A stretch of 51,494 bases of DNA from Candidatus Omnitrophota bacterium (GTDB taxonomy: Bacteria > Omnitrophota > Gorgyraeia > Gygaellales > Profunditerraquicolaceae), in contig JAHKAP010000054.1 in assembly GCA_018825985.1 (NCBI GenBank), positions 1-51,494 on the forward strand. Reading direction: 5' to 3'. The position numbers were made by a program, and so were the translations under genes. Every line of letters begins with the position of its first letter. The first letter of the stretch is position 1. Positions 1 through 51,494 of the stretch are shown piece after piece. The notes under the pieces are model-generated. The model did no database searches, was not told the DNA's origin, and worked only from the letters and a program-made list of their open reading frames with translations.

Positions 1-66
1 AGCTAAAAGATTTCTTTAAGTTAACTAACCTATTATTAAAAAATAAAAGCAGCACTTAAAAAAATC

Positions 67-264
67 ATGAACGGCGAGATATCTGATAATAAGGATAGAA
101 AATTAGAAGAAAAGACGGAAAAGGATTATTCAGAATACCGTCTTAAAAGGCTATTAGAGATTCTTCTTGAGGCTGATTTAAAGCGGCTAACTGAACTTTG
201 TCAAGCAGAGAAGAATGATAAGATACCCTCTAGCCTAAAAAATAAATTGACTGATAGGGTATGA
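67..264 (+). CDS. Small charged hypothetical protein of the integrated element
   Basis: This 65-residue ORF is not recognised. It is rich in Lys, Glu and Asp, and residues 20-50 (RLKRLLEILLEADLKRLTEL region) look helical and amphipathic. There is no signal peptide or membrane segment. Its stop codon overlaps the ATG of the next gene by four bases (ATGA at 261-264), which suggests translational coupling with the helix-turn-helix protein. No strong Shine-Dalgarno sequence precedes the start. By position it is probably an accessory gene of the element, but no function can be given. Confidence 0.45.
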   Translation: MNGEISDNKDRKLEEKTEKDYSEYRLKRLLEILLEADLKRLTELCQAEKNDKIPSSLKNKLTDRV

Positions 265-497
265 TGATGTATAATAATTCTACTATGAGATACCCTATGA
301 AGAAGATTGGCAAGTTAAAGGTATATACAGTTACTGAAACAGCCAAGATATTAGGTGTTAGCCGGCCGGGTATTTATCATTGGTTCAAAAAAGGCTGGGT
401 TAAAGTTAAACGCGATTTCCGCAATCTTCCCGTCTTCACAGAAGAAGACATTAAAAAAATAAATAAATGGCGGAATACATTAAAAGTCACCAAATAA
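261..497 (+). CDS. MerR/excisionase-type helix-turn-helix DNA-binding protein
   Basis: This small 78-residue protein has a single winged helix-turn-helix of the HTH_17/MerR N-terminal type. The segment YTVTETAKILGVSRPGIYHW (about residues 22-41) is the HTH, followed by the wing and a FTEEDIKKINKW helix. No effector domain follows, so it resembles excisionases or element-borne regulators. It lies 22 bases before a serine recombinase, fitting a role in controlling recombination direction or the element's promoter. The start at 261 overlaps the previous stop codon; an internal ATG at 297 would remove 12 residues that do not belong to the fold and is a real alternative. The function as an excisionase is inference. 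Confidence 0.7.
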   Translation: MMMYNNSTMRYPMKKIGKLKVYTVTETAKILGVSRPGIYHWFKKGWVKVKRDFRNLPVFTEEDIKKINKWRNTLKVTK

Positions 498-519
498 CAA
501 TAAGCCTTTTGAGGCGTAA

Positions 520-2163
520 ATGAAAGTAGCAATCTATATACGCGTGAGTACGGAGGAACAAGCAAGAGAGGGGTTTTCTATGCAAGTGCAGCGTGAGTAT
601 CTTTTAGACCATGCTAAGCGCTTAGGTTGGGAAGTCTACAAAATTTATTCTGATGACGAAAGTGGATATGTTCTAGACAGGCCTGCTTTAAAAGAGATGT
701 TGCAAGATGCAAGGGCTAAGAAATTTGAATTAATCATTACCTATAAACTTGACCGCTTTAGCAGAAAGTTAAAAGACCTGTTAAATATCGTAGATGAATT
801 GGAAGGCTATGGAGTTGCATATAAATCCGCTACCGAGCCTTTTGACACTACTACAAGTGCCGGGAAGTTAATGTTTCAACAGTTGGGGAGCTTTGCGGAA
901 TTTGAAAGAAACAGAATAAAAGAAAGAGTTTTTCCTGGAATGATTAAAGGCGTTCAGCAAGGTAATTGGCAGGGCGCAAGGTATGCTCCTTACGGTTACC
1001 ATTACAATAAGGAAAAGAAATTGCTTGAGGTGGCCCCTGAAGAGTTAGATATTGTGAAGTTGATTTATATGATGTACCTTGCTAATAAGACTACGGGCCA
1101 GATTACGGAATATTTATATCTTAAAGGATACAAAACAAGATCCGGGGGGAAATTTAACTCTGCACTTGTTTGCAAGATGCTTAAAAATCAAATTTATTTG
1201 GGGAAATTAGTATGGAATCAGCATCATTATGATACAAAACAGCATACCAATACTCGAGTTGGTTACAAATATGTTAGAAACGACCCATCGAAAGTTGTAG
1301 TTGCCCAGGGTAGACACCAACCCATAATCTGTCAGGAAGACTTCGATTTAGTGCAGAAAAAATTAAGAGCGAATCGAAAAGGAGCACTGCATAGGCGCAA
1401 TGTCTTTGAATATCCGCTTACGGGGATCCTTTATTGCGCAAAATGCGGCTATAAATATCAAGGTACATCCAGCCTTTCCAATCATAGAACAAAGAAAAGA
1501 AAACGCTGGTATAAGTGTTCTTGTATGGGAACGTATCATATAAAATGCGATAATCCAAGCGTGAAGGCAGAAGATATCGAGCCAAAAGTTTTTGATATAG
1601 TTAAGAAAGTACTCGTTCATGGAGACATGGTCAATGGACGTCTCGATGGCTTGATTAAGGCCAATATGTATATTAATAATACTGATGTACGACAGGATTT
1701 AGATAAATTACATGAATTAATCAATGACAATCTTACTAAACAAAGTAAGCTTAATGATGCTTATATGGATAATCTTATCGGCATCGAGATCTATAAAGAT
1801 AAAGTATCATTGTTAAGGGAAGAGGAGAAGCAGATTAAAGCTGAGATTGGAAAGTGTAAAATAAAGCTTGTAGAAAAAGAACAATCTGAGGCCTATCTTA
1901 GAACTCTTAAATTGGCCATTGACAACTTCGATGAGACCAAAAAAAAGATTGATATAGTAGAGAAGAAAGAGATGGTAAAACTTATATTCAAGTCCGTAGA
2001 AATCAACGGTGGTCAGATGGTGGCAGTCCGCTTATATCCGCCATTTCAGCAAATGTATGAGGAGGTGTTAAAAGAGTGCAACACATTGAAAAATCAGGAG
2101 ATAACGACAAAAACACAGACAGACCGAGAAGTGTGTATATTGCAACCTACGGTTGCCAAATGA
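520..2163 (+). CDS. Large serine recombinase (site-specific integrase)
   Basis: The protein has 547 residues, a normal full length for the family. The N-terminal resolvase domain (about 1-150) shows IRVSTEEQ with the nucleophile Ser10, and the conserved YKLDRFSR and FAEFERNRIKER segments. A recombinase domain (about 155-265) and a zinc ribbon (about 300-355, with CAKCG and a later CSC/KC pair) follow. After these comes a long coiled coil (about 395-465) like that controlling integration direction in phage serine integrases. It cuts and rejoins attachment sites through a phosphoserine intermediate. A GAGG sequence lies about 6 bases before the ATG. The last 29 codons overlap the start of miaB in another frame, as expected if recombination joined the gene to its target. 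Confidence 0.92.
   Translation: MKVAIYIRVSTEEQAREGFSMQVQREYLLDHAKRLGWEVYKIYSDDESGYVLDRPALKEMLQDARAKKFELIITYKLDRFSRKLKDLLNIVDELEGYGVAYKSATEPFDTTTSAGKLMFQQLGSFAEFERNRIKERVFPGMIKGVQQGNWQGARYAPYGYHYNKEKKLLEVAPEELDIVKLIYMMYLANKTTGQITEYLYLKGYKTRSGGKFNSALVCKMLKNQIYLGKLVWNQHHYDTKQHTNTRVGYKYVRNDPSKVVVAQGRHQPIICQEDFDLVQKKLRANRKGALHRRNVFEYPLTGILYCAKCGYKYQGTSSLSNHRTKKRKRWYKCSCMGTYHIKCDNPSVKAEDIEPKVFDIVKKVLVHGDMVNGRLDGLIKANMYINNTDVRQDLDKLHELINDNLTKQSKLNDAYMDNLIGIEIYKDKVSLLREEEKQIKAEIGKCKIKLVEKEQSEAYLRTLKLAIDNFDETKKKIDIVEKKEMVKLIFKSVEINGGQMVAVRLYPPFQQMYEEVLKECNTLKNQEITTKTQTDREVCILQPTVAK
2059..2067 (+). promoter_or_regulatory. Shine-Dalgarno site for miaB inside the recombinase gene
   Basis: The sequence GAGGAGGTG lies inside the recombinase coding region about 8-10 bases before the GTG at 2076. 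It is the only strong ribosome binding site near the miaB start and favours GTG 2076 over the in-frame GTG at 2133. miaB translation would thus start on sequence that belongs to the integrated element. Confidence 0.6.
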
Positions 2164-3350
2164 ATGTCCGGGATTCTGAGGTGGTATCAGGCTTGCTGAA
2201 AAATACCGGTTATCAGTTTGTTGATAAGTTTGAGAAGGCGGATATCATTATCTTTAATACCTGTTCTGTGCGTCAGCATGCCGAGGATAAAGTTTGGAGT
2301 GAGATCGGAAGAATATCCAAGCTTTGTAAAAAGGAAAAAAATCTTAAGGGTAGTCCCCAAAAAGCGGGGACAGTCCCTATTATCGGCTTAATTGGATGCA
2401 TGGCCCAGAATTATAAAGAAACAGCTTTTGAACGATCGCCGGAAATTGATTTTGTTGTCGGGCCCAGCGATATTGATAAGATTCCGGAAATAATCCATGA
2501 TCTTGTGATCTCTAAACTTCAGGCTCCAGGCTCCAGGCCCGACGCAAAGCGGGGACATTCCCCAAAGAACAGGGACAGTCCCCTTTTTGAGAGAAAGATT
2601 TGGGAAACAGACGGCGAATTCAGGCCGGAAGAAATTTATCATACCGGTTTCTATGAAGATAAAGAGCATGCTTATGTTGTGATCTCGGAAGGCTGTTCTA
2701 ATTACTGTTCTTATTGTGTTGTTCCTTATGTCCGGGGAAGCATACATCATCGGTATTATAAGGATATAATTAAAGAAATAGAGGAAGCTATTGAAAAAGG
2801 ACTAAATAAAATTACCCTTTTGGGCCAGAACGTAAACGCCTACAGTCAACCAGGAGAAAGTTTTATCGAGTTGCTAAAAAAGGTAAACGATATCAAAGGT
2901 TTAAAGGAGTTCGATTTCATCACTTCTCATCCCAAAGATACCAGTATAGAATTATTCAAGGTTATGTCAGGTTTAGATAAATTAAATAAGCGCCTCCATC
3001 TTCCGATACAGTCCGGGTCAAACAGGATTTTAAAGATGATGAACCGCGGTTACGCCCGTGAATACTACTTGGATTTAGTCCAAGATTATCGTAAAATCAT
3101 AAAAGACGGTATTTTAACCACGGATATAATTGTGGGTTTTCCTACAGAGGCTGCGGAAGATTTTAAAGAAACATTCAATCTTGTAAGAGAGGTCCGGTTT
3201 AACTGCGCCTATATTTTTAAATATTCTCCTCGTCCGGGCACGCAGGCGGCAAGCCTGGCGGATGATATTTCCCGGGAGGAAAAGGAGAAAAGGCACGCTT
3301 TAATCTTGAAATTACAGAAAGAGATATCAAGGAAAATAAATAAAAAATGA
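2076..3350 (+). CDS. miaB: tRNA-2-methylthio-N6-dimethylallyladenosine synthase MiaB, TRAM domain absent
   Basis: MiaB is a radical SAM enzyme that adds the methylthio group to i6A37 of tRNA, using two iron-sulfur clusters. The N-terminal cluster ligands are Cys27 (TYGCQMN), Cys63 (NTCSVR) and Cys108 (GCMAQ); the radical SAM cluster is Cys207, Cys211 and Cys214. The start codon is GTG. Two stretches, around residues 90-101 and 150-171, do not belong to the family; they are encoded by GTCCC-type palindromic repeats that keep the frame. The protein stops at residue 424, right after the LQKEISRKINKK helix, where other family members continue into a TRAM RNA-binding domain. The neighbour miaA makes the substrate. 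MtaB-like specificity is less likely because of the CQMN motif and the miaA neighbour. Confidence 0.9.
   Translation: MQHIEKSGDNDKNTDRPRSVYIATYGCQMNVRDSEVVSGLLKNTGYQFVDKFEKADIIIFNTCSVRQHAEDKVWSEIGRISKLCKKEKNLKGSPQKAGTVPIIGLIGCMAQNYKETAFERSPEIDFVVGPSDIDKIPEIIHDLVISKLQAPGSRPDAKRGHSPKNRDSPLFERKIWETDGEFRPEEIYHTGFYEDKEHAYVVISEGCSNYCSYCVVPYVRGSIHHRYYKDIIKEIEEAIEKGLNKITLLGQNVNAYSQPGESFIELLKKVNDIKGLKEFDFITSHPKDTSIELFKVMSGLDKLNKRLHLPIQSGSNRILKMMNRGYAREYYLDLVQDYRKIIKDGILTTDIIVGFPTEAAEDFKETFNLVREVRFNCAYIFKYSPRPGTQAASLADDISREEKEKRHALILKLQKEISRKINKK
2347..2378. repeat. GTCCC-type palindromic repeat inside miaB, copy 1
   Basis: GTCCCC (2353-2358) pairs with GGGGAC (2366-2371) around a short loop, within a longer imperfect palindrome AGGG...CCCT. 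The reverse complement closely matches the intergenic repeat at 45729-45770, including the loop and flanking bases. Here it is read through in frame as part of miaB. Confidence 0.75.
2520..2583. repeat. GTCCC-type palindromes and short tandem repeat inside miaB, copy 2
   Basis: A seven-base tandem repeat CAGGCTC (2520-2537) is followed by two small palindromes, GGGGA-cat-TCCCC (2551-2563) and GGGAC-a-GTCCC (2572-2582). The stretch encodes the extra residues between the N-terminal and radical SAM domains of MiaB. It looks like a REP-type insertion with target-side debris that stayed in frame. Confidence 0.65.
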
Positions 3351-4177
3351 ATAAGCATGATTTAGGGCTAATAAATAAACATAAAATAAAGATTTGTTGT
3401 TTTGCGTTTGTAGCCTGGAGCTTAGCGCTTGGGTTTTTAAGTATTGCCTATGCCTTGGATCTGGATAAGCTTAAGATGAATTTATTAAGCGCTTATTACA
3501 GCGCGGCCATTAAAGAAGGAGAAAGAACGTTGGCTTTAAGCGGCGCGTCTTCTGAGAATCTGGATGAATTGTATTATTTTCTGGGATTAAGCTATCTTAA
3601 AAGCGGCAATTATTTGCGCTCAGCAGATATATTTGAGATAATTTTAAAAGAGCTTAAGAATAGTCCGTTTAAGAATCTTGCCTTGATGGGCCTGGGGGAT
3701 GCTTATTATCTAAAAGGCGATTACGCGGCAGCGATAAATAAATACAAAGAGTCACTGACTATAAAAAACAGCGATGAACTTCTCCCGGCGCTTTACTATC
3801 GTTTGAGCCAGGCAAGTTTTAAACAAGGTCAAACCCAGCAGGCCAGGGAATATGTAAACAGCCTTAAAAAAGATTTTCCTCACAGCCTTGAGGCAAAGTT
3901 AAATCAGGAATTATTTCCTGCGTCTGCGTTAGCTGTAAAACTGGAGCCAGATTTTTATTATGCTGTGCAGGTTGGTTCGTTTTCCAGCAAGATTAATGCC
4001 GGTAATCTGGTTAAAAAATTGCAGGGTCACGGATACTCCGCTTATATGGAGGATGGCGTTTCCAGTAATAATAGTTATTACCGGGTCAGAATCGGAAAAT
4101 TTAAAACCCGCTTAGAAGCCCAGGATATGGAAAAGAAATTATCCAAACAGGGTTATCCCACCAAGATCATTCCTTGA
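3347..4177 (+). CDS. Secreted TPR and SPOR domain protein
   Basis: The 276-residue protein starts at an ATGA overlap with the miaB stop. A hydrophobic segment at about 15-36, ending in AYA, is a likely signal peptide. Residues about 55-185 form tetratricopeptide-type helical repeats (for example YYFLGLSYLKSGNYLRSADIF and ALMGLGDAYYLKGDYAAAINKY). Residues about 200-276 form a SPOR domain (YYAVQVGSFSSKINAGNLVKKL...YRVRIGKF). SPOR domains bind denuded peptidoglycan at division sites, so a periplasmic role in cell-wall binding or protein scaffolding is likely. It is probably co-transcribed with miaB and miaA although functionally unrelated. The exact role is unknown. Confidence 0.8.
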   Translation: MNKHDLGLINKHKIKICCFAFVAWSLALGFLSIAYALDLDKLKMNLLSAYYSAAIKEGERTLALSGASSENLDELYYFLGLSYLKSGNYLRSADIFEIILKELKNSPFKNLALMGLGDAYYLKGDYAAAINKYKESLTIKNSDELLPALYYRLSQASFKQGQTQQAREYVNSLKKDFPHSLEAKLNQELFPASALAVKLEPDFYYAVQVGSFSSKINAGNLVKKLQGHGYSAYMEDGVSSNNSYYRVRIGKFKTRLEAQDMEKKLSKQGYPTKIIP

Positions 4178-4181
4178 TTGC

Positions 4182-5096
4182 ATGAAACAAAAAATTGTTT
4201 TTATAGTCGGGCCGACCGCTACCGGCAAAACCGATATCGCCGTAAGGTTAGCTAAAAAAATCTCCGGGGAGATAATTTCTTGCGATTCCATGCAGATTTA
4301 TAAGGGCATGGATATAATTACCTCTAAACCCAGCCCGGTTTTAATGAGAAAAATTCCTCATTATTTAATCGATATAATCTCTCCGGATAAAGAATATAAT
4401 GTTTCTCAATTCCGCAAGGCCGCGGTAAAAAAGATCAGGGAAGCTTCTCTCAAGGGTAGAATCCCGCTTCTGGTCGGCGGGACCGGGCTTTATATGAGCG
4501 TACTTTTGGATGGCATATTCAATATTAAAACTGAAAATAAAAATACCCGCCGCAAGCTTTATAATGAAGCGTGTAAATTCGGCAGAGCGCGCCTTCATGA
4601 CCGCCTTAAGGAAATTGATCCCGCGGCAGCGTTAAAAATTCACCCTAATGACACTAAGCGGATAATTCGGGCCCTGGAGGTATATGAGGTTACCGGTAAA
4701 CCGATATCCGAACTGCAAAAGCACAGAGTCGGCCTATGGAGTAAATATGATGTTAAGATATTTTGCCTGAATATGAATCGGGATGAACTTAATAGGAGGA
4801 TCGAAAAACGAGTGGGCAGAATGTTTAAATCCGGATTAGTAAAAGAAGTAAAGAAGCTGCTTAAGAATAAAATAAGCCGCACTGCTTCTTGCGCCATCGG
4901 CTTAAAAGAGATTAGGGATTATCTTAAGGGCGGTTATGATTTAGAGGCAGCCAAACAGCTTATAGCGCGCAATACTTGTTTATACGCCAAAAGGCAGCTT
5001 ACCTGGTTTAGAAAGGATAAGCGTATTGAGTGGGTGAATATTAAGCCCGGGGATAAGCCTCAACAGATTGCCCGCCAGATATTCAATAAACTATAG
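4182..5096 (+). CDS. miaA: tRNA dimethylallyltransferase MiaA
   Basis: MiaA transfers the dimethylallyl group from DMAPP to N6 of A37 in tRNAs reading UNN codons, giving i6A37, the substrate of MiaB. The P-loop GPTATGKT is at residues 10-17, the catalytic Asp35 lies in SCDSMQIYKGMD, and SKPSPVLMRKIPHYLIDI follows. The C-terminal part contains the tRNA-binding ARNTCLYAKRQLTWFRK segment. At 304 residues it has the usual length. It lies 4 bases after the SPOR protein and shares the miaB transcript, so both steps of ms2i6A synthesis are made together. The DMAPP would come from the MEP pathway represented by ispE in this window. Confidence 0.96.
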   Translation: MKQKIVFIVGPTATGKTDIAVRLAKKISGEIISCDSMQIYKGMDIITSKPSPVLMRKIPHYLIDIISPDKEYNVSQFRKAAVKKIREASLKGRIPLLVGGTGLYMSVLLDGIFNIKTENKNTRRKLYNEACKFGRARLHDRLKEIDPAAALKIHPNDTKRIIRALEVYEVTGKPISELQKHRVGLWSKYDVKIFCLNMNRDELNRRIEKRVGRMFKSGLVKEVKKLLKNKISRTASCAIGLKEIRDYLKGGYDLEAAKQLIARNTCLYAKRQLTWFRKDKRIEWVNIKPGDKPQQIARQIFNKL

Positions 5097-5102
5097 GTAC
5101 TA

Positions 5103-5165
5103 GAAATGGGGTCAGAATTATTTTTTCTTTATTCTGTTCGTAAAAAATAATTCTGACCCCATTTC
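5103..5165. repeat. Long perfect inverted repeat (REP/MITE-like) between miaA and hflX
   Basis: Two perfect 24-base arms, GAAATGGGGTCAGAATTA plus six T (5103-5126) and its complement (5142-5165), enclose 15 bases. The right arm ends about 4 bases before the hflX Shine-Dalgarno sequence. The GGGGTCA core recurs at 20742. It could act as a terminator-like hairpin in either direction but is more typical of a transposase-mobilised palindrome. Confidence 0.85.
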
Positions 5166-5178
5166 TTTTAAGGAGAAT

Positions 5179-6435
5179 ATGGAAAAAGTATTGTTGGTAA
5201 CCGTGGATCTGGAGTCGGATAAAGAGCGCTGGCCGGTTGACGAAGTAGCGATGGAGTTGGAAGAGCTTACTTCTGCCTGTGGCGTGGAGATTATTGATAA
5301 TGTTATGTGCCCGCGGGAAAAACCTACGCCGGACTTGTATATAGGTAAAGGCAAGGCTGAAGAGATAGCTTTTCTATCTCAGGAGCAGGAGATCGATACG
5401 GTAATATTCAGCCATGACTTATCCGGGACCCAGCAGAGAAATCTGGAAGAAGTGATCGGAAAAAAGACTATTGACCGAACCCAGCTTATCCTGGATATTT
5501 TTTCCCGTCACGCCAAGAGCCCGGAAGGCAAGATGCAGGTGGAGCTGGCCCAGCTGCAATATCTAATGCCTAGATTAGCAGGTAAAGGGATTATACTCTC
5601 GCGTTTGGGCGGCGGCATAGGGACCCGGGGCCCGGGCGAGCAGAAATTGGAAGTTGACCGCCGCCGGATCCGCAAGCGCATTGAGGGTTTAAAAGAAAAT
5701 TTAAAACATCTTAGCATTCACCGGCTGACCACGCGCAAGAAGAGGGAGGAGAATTCAGTCCCTTCAGCAGCTTTAGTCGGTTATACAAATGCCGGGAAGT
5801 CTACTCTTTTAAATAGCCTGACCGATGCCGGGCAAACCGTGCATGACGGATTATTTACCACTTTAGACCCATTATCTAAGAGCCTAAAATTACCCTCGGG
5901 AGGGAATATAGTTGTTTCTGATACGGTAGGTTTTTTACATAAATTACCGCATCATCTGGTCGAAGCCTTTAAAGCGACCCTGGAAGAGGTAAAGCAGGCG
6001 GATTTGTTAATTCATGTTATTGACATCGCTCATTCCCAGGTATATCAGCACCATCAGGCAGTAATGCAGGTTCTTAAGGATTTGGGGGCCGCCGAGATAC
6101 CAATAGTCACTGTTTTAAATAAGATCGATTTATTGGAAGACTTGGCTTGGTTAGAAAGACAAAAAGAAGACTTTGTTAAACCGGTTGCCATTTCAGCAAA
6201 ATTAAAACAGAATCTGGATATATTGCTTAAAGAAATTGAGAAGAGTTTCTCTGGCCGGATGGCTTTGTTTGATATTACCATACCCCATAAGCGGATGGAC
6301 CTGGTAGATTTGTTTTATCGTCAGGGAAAAGTTAAAGAAATAAAATATCTGCAAAAGGGGATAAAGATAAAGGTAAACCTGCCTAAAGTACTCTACCAGA
6401 GAATCGCCAGGGACACTTCTATAGTAACCAATTGA
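5179..6435 (+). CDS. hflX: Ribosome-associated GTPase HflX
   Basis: HflX is a TRAFAC GTPase that binds the 50S subunit and splits stalled or stress-inactivated 70S ribosomes. The N-terminal nucleotide-binding domain contains the GGGIGTRGPGEQKLE loop near residue 145, followed by a coiled coil. The G domain has G1 GYTNAGKST near residue 200, G3 DTVGF, and G4 NKID. The 418-residue length is normal. The ATG at 5179 has AAGGAG 8 bases upstream. The gene follows miaA, a common pairing in bacteria (miaA-hfq-hflX in enterobacteria), but here a long palindrome separates them. Confidence 0.95.
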   Translation: MEKVLLVTVDLESDKERWPVDEVAMELEELTSACGVEIIDNVMCPREKPTPDLYIGKGKAEEIAFLSQEQEIDTVIFSHDLSGTQQRNLEEVIGKKTIDRTQLILDIFSRHAKSPEGKMQVELAQLQYLMPRLAGKGIILSRLGGGIGTRGPGEQKLEVDRRRIRKRIEGLKENLKHLSIHRLTTRKKREENSVPSAALVGYTNAGKSTLLNSLTDAGQTVHDGLFTTLDPLSKSLKLPSGGNIVVSDTVGFLHKLPHHLVEAFKATLEEVKQADLLIHVIDIAHSQVYQHHQAVMQVLKDLGAAEIPIVTVLNKIDLLEDLAWLERQKEDFVKPVAISAKLKQNLDILLKEIEKSFSGRMALFDITIPHKRMDLVDLFYRQGKVKEIKYLQKGIKIKVNLPKVLYQRIARDTSIVTN

Positions 6436-6502
6436 TGGTATAGGAGATATTTAGAAACGGTCTGTAACTGTTAGAATATCTAATTAATTTTGTTAAAATA
6501 AC

Positions 6503-6531
6503 TTGACAAAATAATCATCTTATGCTATAGT
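6503..6531 (+). promoter_or_regulatory. Sigma70-type promoter of the heat-shock block
   Basis: TTGACA (6503-6508), a 17-base spacer and TATAGT (6526-6531) lie 31 bases before the hspR-like ATG. It is one of the best matches to the housekeeping consensus in the window. No HspR box (HAIR) is evident near it. Confidence 0.75.
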
Positions 6532-6562
6532 TACATAGTCATAAGAGAAAAAGGATAAATAG

Positions 6563-6826
6563 ATGCCGATATTCGATATTCAGATCAGTCCGGATGAACC
6601 GGTTTATGTGATCAGCGTAACCAGTAGGTTGGTGGATCTGCCGGTTTGGACCTTGCGTCAACTGGATAAAGCAGGGATAGTCTGCCCGAAAAGGATCGGT
6701 AAAAAGAGCAGGCTTTATTGTTTAAAAGATGTCAAACGTTTAGAGTATATACATTATTTGATGGAAGAGAAACAGGTAAATATCAAAGGGATAAAAATAA
6801 TCCTGGAAATAGAACATCAGGAGTAA
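6563..6826 (+). CDS. hspR: HspR-like MerR-family heat-shock regulator
   Basis: This 87-residue protein begins with a short strand and then VYVISVTSRLVDLPVWTLRQLDKAGIVCPKR, the HspR form of the MerR helix-turn-helix, and continues with RLYCLKDVKRLEYIHYL and a second helical segment. In HspR proteins this domain binds inverted repeats before dnaK or clpB and uses DnaK as co-repressor. Here it precedes hrcA-grpE-dnaK-dnaJ with its own strong promoter. The usual length is about 100-150, so the C-terminal tail is short. A generic MerR regulator is possible, but the location favours HspR. Confidence 0.78.
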   Translation: MPIFDIQISPDEPVYVISVTSRLVDLPVWTLRQLDKAGIVCPKRIGKKSRLYCLKDVKRLEYIHYLMEEKQVNIKGIKIILEIEHQE

Positions 6827-6843
6827 TTTTTTTTGCAAAGTTA

Positions 6844-6870
6844 TTAGCAGTCAGGAGAGGAGACTGCTAA
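6844..6870. promoter_or_regulatory. CIRCE-like operator for HrcA
   Basis: TTAGCAGTC (6844-6852), nine bases, then GACTGCTAA (6862-6870) form a perfect 9-bp inverted repeat with the exact 9-base spacing of CIRCE. The known consensus is TTAGCACTC-N9-GAGTGCTAA; both arms carry the same single C/G exchange, so symmetry is kept. It lies between hspR and hrcA, as expected for HrcA autoregulation. Confidence 0.85.
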
Positions 6871-6902
6871 GATGAGGCGATTATTTCTTGCTTAAGGTTT
6901 AA

Positions 6903-6930
6903 TTGACAGGCAAATATATTATGTTAAAAT
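6903..6930 (+). promoter_or_regulatory. Promoter immediately before hrcA, probably giving a leaderless mRNA
   Basis: TTGACA (6903-6908), a 16-base spacer and TAAAAT (6925-6930) precede the hrcA ATG at 6940 by only 9 bases. Transcription from it would start at about 6937-6940, leaving little or no leader, and no Shine-Dalgarno sequence is present. Confidence 0.6.
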
Positions 6931-6939
6931 TATAAATCT

Positions 6940-7680
6940 ATGGTTAATATAGTCGATCGTCAAAACAGGAAAAACAAGGTTTTAGCGGCTACGGTAAGGG
7001 CGCATATCCGTAATAGCCAGCCTATTAGTTCGCAGGAATTAGCAGAGGAGTTTGAGCTGAGCTCGGCGACCTTACGTAATATCCTGGGCGAGCTTGAGGA
7101 AGACGGTTATTTGTACCATCCGCATACTTCAGCGGGCAGGATCCCCAGCAGTAAAGGCTTCCGCTATTACGTTGATTTTCTGATGTCTGAGTCAGAACTT
7201 CCCCGGCAGCAGAAGGATGATATTCTGGTCGAACTTAAAAAAAGCGATGATTCACTGGAAGATATCCTGGAAAAGGCAACGGAAGTGATAGCCGGAGTTA
7301 CCCATTATACTTCTATAGTTTCTTTATCTTTGGGCGATAGCAGGTTATTTTACAAAGGATTAAGCAATATAATACAGGAACCGGAATTCCGCGACTTGAA
7401 GAAGCTCGCGCTATTGTTGGAATTCCTGGAAGAAAGAAGACATCTGTTTCAGGTTATCAACCAGGAGTTTAAAGAGCCGCTTAAGGTTTATATCGGAGAA
7501 GAAATAGGCTGCCCCGGGATAAATGAGGTTTGCTCGTTAGTAGTTTCTACTTACCATGTGGGCAAGAAAGAAAAGGGAAGGCTGGCGGTATTAGGGCCGC
7601 GCAGAATGAGTTATGAACAGACAGTCTCAAGCCTGGAATTTATATCCCAGGTTTTAAATAATATGTTAGAGGAGTTTTAA
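6940..7680 (+). CDS. hrcA: Heat-inducible transcription repressor HrcA, short form
   Basis: HrcA represses groE and dnaK operons by binding CIRCE. Residues 1-75 form the winged helix-turn-helix (SSQELAEEFELSSATLRNILGELEEDGYLYHPHTSAGRIPSSKGFRYYVDFLM), which matches the family closely. The C-terminal end GPRRMSYEQTVSSLEFISQVL is also typical. At 246 residues the protein is about 100 shorter than usual; the missing part is the central dimerisation/insertion region, replaced by a short helical stretch. A CIRCE-like site lies 70 bases upstream. The start codon has no ribosome binding site and lies about 10 bases after a -10 box. Confidence 0.9.
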   Translation: MVNIVDRQNRKNKVLAATVRAHIRNSQPISSQELAEEFELSSATLRNILGELEEDGYLYHPHTSAGRIPSSKGFRYYVDFLMSESELPRQQKDDILVELKKSDDSLEDILEKATEVIAGVTHYTSIVSLSLGDSRLFYKGLSNIIQEPEFRDLKKLALLLEFLEERRHLFQVINQEFKEPLKVYIGEEIGCPGINEVCSLVVSTYHVGKKEKGRLAVLGPRRMSYEQTVSSLEFISQVLNNMLEEF

Positions 7681-7684
7681 GCCT

Positions 7685-8254
7685 ATGGAAAAGCATAAGG
7701 ATAACGACAAGATTAAGGAAGAGGTAAAGGTAGAGGCGCAGGAAAAGGCCGAGCAAAACGGGGAAAAGGCCGTAACTTTAAAGGAGGCCGAATACCTGCA
7801 ATTACAGTCTGATGCCCAAAAAGCTAAAGAGTATTGGGAGAAAGTCTTGAGGCTTCAGGCGGATTTTGAAAATGCCCGTAAGCGCTGGGAGAGGGATAAG
7901 CAAGACGTTTTGCGTTTCGGCAATGAATATTTGATATCGGAGTTATTGAATATAATAGATGAATTGGAGAGGAGCCTGGAATTGACTCAGGGCAAACATG
8001 AAGATTTTACGGCTTTTTTAAAAGGAGTGGAGATGATCCTGGCCCACCTCCATGATTTATTAAAGAAATATTATGTGGTAGCCATTGATTCTAAGGGCAA
8101 AATTTTTGATCCTAATTTCCACGAAGCTCTGATGCAGGCTGAAGATGAAAATATGCCTGAGAATACGGTTATTGAAGAAATGCAAAAAGGATACCTTTTG
8201 AATAATAAAGTTATCCGGACAGCTAAGGTCAAGGTATCGAAGAAGAAAAACTAA
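7685..8254 (+). CDS. grpE: Nucleotide exchange factor GrpE
   Basis: GrpE releases ADP from DnaK. The first 70 residues are charged and coiled-coil forming. From about residue 50 the long helix (LRLQADFENARKRWERDKQDVLRFGNEYLISELLNIIDELERSL) is typical, and the C-terminal beta-wing domain contains FDPNFHEALMQ and VIRTAKVKV near the end. The 189-residue length is normal. The start lies 4 bases after the hrcA stop with GAGGAG upstream, so it belongs to the hrcA-grpE-dnaK operon. Confidence 0.95.
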   Translation: MEKHKDNDKIKEEVKVEAQEKAEQNGEKAVTLKEAEYLQLQSDAQKAKEYWEKVLRLQADFENARKRWERDKQDVLRFGNEYLISELLNIIDELERSLELTQGKHEDFTAFLKGVEMILAHLHDLLKKYYVVAIDSKGKIFDPNFHEALMQAEDENMPENTVIEEMQKGYLLNNKVIRTAKVKVSKKKN

Positions 8255-8282
8255 CTAAAACTTTTTTAACAGGAGGTGTAAT

Positions 8283-10211
8283 ATGGCAAGAGTAATAGGA
8301 ATAGACTTGGGTACTTCAAATTCCGCGTCCGCGGTTATGGAGGGTGGGAGGCCGGTGATAATACCTTCTGCAGAAGGAGCCGGAGTAGCTTCGGGTAAAG
8401 CATTTCCTTCTTACGTTGCTTTTACTAAAGATGGGCAGAGATTAGTTGGCGAGCCGGCCAGGCGTCAGGCAGCGATTAATCCTGAAGGCACAATCTACGC
8501 TGCTAAACGTAAGATGGGCCAGGATTATAAATTCAAGGTTTTTGGCAAAGAATATACTCCGCAGCAGATCTCGTCTTTTATCCTGCAGAAGATTAAACAG
8601 GATACCGAGGCTTATCTGGGAGATAAAGTTGAGGAAGCAGTAATCACATGCCCGGCTTATTTTGATGATAACCAGAGGCAGGCTACTAAAGATGCCGGAG
8701 AGATCGCCGGTTTGAAGGTTTTGCGCATTGTAAATGAACCTACTGCCGCCTGCCTTGCTTATGGTTTAGAAAAATCCCAGAAAGAACAGAAGATTATGGT
8801 TTTTGATCTGGGCGGCGGTACTCTGGATGTTACAATTATGGAAATGGCCCAGGGAGTATTTGAAGTAAAATCTACTCACGGCGATACCCAATTAGGCGGC
8901 ACAGATATGGACAATGTGTTGATTGATTTTATCGCCGCGCAGTTTAAGAAAGAAAGCGGCATTGACCTGCGTAACGATAAAATGGCGATGATGCGTTTAA
9001 AAGAAGGAGCGGAAAAAGCCAAGATTGAGCTTTCTTCCAGTGTGTCTACGGATATCAACCTTCCTTTTATTACTGCGGATGCCACCGGCCCTAAGCATTT
9101 GACTATGTCGATCAGCCGGGCGCAATTAGAAGATTTGGTTGGCCCGATCATTGATCGCTGCCGTAAGCCAATAGAAGAAGCCTTAAAAGACGCTAAACTT
9201 CAATCGAACGAGGTCGATAAAGTGATTATGGTTGGCGGGCCTACCCGGATGCCCTGTGTGCAGAAGTTTGTCGAGGATTATGTAGGTAAAAAGATAGAGC
9301 GGGGGATCGATCCGATGGAGTGCGTAGCCTTGGGCGCTGCTGTGCAGGCTTCGATTATTACCGGCGAAACTAAAGATGTGCTTTTATTGGATGTTACACC
9401 GCTATCTTTAGGTATAGAGACATTAGGCGGAGTGAATACCAAGCTTATTGAACGCAATACCACAATTCCTACTAAAAAGAGCCAGGTTTTTTCTACGGCC
9501 GCTGATAATCAGACTGCGGTTACTATCCGGGTTATCCAGGGTGAAAGGCAAATCGCTGATTCTGAAGGCAATGTGGAATTAGGAAGGTTTGACCTAGTAG
9601 GTATTCCGCCGGCGCCACGAGGGGTTCCTCAGGTTGAAGTTGCTTTTGATATCGATGCTAACGGCATCGTCCATGTTTCAGCTAAGGACCTAGGGACTGG
9701 AAAAGAGCAATCTATCCGGATTACCGCTCCGAAAAAACTTTCTAAGGAAGAAATCGAGAAGATGGTTAAAGAAGCGGAGAAATTTGCAGCCGAAGATACT
9801 AAACGCAAAGAAGAAGTAGAGGCCATTAATCAGGCCGATACTCTGGTTTACGCTACAGAAAAATCGCTTAAGGATTACGGCGATAAAGTAAGCCAGGCAG
9901 AGCGGGCGGATATTGAGGCTAAGGTAAATGATCTTAAGACCGCGATCAAAGATAAAAACGTAGATAGGATTAAAAAAGGAATGGAAGACCTGACTAAGGC
10001 AACGCATAAACTGGCCGAAGAAATTTATAAGCAGGCCGCGGCTAAACAGCAGTCCCAAGCTAAGGGCGGCGCTGGCTCAGGCCCGGAAACAGCAGGGGGA
10101 CAGGAAGGTCCTGCTGAAGAAGGTCCAGACAAGTCCGCCAAAGACGGAACCGCCGCCGGCGGAAAGAGTGAGGATATAATCGACGCCGACTTTAAGGAAG
10201 AAGGGAAATAA
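8283..10211 (+). CDS. dnaK: Chaperone protein DnaK (Hsp70)
   Basis: This is a complete Hsp70 of 642 residues. The ATPase domain begins with [13 protein letters not shown], contains [14 protein letters not shown] and [12 protein letters not shown], and ends with VGGPTRMP. The substrate domain follows ([14 protein letters not shown], then [16 protein letters not shown]). The C-terminal tail is Gly/Ala/Gln rich and ends with [11 protein letters not shown], a form that recruits co-chaperones. AGGAGG lies 7 bases before the ATG. It works with the GrpE and DnaJ encoded beside it. Confidence 0.98.
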
Positions 10212-10213
10212 AT

Positions 10214-10290
10214 AGTAGGTAGTAGGTAGCATGTAGTAGGTAGGAATAGGCTTTAACCCTACCTACTAACTACTATATACTACATACTGA
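10214..10290. repeat. GTAGTAGGTAG-type repeat forming a hairpin between dnaK and dnaJ
   Basis: Repeated TAGTAGGTAG units (10214-10250) are followed by the complementary series CTACCTACTA (10260-10285), giving a long imperfect hairpin. The same word family recurs at 24650-24693 and 28241-28267. It may separate dnaJ expression from dnaK, but no terminator U-run follows. Confidence 0.6.
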
Positions 10291-10294
10291 CATT

Positions 10295-11434
10295 ATGAGC
10301 GCTAAACGCGATTACTACGAAATTCTGGGTGTTAAAAAAAGCGCTACTCTTGATGAAATAAAAAAGATCTACCGGGAACTGGCTTTGCGTTATCATCCGG
10401 ATAGGGTCCCGCAAGAGCAGAAGAAAGAGGCCGAAGAGAAATTTAAGAACATATCCGAGGCTTACGCGGTTTTGTCGGATTCGGAAAAGCGGGCTCTTTA
10501 CGATCAACATGGCCATTCCGGTATAGACCAGAAATATGCTTATGAGGATATTTTCAAGGGTGCGGATTTCAGCAGTGTATTTCAGGATCTGGGTGATTTC
10601 GGAGTAGGCGGAGGTTTGTTTGATGAGATATTTTCGGACCTGGGTTTTGATATTTTCGGAGGAAGAGGCGGCAGGTCAGGCCCGAGCCGGGGGAAAAGAG
10701 GCCGGGATCTGCAGATCAGCCTGGAAATAACCTTAGAAGAAGCTGCCTCCGGGATAGAAAAAACTATTACTGTTCCCCGTTATGAGATTTGCTCCACTTG
10801 CTCAGGAAGCGGGTCTAAACCGGGGAGTAAAAAGATAACTTGTTCTTACTGTAAGGGCGCGGGAAGGGTAGTTTCTTCCAGCGGATTTTTTCAGGTAGCT
10901 CAGACCTGTCCACGTTGCCGGGGAGAAGGAATAATTACTCAGTCTCCTTGCCCGGATTGTTCGGGAGCAGGAAAACAAAAACAGGTGCGTAAGATCAAGG
11001 TTAAGGTCCCTGCCGGTGTAGACACTGGTTCGCAATTAAGGATCCGCGGCGAAGGAGAAGAGGGGACATCTGGAAGAGGGGATTTATATGTAGTTATTGA
11101 AATCCACTCTCACCCGGTATTTGTTCGGCATGAGAACGATATTCTTACTGAAGTGAGTTTGAGCATAAGTAAGGCGATTTTAGGAGGAGAGATAGAAGTC
11201 CCGACCTTAGGCGGTAAAGTGACCATGACCATACCCCCAGGTACTCAAAGCGGCAAGGTATTTCGTTTAAGGGAGAAAGGCCTGCCCGATGTCCATGGCC
11301 GCAGGCAGGGAGATGAATTAGTCAAGGTTAATGTGAATATTCCCCGCAGCCTGAATTCCGAACAGCGTAAGGCGATTGAAGAATTTGCCAGGTTATCCGG
11401 AGAAAATATAACTACTAAAAAGAAGTTTTGGTGA
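10295..11434 (+). CDS. dnaJ: Chaperone protein DnaJ (Hsp40)
   Basis: DnaJ stimulates the DnaK ATPase and delivers substrates. The J domain (1-70) has HPD at residues 34-36. A Gly/Phe-rich linker (about 75-130) follows. The zinc-finger domain carries four CxxCxGxG-type repeats ([32 protein letters not shown]), and the C-terminal substrate domains end with a dimerisation segment. The 379 residues make a full-length type I DnaJ. It lies 83 bases after dnaK, with a repeat between them. Confidence 0.97.
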
Positions 11435-11450
11435 TACAATGGGAGCATAA

Positions 11451-11720
11451 ATGCCAACTTACGATTATGAGTGCACTAAATGCGGGCATAGTTTTGAAGC
11501 CTTTCAGAACATGAATGATAAGGTTTTAAGCCGCTGCCCCAAATGTAAAAGCAAATTAAGGCGACTTATTGGATCCGGTACGGGGATAATTTTTAAAGGT
11601 TCAGGTTTTTACGCCACTGATTATGCCAAGAAGCCCAAAAATGAACCGGTCAAAGAGAATACCTGCCCTAAAGCCAAGGAAGGGTGTAATGCCTGTCAAA
11701 AACCAGCCAAGACTAATTAA
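11451..11720 (+). CDS. FmdB-type zinc ribbon protein
   Basis: This is an 89-residue protein. Its N-terminal half is a zinc ribbon of the FmdB/CxxC_CXXC_SSSS family (MPTYDYECTKCGHSF, later CPKCKSKLRRLIG), followed by the typical FKGSGFYATDY segment. The tail has three further Cys residues (CPKAKEGCNACQK). Family members were first linked to formamidase regulation but are mostly uncharacterised. It lies 16 bases after dnaJ and its stop codon shares a base with the next start. A nucleic acid-binding or assembly role is possible; none can be assigned. Confidence 0.85.
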   Translation: MPTYDYECTKCGHSFEAFQNMNDKVLSRCPKCKSKLRRLIGSGTGIIFKGSGFYATDYAKKPKNEPVKENTCPKAKEGCNACQKPAKTN

Positions 11721-13000
11721 TGACTAAAATAAAGCCATTTAAGGCGATTATTTATAACCAGGATAAGGTTAAGGACCTATCTAAGGTGGTTTGTCCTCCT
11801 TATGATGTTATCTCTCCCAGCCGCCAGGAATATTTTCATAAACTCGATGAATATAATCTTATCCATATTCTTTTGGCTAAAGATTCGCCTCAGGAAGATA
11901 AGTACCGCAGGTCAGCTAAATATTTCCAGGAGTGGTTAAAAGAGAAGATCCTGGTCCAGGAGGATAAGCCGGGCATTTATTTCTATAACCAACAATATAA
12001 GGTCAGGGGCGAAAAAAGGACCAGGTTGGGTTTTATCTGTCTTTTGCAGCTTGATCCCGGAAAATCATCGGTATTTGGGCATGAAAATACCCGGGTTGCG
12101 CCCAAGGAAGACAGGTTAAAATTAGTAAATGAGGTAAAAGCTAATTTAAGCCCGATCTTCGTGGTTTTTGGCGATAAAAAACGCATTATCCAGCGGACCT
12201 TCCAGCAGGTTCTGGCGGATAAGAAGCCGTTTATAGATATAGTTGATGAAGATAATGTTCAACATAAGCTCTGGAGAGTTGATGATCCAGAGGTGCTTAA
12301 GGATATCCAGGAAGGGATGGAGAGCGAGAAAGCTTTTATTGCCGATGGACATCATCGTTATGAAGTAGGATGTATTTACCGGGACGAGATGAAAGAAAAA
12401 TTGGGAAAAATAACCGGTGAAGAGCCATTTAATTATGTTTTGAGTTATTTTACTGATGTTCATTCCCGGGACCTGACTATATTTCCGATTCACCGCCTCA
12501 TCCGTTTAGACCAAAAACCTGAGATGACTGGCTTATTAAAAAAACTCCAGGAATATTTTTATGTTGAGGAGATTAAGGATAAAACCAGATTTTTCTTTTT
12601 AATGGAGAAAGCCGGTCAGAGCGAGCATGTGTTGGGGATGTATAAAGATAAAAGATATTGGCTGTTGCGTCTTAAGAATGTCAGGATCCTGGAGGGCATA
12701 ATCAAAGAAAAGCCCGTTGATTACAGGTCATTAGACGTTTCAATCCTGAATTACATTGTCATGCAAATTTGCCTGGGGGTTGATTCGGCGGATAACGGGC
12801 ATATTGATTTTAGCTCTAACGCCGAAGAATTCATAGAAATTGTGGATAGTCAGCCCGATCATATAGCCTTTTTTTTAAATCCGGTAAAAATAGACCAGAT
12901 AATCTCAATCGCCTTAAGCGGTGAAAAGATGCCTCCCAAATCGACTTATTTCTATCCTAAGGTTTTATCCGGACTTTTAATCAACTCCTTAACTGGCTGA
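11720..13000 (+). CDS. DUF1015 family protein
   Basis: This 426-residue protein starts with the family hallmark IKPFKAIIYN...VVCPPYDVISPSRQEYF and contains IADGHHRYEV near residue 210. Family members are widespread in anaerobes and often lie beside serine or amino acid metabolism genes, but their biochemistry is not established. No signal peptide or membrane segment is seen, so it is cytoplasmic. It overlaps the fmdB-like stop codon by one base and is followed after 5 bases by accD. Confidence 0.88.
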   Translation: MTKIKPFKAIIYNQDKVKDLSKVVCPPYDVISPSRQEYFHKLDEYNLIHILLAKDSPQEDKYRRSAKYFQEWLKEKILVQEDKPGIYFYNQQYKVRGEKRTRLGFICLLQLDPGKSSVFGHENTRVAPKEDRLKLVNEVKANLSPIFVVFGDKKRIIQRTFQQVLADKKPFIDIVDEDNVQHKLWRVDDPEVLKDIQEGMESEKAFIADGHHRYEVGCIYRDEMKEKLGKITGEEPFNYVLSYFTDVHSRDLTIFPIHRLIRLDQKPEMTGLLKKLQEYFYVEEIKDKTRFFFLMEKAGQSEHVLGMYKDKRYWLLRLKNVRILEGIIKEKPVDYRSLDVSILNYIVMQICLGVDSADNGHIDFSSNAEEFIEIVDSQPDHIAFFLNPVKIDQIISIALSGEKMPPKSTYFYPKVLSGLLINSLTG

Positions 13001-13005
13001 TTCCC

Positions 13006-13845
13006 ATGGCTTTATTCGGTAAACCAAAATACACTATTGTAAGGATCAAAAAGAAAGAGATGCCTGATGGTATCTGGACCAAGTGTGAGGGTTGTTCCGA
13101 AGTTTTGTACAATAAAACCCTGGAGGAGAATTTAAGGGTTTGCCCTAAATGTAATTATCATTTTACCCTCAGCGCTTATGAAAGGATTAATATTACCCTG
13201 GATAATGATACTTTCCAGGAATATGATAAAGATATGATTTCTGTCGATCCTTTAGAATTCAAAGGGCCTAAGACCTATAAAGAAAAGCTGGAGAGCGATC
13301 AGAAATCCACCGGGCTAAAAGACGCGGTAATAACCGGAGAAGGCCTTTTGGAGAATAAGAAAGTAATAATTGCCGTGACTGATTCTCGTTTTATAATGGG
13401 ATCTATGGGATCGGTGGTAGGAGAAAAAATCAGCCGGGCCATCGAAGCGGCAACTAAGAATAAACTTCCGGTGGTTATTATTTCTGGTTCCGGCGGGGGC
13501 GCGAGGATGTATGAAGGAATGCTTAGTCTGATGCAGATGGCTAAGACTTGCGCTGTCCTTTCCTATCATCACCGGGCAAGATTGCCTTTTATATCAATAT
13601 TGACCAATCCCACAATGGCCGGGGTAATGGCTTCTTTTGCCGGCGTTGGAGACCTTATCATTGCCGAGCCTAACGCGCTTATAGGTTTTACCGGCCCAAG
13701 GGTCATTGAACAGACCATCAGGCAGAAATTACCCGCGGGGTTCCAGCGCTCGGAATTTCTCCTGGAGCACGGGCTTATTGATATGATAGTCCACCGTAAA
13801 AATATGAAGTCCAGTTTAAGCGAGCTAATAGGTTATCTGAGTTGA
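13006..13845 (+). CDS. accD: Acetyl-CoA carboxylase carboxyltransferase subunit beta
   Basis: AccD, with AccA, moves the carboxyl group from carboxybiotin to acetyl-CoA, the first step of fatty acid synthesis. The N-terminal zinc ribbon uses Cys27, Cys30, Cys46 and Cys49. The crotonase-type domain contains SGSGGGARMYEGMLSLMQMAKT and NPTMAGVMASFAGVGDLIIAEP followed by IGFTGPRVIEQT. The 279-residue length is normal. accA is not in the window. The stop is followed by a repeat-bearing spacer. Confidence 0.96.
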   Translation: MALFGKPKYTIVRIKKKEMPDGIWTKCEGCSEVLYNKTLEENLRVCPKCNYHFTLSAYERINITLDNDTFQEYDKDMISVDPLEFKGPKTYKEKLESDQKSTGLKDAVITGEGLLENKKVIIAVTDSRFIMGSMGSVVGEKISRAIEAATKNKLPVVIISGSGGGARMYEGMLSLMQMAKTCAVLSYHHRARLPFISILTNPTMAGVMASFAGVGDLIIAEPNALIGFTGPRVIEQTIRQKLPAGFQRSEFLLEHGLIDMIVHRKNMKSSLSELIGYLS

Positions 13846-13881
13846 TTTTTAAAATATTATTGGGACAATAAGGTTTTCATT

Positions 13882-13950
13882 ACCCCGACGCCGCCCATTC
13901 GGCGAGTTCGGGTTAAATTCCTCCTCGACGTTACGTCGGGGGTTATTTAA
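13882..13950 (+). promoter_or_regulatory. Hairpin leader before ugpC, distant relative of the ssb leader
   Basis: A stem centred on CGACGT-T-ACGTCG (13926-13938), extended by G-C and G-U pairs, lies just before the AAGGAG ribosome binding site. ACCCCGACG (13882-13890) can also pair with the right arm, giving an alternative fold. The same CGACGTTACGTCG core occurs at the same position before ssb. Confidence 0.5.
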
Positions 13951-13958
13951 GGAGATGC

Positions 13959-15062
13959 ATGGCGCAAGTCAGTTTAAAGAACGTTACTAAATATTTTATG
14001 GGAGATATCAAGGCTGTAGATAACGTTAATCTGGGTATTGAGAATCGGGAATTTATGATTCTTGTCGGCCCCTCCGGCTGCGGTAAATCCACTACTTTAA
14101 GGATGATTGCCGGCCTTGAGGAGATAAGTTCCGGCGATATCTATATCGGCAATAAACTGGTTAATGACGTACCGGCAAAAGACCGGGATATAGCCATGGT
14201 ATTTCAGAATTACGCTTTGTATCCGCATATGACTGTATTTGAAAATATGGCTTTTGGGCTGAAGCTCAGGCGTTACCCTAAATCTGAAATCATTCAGCGG
14301 GTAAATGAGGCCGCGGACATCTTAAGCATAAAACATCTTTTAACCCGTAAGCCTAAACAGCTTTCCGGAGGCGAGAGGCAGAGGGTAGCGGTCGGTAGGG
14401 CTATTGTTAGAAAACCGCTGGCTTTTCTGTTTGACGAACCTCTAAGCAATTTAGACGCTAAACTCAGGAACCAGATGCGCACCGAGATCCATAAGCTGCA
14501 TATCAGGCTTCAGACTACCATTATCTATGTGACCCATGACCAGACCGAGGCTATGACTATGGGCGACCGGATTGCGGTAATGAAAGGCGGAATATTGCAG
14601 CAGGTGGCTGATCCGATCGAGGTCTATGACCATCCCAAGAACAAATTCGTAGCCGGGTTTATAGGCTCTCCTCCCATGAATTTCATGAATGGCAGGGTTA
14701 TTAAAAAAGACGGCCGGATATATTTTGATGAAGGAAAAATTCAAGCTAAATTGGTTGAAGAGATGTATAAAAAAATGGCTCCCTATGTGGATAAAGAGGT
14801 TATTTTAGGCATTCGGCCCGAAGATGTTTATGATAAGCTTTTTGTTTCGGATGCGCCTCCGGAAAACGTAGCCAGGGTTAACTGCGAAGTAGTTGAGCCT
14901 ATGGGCTCAGAGGCTTACTTGTATCTGAACACTGGAATTAATACCTTTATCGTCCGCGTTGGAGCCCATGATAGGCCGCCGGTTAATCAGGATATGGACG
15001 TAGTTTTTGATATGAGCAAGGTCCATTTTTTTGATAAGACCAGCGAAGATGCCGTAATATAA
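13959..15062 (+). CDS. ugpC: Sugar/glycerol-phosphate-type ABC transporter ATP-binding protein (MsmK/UgpC family)
   Basis: The protein has 367 residues. The ABC domain shows Walker A GPSGCGKSTT (about 38-47), signature LSGGERQRVAVGRA (about 134-147), Walker B LAFLFDEPLSNLD and H-loop VTHDQTEA. The C-terminal third is an OB-type regulatory domain as in MalK, MsmK and UgpC. These ATPases can serve several carbohydrate importers, and no permease or binding-protein gene is nearby, so it may be a shared ATPase. AAGGAG lies 4 bases before the ATG. The substrate cannot be told from sequence. Confidence 0.88.
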   Translation: MAQVSLKNVTKYFMGDIKAVDNVNLGIENREFMILVGPSGCGKSTTLRMIAGLEEISSGDIYIGNKLVNDVPAKDRDIAMVFQNYALYPHMTVFENMAFGLKLRRYPKSEIIQRVNEAADILSIKHLLTRKPKQLSGGERQRVAVGRAIVRKPLAFLFDEPLSNLDAKLRNQMRTEIHKLHIRLQTTIIYVTHDQTEAMTMGDRIAVMKGGILQQVADPIEVYDHPKNKFVAGFIGSPPMNFMNGRVIKKDGRIYFDEGKIQAKLVEEMYKKMAPYVDKEVILGIRPEDVYDKLFVSDAPPENVARVNCEVVEPMGSEAYLYLNTGINTFIVRVGAHDRPPVNQDMDVVFDMSKVHFFDKTSEDAVI

Positions 15063-15065
15063 AAA

Positions 15066-16358
15066 TTGTGGTATAAAACCTTTAGAATAGTCTCGTTAAG
15101 CGTTTTATTTGTTTTTTTCTATATAATTCTGCCGGTTTACTTATTCTCCCATACTAAAAACTACTCTTTAATCTGGCTTCTATCCTTATTTTATCTGGTA
15201 AATATTCTTATCATTATTTTCTCTATGCTAAATTATAACCGTTTGACGCGTTCTTTTAGGTTCCAGAGATTTTCTCTCCAGGAGCAGATCAATATTGTAA
15301 ACGACCAGATATCTAAAGAAGAACAGTCTCAGTCCGCGCTTAAAGATAAGATAGACCGTTATGGAAGTTTAAAGAAGATCATTGAGGAGATTAACCAGCA
15401 TCTGGATATGGATGCGGTCGCGGAACAACTTGTTTCTATAGCTTTTTTAAGTATAGCCAAAGGTAAAGGAACATGCATCCTATATTTGGTGGACAGGCAA
15501 ACCCAGGGGCTGACTATTTTTAAGACCAAAAAGGAAGATAAGAAAATAATTATTAAGGCCAAGGAAGGGGATGTTTTTGACAATTGGGTCTTAAGGCACG
15601 CTACCCCTTTGATCATTGAGGATATCCGCAAGGATTATCGTTTCGCCCAGGATAAGCCGGTGTCAATAGAAGAGAGGAAGGTTTCTTCCTTGATCAGTGG
15701 TCCTTTTATCAGTGACCACAGGTTTTTGGGGATATTAAGGCTGGATAGCCCCGAGCCTGGTTTTTATTTTCAGGACGACCTCAGGTTTTTAGTCACCATC
15801 TGCGATCTGGGCGCGGTAGCCTTGGAGAGCGCGGAGTTATTCCACCGGACCCAGGAATTGGCTATTCACGATGGATTGACCGGCCTTTACACTAAAGGTT
15901 ATTTTATGGAGCGCTTAAAGGACGAATGTAAACGTTCCATTCGCCAGAATCGTAAATTCTCTCTACTATTGCTGGATATCGATCATTTTAAACAATATAA
16001 TGATGATTTCGGCCATACTGCGGGAGACATAGTTTTAAGGGAATTGAGTGCTTGCCTTACGGATTACCTTAAGGATAAACCCGGCCTGATCAGCCGTTTT
16101 GGAGGGGAAGAATTCTGTGTGATTTTGGGAGGTTATGATAAAAAAGAAGCTTTTTGTTTGGCCGAGGGCCTGCGTTCAAAGATCGAAATGATCCAGATAA
16201 TCCTTCGGCGGCAAAAGACCTCGATCACGGTATCTATAGGTGTATCTACATTCCCAGTGGATACCAGCGACGAGATTGAGTTGATAATAAAAGCTGACCG
16301 GGCGATGTATGAAGCCAAACGATCGGGGAGGAACCGCGTCTACCTCACCGGAAAATAA
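15066..16358 (+). CDS. Membrane GAF-GGDEF diguanylate cyclase (no I-site)
   Basis: The protein has 430 residues and starts with TTG, 3 bases after ugpC. Two membrane helices (about 6-30 and 36-58) are followed by a short coiled coil, a GAF-like domain (about 105-250, NQHLDMDAVAEQLVSIAF...) and a GGDEF domain from about 260. The active-site motif is FGGEEF near residue 345, with LDIDHFKQYNDDFGHTAGD before it, so it should convert two GTP to cyclic di-GMP. The usual inhibitory RxxD before the motif is missing (KDKPG there). A second cyclase follows 3 bases later. Confidence 0.9.
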   Translation: MWYKTFRIVSLSVLFVFFYIILPVYLFSHTKNYSLIWLLSLFYLVNILIIIFSMLNYNRLTRSFRFQRFSLQEQINIVNDQISKEEQSQSALKDKIDRYGSLKKIIEEINQHLDMDAVAEQLVSIAFLSIAKGKGTCILYLVDRQTQGLTIFKTKKEDKKIIIKAKEGDVFDNWVLRHATPLIIEDIRKDYRFAQDKPVSIEERKVSSLISGPFISDHRFLGILRLDSPEPGFYFQDDLRFLVTICDLGAVALESAELFHRTQELAIHDGLTGLYTKGYFMERLKDECKRSIRQNRKFSLLLLDIDHFKQYNDDFGHTAGDIVLRELSACLTDYLKDKPGLISRFGGEEFCVILGGYDKKEAFCLAEGLRSKIEMIQIILRRQKTSITVSIGVSTFPVDTSDEIELIIKADRAMYEAKRSGRNRVYLTGK

Positions 16359-16361
16359 AAG

Positions 16362-17366
16362 ATGATAAAAGATTATTGGTATTTAGCGGTATTATTTTTT
16401 CTGGCAGTATTCTTATACTCCTGGTTCAGGAAGTTATTATCCAGGAAGGTGGAGGAGGCCCGTCAGAAATTACTGAATACTAAAAATGAACACCTCTTTC
16501 TGGAGGGCAGGAATGCTGATCTTGAGAAAGAGAATATGATTTTAAGGAATAGCCTGGAGAAAAATACGGCTCTATATGACTTGACCAAGGAGGTTTGCAA
16601 GCCGCTCAACGAAGAAGAAGTTTTCTCTATTTTTAAAGAGCAGATTAAAAGGTATGTCAATCTGAAAGACCTTAAGTTAATTAAGGGCGAGGCAGATGTT
16701 TCCCAGTTCCAGGATTATACCGGCCTATCTTTATATATAGGTAAAAGCCTTTTCGGTTATTTACTGGCCAGCGGCGTTAAAGATGAAGATAAAGATACTT
16801 TTCATATCTTGGCCCATCAGTTTATCTTAGGGATAAAAAGGGCCGTGCTTTATGAGAAGGTCCAGGAATTGGCGATCCGGGATTCGCTGACCCATATATT
16901 AAGCCGCAGGTATTTCCTGGAAAGATTTGTTGAAGAGATTAACCGTTCCCGGAAGTTTGATTATAGTTTGGCTTTCTTAATGATAGATATAGATTATTTC
17001 AAGGATTTGAATGACCGTTATGGCCATTTAGTAGGGGATGTTATATTAAAAGAGGTCTCCAGGATAATCAAGGATAATATACGCCAGATCGACATCCTGG
17101 GCCGGTACGGGGGGGAAGAATTTTGCTTGGCCCTGCCGGAGACCGAGAAAGAGGAAGCCAAGTTTGCGGCTGAGCGTATCCGTGAGGCTATAGAAGATGC
17201 GCTGATCCGGGCTTATGATGAAGATCTAAGGATTACTTTAAGCGTAGGCATAGCCGTGTTTCCGGGGGATGCCCAGGATACAGATGCCTTGATAGATAGG
17301 GCAGACCAGGCTCTTTATAAAGCCAAGCAATCCGGGAGGAATAAGGTCTGTATTCACGGGGGTTGA
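16362..17366 (+). CDS. Membrane-anchored GGDEF diguanylate cyclase (with I-site)
   Basis: The protein has 334 residues: one N-terminal membrane helix (about 5-22), a coiled coil (about 28-75), a divergent sensory region (about 80-165) and a GGDEF domain. The motif is RYGGEEF near residue 248, with MIDIDYFKDLNDRYGHLVGD before it. The product-inhibition site RQID lies at the expected place, unlike in the cyclase upstream. Its C-terminus (DQALYKAKQSGRNKV) is almost the same as the upstream protein's, suggesting an old tandem duplication with new sensors. Confidence 0.9.
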   Translation: MIKDYWYLAVLFFLAVFLYSWFRKLLSRKVEEARQKLLNTKNEHLFLEGRNADLEKENMILRNSLEKNTALYDLTKEVCKPLNEEEVFSIFKEQIKRYVNLKDLKLIKGEADVSQFQDYTGLSLYIGKSLFGYLLASGVKDEDKDTFHILAHQFILGIKRAVLYEKVQELAIRDSLTHILSRRYFLERFVEEINRSRKFDYSLAFLMIDIDYFKDLNDRYGHLVGDVILKEVSRIIKDNIRQIDILGRYGGEEFCLALPETEKEEAKFAAERIREAIEDALIRAYDEDLRITLSVGIAVFPGDAQDTDALIDRADQALYKAKQSGRNKVCIHGG

Positions 17367-17386
17367 TAAAAATTAAATAAATTTGT

Positions 17387-17415
17387 TTGACAAACCTAAT
17401 AAATAGATATATTAT
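17387..17415 (+). promoter_or_regulatory. Promoter of the 2-oxoacid oxidoreductase operon
   Basis: TTGACA (17387-17392) and TATTAT (17410-17415) are separated by 17 bases; TATAAT at 17413-17418 would need a 20-base spacer. A leader of about 115 bases with a strong hairpin follows. Confidence 0.65.
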
Positions 17416-17444
17416 AATCACTTGTTTTCATTTGTGCGGATCAT

Positions 17445-17493
17445 CCCCGCCCTTTTGGCGTGATTAAAAATATATTATTCCAAAAGAGCGGGG
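17445..17493 (+). promoter_or_regulatory. Leader hairpin before the 2-oxoacid oxidoreductase operon
   Basis: CCCCGCCCTTTTGG (17445-17458) pairs with CCAAAAGAGCGGGG (17480-17493) with one mismatch around a 21-base AT-rich loop. No U-run follows, so it is not a simple terminator. It ends about 30 bases before the ribosome binding site, a layout that suits leader regulation. Confidence 0.55.
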
Positions 17494-17536
17494 CATCCCG
17501 CCAGCTAATACGCTTTAAATCTAAGGAGCATAGTTA

Positions 17537-18085
17537 ATGAAAGAGATAAGGATTCATGCCCGCGCAGGGCAGGGAGCGATTACTACCGCTTCCCTTTTAG
17601 GCTATGTATATTTTTTGAAAGGGGTATATGCCTACGCATTTCCCAGTTTTGGCGCTGCCAGGATGGGCGCTCCGATGAACGCTTTTGTGCGTACCGATAC
17701 TTTGCCCGTACTCCTAAAGAGCCAGATCTATGAACCGGACTACATAATCATAGTGGATGAGACTCTGATGCGGGGTTTTAATTGCCTATCCGGGCTAAAG
17801 GAAGACGGCATAGTGATTATAAATAGCAAGGAAGGCGTAGATCTTGCATTAAAGCCAAAGCAGAAGGTTTATACTTTAGCGGCTAACGATATCGCCCTGA
17901 AAAATATCGGCCGGCCTTTAGGCAATACCGCGCTTTTAGGGGCTTATGCCGCGGCCACAGGCGAGATCGGCCTGGATAACCTGACCGAGGCAATCAAAAA
18001 GAAATTCTCGGGCAAGATCCAGGATGGCAATATTGCCGCGATCAAAGAAGGTTATGAAACGGTGTTAAAAAATAAGAAGGGATAA
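17537..18085 (+). CDS. porC: 2-oxoacid:ferredoxin oxidoreductase subunit gamma (pyruvate type likely)
   Basis: The protein has 182 residues and is the gamma-type subunit of four-subunit 2-oxoacid oxidoreductases. It begins KEIRIHARAGQGAITTASLLGY and contains FPSFGAARMGAPMNAFVRTD, both hallmarks of the family. It takes part in CoA binding and assembly of the complex. The order gamma, delta, alpha, beta with 2-base gaps or overlaps marks a single operon. AAGGAG lies 11 bases before the start. Pyruvate is the likely substrate by similarity of the alpha subunit, but 2-oxoisovalerate or 2-oxoglutarate cannot be excluded. Confidence 0.92.
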   Translation: MKEIRIHARAGQGAITTASLLGYVYFLKGVYAYAFPSFGAARMGAPMNAFVRTDTLPVLLKSQIYEPDYIIIVDETLMRGFNCLSGLKEDGIVIINSKEGVDLALKPKQKVYTLAANDIALKNIGRPLGNTALLGAYAAATGEIGLDNLTEAIKKKFSGKIQDGNIAAIKEGYETVLKNKKG

Positions 18086-18087
18086 AA

Positions 18088-18354
18088 ATGTTTGGTCCAT
18101 TGGTTTCTAAACCCGGTTCAAGCCGGAATAATAAGACAGGATCCTGGCGTGCCGGTTTAAAGCCTAAATTCTTAAGAAAGAATTGTATCGCTTGTAAGAT
18201 GTGCCTATTGGTATGTCCGGAAGATTGTATCAGGGGAGAAGGCAAAAACACCTATGATTGCGATTATGCTTATTGTAAAGGCTGCGGCGGATGCGTCAAG
18301 GTTTGCCCTAAGGCTGATATAGTGATGGTCAAAGAGGAAGAGAATTCAAAATGA
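18088..18354 (+). CDS. porD: 2-oxoacid:ferredoxin oxidoreductase subunit delta (2x[4Fe-4S])
   Basis: The protein has 88 residues. Two clusters are bound by CIACKMCLLVCPEDC and CKGCGGCVKVCP, the standard 8-iron ferredoxin layout. The N-terminal 30 residues (SKPGSSRNNKTGSWRAG) match the extension that docks PorD onto the complex. It passes electrons from the beta-subunit cluster to external ferredoxin. Its stop codon overlaps the alpha subunit start by 4 bases. Confidence 0.94.
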   Translation: MFGPLVSKPGSSRNNKTGSWRAGLKPKFLRKNCIACKMCLLVCPEDCIRGEGKNTYDCDYAYCKGCGGCVKVCPKADIVMVKEEENSK

Positions 18355-19532
18355 AAGAATTTTTGGAAGGTTCGATAGCTGTTGCCAGGGTAGTCAAATT
18401 ATGCAAACCAGGGGTTATCTCGGCTTATCCAATAACTCCCCAAACCCATATAGTCGAAGAATTAGCCCAGATCGTGGCTAACGGGGAGTTAAATTCCCAA
18501 TTTATAAATGTAGAGAGCGAGCATTCTGCAGCTTCAGTGGTTTTGGGCGGTTCGGCCGCAGGTGTGAGGGTCTATACTGCTACCAGCTCCCAGGGTTTGT
18601 TTTATATGAGTGAAGTTATTTTTAATATCGCAGGAATGCGTCTGCCGGTGGTTCTGACCTGCGCTAACCGGGCAGTTTCCGCTCCGATCAATATCTGGAA
18701 TGATCACCAGGATTCAATATCATTAAGGGATGCCGGATGGATCCAATTTTATGTAGAAAACCATCAGGAACTGGCGGATTATCATCTTATGGCTTACCGG
18801 TTGGCTGAGGATAAATCAGTAATGTTGCCGGCAATGGTCTGTATGGATGGTTATACTTTGACCCATGCCATAGATGTATTGGATATGCCCACTCAGGAAC
18901 AGGTCGATAAATTCCTCCCCAGTTACAAAACTTCCTATAAGCTGGATGTGGATAATCCTATTACTATGGGGCCATTAGCTGATCCGGATTATTATATGGA
19001 GGCGCGTTACGCTATCCAAGAGACCCATAAAGAAGTGATTAAATTAATACCCAAGGTAACCGCTGAATTCTCCAGGGTTTTCGGACGCAGTTATAATGGG
19101 TTGATTGAAGAATATCAGGTAACGGATGCGGATAAGGTAATCGTGGCTATGGGTTCTGTCTGCGGCACAATCAAAGAAGTGATTAATGAGTTAAGAAAAA
19201 AAGGCAAGAAAGTCGGATTATTAAAAATAGTATCTTACCGGCCTTTTCCCGTTTCTGAAATTTACGAGTCCTTAAAGAATGTGCCGAAAGTAGGCATAAT
19301 TGACAGGTCCTTATCTTTGGGGTCTTTTGCCCCGCTTGTTTCCGAGATCAAAGCGGTATTTTTCGGCAAGAATAAAAAACCTGCGGTTATCAGCAGTTTT
19401 ATCGTAGGTTTGGGCGGAAGGGATATAACCAAGGATTCTATCAGGGATGTATTCGGCCTGATGACGTCTAAAGAAAAAGCTTGTGAGTTTATTGATCTGA
19501 AACCGGAATTATTAAAGGAAGAATATGAATAA
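18351..19532 (+). CDS. porA: 2-oxoacid:ferredoxin oxidoreductase subunit alpha (pyruvate type likely)
   Basis: The protein has 393 residues. It begins with LEGSIAVARVVKLCKPGVISAYPITPQTHI, the pyrimidine-binding domain signature with the YPITPQT motif. It contains INVESEHSAASVVLGGSAAGVR (catalytic Glu region) and TSSQGLFYMSE, and ends with a transketolase C-terminal-like domain. The sequence fits the pyruvate synthase group best. The complex couples oxidation of pyruvate to acetyl-CoA with ferredoxin reduction, or runs in reverse for CO2 fixation. It overlaps the beta gene by 8 bases. Confidence 0.93.
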   Translation: MKEFLEGSIAVARVVKLCKPGVISAYPITPQTHIVEELAQIVANGELNSQFINVESEHSAASVVLGGSAAGVRVYTATSSQGLFYMSEVIFNIAGMRLPVVLTCANRAVSAPINIWNDHQDSISLRDAGWIQFYVENHQELADYHLMAYRLAEDKSVMLPAMVCMDGYTLTHAIDVLDMPTQEQVDKFLPSYKTSYKLDVDNPITMGPLADPDYYMEARYAIQETHKEVIKLIPKVTAEFSRVFGRSYNGLIEEYQVTDADKVIVAMGSVCGTIKEVINELRKKGKKVGLLKIVSYRPFPVSEIYESLKNVPKVGIIDRSLSLGSFAPLVSEIKAVFFGKNKKPAVISSFIVGLGGRDITKDSIRDVFGLMTSKEKACEFIDLKPELLKEEYE

Positions 19533-20415
19533 TAAACAATTATTTTCTTCGGGCCATACAGCCTGCTCAGGTTGCGGCCAGGCGATCGCGGCCAGGTTAG
19601 TCATAGAGACGGCCGGGCCAAATACCATCATCGCCAATAACACCGGATGCCTGGAGGTATTTACGACCAAATATCCGGAATCTGCCTGGGGGGTGCCTTT
19701 TGTGCATTCGTTATTTGAGAACTGCGCGGCAGTTGCTTCCGGGATCGAAGGCGCCCTGAAATATCTAGGGAAGAAGGACAATATCAATATTATTGCCCAG
19801 GGTGGAGACGGAGGTACCGCGGATATCGGATTGCAGGCTTTATCCGGGATGCTGGAGCGAGGCCATGATATTCTTTATGTTTGTTATGATAATGAAGCTT
19901 ATATGAACACCGGCATTCAAAGAAGCGGATTGACTCCTTTTAGCGCTAATACTACTACCTCACCGGCAGGCGCCAAATCCCTGGGTAATCCCCAGTATAA
20001 AAAGCCGATGCCTGAGATTGCTTTAGCTCATGGGATACCTTATGTGGCTACTTGCTCAGTGGGATATTTGCAGGACCTGCAGCGTAAGGTAAAAAAAGCA
20101 TTGTCCATTAAAGGCCCGAAATACATCCAGATCTATGTTCCTTGTCCTTTGGGATGGAGGCATGAGCCCAATTCTACTTTAGAGGTAGGTAAATTGGTAG
20201 TTGAAACCGGGCTTTATCCTTTGATTGAATACGAAAACGGAAAATTGATCTCTGTGCGTAAAATCAAAGCCCTGCCCGTTGAAGATTATCTTAAGGGCCA
20301 GGGTAGGTTTAAACATTTAATGGCTAACTCTGAGGAAATAAAAAAGATCCAGGAGATCGCCAACAATAATATCGCTAAATACGGGTTGAAGGCAGAAGAG
20401 GCCGTTTCGGCCTAG
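19525..20415 (+). CDS. porB: 2-oxoacid:ferredoxin oxidoreductase subunit beta (TPP-binding)
   Basis: The protein has 296 residues. The N-terminal CSGCGQAIAARL and later Cys residues bind the third [4Fe-4S] cluster. The TPP-binding segment is QGGDGGTADIGLQALSG...CYDNEAYMNTGIQRSG with the typical GDG...NN-like pattern. The C-terminus contains KYIQIYVPCPLGWRHEP. It completes the CDAB operon. The start overlaps the alpha gene by 8 bases, so translational coupling is likely. Confidence 0.94.
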   Translation: MNNKQLFSSGHTACSGCGQAIAARLVIETAGPNTIIANNTGCLEVFTTKYPESAWGVPFVHSLFENCAAVASGIEGALKYLGKKDNINIIAQGGDGGTADIGLQALSGMLERGHDILYVCYDNEAYMNTGIQRSGLTPFSANTTTSPAGAKSLGNPQYKKPMPEIALAHGIPYVATCSVGYLQDLQRKVKKALSIKGPKYIQIYVPCPLGWRHEPNSTLEVGKLVVETGLYPLIEYENGKLISVRKIKALPVEDYLKGQGRFKHLMANSEEIKKIQEIANNNIAKYGLKAEEAVSA

Positions 20416-20440
20416 AATTAATTAGGGTGCTCAAGTCCCA

Positions 20441-20545
20441 CTGCGCAAAATGCGTCAGGAATTCTCGTGAATTTTTGACTTGCTCCGCGGGATCTCACCA
20501 AATGTGCCATAAGAGGGGCACATAATCGAGTTCGGGAGGATAAAA
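20441..20545 (+). promoter_or_regulatory. Structured leader element before ferredoxin, copy 1 of a shared family
   Basis: About 105 bases ending at the GGGAGGA ribosome binding site match the leader of the PpiD-like gene (22231-22339 on the minus strand) at roughly four bases in five. Predicted hairpins include TGCG-caaaa-tgcg near 20442 and ATGTGCC (20502-20508) with GGCACAT (20517-20523). In the other copy the latter stem reads ATGCGCC/GGCGCAT, a compensatory change that supports an RNA structure. Confidence 0.65.
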
Positions 20546-20731
20546 ATGGCTAAAATAACGATTGATGTGTCTACTTGTGTGGGTTGCGGTTTATGCGAGC
20601 AGTCTTGTCCGGAGGCTTTCAAGATGGAAGGCGATGGCATTGCCCATGTAAAAGCCCAGGCCTGCGCTATTCATAATATCAAAGAAGTCGCAGAATCATG
20701 TCCAGTAGCAGCGATAAAGGTAAGTGAATAA
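20546..20731 (+). CDS. Small [4Fe-4S] ferredoxin
   Basis: This 61-residue monocluster ferredoxin has CVGCGLC (Cys11, Cys14, Cys17) with the fourth ligand in ESCPVAAIKV near residue 51. Cys21 in QSCPEAF is a possible extra or structural residue. It is similar to Thermotoga- and Desulfovibrio-type ferredoxins. It lies 130 bases after the 2-oxoacid oxidoreductase beta gene and is the obvious electron acceptor for that complex. It has its own leader element and GGGAGGA 5 bases before the start. Confidence 0.93.
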   Translation: MAKITIDVSTCVGCGLCEQSCPEAFKMEGDGIAHVKAQACAIHNIKEVAESCPVAAIKVSE

Positions 20732-20754
20732 ACAAAAAAACGGGGTCAATAAAT

Positions 20755-20820
20755 AAATAGGGACAGCGACTATTTTTCTCTAATTATAGAGATATAAAAA
20801 AATAGTCGCTGTCCCTATTT
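20755..20820. repeat. Perfect inverted repeat between convergent genes
   Basis: Two perfect 23-base arms containing GGGACAGCGACTA (20755-20777 and 20798-20820) enclose 20 bases. The right arm touches the stop codon of the minus-strand PpiD-like gene at 20821. With AT-rich ends on both sides it could end transcription from both directions. The GGGACAG core links it to the GTCCC-type repeats elsewhere in the window; a GGGGTCA word as in the 5103 repeat lies 13 bases before it. Confidence 0.8.
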
Positions 20821-22230
20821 TTATTTGGTGATCTGCTTTTTTAAATCCTGCAAAAATCCTAAAAAATAATCTTCTTTTTTCTGGGCTAAAAGGCTTTTGG
20901 TAAATACTTCTTTTTCTTCTTCAAATTTCTTTTCATCTACCAAGATAAAAGATTTAACTTTAATTATATAATATCCTGAAGGCAGATCGATTAAGGAAGA
21001 GAATTCGTTTTCTTTTAACTGTCTGGCTTGTTTAAATAGCTCATCAGTTTTTCCTATTTCTTTTATGTAATCTTCAGCTTTAAATAGCTCGGTAGAAGAG
21101 GATTTTAATCCGAATTCACTGGCTATGTTGTCAAAGTTCAAGGCTTTAGGGTTGGCTATATACACTTCTTTTAATTTATTTAATGCTTTTTCGGTTCTTT
21201 CTTTAGCCAGATCTTTAGCCTTATTTCTTAAAACCACTTCTTTTACCCTATCTTTGGCAGTTTCAAAATCCGGGATAAAAGCATCCTGGCGCTCCTTCAT
21301 CAGCATTATATAATGCTGCTCATTTATTATGAGGGGAGGCATCACCTGGCCCTGCTTAACTTTAGAAAACATTTCGGTCAGTTGTTCGGATTGTCCGATC
21401 CCCGGAATAGGATCGGTCTGGTTAAATGTCCCGGTCTCTGTGATCTGGAGACCCAGATCTTTAGCTATCTTGGGAAGTCCGTCGCCTTTCTCTAAACGGG
21501 AGAATACGTTATTAACTTTATCCTGGGAGTCAAATTTTAAATATTCCAGGTTAAAAGAAAGGGGGAGTTTGAAGTCAAGGGTATTTTTATTATAGTAGTC
21601 CGTTAGTTCCTGATCGCTGGCGGTAGCCTCTTTCTCTAATTCTTTCGGCACTCCGGCTATATATTCCAGGCTTATTTTCTCATTTTCTTTCCTGTAAGCT
21701 TCTTTTATCTCTTCATCTTGTAAACCGACATCTTTGGTCACCAGGTTAAAAAGTTTGTAAATCTTCAGGTTCTGGCGGGTTTGTTCTTCAAAACTGCGGG
21801 GTTGGGAACGAAAGACGTACTTGAGCGTCTGATCGTAAGTAAATTTGTCAAAAATTCCTTTCTTTTGAAATATAGGATTTTTCTGAATCGCTGCGACTAT
21901 TTCCCGATCAGATACTTTAATCTTTCTTTTATTGGCCTCATGAAGAAGGACCAATCTCTCCCAGGCCCGGGTCTCCAGGTCTAGAATCTTCTCTAGTCCC
22001 TGGATATTTTCTCCGAATTGCATAGTCAGGGCGTTTCTGGTCGCTTCTATCGCCTCCCTGAATTCCAGGAAGGATACTTTCTGTCCGGATATCCTACCCA
22101 TAAAATCGGGCGTTTTCTGCTCGCGGATAGTTGAATTTATCCCCCAAAATACAAACGCCGGCAAGATCAATATCGCTAGGACTATCCAGACCATCTTTTG
22201 GGTCCTTTTATTATGTAATGCTTTTACCAT
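20821..22230 (-). CDS. Membrane-anchored SurA/PpiD-like folding factor
   Basis: With the start at 22230 the protein has 469 residues; an upstream ATG at 22251 would place the ribosome binding site inside the gene. GGAGGA lies 6-8 bases before 22230. One N-terminal membrane helix (MVWIVLAILILPAFVFWGIN) anchors a periplasmic part. A SurA_N-type chaperone domain (about 30-200) with VSDREIVAAIQKNPIFQKKGIFDK is followed by a degenerate parvulin-like region and helical C-terminus. This layout is that of PpiD, which escorts outer-membrane proteins leaving the Sec translocon. Few canonical parvulin active-site residues are seen, so it may be a chaperone only. Confidence 0.82.
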   Translation of the reverse strand: MVKALHNKRTQKMVWIVLAILILPAFVFWGINSTIREQKTPDFMGRISGQKVSFLEFREAIEATRNALTMQFGENIQGLEKILDLETRAWERLVLLHEANKRKIKVSDREIVAAIQKNPIFQKKGIFDKFTYDQTLKYVFRSQPRSFEEQTRQNLKIYKLFNLVTKDVGLQDEEIKEAYRKENEKISLEYIAGVPKELEKEATASDQELTDYYNKNTLDFKLPLSFNLEYLKFDSQDKVNNVFSRLEKGDGLPKIAKDLGLQITETGTFNQTDPIPGIGQSEQLTEMFSKVKQGQVMPPLIINEQHYIMLMKERQDAFIPDFETAKDRVKEVVLRNKAKDLAKERTEKALNKLKEVYIANPKALNFDNIASEFGLKSSSTELFKAEDYIKEIGKTDELFKQARQLKENEFSSLIDLPSGYYIIKVKSFILVDEKKFEEEKEVFTKSLLAQKKEDYFLGFLQDLKKQITK

Positions 22231-22339
22231 TATCATCCTCCTCGAACACAATTATGCGCCATTTCGTGGCGCATCTGGTGAGATCCCGCGGAGCAAGTCA
22301 AAAATTCACGGAGAATTTTTGACGCATTTTGCGTAGCGA
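22231..22339 (-). promoter_or_regulatory. Structured leader element before the PpiD-like gene, copy 2
   Basis: This is an inverted copy of the ferredoxin leader at 20441-20545. The main hairpin is a perfect 8-bp stem with a 5-base loop (22254-22261 with 22267-22274). Another stem is formed by AAAAATTC with GAATTTTT, and a third by ACGC/GCGT. The element runs straight into the GAGGAGGA ribosome binding site. The two copies flank the ferredoxin and PpiD-like genes as inverted repeats. Confidence 0.65.
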
Positions 22340-22406
22340 GATAAGTCACTGCTCTCGTTAATAATATTACTATTATAATCAAAAAAATCAAAATAACAAA
22401 TTTTTC

Positions 22407-22435
22407 TTTACAAAATATCCTGCTAAGGTTATAAT
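22407..22435 (+). promoter_or_regulatory. Promoter of hisG
   Basis: TTTACA (22407-22412), a 17-base spacer and TATAAT (22430-22435) lie 73 bases before the hisG start. The intervening leader has only weak pairing (GTGTGA with TCACGC); no histidine-rich leader peptide is seen. Confidence 0.72.
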
Positions 22436-22508
22436 AAACCCCTGTGTGAAAGAAAGCCTCAAGGGCATAGTCACGCCTTTAGACCTAATAAAAATAGGAT
22501 AGTTATAA

Positions 22509-23396
22509 ATGAAGAAAGATAAAGTATTAAAGATAGGCCTGCCTAAAGGAAGTCTCCAAGAGTCTACTTTTAAAATGTTCAGGAAGGCCGGGTTTAATGT
22601 AGCTTTGTCATCGGAGCGGTCTTACTTTCCGTCGATAGATGACCCCCAGATCGAGCCGATACTCTTAAGGGCCCAGGAGATGTCCAGGTATATAGAGGAT
22701 CAGGCCCTGGATTGCGGCATAACCGGAAATGACTGGATCATGGAGAATAAATCCAACGTAGTAAGGGTTACCGACTTGATCTATGCCAAACAGGGCTTAA
22801 ATAAGGTGAGATGGGTTTTGGCTGTGCCGGAATGTTCGGGTATAAAGTCGCTAAAGCAGTTAAGTAATAAGCGGATTGCTACGGAATTGGTAAATGTCAC
22901 TACCGATTTCTTCCGTAGGAATAAAGTAAAAGTGGAAGTGGAATTCAGCTGGGGCGCGACTGAGGTCAAGGTAAATTCGGGGTTAGTAGACGCTATCGTT
23001 GAACTTACCGAGACCGGCAGAAGCCTGAAGGCGAATAAATTAATAGAGATCGCCACGGTCTGTGAGTCTACCACTCAGTTTATCGCCAATAAAGAGGCTT
23101 ATAAGAATGGCTGGAAAAGGGCTAAGATGGAAGAGATCGCTATTTTGTTAAAAGGCGCTATTGCCGCCGAAGAAAAGGTCGGCCTTAAGATGAACGTTAA
23201 AAAGGCAGATTTGGAAGATGTGATTAAACTTTTGCCGGCTTTAAAAAAGCCTACGGTATCCGGGCTTTCATCCGACGGTTGGTTTGCCATTGATACAGTG
23301 ATCGACGAAAGAGTAGTGAGGACTTTGATCCCGGGATTAAAGAGGGCCGGAGCGGAAGGGATCATCGAGTACCCTCTGAATAAAGTTATATATTAA
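22509..23396 (+). CDS. hisG: ATP phosphoribosyltransferase HisG, long form
   Basis: HisG condenses ATP with PRPP, the first committed step of histidine synthesis. The protein begins with KIGLPKGSLQESTFKMFRKAGFNV, and the PRPP-binding region IVELTETGRSLKANKL is present near residue 165. At 295 residues it has the C-terminal ACT-like regulatory domain (about 220-295), so it is the hexameric, histidine-inhibited form that needs no HisZ. No other his genes are near. prs, which makes PRPP, lies about 6 kb away but in a different cluster. Confidence 0.96.
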   Translation: MKKDKVLKIGLPKGSLQESTFKMFRKAGFNVALSSERSYFPSIDDPQIEPILLRAQEMSRYIEDQALDCGITGNDWIMENKSNVVRVTDLIYAKQGLNKVRWVLAVPECSGIKSLKQLSNKRIATELVNVTTDFFRRNKVKVEVEFSWGATEVKVNSGLVDAIVELTETGRSLKANKLIEIATVCESTTQFIANKEAYKNGWKRAKMEEIAILLKGAIAAEEKVGLKMNVKKADLEDVIKLLPALKKPTVSGLSSDGWFAIDTVIDERVVRTLIPGLKRAGAEGIIEYPLNKVIY

Positions 23397-23400
23397 GGCG

Positions 23401-23547
23401 TCCTATAATAAGAAGAAATAGGATGCCTGATTACAATGATTAAAAAACCAGATTACAGAGATTATGCTGCCAACGAGAGAATCGTTGTAATCTTTGCTAA
23501 TCTCAGTAATCAGGTATAATCCTTAAGTTTTATACTTGAAGATTATA
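23401..23547 (+). repeat. Promoter-bearing intergenic repeat, copy 1
   Basis: It begins with the hairpin TCCTAT...ATAGGA (23401-23423) and then contains a second inverted repeat CCTGATTAC...GTAATCAGG. It ends with the dyad TCAGGTATAA (23510-23519) and TTATACTTGA (23530-23539) around a -10 box TATAAT at 23515-23520. The same series occurs before prs at 29550-29683. It supplies a likely promoter for the small gene at 23561. Confidence 0.65.
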
Positions 23548-23560
23548 ACAGGAGAAGAGA

Positions 23561-23662
23561 ATGCCTTGCGGAAGAAAAAGAAAAAGAAGAAAGATCGCGA
23601 CCCATAAGAGAAAAAAGATCCGTCGCCGTCTCCGTCATTTAAAGAAGAGAGCTTGGGGGTAA
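23561..23662 (+). CDS. AURKAIP1/COX24-domain small ribosomal protein (bS22/mS38-like)
   Basis: This 33-residue, extremely basic protein starts MPCGRKRKRRKIATHKRKKI and ends LKKRAWG. The pattern of Lys/Arg with a central ATHKRKK matches the COX24/AURKAIP1 domain proteins annotated in Bacteroidota and related bacteria. The mitochondrial counterpart mS38 and mycobacterial bS22 bind the small ribosomal subunit near the decoding region. AGGAG lies 6 bases before the ATG. It is driven by the repeat-borne promoter at 23515 and followed after 17 bases by a TPR gene. Ribosome binding is inferred from the family only. Confidence 0.8.
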   Translation: MPCGRKRKRRKIATHKRKKIRRRLRHLKKRAWG

Positions 23663-23679
23663 AGCTTTAGGTTCATTCA

Positions 23680-24648
23680 ATGCTTTCTAAGCGGAAAAGA
23701 TATTTTAAGGGCCTGCCTTTTATCCTATTTGCCATTTTAGCCATAAATTCCCGGGCTATAGCGTTTGATAACAAGGAATCATTTGCCTTGAGCCGCTATA
23801 TTATAGCGGGGATGTATTCGCAATTAGGCGATGCGCAAAGCGCTATTCAGGAATACAGGGCCGCTTTAAAGGCAGATTTTCAGAATCCGGCGATTCATTT
23901 AGGACTAGCCACAGCTTTATTAAAAAATGACCAGGCGGACAAAGCAGCTGAAGAACTGGGTTTAGCGATAAAGTTCGATCCGGAAGCTGTTGAACCACAC
24001 GCGATTTTAGCCCTCCTTTATTTTTCTCAGAATAAGGTAAGCCTTGCAAATAGCGAATATGAGATTGCCCTTAAGAAGGCCATCAATATTCAACCTGAGA
24101 ATGTTGATATCTATAAGAATTTAGGTTTTTTATATCTTCGAGAAAAGAAGTTTAAGGAAGCTCAGGCCATTTACCGTTTGGCTTTAAAAGTATCAAGTGA
24201 AGATGCCCAGGTTTATTTTTATCTGGCCAATATTTCAGATGAGTTAAAAAACAGGCCTGAGGCTTTAAGAAATCTAAAGAAGGCCTTGGAGTTAAAGCCG
24301 GATTATTCCGAGGCCCTGAATTATTTGGGTTATCTGTATGTGGAAGACGGAACAAATTTAGACCAGGCCGGAGTTATGATCAATAAGGCCCTTGAGATAG
24401 AGCCGAATAACGGGGCTTATATTGATAGTTTAGGGTGGTTTTATTTTAAGAAGGGTAAATTAGCCCAAGCCGTAAAGGAATTAGAAAAGGCGGCGAGTTT
24501 GATGCCTGATCCGGTAATCTACGACCACCTGGGAGACGTTTATTTTAGAATGGATGATCCGCTAAGAGCTAAGACAAACTGGCAGAAATCGCTGGATTTA
24601 GATAATACCCAGGAGAAGATCAAGAAAAAGATAGAAGGCATCAAATAA
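23680..24648 (+). CDS. Secreted tetratricopeptide repeat protein
   Basis: The protein has 322 residues. An N-terminal basic stretch and hydrophobic segment ending SRAIA (about 8-28) is a signal peptide. Eight or so TPR units cover the rest (for example AIHLGLATALLKNDQADKAAEEL, VYFYLANISDELKNRPEALRNL, AYIDSLGWFYFKKGKLAQAVKEL). The spacing of 34 residues is regular. Such proteins scaffold periplasmic or outer-membrane assemblies; no partner can be named from context. It follows the COX24-type gene by 17 bases and is probably co-transcribed with it. Confidence 0.85.
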   Translation: MLSKRKRYFKGLPFILFAILAINSRAIAFDNKESFALSRYIIAGMYSQLGDAQSAIQEYRAALKADFQNPAIHLGLATALLKNDQADKAAEELGLAIKFDPEAVEPHAILALLYFSQNKVSLANSEYEIALKKAINIQPENVDIYKNLGFLYLREKKFKEAQAIYRLALKVSSEDAQVYFYLANISDELKNRPEALRNLKKALELKPDYSEALNYLGYLYVEDGTNLDQAGVMINKALEIEPNNGAYIDSLGWFYFKKGKLAQAVKELEKAASLMPDPVIYDHLGDVYFRMDDPLRAKTNWQKSLDLDNTQEKIKKKIEGIK

Positions 24649-24649
24649 C

Positions 24650-24693
24650 AGTATGTAGTAGGTAGTATATAGTATGTAGGGAAAAATGTAGGG
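24650..24693. repeat. GTAGTAGGTAG-type repeat before transketolase
   Basis: AGTATGTAGTAGGTAG and variants (AGTATATAGTATGTAGGG, then AATGTAGGG) fill the gap between the TPR gene and transketolase. The same words occur at 10214-10290 and 28241-28267. Confidence 0.6.
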
Positions 24694-24710
24694 AAAAGCG
24701 TAAGTTGAAA

Positions 24711-25538
24711 ATGAAAATAGATTATAGCGATAAACAGATAAAGGAGTTAGAGGATAAGGCTAAGAAGATCCGCCGGCTTATTATCCTGATGCTGGCCAAG
24801 GCCTGCTCCGGACATCCCGGGGGGAGCCTTTCCTCTGCGGACCTGATCACGGCTTTATTCTTCAATGTTTTAAGACATAATCCTAAAGATCCTTCCTGGC
24901 CGGACAGGGATAGGTTTCATATGTCTAAAGGGCATTGTTGTCCTTTATGGTACGCGGTTTTATCAGAGTTAGGGTATTTTCCACAGGAGAAGATTTTTAC
25001 CCTGCGGCAGATGGGTTCGATGCTCCAAGGCCATCCTGACCGCCGGACTCCCGGAGTGGAGGTTGCCTCAGGTTCTTTGGGCCAGGGGTTGTCTGTTTGT
25101 TTGGGCATGAGCTTGGCCTCTCGTATAGATAAGCGGGATTACCGGGTATATTGTTTGATGGGTGACGGAGAAACTCAGGAAGGCAATATCTGGGAAGCGG
25201 CAATGGCTATCAGCCATTATAAATGCGATAATATCTGTGCCATCCTGGATTATAACGGTTATCAAATCGATGGTAAAACCAGCGAGGTGATGAATTTGGA
25301 ACCGGTTGTAGGGAAATGGCAGGCTTTTGGCTGGCATACTATTGAAATAAACGGACATAATATGAAAGAGATACTTCAGGCTTACCAGGAGGCTGAATCT
25401 ACTAAGGCCAAGCCTTCGATCATTATAGCCCATACTATAAAAGGTAAGGGAGTATCTTTCATGGAGAATGTAGTGGATTTTCACGGCCGCGCTCCGACTC
25501 AAGAAGAAGCTGAAATCGCCCTTAAGGAATTAGAGTAA
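24711..25538 (+). CDS. tktA: Transketolase, N-terminal (TPP-binding) subunit
   Basis: Split transketolases consist of two polypeptides equal to the halves of the usual enzyme; this is the N-terminal half. It shows ACSGHPGGSLSSADLI, HMSKGHCCPLWYAVL and the TPP motif MGDGETQEGNIWEAAMAISHYKCDNICAILDYN. It moves two-carbon ketol units in the non-oxidative pentose phosphate pathway. ATG 24711 is chosen; a TTG at 24705 would add two residues. It is followed after 3 bases by the C-terminal half. The split is natural in many bacteria and archaea, not a frameshift. Confidence 0.93.
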   Translation: MKIDYSDKQIKELEDKAKKIRRLIILMLAKACSGHPGGSLSSADLITALFFNVLRHNPKDPSWPDRDRFHMSKGHCCPLWYAVLSELGYFPQEKIFTLRQMGSMLQGHPDRRTPGVEVASGSLGQGLSVCLGMSLASRIDKRDYRVYCLMGDGETQEGNIWEAAMAISHYKCDNICAILDYNGYQIDGKTSEVMNLEPVVGKWQAFGWHTIEINGHNMKEILQAYQEAESTKAKPSIIIAHTIKGKGVSFMENVVDFHGRAPTQEEAEIALKELE

Positions 25539-25541
25539 AAT

Positions 25542-26471
25542 ATGGCTGAATTATTATATCAAAGAGACGTTTACGGCAAGACCTTAATAGAATTAGGCAA
25601 AGAGAATAAGGATATCGTAGTAATGGATGCGGATCTATCCAGTTCGACCCGTACCGGATTATTCGCTAGGCAATTCCCGGAGAGGTTTTTTAATATGGGA
25701 GTGGCTGAACAGAATATGATGGCTGCTGCCGCTGGCCTGGCTAGCTGCGGCAAAACGGTTTTTGTATCTACTTTTGCCGTATTCGCGACTGGCCGGGCCT
25801 GGGATCAGGTCAGGACCTCTATTGTATGCAATAATTTTAATATTAAAATAGTCGCAACCCACGCCGGAATAACCGTTGGGCCGGATGGTTCAAGTCATCA
25901 GGCTATCGAGGATATCACGCTGATGAGGATCCTGCCGAATATGAATATTATTGTCCCTTGTGACGGTCCGCAGACCCGCGATGCGATATTCGCAGCCAGT
26001 AAGACTAAAGGCCCTTTTTATGTGCGTTTGGGTAGGGTTAAAGTGCCGACAATTGAAAATAAAGGGGAATTCAAATTAGGCCTGGCCCAGGTCCTTAAAG
26101 AAGGCAAGGATGTTGCTATAATCACCTGCGGTTCTATGGTAACGGACGCTTTGACTGCCGCGGAAAACCTGCTTAAAAAAGGGATTAAAGCCAGGGTTAT
26201 AAACATGCATACCATACGCCCGCTGGATACCCGGGTTATATTAGATTGCGCAGTTTCAACCAAAGGTATTGTGGTCTGCGAGGAGCATACTGTTATCGGC
26301 GGGTTGGCCTCAGCCGTTAATGAAGTAGTATCGGAAAATAAACCCACCAAGGTCCTGCGACTGGGAATTAAAAATAGATTCGGCCAATCAGGAGAGCCAG
26401 CGGACCTGTTGAAAGAATACAATCTTACTAGTAATGATATCGAAAAGGCAGCCAGCTTGATTGTTTCTTAG
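25542..26471 (+). CDS. tktB: Transketolase, C-terminal subunit
   Basis: The protein has 309 residues and is the pyrimidine-binding and C-terminal half of split transketolase. It contains MDADLSSSTRTGLFARQFPERFFNMGVAEQNMM (catalytic Glu in VAEQNM) and FVSTFAVFATGRAWDQVR, then the transketolase C-terminal domain with EEHTVIGGLASAVNEV. It shares most features with the 1-deoxyxylulose-5-phosphate synthase C-terminus, but the separate N-terminal partner beside it is of transketolase type. It forms one operon with the N-terminal subunit and probably ispE. Confidence 0.92.
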   Translation: MAELLYQRDVYGKTLIELGKENKDIVVMDADLSSSTRTGLFARQFPERFFNMGVAEQNMMAAAAGLASCGKTVFVSTFAVFATGRAWDQVRTSIVCNNFNIKIVATHAGITVGPDGSSHQAIEDITLMRILPNMNIIVPCDGPQTRDAIFAASKTKGPFYVRLGRVKVPTIENKGEFKLGLAQVLKEGKDVAIITCGSMVTDALTAAENLLKKGIKARVINMHTIRPLDTRVILDCAVSTKGIVVCEEHTVIGGLASAVNEVVSENKPTKVLRLGIKNRFGQSGEPADLLKEYNLTSNDIEKAASLIVS

Positions 26472-26479
26472 TTGTTTAA

Positions 26480-27367
26480 GTGGATAAACTTACCCTCAAT
26501 TCCTACGCCAAATTAAACCTTTATCTTTCAGTCCTTGGGATGCGCCGGGATGGTTATCATAATATCTTGACTATTTTTGAGAGGATCAGCCTGGCGGATA
26601 AAATAGTCCTTAAAAACCGCGCCGACAATAAAATAAATCTTATTTGCGAAAAAAAAGGACTGCCTTTAGACCATTGTGAAAACTTAGCTTATAAAAGCGC
26701 TAAATTATTACAACAGAGCTTTAAATTGAATAAAGGCGTTGATATAGAGATAATTAAAAATATCCCTATAGGAAGCGGTATGGCCGGCGGGTCAAGCAAT
26801 GCCGCTTATACCCTTATTGGTTTAAATAAACTTTGGAATTTAAAGTTAAAACAAACCCAATTGACAAGTTTAGCCGCTAAGATCGGCAGCGATGTGCCTT
26901 TTTTTATCTATGACAGCTCTTTTGCCATAGGTAAAGGCAGGGGGGAAAGGATAAAACCCTTAAAATCCCTGAAAAGATTAAAATTATGGCATATTATAGC
27001 GGTTCCTGATTTGAAGGTTTCTACCCCCCGGATTTACAAAAAATGGGAGCATTTCAAAGATATGAATATGTTGACAACGCCTAATTATGATGTTAAAATC
27101 TTAATTTCAAGCCTGAAGAAAAGGGACTTTTCAGCCTTAAATAAGGCTATTTTTAATGGTTTGGAACCGGTAACAATGACATTATACCCGCTGGTCAGGC
27201 GGATTAAAAATAAATTTTTATCTCTAGGCGCTAGGTCCGCTTTGATGTCCGGAAGCGGTCCGGCAGTATTTGGCATATTATCGTCAAAAAAAGAGGCCGT
27301 ATCTTTAGCTGCGCAATTTAAGAAAGAGAAAAGTTGTTGGCGGTTTTTTTTCTGCTATACGCTCTGA
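26480..27367 (+). CDS. ispE: 4-diphosphocytidyl-2-C-methyl-D-erythritol kinase IspE
   Basis: IspE phosphorylates CDP-methylerythritol in the MEP pathway to isoprenoid precursors. It is a GHMP kinase with the N-terminal NSYAKLNLYLSVLGMRRDGYHNI, the ATP-binding PIGSGMAGGSSNAAYTLIGLN (about 96-116) and the C-terminal LMSGSGPAVFG. The start codon is GTG and lies 8 bases after the transketolase stop without a clear ribosome binding site. The 295-residue length is normal. Transketolase products feed the glyceraldehyde phosphate used by this pathway. DMAPP made here is a substrate of MiaA. Confidence 0.95.
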   Translation: MDKLTLNSYAKLNLYLSVLGMRRDGYHNILTIFERISLADKIVLKNRADNKINLICEKKGLPLDHCENLAYKSAKLLQQSFKLNKGVDIEIIKNIPIGSGMAGGSSNAAYTLIGLNKLWNLKLKQTQLTSLAAKIGSDVPFFIYDSSFAIGKGRGERIKPLKSLKRLKLWHIIAVPDLKVSTPRIYKKWEHFKDMNMLTTPNYDVKILISSLKKRDFSALNKAIFNGLEPVTMTLYPLVRRIKNKFLSLGARSALMSGSGPAVFGILSSKKEAVSLAAQFKKEKSCWRFFFCYTL

Positions 27368-27389
27368 ACTCTGACAAGGAGGCAGCCCT

Positions 27390-27794
27390 ATGGAGATAAC
27401 CGAGGTCAGGATATTCCTAAAAGATTCACCGGATAAGAAACTTAAGGCTTACGCAACGGTAACATTTGACAACGCTTTTGTGGTTCGAAATATCAAGGTG
27501 ATTCAGGGGACCAGCAGCCTGTTCATAGCTATGCCTTCAAGAAGGATAAAACAATCCTGTCAGAAATGCGGTTTTAAGAACGAAATGCGTTCGAGGTATT
27601 GTAACCAGTGCGGAGTGCAATTGCCCACGACCAGCCGCGCCCTTGAGCAGGAGTTGAATTCTCAGTCAGAGCATAAGGATATTGCCCATCCTATAACCCA
27701 GGCTTTCCGCGATTGCCTGCAGAAAAGGGTGTTAGAGGCCTACGCGGAAGAGGCGAAGAAGCAAACCGGTGCGTCTAGCCAGGCACATTTATAG
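27390..27794 (+). CDS. spoVG: SpoVG-family protein with an inserted zinc ribbon
   Basis: SpoVG is a small DNA- and RNA-binding regulator. Residues 1-51 (MEITEVRIFLKD, then LKAYATVTFDNAFVVRNIKV, then LFIAMPSRR) and the later DIAHPITQAFRDCLQKRVLEAY match the family. Between them, about 40 residues carry Cys57, Cys60, Cys71 and Cys74 (CQKCG and CNQCG), a zinc ribbon absent from Bacillus-type SpoVG, where the loop is only a few residues. The total length is 134 against about 95 normally. AAGGAGG lies 7 bases before the ATG. Its targets in this organism are unknown. Confidence 0.85.
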   Translation: MEITEVRIFLKDSPDKKLKAYATVTFDNAFVVRNIKVIQGTSSLFIAMPSRRIKQSCQKCGFKNEMRSRYCNQCGVQLPTTSRALEQELNSQSEHKDIAHPITQAFRDCLQKRVLEAYAEEAKKQTGASSQAHL

Positions 27795-27818
27795 AAATAC
27801 ATGCTTTGTTTTTTCTCA

Positions 27819-27984
27819 CCCGGTAGTGTCCCGCCAGATTATCTGAATGTAGGCGGGATCCCGACCCACTTTCACGAAGGTCGGGATAATGGTAAAAAGA
27901 TATGGGTTTAGGATGTTGTCTCCCGATGTGAGTTTCTATCGCTATCGGGATCCCGAACCGCCTTAATTAAGGTCGGGATAATGG
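27819..27984. repeat. Direct repeats upstream of tRNA-Gln
   Basis: Two 39-base units (27854-27892 and 27946-27984) both start CGGGATCCCGA and end AAGGTCGGGATAATGG. Before them CCCGGTAGTGT (27819-27829) copies the 5' part of the tRNA-Gln that starts at 27999. No coding potential is seen here. Confidence 0.65.
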
Positions 27985-27998
27985 TGCGATCTAATATC

Positions 27999-28069
27999 TG
28001 CCCGGTAGTGTAATGGTAGCACATCAGAATTTGGGTCTGACTGTCAAGGTTCGAATCCTTGCCGGGCAA
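27999..28069 (+). tRNA. tRNA-Gln (anticodon UUG)
   Basis: The acceptor stem TGCCCGG pairs fully with CCGGGCA, the anticodon stem TCAGA/TCTGA encloses loop ATTTGGG with anticodon TTG, and the T stem CAAGG/CCTTG encloses TTCGAAT. The 3' CCA is not encoded. It is surrounded by partial copies of its own ends. Confidence 0.93.
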
Positions 28070-28071
28070 TT

Positions 28072-28267
28072 TTGACATGAGCAAGGATGAGAACCTAAAG
28101 GGGTGTGGGGGAAAACTTCCCCCACGTTCTTGGGGTGACAGCGAACGAAGTGAGCGCCAGAGGGGCGAAGCCCCTATGGGGAGGAGTGCAGCGACGACAG
28201 GTTCGAGGCCGAAGGCCGGAATCCTTGCCGGGCAATGGAACAGTATGTAGTAGGCAGTATGTAGGGT
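28072..28267. repeat. Partial tRNA-Gln copy and hairpin-rich non-coding tract
   Basis: A 17-base exact copy of the tRNA 3' end (AATCCTTGCCGGGCAAT) lies at 28220-28236, preceded by CAGGTTCGA and a GGCCGAAGGCC insertion in the T loop. GAGCAAGGATGAGAACC (28079-28095) resembles an inverted T arm. Small hairpins (GGGGGAAAACTTCCCCC, GGGGCGAAGCCCC) fill the rest, and a TAGTAGGCAG-type repeat ends it. Overlapping ORFs on both strands here are not credible genes. Confidence 0.6.
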
Positions 28268-28301
28268 TTCCTAAAAAACACTGCCTAAACACGAGTTAAT
28301 T

Positions 28302-29570
28302 ATGAAAAATGTAGCGGTAATAATTTTGGCAGCAGGTAAGGGTGAGCGGATGAAATCCGATACTCCTAAAGTCCTGCATCCTCTTTGCGGCCGGCCGATG
28401 TTAAACTATGTAATAGATCTGATCCGCAGCCTTAGAATTAATCCGGCGATCACGGTCCTGGGTTATAAGCATCAGCAGGTCCGCGCTTTTCTGCCTAAGG
28501 AAGCCAGATTTGTCATTCAGCAGAAGATCTCCGGAACCGGTGATGCGGTAAAAACAGCTTTAATCCCGCTTAAGAATTTTAAGGGCACAGTATTGATACT
28601 TTACGCTGATATCCCGCTTTTAACCCAGGAGACGATCAAAAAACTTATTCGTTACCATATTGAAAATAAAGCCGATGTTACTTTATTAAGCGCTAAAATA
28701 GACAAGCCTCTTGGGTATGGCCGGATATTAAGGGATGAATATGATTCTATCTGCGGCATAGTTGAAGAGAAGGACGCGGATGATTTTCAGAAAGAGATCA
28801 AAGAGATAAATACCGGCATTATTTGTTTTAATAAAACGAAGCTCGACCAGGCTTTAAAAAAGATCAGGCCTAATAACCGTAAAAAAGAATATTATCTTAC
28901 CGACGCTATCAGTATTATTTATAAAAACGGTGGCTTAGTAGAGAATGTGCAGATCGTTGATCATCAGGAGGCGATGGGTATAAATTCGCGCTTAGATCTA
29001 GCCTTGGCAAATAAACTTATGCAAAAACGGATCAATGAAAAGATAATGAAAAATGGCGTTACTCTGGTAGATCCGGATACCGCTTTTATAAGCTATGATT
29101 GCCTTATAGGCGAGGATACTGTAATTTATCCCTTTACAGTCATCGAAAAGAATGTTAAAATCGGTAAACATTGCAGCGTAGGCCCCTTTATCCGCTTGAG
29201 AGCAGGAACCGTCCTTGAAGACAGCGTGACTGCGGGCAACTTCCTGGAAATCTCCCGTTCCAGGCTATCTTTTAAAACCCTGATAAAACATTTTGGTTAT
29301 ATCGGCGATGCCAGGATAGGACGCTTTGTTAATATCGGAGCCGGCAGCGTTACTGCGAATTACGACGGGGTTAATAAGAATAAGACTATTATTAAAGATA
29401 GAGCTTTTATAGGCTCGGATACGATTATGGTTGCTCCGGTTAAAATAGGAAAGAAGGCCATGACGGCGGCTGGTTCGGTAGTGCTGAAAAACAGGAATAT
29501 TCCTGATAATATTACGGTAGCTGGGGTACCAGCCAAACCAATTAAGAAGACATCCTATAATAAGAAGTAA
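28302..29570 (+). CDS. glmU: Bifunctional GlmU (UDP-GlcNAc pyrophosphorylase / GlcN-1-P acetyltransferase)
   Basis: GlmU makes UDP-GlcNAc for peptidoglycan and lipid A. The N-terminal nucleotidyltransferase domain starts VIILAAGKGERMKSDTPKVLHPL and has the LYADIPLL motif. The C-terminal left-handed beta-helix contains RLRAGTVLEDS, GYIGDARIGRFVNIGAGSVTANYDG and VAGVPAKP. At 422 residues it is slightly shorter than the usual 450. UDP-GlcNAc made here feeds LpxA and LpxC encoded downstream. The last codons lie within a repeat shared with 23401-23427. Confidence 0.93.
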   Translation: MKNVAVIILAAGKGERMKSDTPKVLHPLCGRPMLNYVIDLIRSLRINPAITVLGYKHQQVRAFLPKEARFVIQQKISGTGDAVKTALIPLKNFKGTVLILYADIPLLTQETIKKLIRYHIENKADVTLLSAKIDKPLGYGRILRDEYDSICGIVEEKDADDFQKEIKEINTGIICFNKTKLDQALKKIRPNNRKKEYYLTDAISIIYKNGGLVENVQIVDHQEAMGINSRLDLALANKLMQKRINEKIMKNGVTLVDPDTAFISYDCLIGEDTVIYPFTVIEKNVKIGKHCSVGPFIRLRAGTVLEDSVTAGNFLEISRSRLSFKTLIKHFGYIGDARIGRFVNIGAGSVTANYDGVNKNKTIIKDRAFIGSDTIMVAPVKIGKKAMTAAGSVVLKNRNIPDNITVAGVPAKPIKKTSYNKK

Positions 29571-29683
29571 TGAGGATGTCCAAAAGTTGTCTAATAAGGC
29601 GGTTAATGGTTTAATCGCCGTAATCTTTATTAATCTCAGTAATCAGGTATAATCCCTAAGATTTATACCTGAAAATTATACCA
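29550..29683 (+). repeat. Promoter-bearing repeat before prs, copy 2
   Basis: It starts with a hairpin ACATCCT...AGGATGT (29550-29579) that covers the glmU stop codon, and ends with a perfect 10-bp dyad TCAGGTATAA (29643-29652) / TTATACCTGA (29663-29672). TATAAT at 29648-29653 lies in the left arm, 43 bases before the prs ATG. From 29613 to 29683 it closely matches the repeat before the COX24-type gene. Confidence 0.65.
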
Positions 29684-29696
29684 GAGAGATAAATCC

Positions 29697-30635
29697 ATGG
29701 ATAAAATGCTGATATTCAGCGGTAGCGCCCATTTGGAACTTACTAAGAATATATGCAAGTATCTGAAAGTAAATTTAGGTAATGCCCTTATAGGCAGATT
29801 TAGTGAAGGAGAGATCAGCGTAAAGCTTAATGATAATGTCCGGGGTAAAGATGTATTTGTGGTCCAGCCGACTTGTCCTCCGACAAATGATAACCTGATG
29901 GAGTTACTGGTAATGATCGATGCTTTGAAAAGAGCGTCCAGTATGAGGATCACCGCGGTCATGCCTTATTTCGGCTATGCCCGCCAGGACAGGAAAGACC
30001 AGCCGAGAGTGCCGATAACCGCTAAATTAGTGGCCAACCTCTTGACTACTGCCGGAGCTAACCGGATTTTAACTATGGATTTGCACGCCGGACAGATTCA
30101 GGGATTTTTTGATATTCCGGTGGACCATTTATTTGCCGTAGGCGTTTTTATAGATTATATTAATGATTTAGGCTTAAAGGATCTGGTTATTGTATCTCCG
30201 GACGTCGGTAGTATTAAGATGGCCAGGTCTTATGCCAAAAGATTAAGCGCGGGGCTGGCCATAATCGATAAACGCAGGGATTCCCCGGAGAAGACCGAAG
30301 TAATGCATATTCTGGGGGAGGTCGAAGGTAAAAATGCCGTGATTGCCGATGATCTTATTGCTACGGGAAGTTCGTTGATCGAAGCGGTTGAGGCTTTAAA
30401 AAGATCCAGTTGCAAAAGCGTCAGGGCGGCAATCACCCATGGTGTTTTATCCGGCCCGGCAATAGACAGGATCGATAAATGTAAAGATTTAAAGGAATTG
30501 GTGATTACCGATTCCATACCGCTCTCTACCGAAAAACAGCATCCAAGGATTAATGTCCTTTCCGTGGCTTCTTTATTGGGCGAGGCCATTAAAAGGATCC
30601 ATCACGAGGAATCGATCAGCTCGTTATTTGACTAA
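29697..30635 (+). CDS. prs: Ribose-phosphate pyrophosphokinase (PRPP synthetase)
   Basis: Prs makes PRPP from ribose-5-phosphate and ATP. The protein starts MLIFSGSAHLELTKNICKYL, contains RPRDQ-like YARQDRKDQPRVPITAKLVA, and the PRPP-binding loop VIADDLIATGSSLIEA. The 312-residue length is normal. It supplies HisG and nucleotide synthesis; ribose-5-phosphate would come from the pentose phosphate pathway with the split transketolase. The promoter lies in an intergenic repeat. Confidence 0.97.
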   Translation: MDKMLIFSGSAHLELTKNICKYLKVNLGNALIGRFSEGEISVKLNDNVRGKDVFVVQPTCPPTNDNLMELLVMIDALKRASSMRITAVMPYFGYARQDRKDQPRVPITAKLVANLLTTAGANRILTMDLHAGQIQGFFDIPVDHLFAVGVFIDYINDLGLKDLVIVSPDVGSIKMARSYAKRLSAGLAIIDKRRDSPEKTEVMHILGEVEGKNAVIADDLIATGSSLIEAVEALKRSSCKSVRAAITHGVLSGPAIDRIDKCKDLKELVITDSIPLSTEKQHPRINVLSVASLLGEAIKRIHHEESISSLFD

Positions 30636-30667
30636 AAAATATAAAAGCTTGAAAGGAAAAAAGTAAA

Positions 30668-31366
30668 ATGGAAGAAATATTATTGAATGCAGAGCAAAGA
30701 GAAGAATTGGGCAAGTCCGGAAATAAAGCCCTCAAGAAAACAGGGTCTGTCCCGGCAGTTGTTTATAAGGATGGCAAAGAATCTATGCCGGTGAAGATAG
30801 GCCATAAGGACCTGTATAAACTTCTTCATGAACATCGTTTGGAGAACCTGGTTTTAAATCTGAATATTAAAGACGACAAAAATAAAAAACCCCGGCCCTG
30901 CCTGATCAAAGAGATACAGTATGATCCGGTGAAAGGGGATATTATCCATGTGGATTTTAACGAGATATCGCTTACAAAAGTAATAAAGGTTAATGTTCCT
31001 GTAACTGCTAAAGGTGAACCTGTAGGAGTAAAGCAGGAGGGTGGATCTCTTGAGCATATACTTTGGGAGGTTACGGTTGAGTGTTTGCCCACCGAAATAC
31101 CTAAAGACATAGAAGTGGATGTAACAGCATTGAAGATAGGCGATTCCATTCACGTTAAAGATATTACATTCCCAGCCAATATTAAGGTTATTACCGAGCA
31201 AGAAGCGGTGGTTTTGTCTGTTGTCAGCCCGATGAAAGAAGAGGTTGTGGTTCCTGTTGAAGGCGAGGAGAAGTTTGAGCCTGAAGTTATTAAAGAGAAA
31301 AAGGAAGTTCCGGGTGAAGAAGGCGAGGCCGAAGAAGTAAAAGATAAGGAAAAAGAAAAGAAATAG
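30668..31366 (+). CDS. rplY: Ribosomal protein bL25, CTC/TL5 form
   Basis: The protein has 232 residues. The N-terminal domain (about 1-95) is the L25 fold that binds 5S rRNA (LNAEQREELGKSGNKALKKTGSVPAVVYKDGKES). The C-terminal domain (about 96-190) is the TL5/CTC beta domain, followed by an acidic Glu/Lys tail. It is the general-stress (Ctc) type. It stands between prs and pth, a very common order in bacteria. Confidence 0.95.
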   Translation: MEEILLNAEQREELGKSGNKALKKTGSVPAVVYKDGKESMPVKIGHKDLYKLLHEHRLENLVLNLNIKDDKNKKPRPCLIKEIQYDPVKGDIIHVDFNEISLTKVIKVNVPVTAKGEPVGVKQEGGSLEHILWEVTVECLPTEIPKDIEVDVTALKIGDSIHVKDITFPANIKVITEQEAVVLSVVSPMKEEVVVPVEGEEKFEPEVIKEKKEVPGEEGEAEEVKDKEKEKK

Positions 31367-31448
31367 GCGGATGAACCCTGAGCCTTCTTGTTATTTAAAT
31401 ATTTAGAGGTGCAGGGTTGCAGGATATGAATAGAACAGAAGGTGCGGG

Positions 31449-32042
31449 GTGAAATTAATCGTAGGCCTGGGTAATCCGGGGCCTCTATACGCAGGCTCGC
31501 GGCACAATATAGGTTTTTCAGTAATAAAGGCCCTGGCCAAGGAATACAAAGTTTCCCTGAAAAAAGAGTTAAGATCTGCCGCTTTAAGCGGCAGATGCAA
31601 GATAGATGGCTTTGGAGTTATTCTGGCCATGCCGCTTACATTTATGAATCGCTCCGGACTGGCAGTGAGTTCTTTGTTAAAGAAATATAAAATTGAATTC
31701 GAAAACCTTTTAGTAATTTGCGATGACCTGGATTTAGAATTAGGCAGGCAAAAGATAAAATTACGCGGTTCTTCTGCCGGCCATAAAGGGATTCAGTCGA
31801 TAATAGATTCGTTATCAAACGATGAATTTGCCCGTTTGCGCGTAGGGATCGGCCGGCCGGATAGCCAAAGGGTGGATATTACTGAATTTGTATTATCCGG
31901 ATTTAGCAAAAGAGAAGTAAAAGAAAAAGATAGAATGGTCGAAGAGGCCTGCAAGTGCTCTTTAGCTTGGATTGGTGAAGGAGCTATCAAGGCAATGAAT
32001 ATTTTTAACAAAAAGATCAGTGTTAAAACAAAGAAGGAGTAA
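31449..32042 (+). CDS. pth: Peptidyl-tRNA hydrolase
   Basis: Pth frees tRNA from peptidyl-tRNA that dropped off the ribosome. The N-terminus KLIVGLGNPGPLYAGSRHNIGF includes the catalytic His near residue 19; MPLTFMNRSGLAV and CDDLDLELGRQKIKLRGSSAGHKGI are family motifs. The start codon is GTG. The 197-residue length is normal. It precedes rpsF by 6 bases. Confidence 0.97.
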   Translation: MKLIVGLGNPGPLYAGSRHNIGFSVIKALAKEYKVSLKKELRSAALSGRCKIDGFGVILAMPLTFMNRSGLAVSSLLKKYKIEFENLLVICDDLDLELGRQKIKLRGSSAGHKGIQSIIDSLSNDEFARLRVGIGRPDSQRVDITEFVLSGFSKREVKEKDRMVEEACKCSLAWIGEGAIKAMNIFNKKISVKTKKE

Positions 32043-32048
32043 GCAAGA

Positions 32049-32336
32049 ATGAATAAATACGAAGCGATGTTCATTATTAAACCGGACCTCTCAGAAGAGG
32101 ATAAAAAGTTGGTATTCGAGCAGATCGCTGAGGCGATCACTAAAAACAGCGGAAAGATAAGCCAGGCTGCTGTCTGGTCGGAAAAGAAAAAGCTGGCTTT
32201 TTCGATCAAGAAATTTCAGGAAGGCACTTATTATCTGGTTAATTTTGACCTGGGGACTCAGGCCCTGGAAAAGATTCGTTACGCCTATAAATTAAACGAG
32301 AGCATTATCAGGCTGCTGATCATTAAAATAAGTTAA
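32049..32336 (+). CDS. rpsF: Ribosomal protein bS6
   Basis: The 95-residue protein has the S6 ferredoxin-like fold (YEAMFIIKPDLSEEDKKLV at the start, YYLVNFDL in the middle, RLLIIKI at the end). It pairs with bS18 in the small subunit. It has AAGGAG 10 bases before the ATG and starts the rpsF-ssb-rpsR-rplI-dnaB cluster. Confidence 0.97.
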   Translation: MNKYEAMFIIKPDLSEEDKKLVFEQIAEAITKNSGKISQAAVWSEKKKLAFSIKKFQEGTYYLVNFDLGTQALEKIRYAYKLNESIIRLLIIKIS

Positions 32337-32359
32337 GTATATTGGAAAGTGTTTATATC

Positions 32360-32430
32360 CGCCACAATACTTGGCGGATTTCGCTAAATGTCCCGACGTT
32401 ACGTCGGGACGAATATAGGGACTCAAGGAG
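32360..32430 (+). promoter_or_regulatory. Structured leader between rpsF and ssb (third relative of the shared leader)
   Basis: A stem ATCCGCC/GGCGGAT (about 32357-32379) is followed by a perfect stem GTCCCGACGT-T-ACGTCGGGAC (32390-32410), then the AAGGAGG ribosome binding site. The block GGATTTCGCTAAATGT before the main stem aligns with GGATCTCACCAAATGT of the ferredoxin leader, and the stem itself differs while pairing is kept. Confidence 0.55.
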
Positions 32431-32437
32431 GTAAAAG

Positions 32438-32869
32438 GTGGCTAATTTTAATAAAGTTTTTTTAATAGGTAACCTAACTAAAGACCCGGAACTGCGTTAT
32501 ACGCCTCAGGGGACAGCGGTGGTAAATTTAAGAATGGCGGTCAACAGGAAGTTTAAAGATAAAAACCAGGAGTTAAAAGAAGAAGTTTGTTTTGTAACCG
32601 CGGTGGTCTGGAATAAACAGGCTGAATCCGCAAATCAGTATTTGCATAAGGGCAGCCCGGTTTTTATAGAGGGAAGGCTCCAGTCGCGCTCCTGGGAAGA
32701 TAATACCGGAAAGACCCGTAATACCATTGAGGTCAGGGCGGAAAGAGTGCAATTCTTAGGGGGTGCTCCTAAGTCCGATGTGCAAACTCACGAGGAACCA
32801 GCGCCTTTAGATTCAACTACTGAGACAGCCTGGTTAGAAGAAAGCGAGGATAAATCAAATGAAAGCTAA
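32438..32869 (+). CDS. ssb: Single-stranded DNA-binding protein
   Basis: The protein has 143 residues. The OB fold covers residues 1-107 (FNKVFLIGNLTKDPELRYTPQGTAVVNLRMAVNR). The tail is acidic but ends EESEDKSNES rather than the usual DDDIPF-like tip, so contact with partner proteins may differ. The start is GTG with AAGGAGG 8 bases upstream. The last 11 bases overlap rpsR. Confidence 0.95.
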   Translation: MANFNKVFLIGNLTKDPELRYTPQGTAVVNLRMAVNRKFKDKNQELKEEVCFVTAVVWNKQAESANQYLHKGSPVFIEGRLQSRSWEDNTGKTRNTIEVRAERVQFLGGAPKSDVQTHEEPAPLDSTTETAWLEESEDKSNES

Positions 32870-33182
32870 AACGAGCGGTGGTTCAAAGGGAGGTCCCAGG
32901 GGCGCCAAGGGCGCTAAAGGCGCTAGAGGCCCGAGGGGAAGATCTAGCAGAAAATCAGGCATGTCTTCATTTTTCAGAAGAAGAGTCTGCCGGTTTTGCA
33001 CGGATAAAGTCAAAGTCATAGATTATAAAGACCTGAAAACTATGGAGTCTTTTGTCAAGGAGAGGGGAAGGATTGTTTCATCCCGGGGTTCAGGAAACTG
33101 CGCCAAACACCAGAGGCAGATTTCTAATGCCATTAAAATTGCAAGATTCATGGCGCTTATTCCTTATTGCACCTACAAATAA
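32859..33182 (+). CDS. rpsR: Ribosomal protein bS18 with Gly/Arg-rich N-terminal extension
   Basis: The core (about 38-107) is a normal S18 (FFRRRVCRFCTDKVKVIDYKDLKTMESFV, ending with the RQISNAIKIARFMALIPY helix). The first 37 residues are rich in Gly, Lys and Arg, longer than the E. coli form. It overlaps ssb by 11 bases. CRFC retains two Cys, consistent with a zinc-binding variant only if other ligands exist; a later Cys is in GNCAKHQRQ, so metal binding is possible. Confidence 0.96.
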   Translation: MKAKTSGGSKGGPRGAKGAKGARGPRGRSSRKSGMSSFFRRRVCRFCTDKVKVIDYKDLKTMESFVKERGRIVSSRGSGNCAKHQRQISNAIKIARFMALIPYCTYK

Positions 33183-33196
33183 ATGAGGGGTTAAAT

Positions 33197-33640
33197 ATGG
33201 AAGTTATTTTAATTCAGGATGTATTAGGGATTGGAAAGGCCGGTACAAGAGTCAAAGTAAAAGACGGGTTTGCCCGGAATTACCTTTTGTTAAAAGGGCT
33301 GGCAGCTCAGGCGACTGCGGCCAATCTTAAGGATTTAGAGCAGAAACGCAAAATTCAATCTTTGCGGGATGAAAAACTAAAAGAACAGGCTGAGGGATTA
33401 AAGGCCGAGTTGGAGAAATTATCTTTGACTCTACCCTCCTTAGCCCAGAATGAAACAGAGCTTTACGGAAGTATTACTAATCTGGATATTGAGCGGGCTC
33501 TGAATGAAGAAGGATTTAATATTGATAAAAATTCAATTGTACTGGATGAGCCCATAAAGTCCTTGGGCGTATTTGAGGTTCCTGTCAAACTGCATTCTGA
33601 AATTTCCGCTAAGATCAAGGTTTGGATAGTAAAAAAATAA
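33197..33640 (+). CDS. rplI: Ribosomal protein bL9
   Basis: From ATG 33197 the protein has 147 residues and starts MEVILIQDVLGIGKAGTRVKVKDGFARNYL, the L9 N-terminal signature. A long connecting helix and the C-terminal domain follow. An upstream ATG at 33167 lies within rpsR and would add ten residues unlike the family. GAGGGG at 33185-33190 supports 33197. Confidence 0.96.
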   Translation: MEVILIQDVLGIGKAGTRVKVKDGFARNYLLLKGLAAQATAANLKDLEQKRKIQSLRDEKLKEQAEGLKAELEKLSLTLPSLAQNETELYGSITNLDIERALNEEGFNIDKNSIVLDEPIKSLGVFEVPVKLHSEISAKIKVWIVKK

Positions 33641-33643
33641 TAT

Positions 33644-34978
33644 ATGGCTGATATCGCTAAAGATCTGCTCCCACCCCAGAATCTAGAGGCCGAAATGGCG
33701 GTGCTGGGTTCAATGCTTATGGATGAGAACGCATTGGCCACCAGTATCGAATCTCTGGACGTCAATTCTTTTTATAAGGATTCTCACCGTAAGATTTTTT
33801 CCGCGATACTTGGGCTTTACGACTCTAACAAAGCAGTCGACTTGATCACTCTGACCGATGAATTAAAAAGAACCGGGGATCTGGAATCAGCCGGGGGAGT
33901 AAGTTTTCTCACGGGGTTAGTTAATTCTGTCCCCAGCGCCGTTAACGTCAATCATTATATCCATATAGTAAAAGAAAAATATATCCTCAGGTCGCTGATC
34001 AATAGTTCGCAGAAAATAATCTCTTTATGCCACGGGAGCGAAGGCAAGATCGATGAATTGGTAGATACCGCCGAGAGATTGATCTTTGACATAAGCGACA
34101 GTAAACCCCAGACCAGTTATATACATATAAAAGACCTGGTCAAGGATAGCATAGAAACAATCGATAGGCTTTATCAGAAAAAAGCCCATGTGACCGGAAT
34201 ACCGACTGGGTACGTTGATTTTGATATGAAGACCGCCGGGTTGCAGCCTTCGGATCTTATCGTGATTGCCGGAAGGCCGTCAATGGGTAAGAGCGCTTTG
34301 GTTTTAGGGATGGCTGAATATGCCGGCGTGGCCCAAAAGGTTCCTATCGCTTTTTTTAGTCTTGAGATGTCTAAAGAGCAGTTGGTGCAAAGGATGCTTT
34401 GCTCCCATGCCCGGGTTAACGCCCATAACGTCAGGACGGGGTATCTATCTCCGTCGGATTGGCCGCGTCTTACTGCCGCAGCCGGAAAGCTTTCCGAGTC
34501 CCCCATATTTATCGATGATACCCCGGCTATATCAGTAATGGAACTCAGGGCTAAGGCCAGGAGGCTTAAGGCAAATTACGATATTCAGATGATTGTTCTG
34601 GATTATTTGCAGTTAATGCGCGGATCGGGGAATATTGAAAATAGGCAACAGGAAATTTCGGATATCTCCCGTTCTTTAAAGGCCCTGGCCAGGGAATTAA
34701 ATGTTCCGGTAATTGCTATTAGTCAGTTATCCCGGGCCGTGGAACTGCGCCCGGACCATCGCCCGCTATTATCGGACCTTAGGGAATCCGGAGCAATCGA
34801 ACAGGATGCCGATGTAGTGGTGCTTATATTAAGAGAGGAATATTATAAACCTACTCCGGAAAACGAAGGTTTGGCTGAGATTAATATTGCTAAACAGCGT
34901 AATGGCCCGGTAGGGACTTTTAGCCTGTCTTTTATTAAAGAATATACCAGGTTTGAGAATACCGCTAAGGCAGAATAA
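33644..34978 (+). CDS. dnaB: Replicative DNA helicase DnaB
   Basis: DnaB is the hexameric fork helicase. The N-terminal domain (PPQNLEAEMAVLGSMLMDENAL) is followed by the RecA-type domain with Walker A GRPSMGKSALVLG, the Walker B-type MIVLDYLQLM and SQLSRAVE with the arginine finger region nearby. The 444-residue length is normal and no intein is present. It ends the ribosomal protein cluster. Confidence 0.97.
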   Translation: MADIAKDLLPPQNLEAEMAVLGSMLMDENALATSIESLDVNSFYKDSHRKIFSAILGLYDSNKAVDLITLTDELKRTGDLESAGGVSFLTGLVNSVPSAVNVNHYIHIVKEKYILRSLINSSQKIISLCHGSEGKIDELVDTAERLIFDISDSKPQTSYIHIKDLVKDSIETIDRLYQKKAHVTGIPTGYVDFDMKTAGLQPSDLIVIAGRPSMGKSALVLGMAEYAGVAQKVPIAFFSLEMSKEQLVQRMLCSHARVNAHNVRTGYLSPSDWPRLTAAAGKLSESPIFIDDTPAISVMELRAKARRLKANYDIQMIVLDYLQLMRGSGNIENRQQEISDISRSLKALARELNVPVIAISQLSRAVELRPDHRPLLSDLRESGAIEQDADVVVLILREEYYKPTPENEGLAEINIAKQRNGPVGTFSLSFIKEYTRFENTAKAE

Positions 34979-34989
34979 AAGCGTTAAAT

Positions 34990-35080
34990 GATACACGGAT
35001 ACACACAGATCAAATAACGGATATACACGGATAAACGGATAATCTCTGGGAATTCGTAGATAAATCCGCGAGAATCCGCG
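34990..35080. repeat. CACGGATA-type repeat before bamA
   Basis: Variants of ACACGGATA recur (ATACACGGATACACAC, ATAACGGATATACACGG, ATAAACGGATAATC, then ATCCGCGAGA twice). A similar tract follows bamA at 37515-37560. Nothing coding is seen. Confidence 0.6.
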
Positions 35081-35090
35081 AGAAATATTA

Positions 35091-35144
35091 TTTTCAATAA
35101 CTAAGAGAAATAGTTATTGAAAAAAGCGATAATTCTAATATAAT
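35091..35144 (+). promoter_or_regulatory. bamA promoter with an overlapping 13-bp dyad
   Basis: TTTTCAATAACTA (35091-35103) and TAGTTATTGAAAA (35111-35123) form a perfect dyad with a 7-base centre. TTGAAA (35117-35122) in the right arm is a likely -35, 16 bases before TATAAT (35139-35144). The dyad would let a regulator cover the -35. The bamA ATG is 9 bases after the -10, implying a leaderless or nearly leaderless mRNA. Confidence 0.65.
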
Positions 35145-35153
35145 AAAAAGAAT

Positions 35154-37514
35154 ATGAAAAAAACAGGGTTGGTAATCTTTACTTTTTTATTCTTGTATTT
35201 AAGTTTAAATACGGTTGTTTTGGCCCAGGACCAAGCTGATACCAATCAATCTGCCGGTGTGGCCCCTGATGTAATTTATCCTGCTGTTAAATCCGTTACC
35301 GCCATCGATATAAAAGGCAATAAATCTATCAGTACTAATACGATTTTTTCCAAAATGAAAACCAGGATAGGAAATCCTTACCAGGATAATATTACCAGTG
35401 ACGATTTAAAGAGGCTTTACCTTTTGGGATTCTTCAGCGATATAAAAATAGACACCGAGGATTATAAAGGCGGGGTTAAGATAGTAATCACGGTTACGGA
35501 AAGGCCAATAATCGAGAAGATCGTTTTAAGCGGGATATCCCGCTTAAACTCCAGCGAGGATAAGATTAAGGGCGAATTAAAATCAAAAGAAACCCAATAC
35601 TTGGATTATCCGACTTTAGACGAAGACGTCCAGACTTTAAAGAAATTTTATGAGAAGAAAGGTTTCGGCCAGGTTCAGGCTCAGTATAAAGCTGATGTTG
35701 ATTCTCTTACTAATAAGGCTAAGGTTGAATTTATAATTGATGAGGGTAAAAAGATAAAAATCAGGAATATAACCGTGGAAGGTAATAAGTCTTTTAAATC
35801 CGGGCGGATCCTGAAGGTTATAAAAACCAAGAAGGCTTGGTTTTTTGGCGCCGGGGTATTTAAGGAAGATGTATTTAAAGAAGACATCGAGCGTTTGAAA
35901 TCATTCTATAAGCGCAATGGTTATGCCGATGTAATAGTGGATTATGAAATTAGGAATGATCCTAAAAGACCGTTTTTATTCATTGATCTAAAGATCCAGG
36001 AAGGCAAAAAATATACCGTCGGGACAATAAGTATCAGGGGTAATAAAGATATCATTGAAAAGAATATATTGGAGAGGCTTAAGGAATGCACTACCGGAAA
36101 GGTTTTTAGTCAGGAAGCTTTAAAGCAGGATCTTTCCGGAATTCAGGGTTTATATTTTGACCGCGGGTATATCTCGATGCAGATTCAGGAGACGACTTAT
36201 CTTAATCCGGCTACTGAGCGTATTGATATCGTTTATAATATTGTTGAAAATCAGGTAGCCTATGTAAATAAAGTAAGGATCCGGGGTAATATAAAAACCA
36301 AGGAAGTGGTCATCCGCAGGGAGATGAGGTTAAGGCCGGGCGATAAATTTGACGGGGATAAATTAAGGCGCAGCAAGGATAGGCTGCAGAATTTAGGTTT
36401 CTTCGAGGATATAAGTTATGATACCGAAGATACCCAGGTACCAAACCGTAAAGACCTGATTGTGGATGTTAAAGAAAGCAAAACCGGAGCTTTTAGTTTT
36501 GGCGGCGGGTATAGTTCGGTAGAGCAATTTGTCGGTTTTGCCGAGGTTGAGCAGAAGAATTTTGACTGGCGTAATTTTCCTTATTTTACCGGCGCAGGCC
36601 AGAATCTCAAGTTCAGGGTTTCAGCGGGTTCGGTATCAAACGGGTATGAATTGAGTTTTACCGAGCCTTGGATGTTTGATTATCCGGTTTCTTTCGGTTT
36701 TGATATTTATCGGCGTACGCATAAACGGGAATCTGATACCGGTTACGGTTATGATGAGGATGTAACCGGCGGTGATCTGCGTTTAGGCAAAGAGATCTCC
36801 GAATACGTCAAAACGAGCTTAGTGTACCGCTATGATAGCATAAAGATCGGGAATATTTCTTCCAACGCTTCTTCTGACCTGGCTAGCGAATATGGAACGA
36901 ACGTAATAAGTAGCTTGAGATATGGGCTTACTTATGACAATCGTAACAATGTTTTTGATCCGGTTAAAGGGGATATTTTAGATGGTTCTTTTGAGTTGGC
37001 TGGCGGTCCTTTTGGCGGGGATAAGGAATTTTATAAATTCTATGGGCAGGCTGCTCATTATTGGCCTATAACGAAAGGCTCGACCTTATTATTCAAGGGC
37101 CGCTTAGGATGGGCTGAGCCATATGGCAATTCAGATAAAGTTTCTATTTATGAAAGATTTTTCGCCGGCGGGGCCTATACAGTAAGAGGTTACAATGAAA
37201 GAAAGGTTGGCCCGGTAGATCCTTCCTCCGGAGATCCTCTGGGAGGAGAATCAGTGATGATCGGAAATATTGAATATATTTTTCCTATCGCGGGATATCT
37301 TAAGTTAGCCGCTTTTTACGATACGGGAAATGTCTGGTCAAAGGCAAGTAAGATCGGAACCGGCGGTTTTAAATCCGGATACGGACTGGGTTTCAGGCTC
37401 AAGACCCCGATCGGGCCGTTAATGCTGGATTACGGCATACCTTTGAATAAAGAATCAGGAGAAGATAGTGTAGGTGACGGAAAGATTCATTTTAGCATGA
37501 GCCATGGTTTTTAG
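35154..37514 (+). CDS. bamA: Outer-membrane protein assembly factor BamA
   Basis: BamA inserts beta-barrel proteins into the outer membrane. An N-terminal signal peptide (about 1-24, ending VLAQ) is followed by five POTRA domains (about 45-420) and a 16-strand barrel. The L6 VRGY motif (YTVRGYNERKVGP) is present, and the C-terminus ends with an aromatic residue (MSHGF), as usual for outer-membrane barrels. The 786-residue length is typical. It starts an envelope operon with skp, lpxD, lpxC-fabZ and lpxA. Confidence 0.96.
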   Translation: MKKTGLVIFTFLFLYLSLNTVVLAQDQADTNQSAGVAPDVIYPAVKSVTAIDIKGNKSISTNTIFSKMKTRIGNPYQDNITSDDLKRLYLLGFFSDIKIDTEDYKGGVKIVITVTERPIIEKIVLSGISRLNSSEDKIKGELKSKETQYLDYPTLDEDVQTLKKFYEKKGFGQVQAQYKADVDSLTNKAKVEFIIDEGKKIKIRNITVEGNKSFKSGRILKVIKTKKAWFFGAGVFKEDVFKEDIERLKSFYKRNGYADVIVDYEIRNDPKRPFLFIDLKIQEGKKYTVGTISIRGNKDIIEKNILERLKECTTGKVFSQEALKQDLSGIQGLYFDRGYISMQIQETTYLNPATERIDIVYNIVENQVAYVNKVRIRGNIKTKEVVIRREMRLRPGDKFDGDKLRRSKDRLQNLGFFEDISYDTEDTQVPNRKDLIVDVKESKTGAFSFGGGYSSVEQFVGFAEVEQKNFDWRNFPYFTGAGQNLKFRVSAGSVSNGYELSFTEPWMFDYPVSFGFDIYRRTHKRESDTGYGYDEDVTGGDLRLGKEISEYVKTSLVYRYDSIKIGNISSNASSDLASEYGTNVISSLRYGLTYDNRNNVFDPVKGDILDGSFELAGGPFGGDKEFYKFYGQAAHYWPITKGSTLLFKGRLGWAEPYGNSDKVSIYERFFAGGAYTVRGYNERKVGPVDPSSGDPLGGESVMIGNIEYIFPIAGYLKLAAFYDTGNVWSKASKIGTGGFKSGYGLGFRLKTPIGPLMLDYGIPLNKESGEDSVGDGKIHFSMSHGF

Positions 37515-37560
37515 CGCACGGATTAACACTGATAAAATAACGGATACACGCGGATAAATA
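37515..37560. repeat. CACGGATA-type repeat after bamA
   Basis: ATAACGGATACACGCGGATAAA matches, with two changes, a tract at about 35017-35038 before bamA. The two tracts thus flank bamA in direct orientation. Confidence 0.55.
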
Positions 37561-37585
37561 CAATAAGTATAGGAGGATTAAAGAA

Positions 37586-38083
37586 ATGAAGAAGACAGCC
37601 ATTGCAATAGGTGTATTGTTTAGTTTTGTTCTGGTCAGTTTCGTATACGCGGCGGATAAATTAGCTTATGTAGACCTGAGCCGTACTTTTACCGAATATA
37701 CAAAAACCAAGGAATACGAGAAAGTTCTGGAAGAGAAACAGAAAGTTTATGAAACTGAAAGAGACAAGAGGATCAATGAATTAAAGCAGCTTGATGAAAA
37801 GCTAAAGTTATTGAACGATAAAGAAAAAGAGGCCAAGAAGCTTGAAATGGAGACAAAGTATAAGGATCTACAGGAGTTTGACCGTCAAAAGCAGGCTGAC
37901 TTGCGCAAGGATAGCCTGGAGAAAGAAAAAGAGGTGCTTAAGGCTATCGAGGAAACGGTTAAACAGTATTCTGAGAAAGAAGGCTATACCCTGGTTTTTA
38001 ATGACCGGGTACTTATATATCAGTCTAAGAACTTGGACATCACCGACGAGGTCATTAAAATCCTGAATAAAGATAAAAAATAA
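37586..38083 (+). CDS. skp: Periplasmic chaperone Skp/OmpH
   Basis: The protein has 165 residues with a signal peptide (about 1-22, ending VYAA), then DKLAYVDLSRTFTEYTKTKEYEKVLE and two long charged helices forming the coiled-coil prongs of Skp, ending in a small strand. Skp holds unfolded outer-membrane proteins. Its place between bamA and lpxD is conserved in many Gram-negative bacteria. AGGAGG lies 11 bases before the ATG. Confidence 0.92.
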   Translation: MKKTAIAIGVLFSFVLVSFVYAADKLAYVDLSRTFTEYTKTKEYEKVLEEKQKVYETERDKRINELKQLDEKLKLLNDKEKEAKKLEMETKYKDLQEFDRQKQADLRKDSLEKEKEVLKAIEETVKQYSEKEGYTLVFNDRVLIYQSKNLDITDEVIKILNKDKK

Positions 38084-38092
38084 GCTCAGGCA

Positions 38093-39130
38093 ATGCGTAA
38101 GACTTTAAAAGAAATTGCCGTTTTAATTGATGGTGAAGTGGTCGGCGATGAGAGTATCGTTGTTACGGGTATAGCGGGTATTCAGGAAGCTTTGCCTGGG
38201 GATATTACTTTTCTTTCTAATTCTAAATACCTCCCTTTTATTGATCGGACTCAAGCCTCGGCAATAATAACCTCCCGGGATATCAAAAGTGCCAAGAAGC
38301 CGATTATCCGCGCGGATAACCCCTCTTTAGCTTTTACTAAAATAGTTTCTCTAATAGTCCCTCAGGAGGCCCGGCCCAAGGGACTGCACCCTACTGCAAT
38401 AATAGGTAAAAAAGTTGTATTGGGTAGGGATGTTGCATTAGACGCTTATGTGGTTATCGCGGATGGAACAGTTATAGGCGAGAGGACTATTATATATCCG
38501 GGTTGTTATATAGGGGCTGATACTAAAATAGGGGACAACTCAGTAATTTATCCCAATGTTTCTATCCGGGAAGGTTCGGTTATCGGCAACAATGTAATCA
38601 TTCATAGCGGGACAGTGATAGGCTCAGATGGTTTTGGGTTTGTAACGGTTGATGGGATCCATCATAAGATACCCCAGCTGGGTAAGGTGGTTATTGAGGA
38701 TGATGTGGAGATAGGTTCTAACGTAAGTATTGACCGGGCTCGTTTTGATAAGACCGTAATCGGTAAGGGCACTAAAATTGATAACCTGGTCCATATCGCC
38801 CATAATGTGGTAATTGGAAAAAATTGCCTGATTGTGGCTCAGGTGGGGATTTCCGGAAGCGTAACCCTGGGAGATAATGTGGTATTGGCAGGACAGGTAG
38901 GGGTAGTAGGGCATGTTAATATCGGAGATAATTGCGTTGTAATGGCCCAATCAGGGGTAAGTAAATCTTTGAGCGCTAATGCTACTGTTTGGGGTTATCC
39001 GGCGAAGCCGGTGGATACGGCTAAACGGACTAATGCCTGTGTTCAGAATCTTCCCAGGCTATATGATACGGTTAGCGAACTAAAGAAGAAAATAGAAAAA
39101 ATCGATAATAAATCCGATAAAGGGCAATAA
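38093..39130 (+). CDS. lpxD: UDP-3-O-(3-hydroxyacyl)glucosamine N-acyltransferase LpxD
   Basis: LpxD adds the second acyl chain in lipid A synthesis. An N-terminal uridine-binding domain (about 1-105, containing [10 protein letters not shown]) precedes a left-handed beta-helix with many hexapeptide repeats. The catalytic His lies in [17 protein letters not shown], and the family signature SDGFGFV is present near residue 180. The C-terminal helix ends KKIEKI. The 345-residue length is normal. Confidence 0.96.
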
Positions 39131-39133
39131 TTT

Positions 39134-40450
39134 ATGGATAAACAAAGGACTATTTCCCGGGAAGCTAGCTTAGAAGGCATTGGTTTACATACAGGCAATC
39201 AAGTATCTCTTAAGTTCAAGCCTGCAGGTGAAGACAAAGGGATAAGTTTTGTCCGGGTTGACCTGGCTGATCATACTGCGATAAAAGCTGATTATAACTC
39301 TCTGGTTTGTAAGTCCGGGAGCCTCAGATGCAGTTCGATCGTTAAGGATGGGGTTGAGGTACAAACTATCGAGCATTTGATGGCTGCTTTTTGCGGTTTA
39401 GGGATAGATAACATTGTTGTTGAATTGAATAATATTGAATTACCGGGTATGGACGGAAGCAGCAGGGATTTTTTTAAAGCCCTGAGCGATGCCGGAATAA
39501 AAGAGCAGGATAAAGAACGTAAATTCTATAGTATTAAAGAGCCGATCATCGTCGAAGAAAAATCAGCGAGCATTGTTATTCTTCCCGCTGCCGATCTTAA
39601 GATTTCTTATACCTTGAACTATAACCATTCTTTGCTTAAGGAACAATTTTTTGAGCTGGTGGTGGATGATAATACTTTTAAGGATGAGATTTCTTTGTCG
39701 CGCACTTTCTGCCTGGAAGAAGAAGCCGGGGAATTAAGGGATCAGGGTTTTGGTCTGGGCGCAAATTTTGAAAATACCCTGGTGGTAGGCAAATCCGGGG
39801 TTATAAAGAATAAATTGCGCTATCCTAATGAATTTGCCCGGCACAAAGTCCTGGATCTGATCGGAGACCTTTATCTTTTTGGCCAGCCGATCAAGGGCCA
39901 TATTATAGCCTTAAGAAGCGGGCACTCCTTAAATATAAAATTATTGCAGAAAATCAGCCAGCAGCGGCAGAAGTATGCCTCTAACAGTATTAGCATCGGG
40001 AATTTATCCCTGAATAAGCAGGAGCTGGATATTAACGATATTATGAAAATATTACCCCACCGTCAGCCATTCTTATTTGTGGATAAGATAATTTCGCTTG
40101 AGAATGGGAAGCGGGCAGTGGGTTTGAAAAATGTTACCATCAACGATTATTTTTTTGAAGGTCATTTTCCGGGGAAGCCGGTTATGCCAGGAGTCTTGGT
40201 TATTGAAGCAATGGCCCAGGTGGGCGGCGTAATGATGCTTGCCTGTGAAAATAACCAGGGTAAGATAGCTTTTTTTATGGCGATAGACAATGCTAAATTC
40301 CGTAAGCCGGTTTTGCCCGGAGACCAGGTGATGTTTGAAATAGAAGCGGTCAGGGTAAAATCCCGCACCGGACAGGTTAAGGGAAAGGCATTTGTCGACG
40401 GTAAGTTGGTAGCTGAGGCGGATTTAATGTTCGCCTTTGCGGATTCATAG
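39134..40450 (+). CDS. lpxC/fabZ: LpxC-FabZ fusion (UDP-3-O-acyl-GlcNAc deacetylase / 3-hydroxyacyl-ACP dehydratase)
   Basis: Residues 1-290 are LpxC, the zinc deacetylase that commits to lipid A synthesis (LEGIGLHTGNQVSL, TIEHLMAAFCGLGIDN, and ARHKVLDLIGDLYL holding metal and catalytic residues). Residues about 296-438 are FabZ (NDIMKILPHRQPFLFVDKI, then GHFPGKPVMPGVLVIEAMAQ with catalytic His and Glu). Such fusions are known in Bacteroidota and related groups. Joining them puts competing uses of 3-hydroxyacyl-ACP in one protein. It sits 3 bases after lpxD and 12 before lpxA. Confidence 0.96.
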   Translation: MDKQRTISREASLEGIGLHTGNQVSLKFKPAGEDKGISFVRVDLADHTAIKADYNSLVCKSGSLRCSSIVKDGVEVQTIEHLMAAFCGLGIDNIVVELNNIELPGMDGSSRDFFKALSDAGIKEQDKERKFYSIKEPIIVEEKSASIVILPAADLKISYTLNYNHSLLKEQFFELVVDDNTFKDEISLSRTFCLEEEAGELRDQGFGLGANFENTLVVGKSGVIKNKLRYPNEFARHKVLDLIGDLYLFGQPIKGHIIALRSGHSLNIKLLQKISQQRQKYASNSISIGNLSLNKQELDINDIMKILPHRQPFLFVDKIISLENGKRAVGLKNVTINDYFFEGHFPGKPVMPGVLVIEAMAQVGGVMMLACENNQGKIAFFMAIDNAKFRKPVLPGDQVMFEIEAVRVKSRTGQVKGKAFVDGKLVAEADLMFAFADS

Positions 40451-40462
40451 GAAAATTGGAAA

Positions 40463-41251
40463 ATGAAAAATAAGATCCATCCCACTGCCATTGTTTCTAA
40501 AAAAGCGAAGCTGGGCGATAATGTCCGGGTAGGGCCTTATTCAATTATCGGCGATAATGTTAATATAGGTAAAAATACTATAATTGGAGCTTTTTGCGTT
40601 CTTGATGGAAATACGATTATCGGAGAGGCGTGTGAGATATTCACCGGAGCTATAATCGGTACCAGGCCGCAGGACCTGAAGTATAAGGGAAAAAAGAGCT
40701 ATTTGAAGATCGGAGACAACAATGTTATCCGGGAATACTGCACTTTTAACCCCGGAACCGAAGAAAATACCCATACAATAGTCGGGAATAGCAATCTTTT
40801 TATGGCTTATTGTCATGTAGCTCATGATTGCCTGGTAGGAAATGGCTGTGTTGTTGCCAATAACGGAACTTTGGCCGGGCATGTCACGCTTGAAGATAAA
40901 GTAGTGATCGGCGGGCTTAGCGCGATCCACCAGTTTGTCAGGATAGGCAAACTTTCAATAATCGGAGGCTGTTCTAAGGTGGTCCAGGATATCCCGCCGT
41001 TTTCTACCTGCGACGGGCATCCGGCCCGGATCTACGGATTGAACTTAGTCGGCCTGGAGCGTAACAATGTTCCGGCGGAGTCAATAAAACAGATCAAACG
41101 GGCGTTCAGGACTTTGTTTAATTCCGGAATAACCGTTAAGCATGCTTTAGAAAAAGTAGAAAAAGAAGCCCAGCTTAATAATGAGGTTAAATATCTGCTG
41201 GATTTTATAAAGAAATCTTCGCGGGGTATTACCCGTTCCTGCCGCTCCTGA
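40463..41251 (+). CDS. lpxA: UDP-N-acetylglucosamine O-acyltransferase LpxA
   Basis: LpxA starts lipid A synthesis by moving a 3-hydroxyacyl chain to UDP-GlcNAc. The protein starts KIHPTAIVSKKAKLGDNVRVGPYSIIG and contains the catalytic His in YCHVAHDCLVGN, and the usual GLSAIHQFVRIGKLSIIGG. A C-terminal helical domain contains RRAF-like IKQIKRAFRTLF. The 262-residue length is normal. Confidence 0.97.
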   Translation: MKNKIHPTAIVSKKAKLGDNVRVGPYSIIGDNVNIGKNTIIGAFCVLDGNTIIGEACEIFTGAIIGTRPQDLKYKGKKSYLKIGDNNVIREYCTFNPGTEENTHTIVGNSNLFMAYCHVAHDCLVGNGCVVANNGTLAGHVTLEDKVVIGGLSAIHQFVRIGKLSIIGGCSKVVQDIPPFSTCDGHPARIYGLNLVGLERNNVPAESIKQIKRAFRTLFNSGITVKHALEKVEKEAQLNNEVKYLLDFIKKSSRGITRSCRS

Positions 41252-41262
41252 CGATTAGCTCC

Positions 41263-41271
41263 TGGTATAAT
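41263..41271 (+). promoter_or_regulatory. Extended -10 promoter before lpxI
   Basis: TGGTATAAT (41263-41271) is an extended -10 box 20 bases before the lpxI ATG. No good -35 is visible, as is usual for extended -10 promoters. Confidence 0.45.
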
Positions 41272-41291
41272 ACTGCTCATCGGTGATTATT

Positions 41292-42095
41292 ATGAATAAA
41301 ATTGGTTTGATAGCCGGTAACCGGAAATTTCCTCTTCTCTTTGCCCAGGCAGCCAGAAAAAAGAATTATTCTGTGGTTGCTGTGGCTATTAAAGGAGAGG
41401 CTTCTATCAAGCTCAAGAGTCTAGTAGATAAGGTTTATTGGTTGGATCTAAAGGAATACAACCGGATGTTCTCTATATTTAAAGCTGAAGGAATAACTAA
41501 AGTAATTATGGCCGGACAGATCAGTCCCTGGAGGCTTTTTAGCAGAGACGTTCAGAGTAATTCTCAAATCCGGGAGTTGTTAGCCGGTATCAGTGATATG
41601 AAGGCGGCAACCATATTCAGCAAAATAATAATCAGGCTTGAGCAAGAGGGTCTAAAATTGCTTGATTCTACTACTTTCATCGAAGAATCTTTACCTAAAG
41701 AAGGCGTGCTTACCAAAAAAGAACCTAATTCGTCAGAATGGGAGGTTATTCATTTCGGCTTTGAATTAGCTAAAGCAATAGCCCATTTAGATATAGGCCA
41801 GACCGTGGCCGTAAAGAACAAAGCAATAGTCGCGGTAGAAGGACTGGAGGGTACAGATAATCTTATCCGCAGGTCAGGCAAGATCGCCAGAGGAGGTTTT
41901 ATGGTAGTAAAGGTTAGCCGGCCAAAGCAGGATATGCGTTTCGATATTCCGGTAGTGGGTTTAAATACGGTTAAAACTCTGATCAAAGCCAGAGCTACCT
42001 GTCTGGGGATTGAAGCTGGAAAGACGCTGTTCATAGACAAGGAAGAGAGTTTAAGGCTGGCAGATAAGAAGGGCCTGGTCATAGTGGCTTTATAA
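41292..42095 (+). CDS. lpxI: UDP-2,3-diacylglucosamine pyrophosphatase LpxI
   Basis: LpxI (DUF1009) cleaves UDP-2,3-diacylglucosamine to lipid X, replacing LpxH. The protein starts MNKIGLIAGNRKFPLLFAQAARKKNYSVVAVAIKGEA, contains AGQISPWRLF and the C-terminal VEGLEGTDNLIRRSGKIARGGFMVVKVSRPKQDMRFDIPVVG, which are family hallmarks. ATG 41292 is preferred; a GTG at 41283 adds three residues. It completes the lpxD-lpxC-lpxA-lpxI series. Confidence 0.95.
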   Translation: MNKIGLIAGNRKFPLLFAQAARKKNYSVVAVAIKGEASIKLKSLVDKVYWLDLKEYNRMFSIFKAEGITKVIMAGQISPWRLFSRDVQSNSQIRELLAGISDMKAATIFSKIIIRLEQEGLKLLDSTTFIEESLPKEGVLTKKEPNSSEWEVIHFGFELAKAIAHLDIGQTVAVKNKAIVAVEGLEGTDNLIRRSGKIARGGFMVVKVSRPKQDMRFDIPVVGLNTVKTLIKARATCLGIEAGKTLFIDKEESLRLADKKGLVIVAL

Positions 42096-42101
42096 AAATT
42101 C

Positions 42102-42130
42102 TTGACAGTACACAAATTTTTGTGTATAAA
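42102..42130 (+). promoter_or_regulatory. Promoter with an operator-like dyad in the spacer
   Basis: TTGACA (42102-42107), a 17-base spacer and TATAAA (42125-42130) form a strong promoter. The spacer holds the perfect dyad ACACAAA-tt-TTTGTGT (42110-42125), ending on the first base of the -10. This is the classic place for a repressor site. Confidence 0.7.
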
Positions 42131-42196
42131 TAATTAAGGTATAGGTTAGGTCAGGGTCTGGCATAATCTATGTGGTATGTCAATAAGGAGGTAGAA

Positions 42197-42478
42197 ATGG
42201 CAAAGGTCATCAAGGTTAAGGAAAAGGAAGTGCTTTTTAGGTTATACGCTCCCCAGGCAAAAAAAGTCAGCGTGGCTGGCAGTTTTAATGACTGGAAGAC
42301 AGAAAAATATGCGGGTAAAAAAGATTCTAAGGGGAATTGGGGGATAAAGTTAGGCCTTAAACCAGGTAGGTATGAATACAAATTTTATGTTGATGGGTCC
42401 TGGGTCATTGATCCAAAGTGTTCCAATAATTTTTACAATGCTTTTGGAAGCCAAAATTCAGTTGTTGAAGTAAAATAG
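42197..42478 (+). CDS. Small glycogen-binding-type (CBM48/AMPK beta) protein
   Basis: From ATG 42197 (AAGGAGG 6-7 bases upstream) the protein has 93 residues. The single domain shows VLFRLYAPQAKKVSVAGSFNDW, GNWGIKLGLKPGRYEYKFYVDGSWVIDP, the CBM48 / AMPK glycogen-binding fold with its Trp and Lys ligand residues. No catalytic domain is attached. Such lone domains may bind glycogen or starch granules or act as regulatory subunits. It has its own promoter and is followed by a terminator, so it is a single-gene unit. Confidence 0.85.
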   Translation: MAKVIKVKEKEVLFRLYAPQAKKVSVAGSFNDWKTEKYAGKKDSKGNWGIKLGLKPGRYEYKFYVDGSWVIDPKCSNNFYNAFGSQNSVVEVK

Positions 42479-42496
42479 CATTTTGATAATATAGAT

Positions 42497-42569
42497 TACC
42501 CCGCACCTTTTTATTATTCAAGTTTTTATAATTAAAGATATGAATAGATAAAAGGGGCGGGGTTTTTTT
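42497..42569 (+). terminator. Rho-independent terminator after the CBM48-type gene
   Basis: ACCCCGC and the following CCTTTTTATTATTC pair with GAATAGATAAAAGG and GGCGGGGT, followed by seven T. The long loop is AT-rich. Confidence 0.75.
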
Positions 42570-42579
42570 GGGCTATTTA

Positions 42580-42588
42580 TGGTATAAT
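42580..42588 (+). promoter_or_regulatory. Extended -10 box 7 bases before the radical SAM start
   Basis: TGGTATAAT (42580-42588) is followed by only 7 bases before ATG 42596. Transcription would start at or next to the A of the start codon, giving a leaderless mRNA. No ribosome binding site is possible on such a transcript. Confidence 0.6.
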
Positions 42589-42595
42589 AATTATC

Positions 42596-43315
42596 ATGAA
42601 ATATATATATGGACCGGTTAACTCGCGCAGGTTAGGTTTATCTTTGGGCATCAACTTAACTCCTTATAAAATATGCAGTTTTAACTGTATTTACTGTCAG
42701 TTAGGAAAGACTACGGATAAGACCATAGAGAGGAAGGAGTATTTTAAGGCCCAAGACATCATTGAGGAGCTTAAGAATTGGATACAGAATAACCCCGGGG
42801 AAGCGGATAAAATCAATTATGTCACTTTTTCAGGCTCAGGAGAGCCCACCTTAAACATTAATATCGGTTATCTGATCAGACAGATCAAGAGTATTACTAA
42901 TATCAAGATCGCGGTTATTACTAACGCCTCCTTATTAAATTCTTTATTAATCCGCCAGGAATTAATGAGCGCGGACCTGATTATTCCTTCATTGGATGCT
43001 GTATCAGAAGATATTTTCGCTGAGATCGACAGGCCTGCGGAGGCGCTTAAATTAGATGGCCTGATTGAGGGGTTAGTCAGTTTGAGCAAAGAATTCCAGG
43101 GAAAGATCTGGCTGGAGGTTATGATGATAAAGGGGGTTAACGATAGCCCGGGACATATAGATAGACTTAAAGAGGTAATCGAAAAAATAAGGCCGGATAA
43201 GATACATTTAAATTCTCCGGTAAGGGTTACCGTTGAACCGGATATCCGGCCCCTTAGCGCTAAGAAACTAGAAGAGATCAAGGAGATTCTTGGCGGCAGG
43301 TGTGAAATAGCGTAA
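42596..43315 (+). CDS. Radical SAM protein (COG0731-like)
   Basis: The protein has 239 residues. It starts MKYIYGPVNSRRLGLSLGINL and carries the CxxxCxxC cluster in KICSFNCIYCQLG, followed by the GEPT-like motif FSGSGEPTLN. The core is the radical SAM barrel; no C-terminal extra cluster is visible. Members of this group are called Fe-S oxidoreductases and are mostly uncharacterised; similarity to the tRNA wybutosine enzyme family is distant. It is directly followed by tRNA-Arg. The reaction cannot be given. Confidence 0.85.
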   Translation: MKYIYGPVNSRRLGLSLGINLTPYKICSFNCIYCQLGKTTDKTIERKEYFKAQDIIEELKNWIQNNPGEADKINYVTFSGSGEPTLNINIGYLIRQIKSITNIKIAVITNASLLNSLLIRQELMSADLIIPSLDAVSEDIFAEIDRPAEALKLDGLIEGLVSLSKEFQGKIWLEVMMIKGVNDSPGHIDRLKEVIEKIRPDKIHLNSPVRVTVEPDIRPLSAKKLEEIKEILGGRCEIA

Positions 43316-43324
43316 ATTAGCTGA

Positions 43325-43397
43325 GCGCCCGTCGCCTAATGGATAGGGCACCAGTCTTCGGAACTGGCAATTGGTGGTTCGATCCCACTCGGGCGCG
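43325..43397 (+). tRNA. tRNA-Arg (anticodon UCG)
   Basis: The acceptor stem GCGCCCG pairs with CGGGCGC, the anticodon stem CCAGT/ACTGG encloses CTTCGGA with anticodon TCG, and the T arm GGTGG/CCACT encloses TTCGATC (one G-U pair). CCA is not encoded. It starts 9 bases after the radical SAM stop. Confidence 0.95.
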
Positions 43398-43465
43398 TTG
43401 AAACTGTTTCCGTTCTGATCGGGAAAGTGGGTATAATAAATTATTGGCCCAAGCCAAAATCACAC

Positions 43466-43494
43466 TTTACAGCCCATCTAAAAGCAGGTATAAT
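43466..43494 (+). promoter_or_regulatory. Promoter of the tRNA-Lys, GIY-YIG-archease, rtcB unit
   Basis: TTTACA (43466-43471), a 17-base spacer and TATAAT (43489-43494) lie 18 bases before the tRNA-Lys gene. No other promoter or terminator is evident between the tRNA and the coding genes that follow. Confidence 0.7.
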
Positions 43495-43512
43495 TATTTC
43501 TAAATTACAAAA

Positions 43513-43585
43513 GGGCCATTAGCTCAATCGGTAGAGCAGGACACTCTTAATGTCAAGGTCGGTGGTTCGACTCCACCATGGCCCA
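43513..43585 (+). tRNA. tRNA-Lys (anticodon CUU)
   Basis: The acceptor stem GGGCCAT pairs with ATGGCCC, the T stem GGTGG/CCACC encloses TTCGACT, and the anticodon loop CTCTTAA carries CTT. The outermost anticodon-stem pair (G with A) is mismatched. CCA is not encoded. The next coding gene starts only 14 bases after the 3' end. Confidence 0.93.
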
Positions 43586-43599
43586 TAAAATTCCGATAT

Positions 43600-44265
43600 A
43601 TGTGGTATGTTTATATTCTAAGATGCAGTGATAATTCGCTCTATACCGGCATATCAATCGATCCCGCAAAAAGACTAATAACTCATAATAAAGGAAAAGG
43701 CTATAAATATATAAGGTCTAAAAGGCCAGCGGAATTGATATATTGCGAGGCATCTGATTCAAAGGGTAAGGCTTTAAGGCGGGAGATTGAGATTAAGAAT
43801 TTATGTTCTGAAGATAAGCATAAATTAGTCAGATCTGTCCCGAAGAAGAATTATGAATTAATCGAGCATACTGCAGATATAGGAATCAGGGTAAAGGCGG
43901 CAAGTTTGAATGGGCTGTTTAAAAGTTCTGCATTGGCTATGTTCAATATCATTACCCGAAATAAAATTCCCGTTCCAAAAACAGCTACCCTAAAAAAAAT
44001 AAAGATCAAACAAAGTGCGAGTGATTTGGAAGAATTGTTTATAAATTGGCTCAATGAACTATTGTCTCTATCGTCAGCAAAGGGTTTAATATTCTCCAAT
44101 TTCAGGATTAATAAATTGGATAATAATAATTTAGAAGCTGAAGTATTTGGTGAAAGTATTGATAATTATAATGTGAATACCGAGATTAAGGCTGCGACAT
44201 ACCATCAGCTTAAATTAGAGCAAACTAAAAAAGGTTGGCTGACGGAGGTAATTTTCGATGTCTGA
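43600..44265 (+). CDS. GIY-YIG nuclease domain fused to archease
   Basis: The protein has 221 residues. Residues 1-78 form a GIY-YIG domain of the YhbQ/Slx1-like type: VYILRCSDNSLYTGISIDPAKR with Tyr5, Tyr15 and Arg25, and Glu62 in ALRREIEIK. Residues about 84-221 are archease (NYELIEHTADIGIRVKA, ASDLEELFINWLNELL, ending EVIFDV), the factor that activates RtcB for multiple turnovers. The linker is only a few residues. The start lies 14 bases after tRNA-Lys without a ribosome binding site, and the end overlaps rtcB by 8 bases. Archease for RtcB is well supported; what the nuclease domain cuts is unknown. Confidence 0.9.
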   Translation: MWYVYILRCSDNSLYTGISIDPAKRLITHNKGKGYKYIRSKRPAELIYCEASDSKGKALRREIEIKNLCSEDKHKLVRSVPKKNYELIEHTADIGIRVKAASLNGLFKSSALAMFNIITRNKIPVPKTATLKKIKIKQSASDLEELFINWLNELLSLSSAKGLIFSNFRINKLDNNNLEAEVFGESIDNYNVNTEIKAATYHQLKLEQTKKGWLTEVIFDV

Positions 44266-45718
44266 TCCCTGGGAAGGAAAATTAGAAAAAATCGATGATT
44301 TCCGTTGGCGTATCCCTAAAAGTTATAAGCCGGGGATGCGGGTGCCGGGGATGGTTTATGCCGATGAAAAGCTACTCAAGGATATTAAAAAAGATAAGGC
44401 CTTAGAGCAGATAGCTAATGTAGCCTTCTTGCCCGGAATTGTTAATGCCTCTTTGGCTATGCCGGATTGCCACTGGGGTTATGGTTTTCCTATTGGCGGG
44501 GTAGCGGCAACTGATATTGAAGAGGGCGGGGTTATTTCTCCCGGCGGAGTTGGTTTTGATATCAACTGCGGGGTGAGAATGCTCAAGACTGATCTTACTT
44601 ACGAAGATATTAACGACAAAATAGAAAAATTAGTCTATGGATTATTTTCAGATGTTCCGTCCGGCATAGGTTCAAAAGGTGATATCAGGGTTAGCGTTAA
44701 GGAAGAAAGGGAGATTTTACTTAAAGGTTCCAAGTGGGCAGTGGAAAAAGGCTATGGCATTGCCGATGACCTGGAATGCACTGAAGAATATGGCGCGATT
44801 GAAGGCGCTGACCCGCAAACAGTATCTGATCGGGCTTATGAAAGAGGCAAAGCTCAATCCGGTACCCTGGGTTCCGGTAACCATTTCTTGGAAATTCAGG
44901 TAATCGATCAACTTTATAACCAGGAGGCTTGCGATGTTTTAGGCCTGGATTTGGGCCAGATCTCGATTATGATCCATTCAGGTTCCAGGGGATTAGGTTA
45001 TCAGATCTGCGATGATTATACTAAAAGTATGGTCCATTGTTTAAATAAATATGGCATTAATGTACCAGACCGCCAGCTGGCTTGCGCTCCGGTAAATTCC
45101 CAGGAAGGAAGAGCTTATTTATCAGCTATGAAATGCGCGGCAAATTATGCCTGGGCTAACCGCCAGTGCTTGATGTTTCTCACCCGTAAGGTATTTGAAA
45201 AAGTCCTGGGTAGTTCCTGGCAGAAGATGGGAATGTTTTTGATTTATGATGTAGCTCATAATATTGCTAAGATTGAAAAACACCTTATCGGCGGCAAAGA
45301 AAAAACTTTATGTGTGCATCGTAAAGGCGCGACCCGGGCTTTTGCCCCTGGACATCCGGCGCTACCAGAGAGATACAAGAAGATCGGCCAGCCGGTGATA
45401 ATCCCGGGAGATATGGGCAGGAATTCTTATCTACTGGTAGGTACTCAGAAGGCGATGGAAGAAACCTTTGGCAGCACCTGCCATGGCGCAGGCAGGGTAA
45501 AATCCCGGACTGAAGCTACCCGGACTATAAACGTAGATTCTTTGTTGAAAGAATTGAATTCCAAGGGTATAATAGTCAAAGCATCCGGCCGCGGCACTAT
45601 TGCTGAGGAAGCGCCTCAGGCCTATAAAAATGTTAATGATGTTGTAGATGTGGTGCATAACGCTGGTATCTCCAAGCGGGTCTGCAGGATGCGGCCTCTT
45701 GGAGTTATCAAAGGTTAA
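44258..45718 (+). CDS. rtcB: RNA-splicing ligase RtcB
   Basis: RtcB joins RNA 3'-phosphate or 2',3'-cyclic phosphate ends to 5'-OH ends with GTP and Mn2+. The protein has 486 residues and shows DCHWGYGFPIGGVAATD, GGVGFDINCGVRML with the metal-binding Cys, SGNHFLEIQ, IHSGSRGLG and CHGAGRVKSR with the guanylylated His. The N-terminal VPGMVYADEKLL is typical of archease-dependent forms. It overlaps the fusion gene by 8 bases, so the two are translationally coupled. No RtcR-type activator is nearby. Confidence 0.97.
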   Translation: MSDPWEGKLEKIDDFRWRIPKSYKPGMRVPGMVYADEKLLKDIKKDKALEQIANVAFLPGIVNASLAMPDCHWGYGFPIGGVAATDIEEGGVISPGGVGFDINCGVRMLKTDLTYEDINDKIEKLVYGLFSDVPSGIGSKGDIRVSVKEEREILLKGSKWAVEKGYGIADDLECTEEYGAIEGADPQTVSDRAYERGKAQSGTLGSGNHFLEIQVIDQLYNQEACDVLGLDLGQISIMIHSGSRGLGYQICDDYTKSMVHCLNKYGINVPDRQLACAPVNSQEGRAYLSAMKCAANYAWANRQCLMFLTRKVFEKVLGSSWQKMGMFLIYDVAHNIAKIEKHLIGGKEKTLCVHRKGATRAFAPGHPALPERYKKIGQPVIIPGDMGRNSYLLVGTQKAMEETFGSTCHGAGRVKSRTEATRTINVDSLLKELNSKGIIVKASGRGTIAEEAPQAYKNVNDVVDVVHNAGISKRVCRMRPLGVIKG

Positions 45719-45728
45719 AACTATTGCA

Positions 45729-45812
45729 ATAGGGGCTGTCCCCGCTTTTTGGGGAGTTGTCCCTAAGGTTTATTTCATATTTAACTGTTCCCGTTTTTAG
45801 GGGATTGTCCCA
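45729..45812. repeat. GTCCC-type palindromic repeats between rtcB and serS
   Basis: The first unit (45729-45770) contains GTCCCCGCTTTTTGGGGA and closely matches the reverse complement of the miaB copy at 2347-2378. A second, weaker unit (45785-45812) has CTGTTCCCG, five T, then AGGGGATTGTCCC. They lie in a non-coding gap. Confidence 0.75.
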
Positions 45813-45851
45813 CGACAAGATAAGTATTGAATTGGGAGATACGCCAAAAAC

Positions 45852-47120
45852 ATGTTAGATATAAAATTCATTCGCGAAAATCCAGATTTAGTCAAACAGG
45901 CGCTGATCAAGCGTAATAATAAATTTGATCTAAATCTGATCATCCAGGCTGATGATTCCCGGCGTGTTATTTTAAATGAGCTGGAGGCGCTGCGGGCGGA
46001 AAAGAATAAGGCTAATGATGAAATCACTGGACTTTTAAAGGCTAAAAAAGAAGCCAAGGATATAATAGCTTCAATGAAATCCACGGCCCAGAAGATTGAT
46101 CTTTTGGAAGAGAAATTAAAGATCATAGATGCGGATTTAAATAAATTATTGCTGACTATTCCTAACATAACGCATTCCAGCGTTCCGGAAGGAGAATCGG
46201 CTAAAGCTCAAATCATCCGCTCTTCGGGTAAGCCTAAAGAATTTGATTTTAAGCCGGTTAGCCATTTGGAATTATGCCATAATCTGGATATAATTGATTT
46301 CCCCCGGGCTACCAAGATCAGCGGCTCGAATTTTATCCTTTATAAGGGCTGGGGAGCGAAACTGGAACGGGCGCTGATTAATTTTATGTTGGATTTTCAT
46401 ACTCAGAAACACGGATATACCGAAGTCTTTACCCCTTTTCTGGTTAACCGGGCTTCAATGACCGGGACCGGGCAGCTTCCTAAAATGGAAGAGGATATGT
46501 ATAAGTTAAAAGATGACGATTTGTTTCTTATCCCGACTGCGGAAGTTCCAGTGACCAATATTTTCCGGGATGAGGTTTTGGAAGAAGGGGATCTACCTAA
46601 ATATCTTACTGCTTATTCTGCCTGTTTTCGCCGGGAAGCCGGTTCCTACGGTAAGGACACTAAGGGTTTAATGCGGGTCCATCAGTTTGATAAGGTGGAA
46701 ATGGTTAAATTCGTCAAACCTGAAAATTCCTACGATGAACTGGAAAAATTAGTTAATGACGCGGAAGATATTCTTAAAGCCCTGGGGTTGGTTTACCGGG
46801 TAATCGCTTTAACTACACAGGATATTAGCTTTGCCGCTAGCAAGTGTTATGATTTAGAAGCCTATGCCCCGGGCATGGATAAGTGGCTTGAGGTATCTAG
46901 TTGTAGTAATTTTGAGGCCTTTCAGGCTCGTCGGGCGAATATACGTTTTAGAAGAAAAGATACGAAAAGATTGGATTTTGCGCACACCTTGAATGGTTCA
47001 GGGGTAGCCCTGCCGCGGACAGTGATCGCGATATTAGAGAATTATCAGCAAAAAGACGGCTCGGTTATTATCCCCGAGGCCCTAAGGCCATATTTAAATG
47101 GAAAAGAAAGAATTCCTTAA
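45852..47120 (+). CDS. serS: Seryl-tRNA synthetase
   Basis: SerRS charges tRNA-Ser. The N-terminal coiled-coil arm (about 25-105) binds the long variable arm of tRNA-Ser. The class II core has motif 2 [25 protein letters not shown] and motif 3 [20 protein letters not shown]. The 422-residue length is normal. Two tRNA-Ser genes lie downstream (47982 and 51409). Its stop overlaps the next gene by 23 bases. Confidence 0.97.
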
Positions 47121-47814
47121 GCTTAATAATAAGGATAATGCCAAGCCTGCCGTTTCAGGGATAGGCTCGGGACTTGATGCCGGTATTAATCAGGTCAAAT
47201 CCGGGATAGCGAAATTCTGGGATAAGTCTTTCGGAGTAATCAAGTTTATCCTGGGAATTTGTCTACTGGTTTTTGTATATTCTTCAACCAAGGCTTTTTT
47301 AATTGAATTTGAGACAGTTGACGCTGTTTGGCGGAATTATTTTTGGAATGGAGTAACCGGTTTTTTGATAGTTTATTTATTTGTTTTTGAACCGGCCAAG
47401 ATCTACGCTAAAGGGCATAAGGTGTTAGAGGTAATTTTTAGGTTTTTCGCGCCCCTGGTAAAGGTTGCTCCTTATGTAATCCCGATCTATGCTATTATTG
47501 CCGCTATTTTATATTCGTTGGCTATGGATAGCTCCGCCCGGGTCCAGAATTTCCTGGTTTTTCTATTTGGTTTTAGTCTGGCCTTGCATCTGGTTTTTTC
47601 AGCCAAGACCCTGAGGGGCAAAAAAGGTGATTTTTTAAAAGGCAATTATATTTTTGGTTTTTCCCTAGTCTTCATCATTAATGTCTCTATCGCAGCTTTT
47701 TGCCTGAATCTGATATTTTCCAAGTATTCTTTTGTAAATTTTTGCAACAATACCTACCTGATTGCCCATGGTATATTCTATGTTGTGTTTAAACAACTTT
47801 TTATACCTTCTTAA
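47098..47814 (+). CDS. Multi-pass membrane protein of unknown function
   Basis: This 238-residue protein is not recognised. The first 45 residues are polar, followed by about six hydrophobic segments (near 48-68, 83-99, 118-140, 150-168, 185-208, 220-235). No conserved motif stands out. It starts inside serS by 23 bases, so translation may be coupled. The overlap and good codon structure support a real gene. Confidence 0.6.
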
Positions 47815-47819
47815 AGTAA

Positions 47820-47975
47820 CAGGGACAGGTCCCTTCACTATAAATCATCGGGGTATATATAAGTTACAATAAGGCGCTTTTCACTTTTTTATACTGATTT
47901 CATATTTAAAAATGCAATCTGACTCATCAGAACATATTGGAATATATAATGTTAGGGCAAAGGGACCTGTCCCTG
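47820..47975. repeat. MITE-like element: 16-bp inverted repeats before tRNA-Ser
   Basis: CAGGGACAGGTCCCTT (47820-47835) and its exact complement (47960-47975) enclose 124 AT-rich bases. Each arm is itself palindromic. The right arm ends 6 bases before tRNA-Ser. The inside holds no credible gene. Confidence 0.75.
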
Positions 47976-47981
47976 TATTTC

Positions 47982-48070
47982 GGAGGCGTGGCAGAGTGGT
48001 TGAATGCGGCGGTCTTGAAAACCGTTAGGCATCGTAAGGTGCCTCGAGGGTTCAAATCCTTCCGCCTCCG
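47982..48070 (+). tRNA. tRNA-Ser (anticodon UGA)
   Basis: The acceptor stem GGAGGCG pairs with CGCCTCC, the anticodon loop CTTGAAA carries TGA, a long variable arm (class II tRNA) is present and the T arm contains TTCAAAT. CCA is not encoded; five T follow. Confidence 0.95.
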
Positions 48071-48101
48071 TTTTTCTGATATAATAAATCCTATCTTTAA
48101 C

Positions 48102-49343
48102 ATGTTAGTTCAAAAAAACTTAATACCAAGAATATTTCCCCTGATAGTATTTACCGTAATTTCTGCGGTGGGGATTTCTTGGGCTGCGCTTACTCCGATA
48201 GAAATATCCGAGCAAGTTGCCGAAGAAGCTCAAGGCCAGCAGGCCAAAGAATCCTGGTTTAATACCTTTAATCGGTCCCGGGATAAATTCGCTGAAAAAT
48301 ACGGGACCAGATTCGGATTTGTTTTTAACTATTGTCAGCAAGCTATACTCCAAGGACAAAATGATGAAGGTAAAAGCCGCGGGCTCTGGTACTGGAATCT
48401 GGACCTGTCTCAACAACTTTGGCCAGGCGGGTCGTTGATTGTAGAATTCGAAATGGATAAGAATAAGGGAATAGATAAATTCATACCGACTTATTCTTTG
48501 TTCAATACCAATACCGGCAGGAATATTGCTTTTTATGTGCCTGAGCTATATTTGGAACAAAGTATTTTGCAGGACAAGGTTTATTTAGCGGCGGGAAAAC
48601 TTGATCTTTCCGATTGGTTTGACGCTAACGAAGTTGCTGATTCCGGGGATACCAAGTTTTTATCTAATTCTTTGGTTCTCAGCCAGACTATCCCGTTTCC
48701 TACTAAGGGAATAGGGGGGATGATAAAATTTCAGCCCAATGATTATATATATTTTCAGTCTGGGTCATCTACCGTAGAATCTACAGCTACTAAAGTCGGT
48801 CTGAACCGAGGCTTTAACAGTGTTTTTTTCATTAATGAATTAGGCTTAAGCCCAAAGTTCGGAAAATTGCCGGGTAATTACCGGTTTATCTTTCACCTGA
48901 CCCGCGATAATCTTGACCGGATCAATGATGACGAGGGTAGCATAAAGAATAAAGATTTAGGTTTTGGGTTAAGTTTCGACCAGGCTCTCACCAGTAAAAT
49001 CACCCTGTTTATGCGTTATGGTTTTGCTGATCAAAAGGTGAGGGATATCGAACATTTTTGGTCTTTTGGAGTCCAGGTTATGGAATTGATTCCCGCGCGT
49101 AAATTTGATTGTTTGGGTCTGGGAGTAGCCCAGTCTATTACGGGCGAAGACTATCGCCGGGCTAATGAATCGGAGGATCTGCAGGTGAGCCGGGCTGAAA
49201 CCATTTATGAGGCTTATTACCGGATCTATCTGAATGAATACATTACCTTAACCCCGAATATCCAGATGGTGACTAATCCTAATGCCGACAAGGCAGCCGC
49301 TAACGCTATAGCCTGCGGTTTGCGATTCCTGTTAAGTTTCTGA
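48102..49343 (+). CDS. Carbohydrate-selective porin, OprB family
   Basis: With the start at 48102 the protein has 413 residues. The N-terminus (MLVQKNLIPRIFPLIVFTV...SWA) is a signal peptide. The rest alternates as beta strands and matches OprB porins (FGFVFNYCQQAIL, YVPELYLEQSILQDKVYLAAGKLDLSDWFD, and LTPNIQMVTNPNADK near the end). It ends RFLLSF with a C-terminal Phe as outer-membrane barrels do. A longer frame reaching back to 47937 reads through tRNA-Ser and is rejected. TATAAT (48080-48085) lies 16 bases upstream. The substrate is unknown. Confidence 0.85.
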   Translation: MLVQKNLIPRIFPLIVFTVISAVGISWAALTPIEISEQVAEEAQGQQAKESWFNTFNRSRDKFAEKYGTRFGFVFNYCQQAILQGQNDEGKSRGLWYWNLDLSQQLWPGGSLIVEFEMDKNKGIDKFIPTYSLFNTNTGRNIAFYVPELYLEQSILQDKVYLAAGKLDLSDWFDANEVADSGDTKFLSNSLVLSQTIPFPTKGIGGMIKFQPNDYIYFQSGSSTVESTATKVGLNRGFNSVFFINELGLSPKFGKLPGNYRFIFHLTRDNLDRINDDEGSIKNKDLGFGLSFDQALTSKITLFMRYGFADQKVRDIEHFWSFGVQVMELIPARKFDCLGLGVAQSITGEDYRRANESEDLQVSRAETIYEAYYRIYLNEYITLTPNIQMVTNPNADKAAANAIACGLRFLLSF

Positions 49344-49364
49344 TAAGAAGCCTTATCCAATCAA

Positions 49365-49856
49365 CTATCTATTTGTATTTTTACTGAATTTTATTTTTAA
49401 AAGTTTCTGGACTAAGATATCAATTTCCTGCTGGGTAAGTTTTCTCTCGTCTTTGGGGTCGGTATTTTTTATTGCGGAGTTTTCTTCTATGGGCCTGACC
49501 TGGATCGATTCTGATTCTCGAACCTTTCTTAATTCATCGGGATTAGCATAGGTGTTTCCAATGATCACGACCGGGCTGGCTGGAATTGGCTTTGGGCTTT
49601 TACTGAAAGGGGTTGGCCCGTAGAAGACGCATATACAGCTTCCTTCGGGCCAGTAGGCAACATCTCCGACATTTACATCATTGGTAAGTTTATCTTCAGA
49701 TTCAGGTATATTTATTCCGGTTTTAAAGTGAAGCTCATTCCCCCAGGTCAGGATCTCGGAATCGAGCGGGATATTTCTGGAAATTTCTCGGGCTGTATGG
49801 GATTGGTTAAGCTGAACAATAAAAAAATAATTCTGGGTCTGAAATGAGATTAGCAT
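49365..49856 (-). CDS. Cyclophilin-like fold protein (PF04126-type)
   Basis: The protein has 163 residues. The segment VGDVAYWPEGSCICVFYGPTP, then PASPVVIIGN, matches the cyclophilin-like family represented by TM1367. The N-terminal strand set includes HTAREISRNIP and TWGNELHFKTGI. The last 45 residues are polar and helical, an extension not part of the fold. No signal peptide is seen. These proteins have the cyclophilin barrel but lack proven isomerase activity. It is one of only two minus-strand genes in the window. Confidence 0.75.
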   Translation of the reverse strand: MLISFQTQNYFFIVQLNQSHTAREISRNIPLDSEILTWGNELHFKTGINIPESEDKLTNDVNVGDVAYWPEGSCICVFYGPTPFSKSPKPIPASPVVIIGNTYANPDELRKVRESESIQVRPIEENSAIKNTDPKDERKLTQQEIDILVQKLLKIKFSKNTNR

Positions 49857-49895
49857 AATTTATCCTTTATTAAAGATTATAGCATAATTTATGGT

Positions 49896-49923
49896 TTGAA
49901 CAAAGTTGTGTTTAGAGTATAAT
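49896..49923 (+). promoter_or_regulatory. Promoter of the release-factor-like gene
   Basis: TTGAAC (49896-49901), a 16-base spacer and TATAAT (49918-49923) lie 26 bases before the ATG. There is no clear ribosome binding site in the leader. Confidence 0.6.
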
Positions 49924-49949
49924 ATGAGTGTTCTCTAAATAATAATTAT

Positions 49950-50360
49950 ATGGTTCGATTAGATAAAGAAAAGGCGCAGCGGGAGATGATGTTGCGTCTG
50001 GGGGTGCGCAAAGAGGATATTGAAGAAAGGTTTGTTTGTTCTCAAGGCCCCGGCGGACAAAATGTAAATAAAGTATCTACTTGCGTCTATCTTAAGCATA
50101 TACCCACCGGAATTGAAGTTAAATGCCAGGTAGAGCGTTCCCAGGCTCAGAACCGTTTTCTTGCCAGGCAAATACTTTTAAAAAAAATTGAATCCATTAT
50201 TTTAGGTAAACTCTCTCAGGAGAGGAAGCGGATCGAGAAGATCCGCAGGCAAAAGAGGAGAAGGTCCAGGCGGGCAAAATTAAAGATGCTGGAATCAAAA
50301 CGCCTGCATTCTGTGAAAAAGTCTTTTCGGTCCGGAGTCAGGGAGATCGAGGTAAGCTAA
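49950..50360 (+). CDS. Stand-alone GGQ release-factor-like protein
   Basis: The protein has 136 residues. It has only the catalytic domain of class I release factors, with GGQ at residues 35-37 (CSQGPGGQNVNKVST), and no stop-codon recognition domain. A long basic tail (from about 95, RKRIEKIRRQKRRRSRRAK) resembles the tail of ArfB/YaeJ, which enters the empty mRNA channel. The likely role is hydrolysis of peptidyl-tRNA on stalled ribosomes. PrfH or an MTRFR-like quality-control factor are alternatives. Confidence 0.85.
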   Translation: MVRLDKEKAQREMMLRLGVRKEDIEERFVCSQGPGGQNVNKVSTCVYLKHIPTGIEVKCQVERSQAQNRFLARQILLKKIESIILGKLSQERKRIEKIRRQKRRRSRRAKLKMLESKRLHSVKKSFRSGVREIEVS

Positions 50361-50364
50361 GGAT

Positions 50365-50748
50365 ATGAAAAAACAGACTAAATTCATTGCCTTAAAAAAA
50401 TTATTCGCTATCCTGCATGGGCCAAAAGGCTGCCTTTGGGATAAGAAGCAGACCCATAAGTCGCTGATACCATATCTTAGAGAAGAGGCGGAAGAATTTA
50501 TTCAGACTGTAAAAAGCGGAAATAACATTCATATGAAAGAAGAGCTGGGGGATATATTACTTCAGGTGATGTTTCATGCCCAGATTGCCTTTAAAACCAG
50601 AAAATTCGATATTGAGGATGTTATCGATACTTTGATTAAAAAGTTAAAACGCCGGCATCCCCATGTTTTTGGCAAGGCTAAAGTAAAATCAGCCAAGGAG
50701 ATTATTTTCAACTGGCATAAGATCAAGGCTCGGGAGAAGAAGCACTAA
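50365..50748 (+). CDS. mazG: MazG-type nucleotide pyrophosphohydrolase, single domain
   Basis: The protein has 127 residues. It shows GPKGCLWDKKQTHKSLIPYLREEAEEF and EELGDILLQVMFHAQIA, the metal-binding EExxE and ExxD pairs of MazG, and RRHPHVFG near the end. E. coli MazG has two such domains; this is the N-terminal type alone. It cleaves nucleoside triphosphates to monophosphates, clearing damaged nucleotides. It starts 4 bases after the GGQ protein. Confidence 0.92.
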   Translation: MKKQTKFIALKKLFAILHGPKGCLWDKKQTHKSLIPYLREEAEEFIQTVKSGNNIHMKEELGDILLQVMFHAQIAFKTRKFDIEDVIDTLIKKLKRRHPHVFGKAKVKSAKEIIFNWHKIKAREKKH

Positions 50749-50752
50749 TAGT

Positions 50753-50781
50753 TTGACCGGGAAGCGCAGATGATATAAAAT
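50753..50781 (+). promoter_or_regulatory. Promoter of the small secreted protein gene
   Basis: TTGACC (50753-50758), a 17-base spacer and TAAAAT (50776-50781) lie 81 bases before the ATG. A GGGGG ribosome binding site precedes the ATG by 7 bases. Confidence 0.5.
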
Positions 50782-50862
50782 AGAACAAATCAAAAAACAA
50801 TTTCGTATCCAGCCAATAAATATAATTTATTTAAAATACTAACTTAAAAAAAGGGGGTATAG

Positions 50863-51336
50863 ATGTCAAAAATAGGGATAGTTTTGTTAGCGTTTGGGCC
50901 AGTTTTAGTATTTACCAGAATTGTTTTAGCGCAACAAGTAGATACATCATCAGTTCGGTCAGTTTTGCGCAGTGATATACAGGAGGTACAGGCGCAGAAA
51001 GAGGAAATGAAGGAAAATTCTCAAGTTAGCAGACAGGAAGAGCAGGATTTAAGGAGCCAGATTCAGCAAGCTATCCAGTCCGGCGACCAGCAAAAAACTC
51101 AGGAAATAATAGCTCGACTCAAGGCAATGCGCCAGGAAAATATGCAGCAAAGGCAGCAGGATATGCAGGATTTAAAACAGGAACGCCAGGATTTAAGGAC
51201 CGATATGAAAGAAGCAGGGATTCCACCCAGGAATCCACTTGGTTATAATCCACCAGGCGAGGGTTCAGCAAATCCACCAGGTTATAATCCTCCAGGTAGA
51301 GGACCTAGCGGCGAAGGACGTGAACGTCGCCGTTAA
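50863..51336 (+). CDS. Small secreted Gln-rich coiled-coil protein with NPPGY repeats
   Basis: This 157-residue protein is not recognised. A signal peptide (about 1-23, ending VLAQ) is followed by a Gln/Glu-rich helical region (about 30-115, for example QEEQDLRSQIQQAIQSGDQQK) likely to form a coiled coil. The C-terminal 35 residues are disordered and repeat NPPGYNPPG-like units before a basic tip GRERRR. It is probably periplasmic or surface-bound. No function can be given. Confidence 0.7.
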   Translation: MSKIGIVLLAFGPVLVFTRIVLAQQVDTSSVRSVLRSDIQEVQAQKEEMKENSQVSRQEEQDLRSQIQQAIQSGDQQKTQEIIARLKAMRQENMQQRQQDMQDLKQERQDLRTDMKEAGIPPRNPLGYNPPGEGSANPPGYNPPGRGPSGEGRERRR

Positions 51337-51347
51337 ACTTAACTAAT

Positions 51348-51395
51348 CAAGAAGTTGGCAGAGTGGTCATCCCGCAAATCGGGGAAAACCGTTAA
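51348..51395 (+). pseudogene. Truncated tRNA-Ser-like remnant
   Basis: TTGGCAGAGTGGTCAT and the later GGGGAAAACCGTTA resemble the D-arm and anticodon-arm parts of the tRNA-Ser at 47982, but the acceptor stem, a proper anticodon stem and the T arm are missing. It lies 13 bases before an intact tRNA-Ser. Confidence 0.45.
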
Positions 51396-51408
51396 ATCGA
51401 TAAATATT

Positions 51409-51494
51409 GGAGAGGTACCGAAGTGGTCGTAACGGGCCGCTCTCGAAAAGCGGTTGGGCGTAAGCTCACGTGGGTTCGAATCCCACCCTCTCCG
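51409..51494 (+). tRNA. tRNA-Ser (anticodon CGA)
   Basis: The acceptor stem GGAGAGG pairs with CCTCTCC, the anticodon stem CCGCT/AGCGG encloses CTCGAAA with CGA, the long variable arm is present and the T arm GTGGG/CCCAC encloses TTCGAAT. It ends on the last base of the window. Confidence 0.95.

Follow-up and report, generated by a model that had tools for sequence, protein, structure and literature searches.

A GIY-YIG nuclease domain joined to archease in an Omnitrophota genome, probably left behind by a tRNA-linked mobile element

The locus studied here lies on a stretch of 51,494 nucleotides (the window) from a contig of a Candidatus Omnitrophota bacterium. A single open reading frame joins a nuclease domain of the GIY-YIG type to archease, the activator of the RNA ligase RtcB, and it does so between a tRNA-Lys gene and rtcB itself. 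Does such a join reflect a task shared by the two domains, for instance the cutting and rejoining or end-processing of RNA put forward by the first-pass annotation, or did it come about in another way? In what follows, the genome of the window is called G000, and its relatives within the Omnitrophota are called G001-G425.

Anatomy of the fusion and of its neighbors

All features described here are on the forward strand. A tRNA-Arg(tcg) gene (43325..43397; ARAGORN, Rfam RF00005 59.6 bits) comes first. It is followed by a promoter-like site of the sigma-70 type (43466..43494; TTTACA-17-TATAAT, 11/12 by consensus matching only), a tRNA-Lys(ctt) gene whose synteny is kept in relatives (43513..43585; ARAGORN, Rfam 68.7 bits), the fusion ORF of 221 aa (43600..44265), and rtcB, encoding the 3'-phosphate RNA ligase (44258..45718; PF01139, 581.7 bits). 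The pair formed by tRNA-Arg(tcg) and tRNA-Lys recurs in the same order in many relatives. As the first-pass annotation had it, 14 bp separate the 3' end of tRNA-Lys from the ATG of the fusion, and the fusion ORF overlaps rtcB by 8 bp. The promoter that it placed in front of tRNA-Lys was recovered as well; shuffled sequence yields equally many promoter-like sites overall, and this one sits directly 5' of the tRNA gene. A sequence scan found no terminator-like site between tRNA-Lys and the fusion ORF. Co-transcription of tRNA-Lys, the fusion ORF and rtcB is likely, with the promoter-like site serving all of them.

The nuclease domain covers residues 1-80 (43600..43839) and is of the UPF0213/YhbQ type, as indicated by Pfam (PF01541), phmmer, Foldseek, an alignment and a structural model. 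The Pfam match spans residues 1-68 with 65.6 bits (cut-off 22.6), and the best phmmer and Foldseek matches, 1ZG2 and 1YWL, are both UPF0213 proteins. In an alignment with 21 GIY-YIG homologues, Y5, Y15, R25, H29 and E62 are invariant and all present in G000, where only two near-invariant positions are altered (T38I and V44A). The Tyr, Arg and Glu residues that had been picked out as the active site are thus conserved, and the non-conservation that the first-pass annotation had named as a ground for abandoning its reading is not what the alignment returned. The two domains were modelled apart. The model of archease exceeds a pLDDT of 90 over most of its length, and the GIY-YIG half by itself reaches 87; a model of the whole protein cannot be relied on over the GIY-YIG part, where block means of pLDDT are 37-55.

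The archease domain occupies residues 83-221 (43846..44265; PF01951, alignment, model), with a Pfam match over residues 85-221 of 127.1 bits (cut-off 25), which bears out the assignment of both domains to one chain; the other factual points of the first-pass annotation were likewise confirmed. H90, D93, E195 and D220 are invariant in the archease alignment and K197 is nearly so. Human archease uses D51, K156 and D178, together with the C-terminal carboxylate at I179, to hold the metal and the phosphate that activate RTCB (PMC10944509). When the human protein and the G000 domain are matched through their HTAD and EIKAATYH motifs, the metal and phosphate residues (D93, K197 and D220) and the free C-terminus (V221) are found to be kept. 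The nuclease is added at the N-terminus of archease, and the C-terminal end stays free. Because these residues and the terminal carboxylate are retained and only the N-terminus is extended, the archease part has most likely kept its ability to activate RtcB. The known GIY-YIG enzymes are DNA nucleases that leave 3'-OH ends, and RtcB does not join such ends. The nuclease part is probably still a DNA nuclease in its own right that rides along, with no need for it to act on RtcB substrates. Both domains of the fusion are presumably active.

The next point to settle is whether the join is genuine. No in-frame ATG, GTG or TTG lies between codon 46 and codon 103, so that archease cannot start alone at a usual start codon; in relatives it starts at an ATG, GTG or TTG a few residues 5' of the KNYE motif. 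A fusion in which archease lacks its own start codon looks genuine, and since a mere sequencing indel would leave that start visible, the joined frame has probably existed in G000 for some time. An assembly or sequencing artefact, in which an indel error merged two adjacent or overlapping genes, could be suspected from the facts that the fusion is known from one genome alone, that this assembly is in 84 contigs, and that in a relative, G076, the homologous genes overlap in different frames. The start codon that an indel would have spared is gone, however, and the junction contains no homopolymer, which makes such an error improbable. The first-pass annotation had regarded itself as undone if no other genome showed the fusion and a frameshift were found; the first is indeed the case among the Omnitrophota, of which about 425 further genomes lack it, but there is no sign of the second.

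An old operon and a newcomer

A search of about 426 Omnitrophota genomes (G000-G425) returned a full-length match to the fusion in G000 only, and the remaining genomes match archease and GIY-YIG separately. Long matches that suggested further fusions (G383, G195, G302, G132, G254 and G293) turned out to be chance extensions, with GIY-YIG absent upstream. One pattern-based contig scan for the fusion outside the Omnitrophota returned a single locus, which belongs to an Omnitrophota genome with a stand-alone archease, and no paper joining archease with GIY-YIG was found in the literature collection searched.

The operon itself is widespread. In nearly every relative with enough flanking sequence (L115, L116, L117, L120 and most of L001-L042), tRNA-Lys lies directly 5' of archease and rtcB, with a median interval of 31 bp between the tRNA and archease (n=42 intervals). 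Most relatives have the anticodon ctt, three further families of the class have ttt instead, and the tRNA is always tRNA-Lys. The coupling to rtcB noted at first pass therefore holds well beyond this genome: the operon linkage is of long standing, and the newcomer is the nuclease. The retention of the operon across the Omnitrophota connects the RNA ligase machinery with a tRNA gene. The anticodon nuclease PrrC, which cuts tRNA-Lys, was considered as an explanation of the link between tRNA-Lys and RtcB and was rejected, with a PF13166 match over the cut-off in 0/40 genomes.

In G076, tRNA-Lys is followed by a separate GIY-YIG gene, whose product is 53% identical to the G000 domain, and then by archease, whose start lies within the last part of the nuclease gene, in another frame. 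This arrangement is plausible as a step preceding fusion. The left side of the G076 GIY-YIG gene keeps an AT hairpin and GAGCTCCGAG, resembling the left end of the elements described below. From the shared position and the identity of about 53%, one could also suppose that G000 and G076 received the GIY-YIG gene together with the operon from a common ancestor, that it serves the maintenance of the tRNA gene there, and that most relatives lost it. Yet homologues as close as that of G076 (51-57%) stand at other tRNAs in other families, and the rtcB tree places G076 within a group lacking the nuclease and G000 elsewhere, albeit with modest support; shared inheritance is accordingly given little credence. 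One old nuclease insertion followed by several losses may also be envisaged. As a separate observation, archease and rtcB of G031 have a distinct GIY-YIG gene between them (L048, 2019-2213).

The company kept by the nuclease in other genomes bears directly on the question of function. Homologues in relatives occur stand-alone, and among the 29 closest, picked solely for their resemblance to the GIY-YIG domain of G000, 13 have a tRNA on the same strand that ends at most 300 bp upstream. About 0.1 would be expected from a background of 0.37-0.41%, taken from two near-complete genomes; the corresponding binomial figure, 6e-24, is an overstatement, since some of the loci are related. The tRNA contexts are of roughly ten kinds (Thr, Pro, Lys ctt and ttt, Val, Leu, His, Arg and others), and later samples bring more tRNA-linked GIY-YIG genes. 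Rfam detected no other structured RNAs beside the tRNA-less GIY-YIG genes. At one locus (L213, G055), the sequence before the GIY-YIG gene looks like the 3' end of a structured RNA and includes a T-loop-like GTTCGAATC, but ARAGORN recognizes no tRNA in it; this end is perhaps that of RNase P RNA. Other in-frame partners exist as well: the GIY-YIG ORF is in frame with a cytidine/deoxycytidylate-type deaminase in G074 (L231) and with a secreted-looking EF-hand protein in G119 (L230) and G120 (L234). The deaminase and EF-hand genes possibly have their own start codons, and those fusions may thus not be obligatory.

These data can be set against the idea of a selected bifunctional enzyme, in which archease would tether the nuclease to RtcB for cutting and sealing, or for the capping of DNA ends, perhaps on tRNA-Lys or its gene. 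The key residues are retained in both domains, the fusion is obligatory in that it has no internal start, and it shares an operon with rtcB and tRNA-Lys. However, the fusion is found in one genome only, its nuclease family is linked to tRNA genes and mobile with or without archease nearby, members of the same family are fused to unrelated genes, and the 3'-OH DNA ends left by GIY-YIG enzymes are not substrates for joining by RtcB. A selected enzyme is for these reasons an unlikely account, and the cut-and-rejoin or RNA end-processing role suggested at first pass is not upheld, the nuclease being a late, mobile neighbor of tRNA genes. The pairing of GIY-YIG with archease would not be under selection, and the join looks accidental.

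Small elements at tRNA genes and the origin of the fusion

Several of the GIY-YIG genes belong to short units with a common layout. After the 3' end of the tRNA come an AT-rich hairpin, GAGTCCCGAGC...GCGAGGGAC, the GIY-YIG ORF, CTCGGGACTC...CTCG and, last, another copy of that 3' end. Among the 166 tRNAs from all loci examined, 11 have a downstream duplicate of their 3' end that is 12 nt or longer and no farther than 700 bp away, a proportion that is not a genome-wide rate since the loci are enriched for GIY-YIG genes; in 8 of them the duplication is at least 17 nt long. The same test applied as a control to the tRNA head, the tRNA middle and the upstream side gave 2, 1 and 0, respectively. 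All six duplications of at least 18 nt begin exactly after GGTT, at C56 of the T-loop.

A strict hairpin pattern, GTCCCGAGC-N-GCGAGGGA, was found in 35/384 genomes, with up to 40 copies in one of them (G412), and the reversed control pattern in 0. Both sides of the inner stem vary and pairing is kept. The hairpin is present also where there is no GIY-YIG gene, and many copies adjoin tRNA genes or immediately precede start codons. In a number of loci (L135, L164-L170 in G412, L171-L174 in G297 and L176-L184 in G212), hairpins of the form GTCCCGAGC...GCGAGGGA often lie directly 5' of genes, apparently by the ribosome-binding site (AAATTTTGCTTCGCAAAATTTGGAGG..ATG).

Movement of these units can be followed at a site between tRNA-Thr(cgt) and an MFS gene within one family, where the flanking protein is 85-88% identical within the genus. 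In G254 and G298 nothing is inserted there (7 and 18 bp). GIY-YIG elements with the tRNA duplication occupy the site in G297 and G307, an ORF-less hairpin version with the duplication does so in G357, and G210 has another insert with a 21-nt duplication. As empty, nuclease-bearing and ORF-less states are found at one orthologous site, the elements move. A second site, beside tRNA-Lys and a transketolase gene, has a GIY-YIG unit in G376 and only a solo left end in G343, which is of the same genus. At least two tandem copies of the tRNA-Thr 3' end were also seen 5' of the MFS gene in G289 (L255), which suggests repeated insertion at the same site.

The interval between tRNA-Lys and archease has been visited as well: it contains ORF-less hairpins in G017, G096 and G272, and duplications of the tRNA-Lys 3' end that measure 17 nt in G003 and 21 nt in G195. 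Judging by these sequences, it is a recurrent insertion site.

How the elements move can be addressed only tentatively. A general scheme, which we put forward as a working proposal a little short of an even chance, is that minimal Omnitrophota elements insert at the T-loop of many different tRNA genes, between positions 55 and 56, so that the tRNA is made whole again and a second copy of its 3' end stays behind; the enzyme moving them would be the GIY-YIG protein, the ORF-less hairpin versions would move in trans, and host fusions such as GIY-YIG-archease would be by-products open to domestication. Duplication breakpoints at T55/C56 are suggestive, but only that, of DNA cleavage in the T-loop by the GIY-YIG protein. 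Integrases too use the T-loop, so that a host or phage recombinase that was not seen could move the element, with the nuclease as a passenger.

Where the fusion of the window is concerned, the element origin can be held with more assurance: a tRNA-linked GIY-YIG element probably inserted beside tRNA-Lys and lost its ends, and its nuclease was left fused to archease. The ancestral operon would have consisted of tRNA-Lys, archease and rtcB, and a small tRNA-linked mobile element with a UPF0213-type GIY-YIG gene would have entered between the first two. The hairpin ends of the element and the stop codon of the nuclease would then have been lost, the latter loss letting the ORF continue directly into archease, whose own start codon would have decayed. 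No intact hairpin copy was found in the genome of G000 or of G076, and no tRNA-Lys duplication at the G000 fusion site; since G000 lacks both element ends and duplication, we infer the arrival of its nuclease in such an element from its relatives. A further point against this account is that the nuclease domain of the fusion has all its catalytic residues, some of which a domain that is only carried along could have shed.

The fusion is probably a one-off, and it cautions against inferring function from fusions of small GIY-YIG nucleases. Small GIY-YIG genes, which are common in bacterial genomes, behave here as though they belonged to a mobile element that targets tRNA genes, and the precise breakpoint in the T-loop, together with empty versus filled sites within one genus, points to a testable role for a widespread protein family.

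Comparison with known systems

The G000 nuclease domain resembles the UPF0213/YhbQ proteins (COG2827; 1ZG2 BH0048 and 1YWL EF2693) in sequence, fold, size and catalytic residues. These are stand-alone proteins of about 80-100 aa, whereas the G000 domain is fused to archease. Recent work reportedly identifies UPF0213/YhbQ proteins as site-specific ssDNA nucleases (Ssn), whose recognition repeats are dispersed in Neisseria. The Omnitrophota relatives likewise go with dispersed hairpin repeats, but these repeats and the linkage to tRNA genes set them apart.

A second parallel is offered by the T-even phage enzyme SegB, a GIY-YIG homing endonuclease. It is larger than the bacterial domain of about 80 aa. 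Genes of this kind adjoin tRNA genes and the cleavage motif, RAWTSGAAC, lies within the latter (PMC13096335). That motif is the reverse complement of the T-loop GTTCSAWTY, inside which the duplications described here begin. The placement is also similar, with a GIY-YIG gene beside a tRNA gene, at 14 bp from tRNA-Lys in G000 and at most 300 bp from a tRNA in 13/29 homologues; SegB is nevertheless a phage protein, and those considered here are bacterial.

The hairpins recall the REP/RAYT system (PMC3733652, PMC2817692), in which short palindromes are dispersed, some flanking a nuclease gene and many copies being gene-less. REP-like dispersed palindromes occur in 35/384 relatives and not in G000. 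The gene between the repeats is here a GIY-YIG gene and not an HUH tyrosine transposase, and the duplications are bounded by tRNAs. Finally, as in archaeal and bacterial archease/RtcB operons, archease lies 5' of rtcB, overlaps it and keeps its key residues. The operon described here differs from these in having tRNA-Lys as its first gene, a trait kept in the Omnitrophota, and, in G000, in the nuclease carried at the N-terminus of archease.
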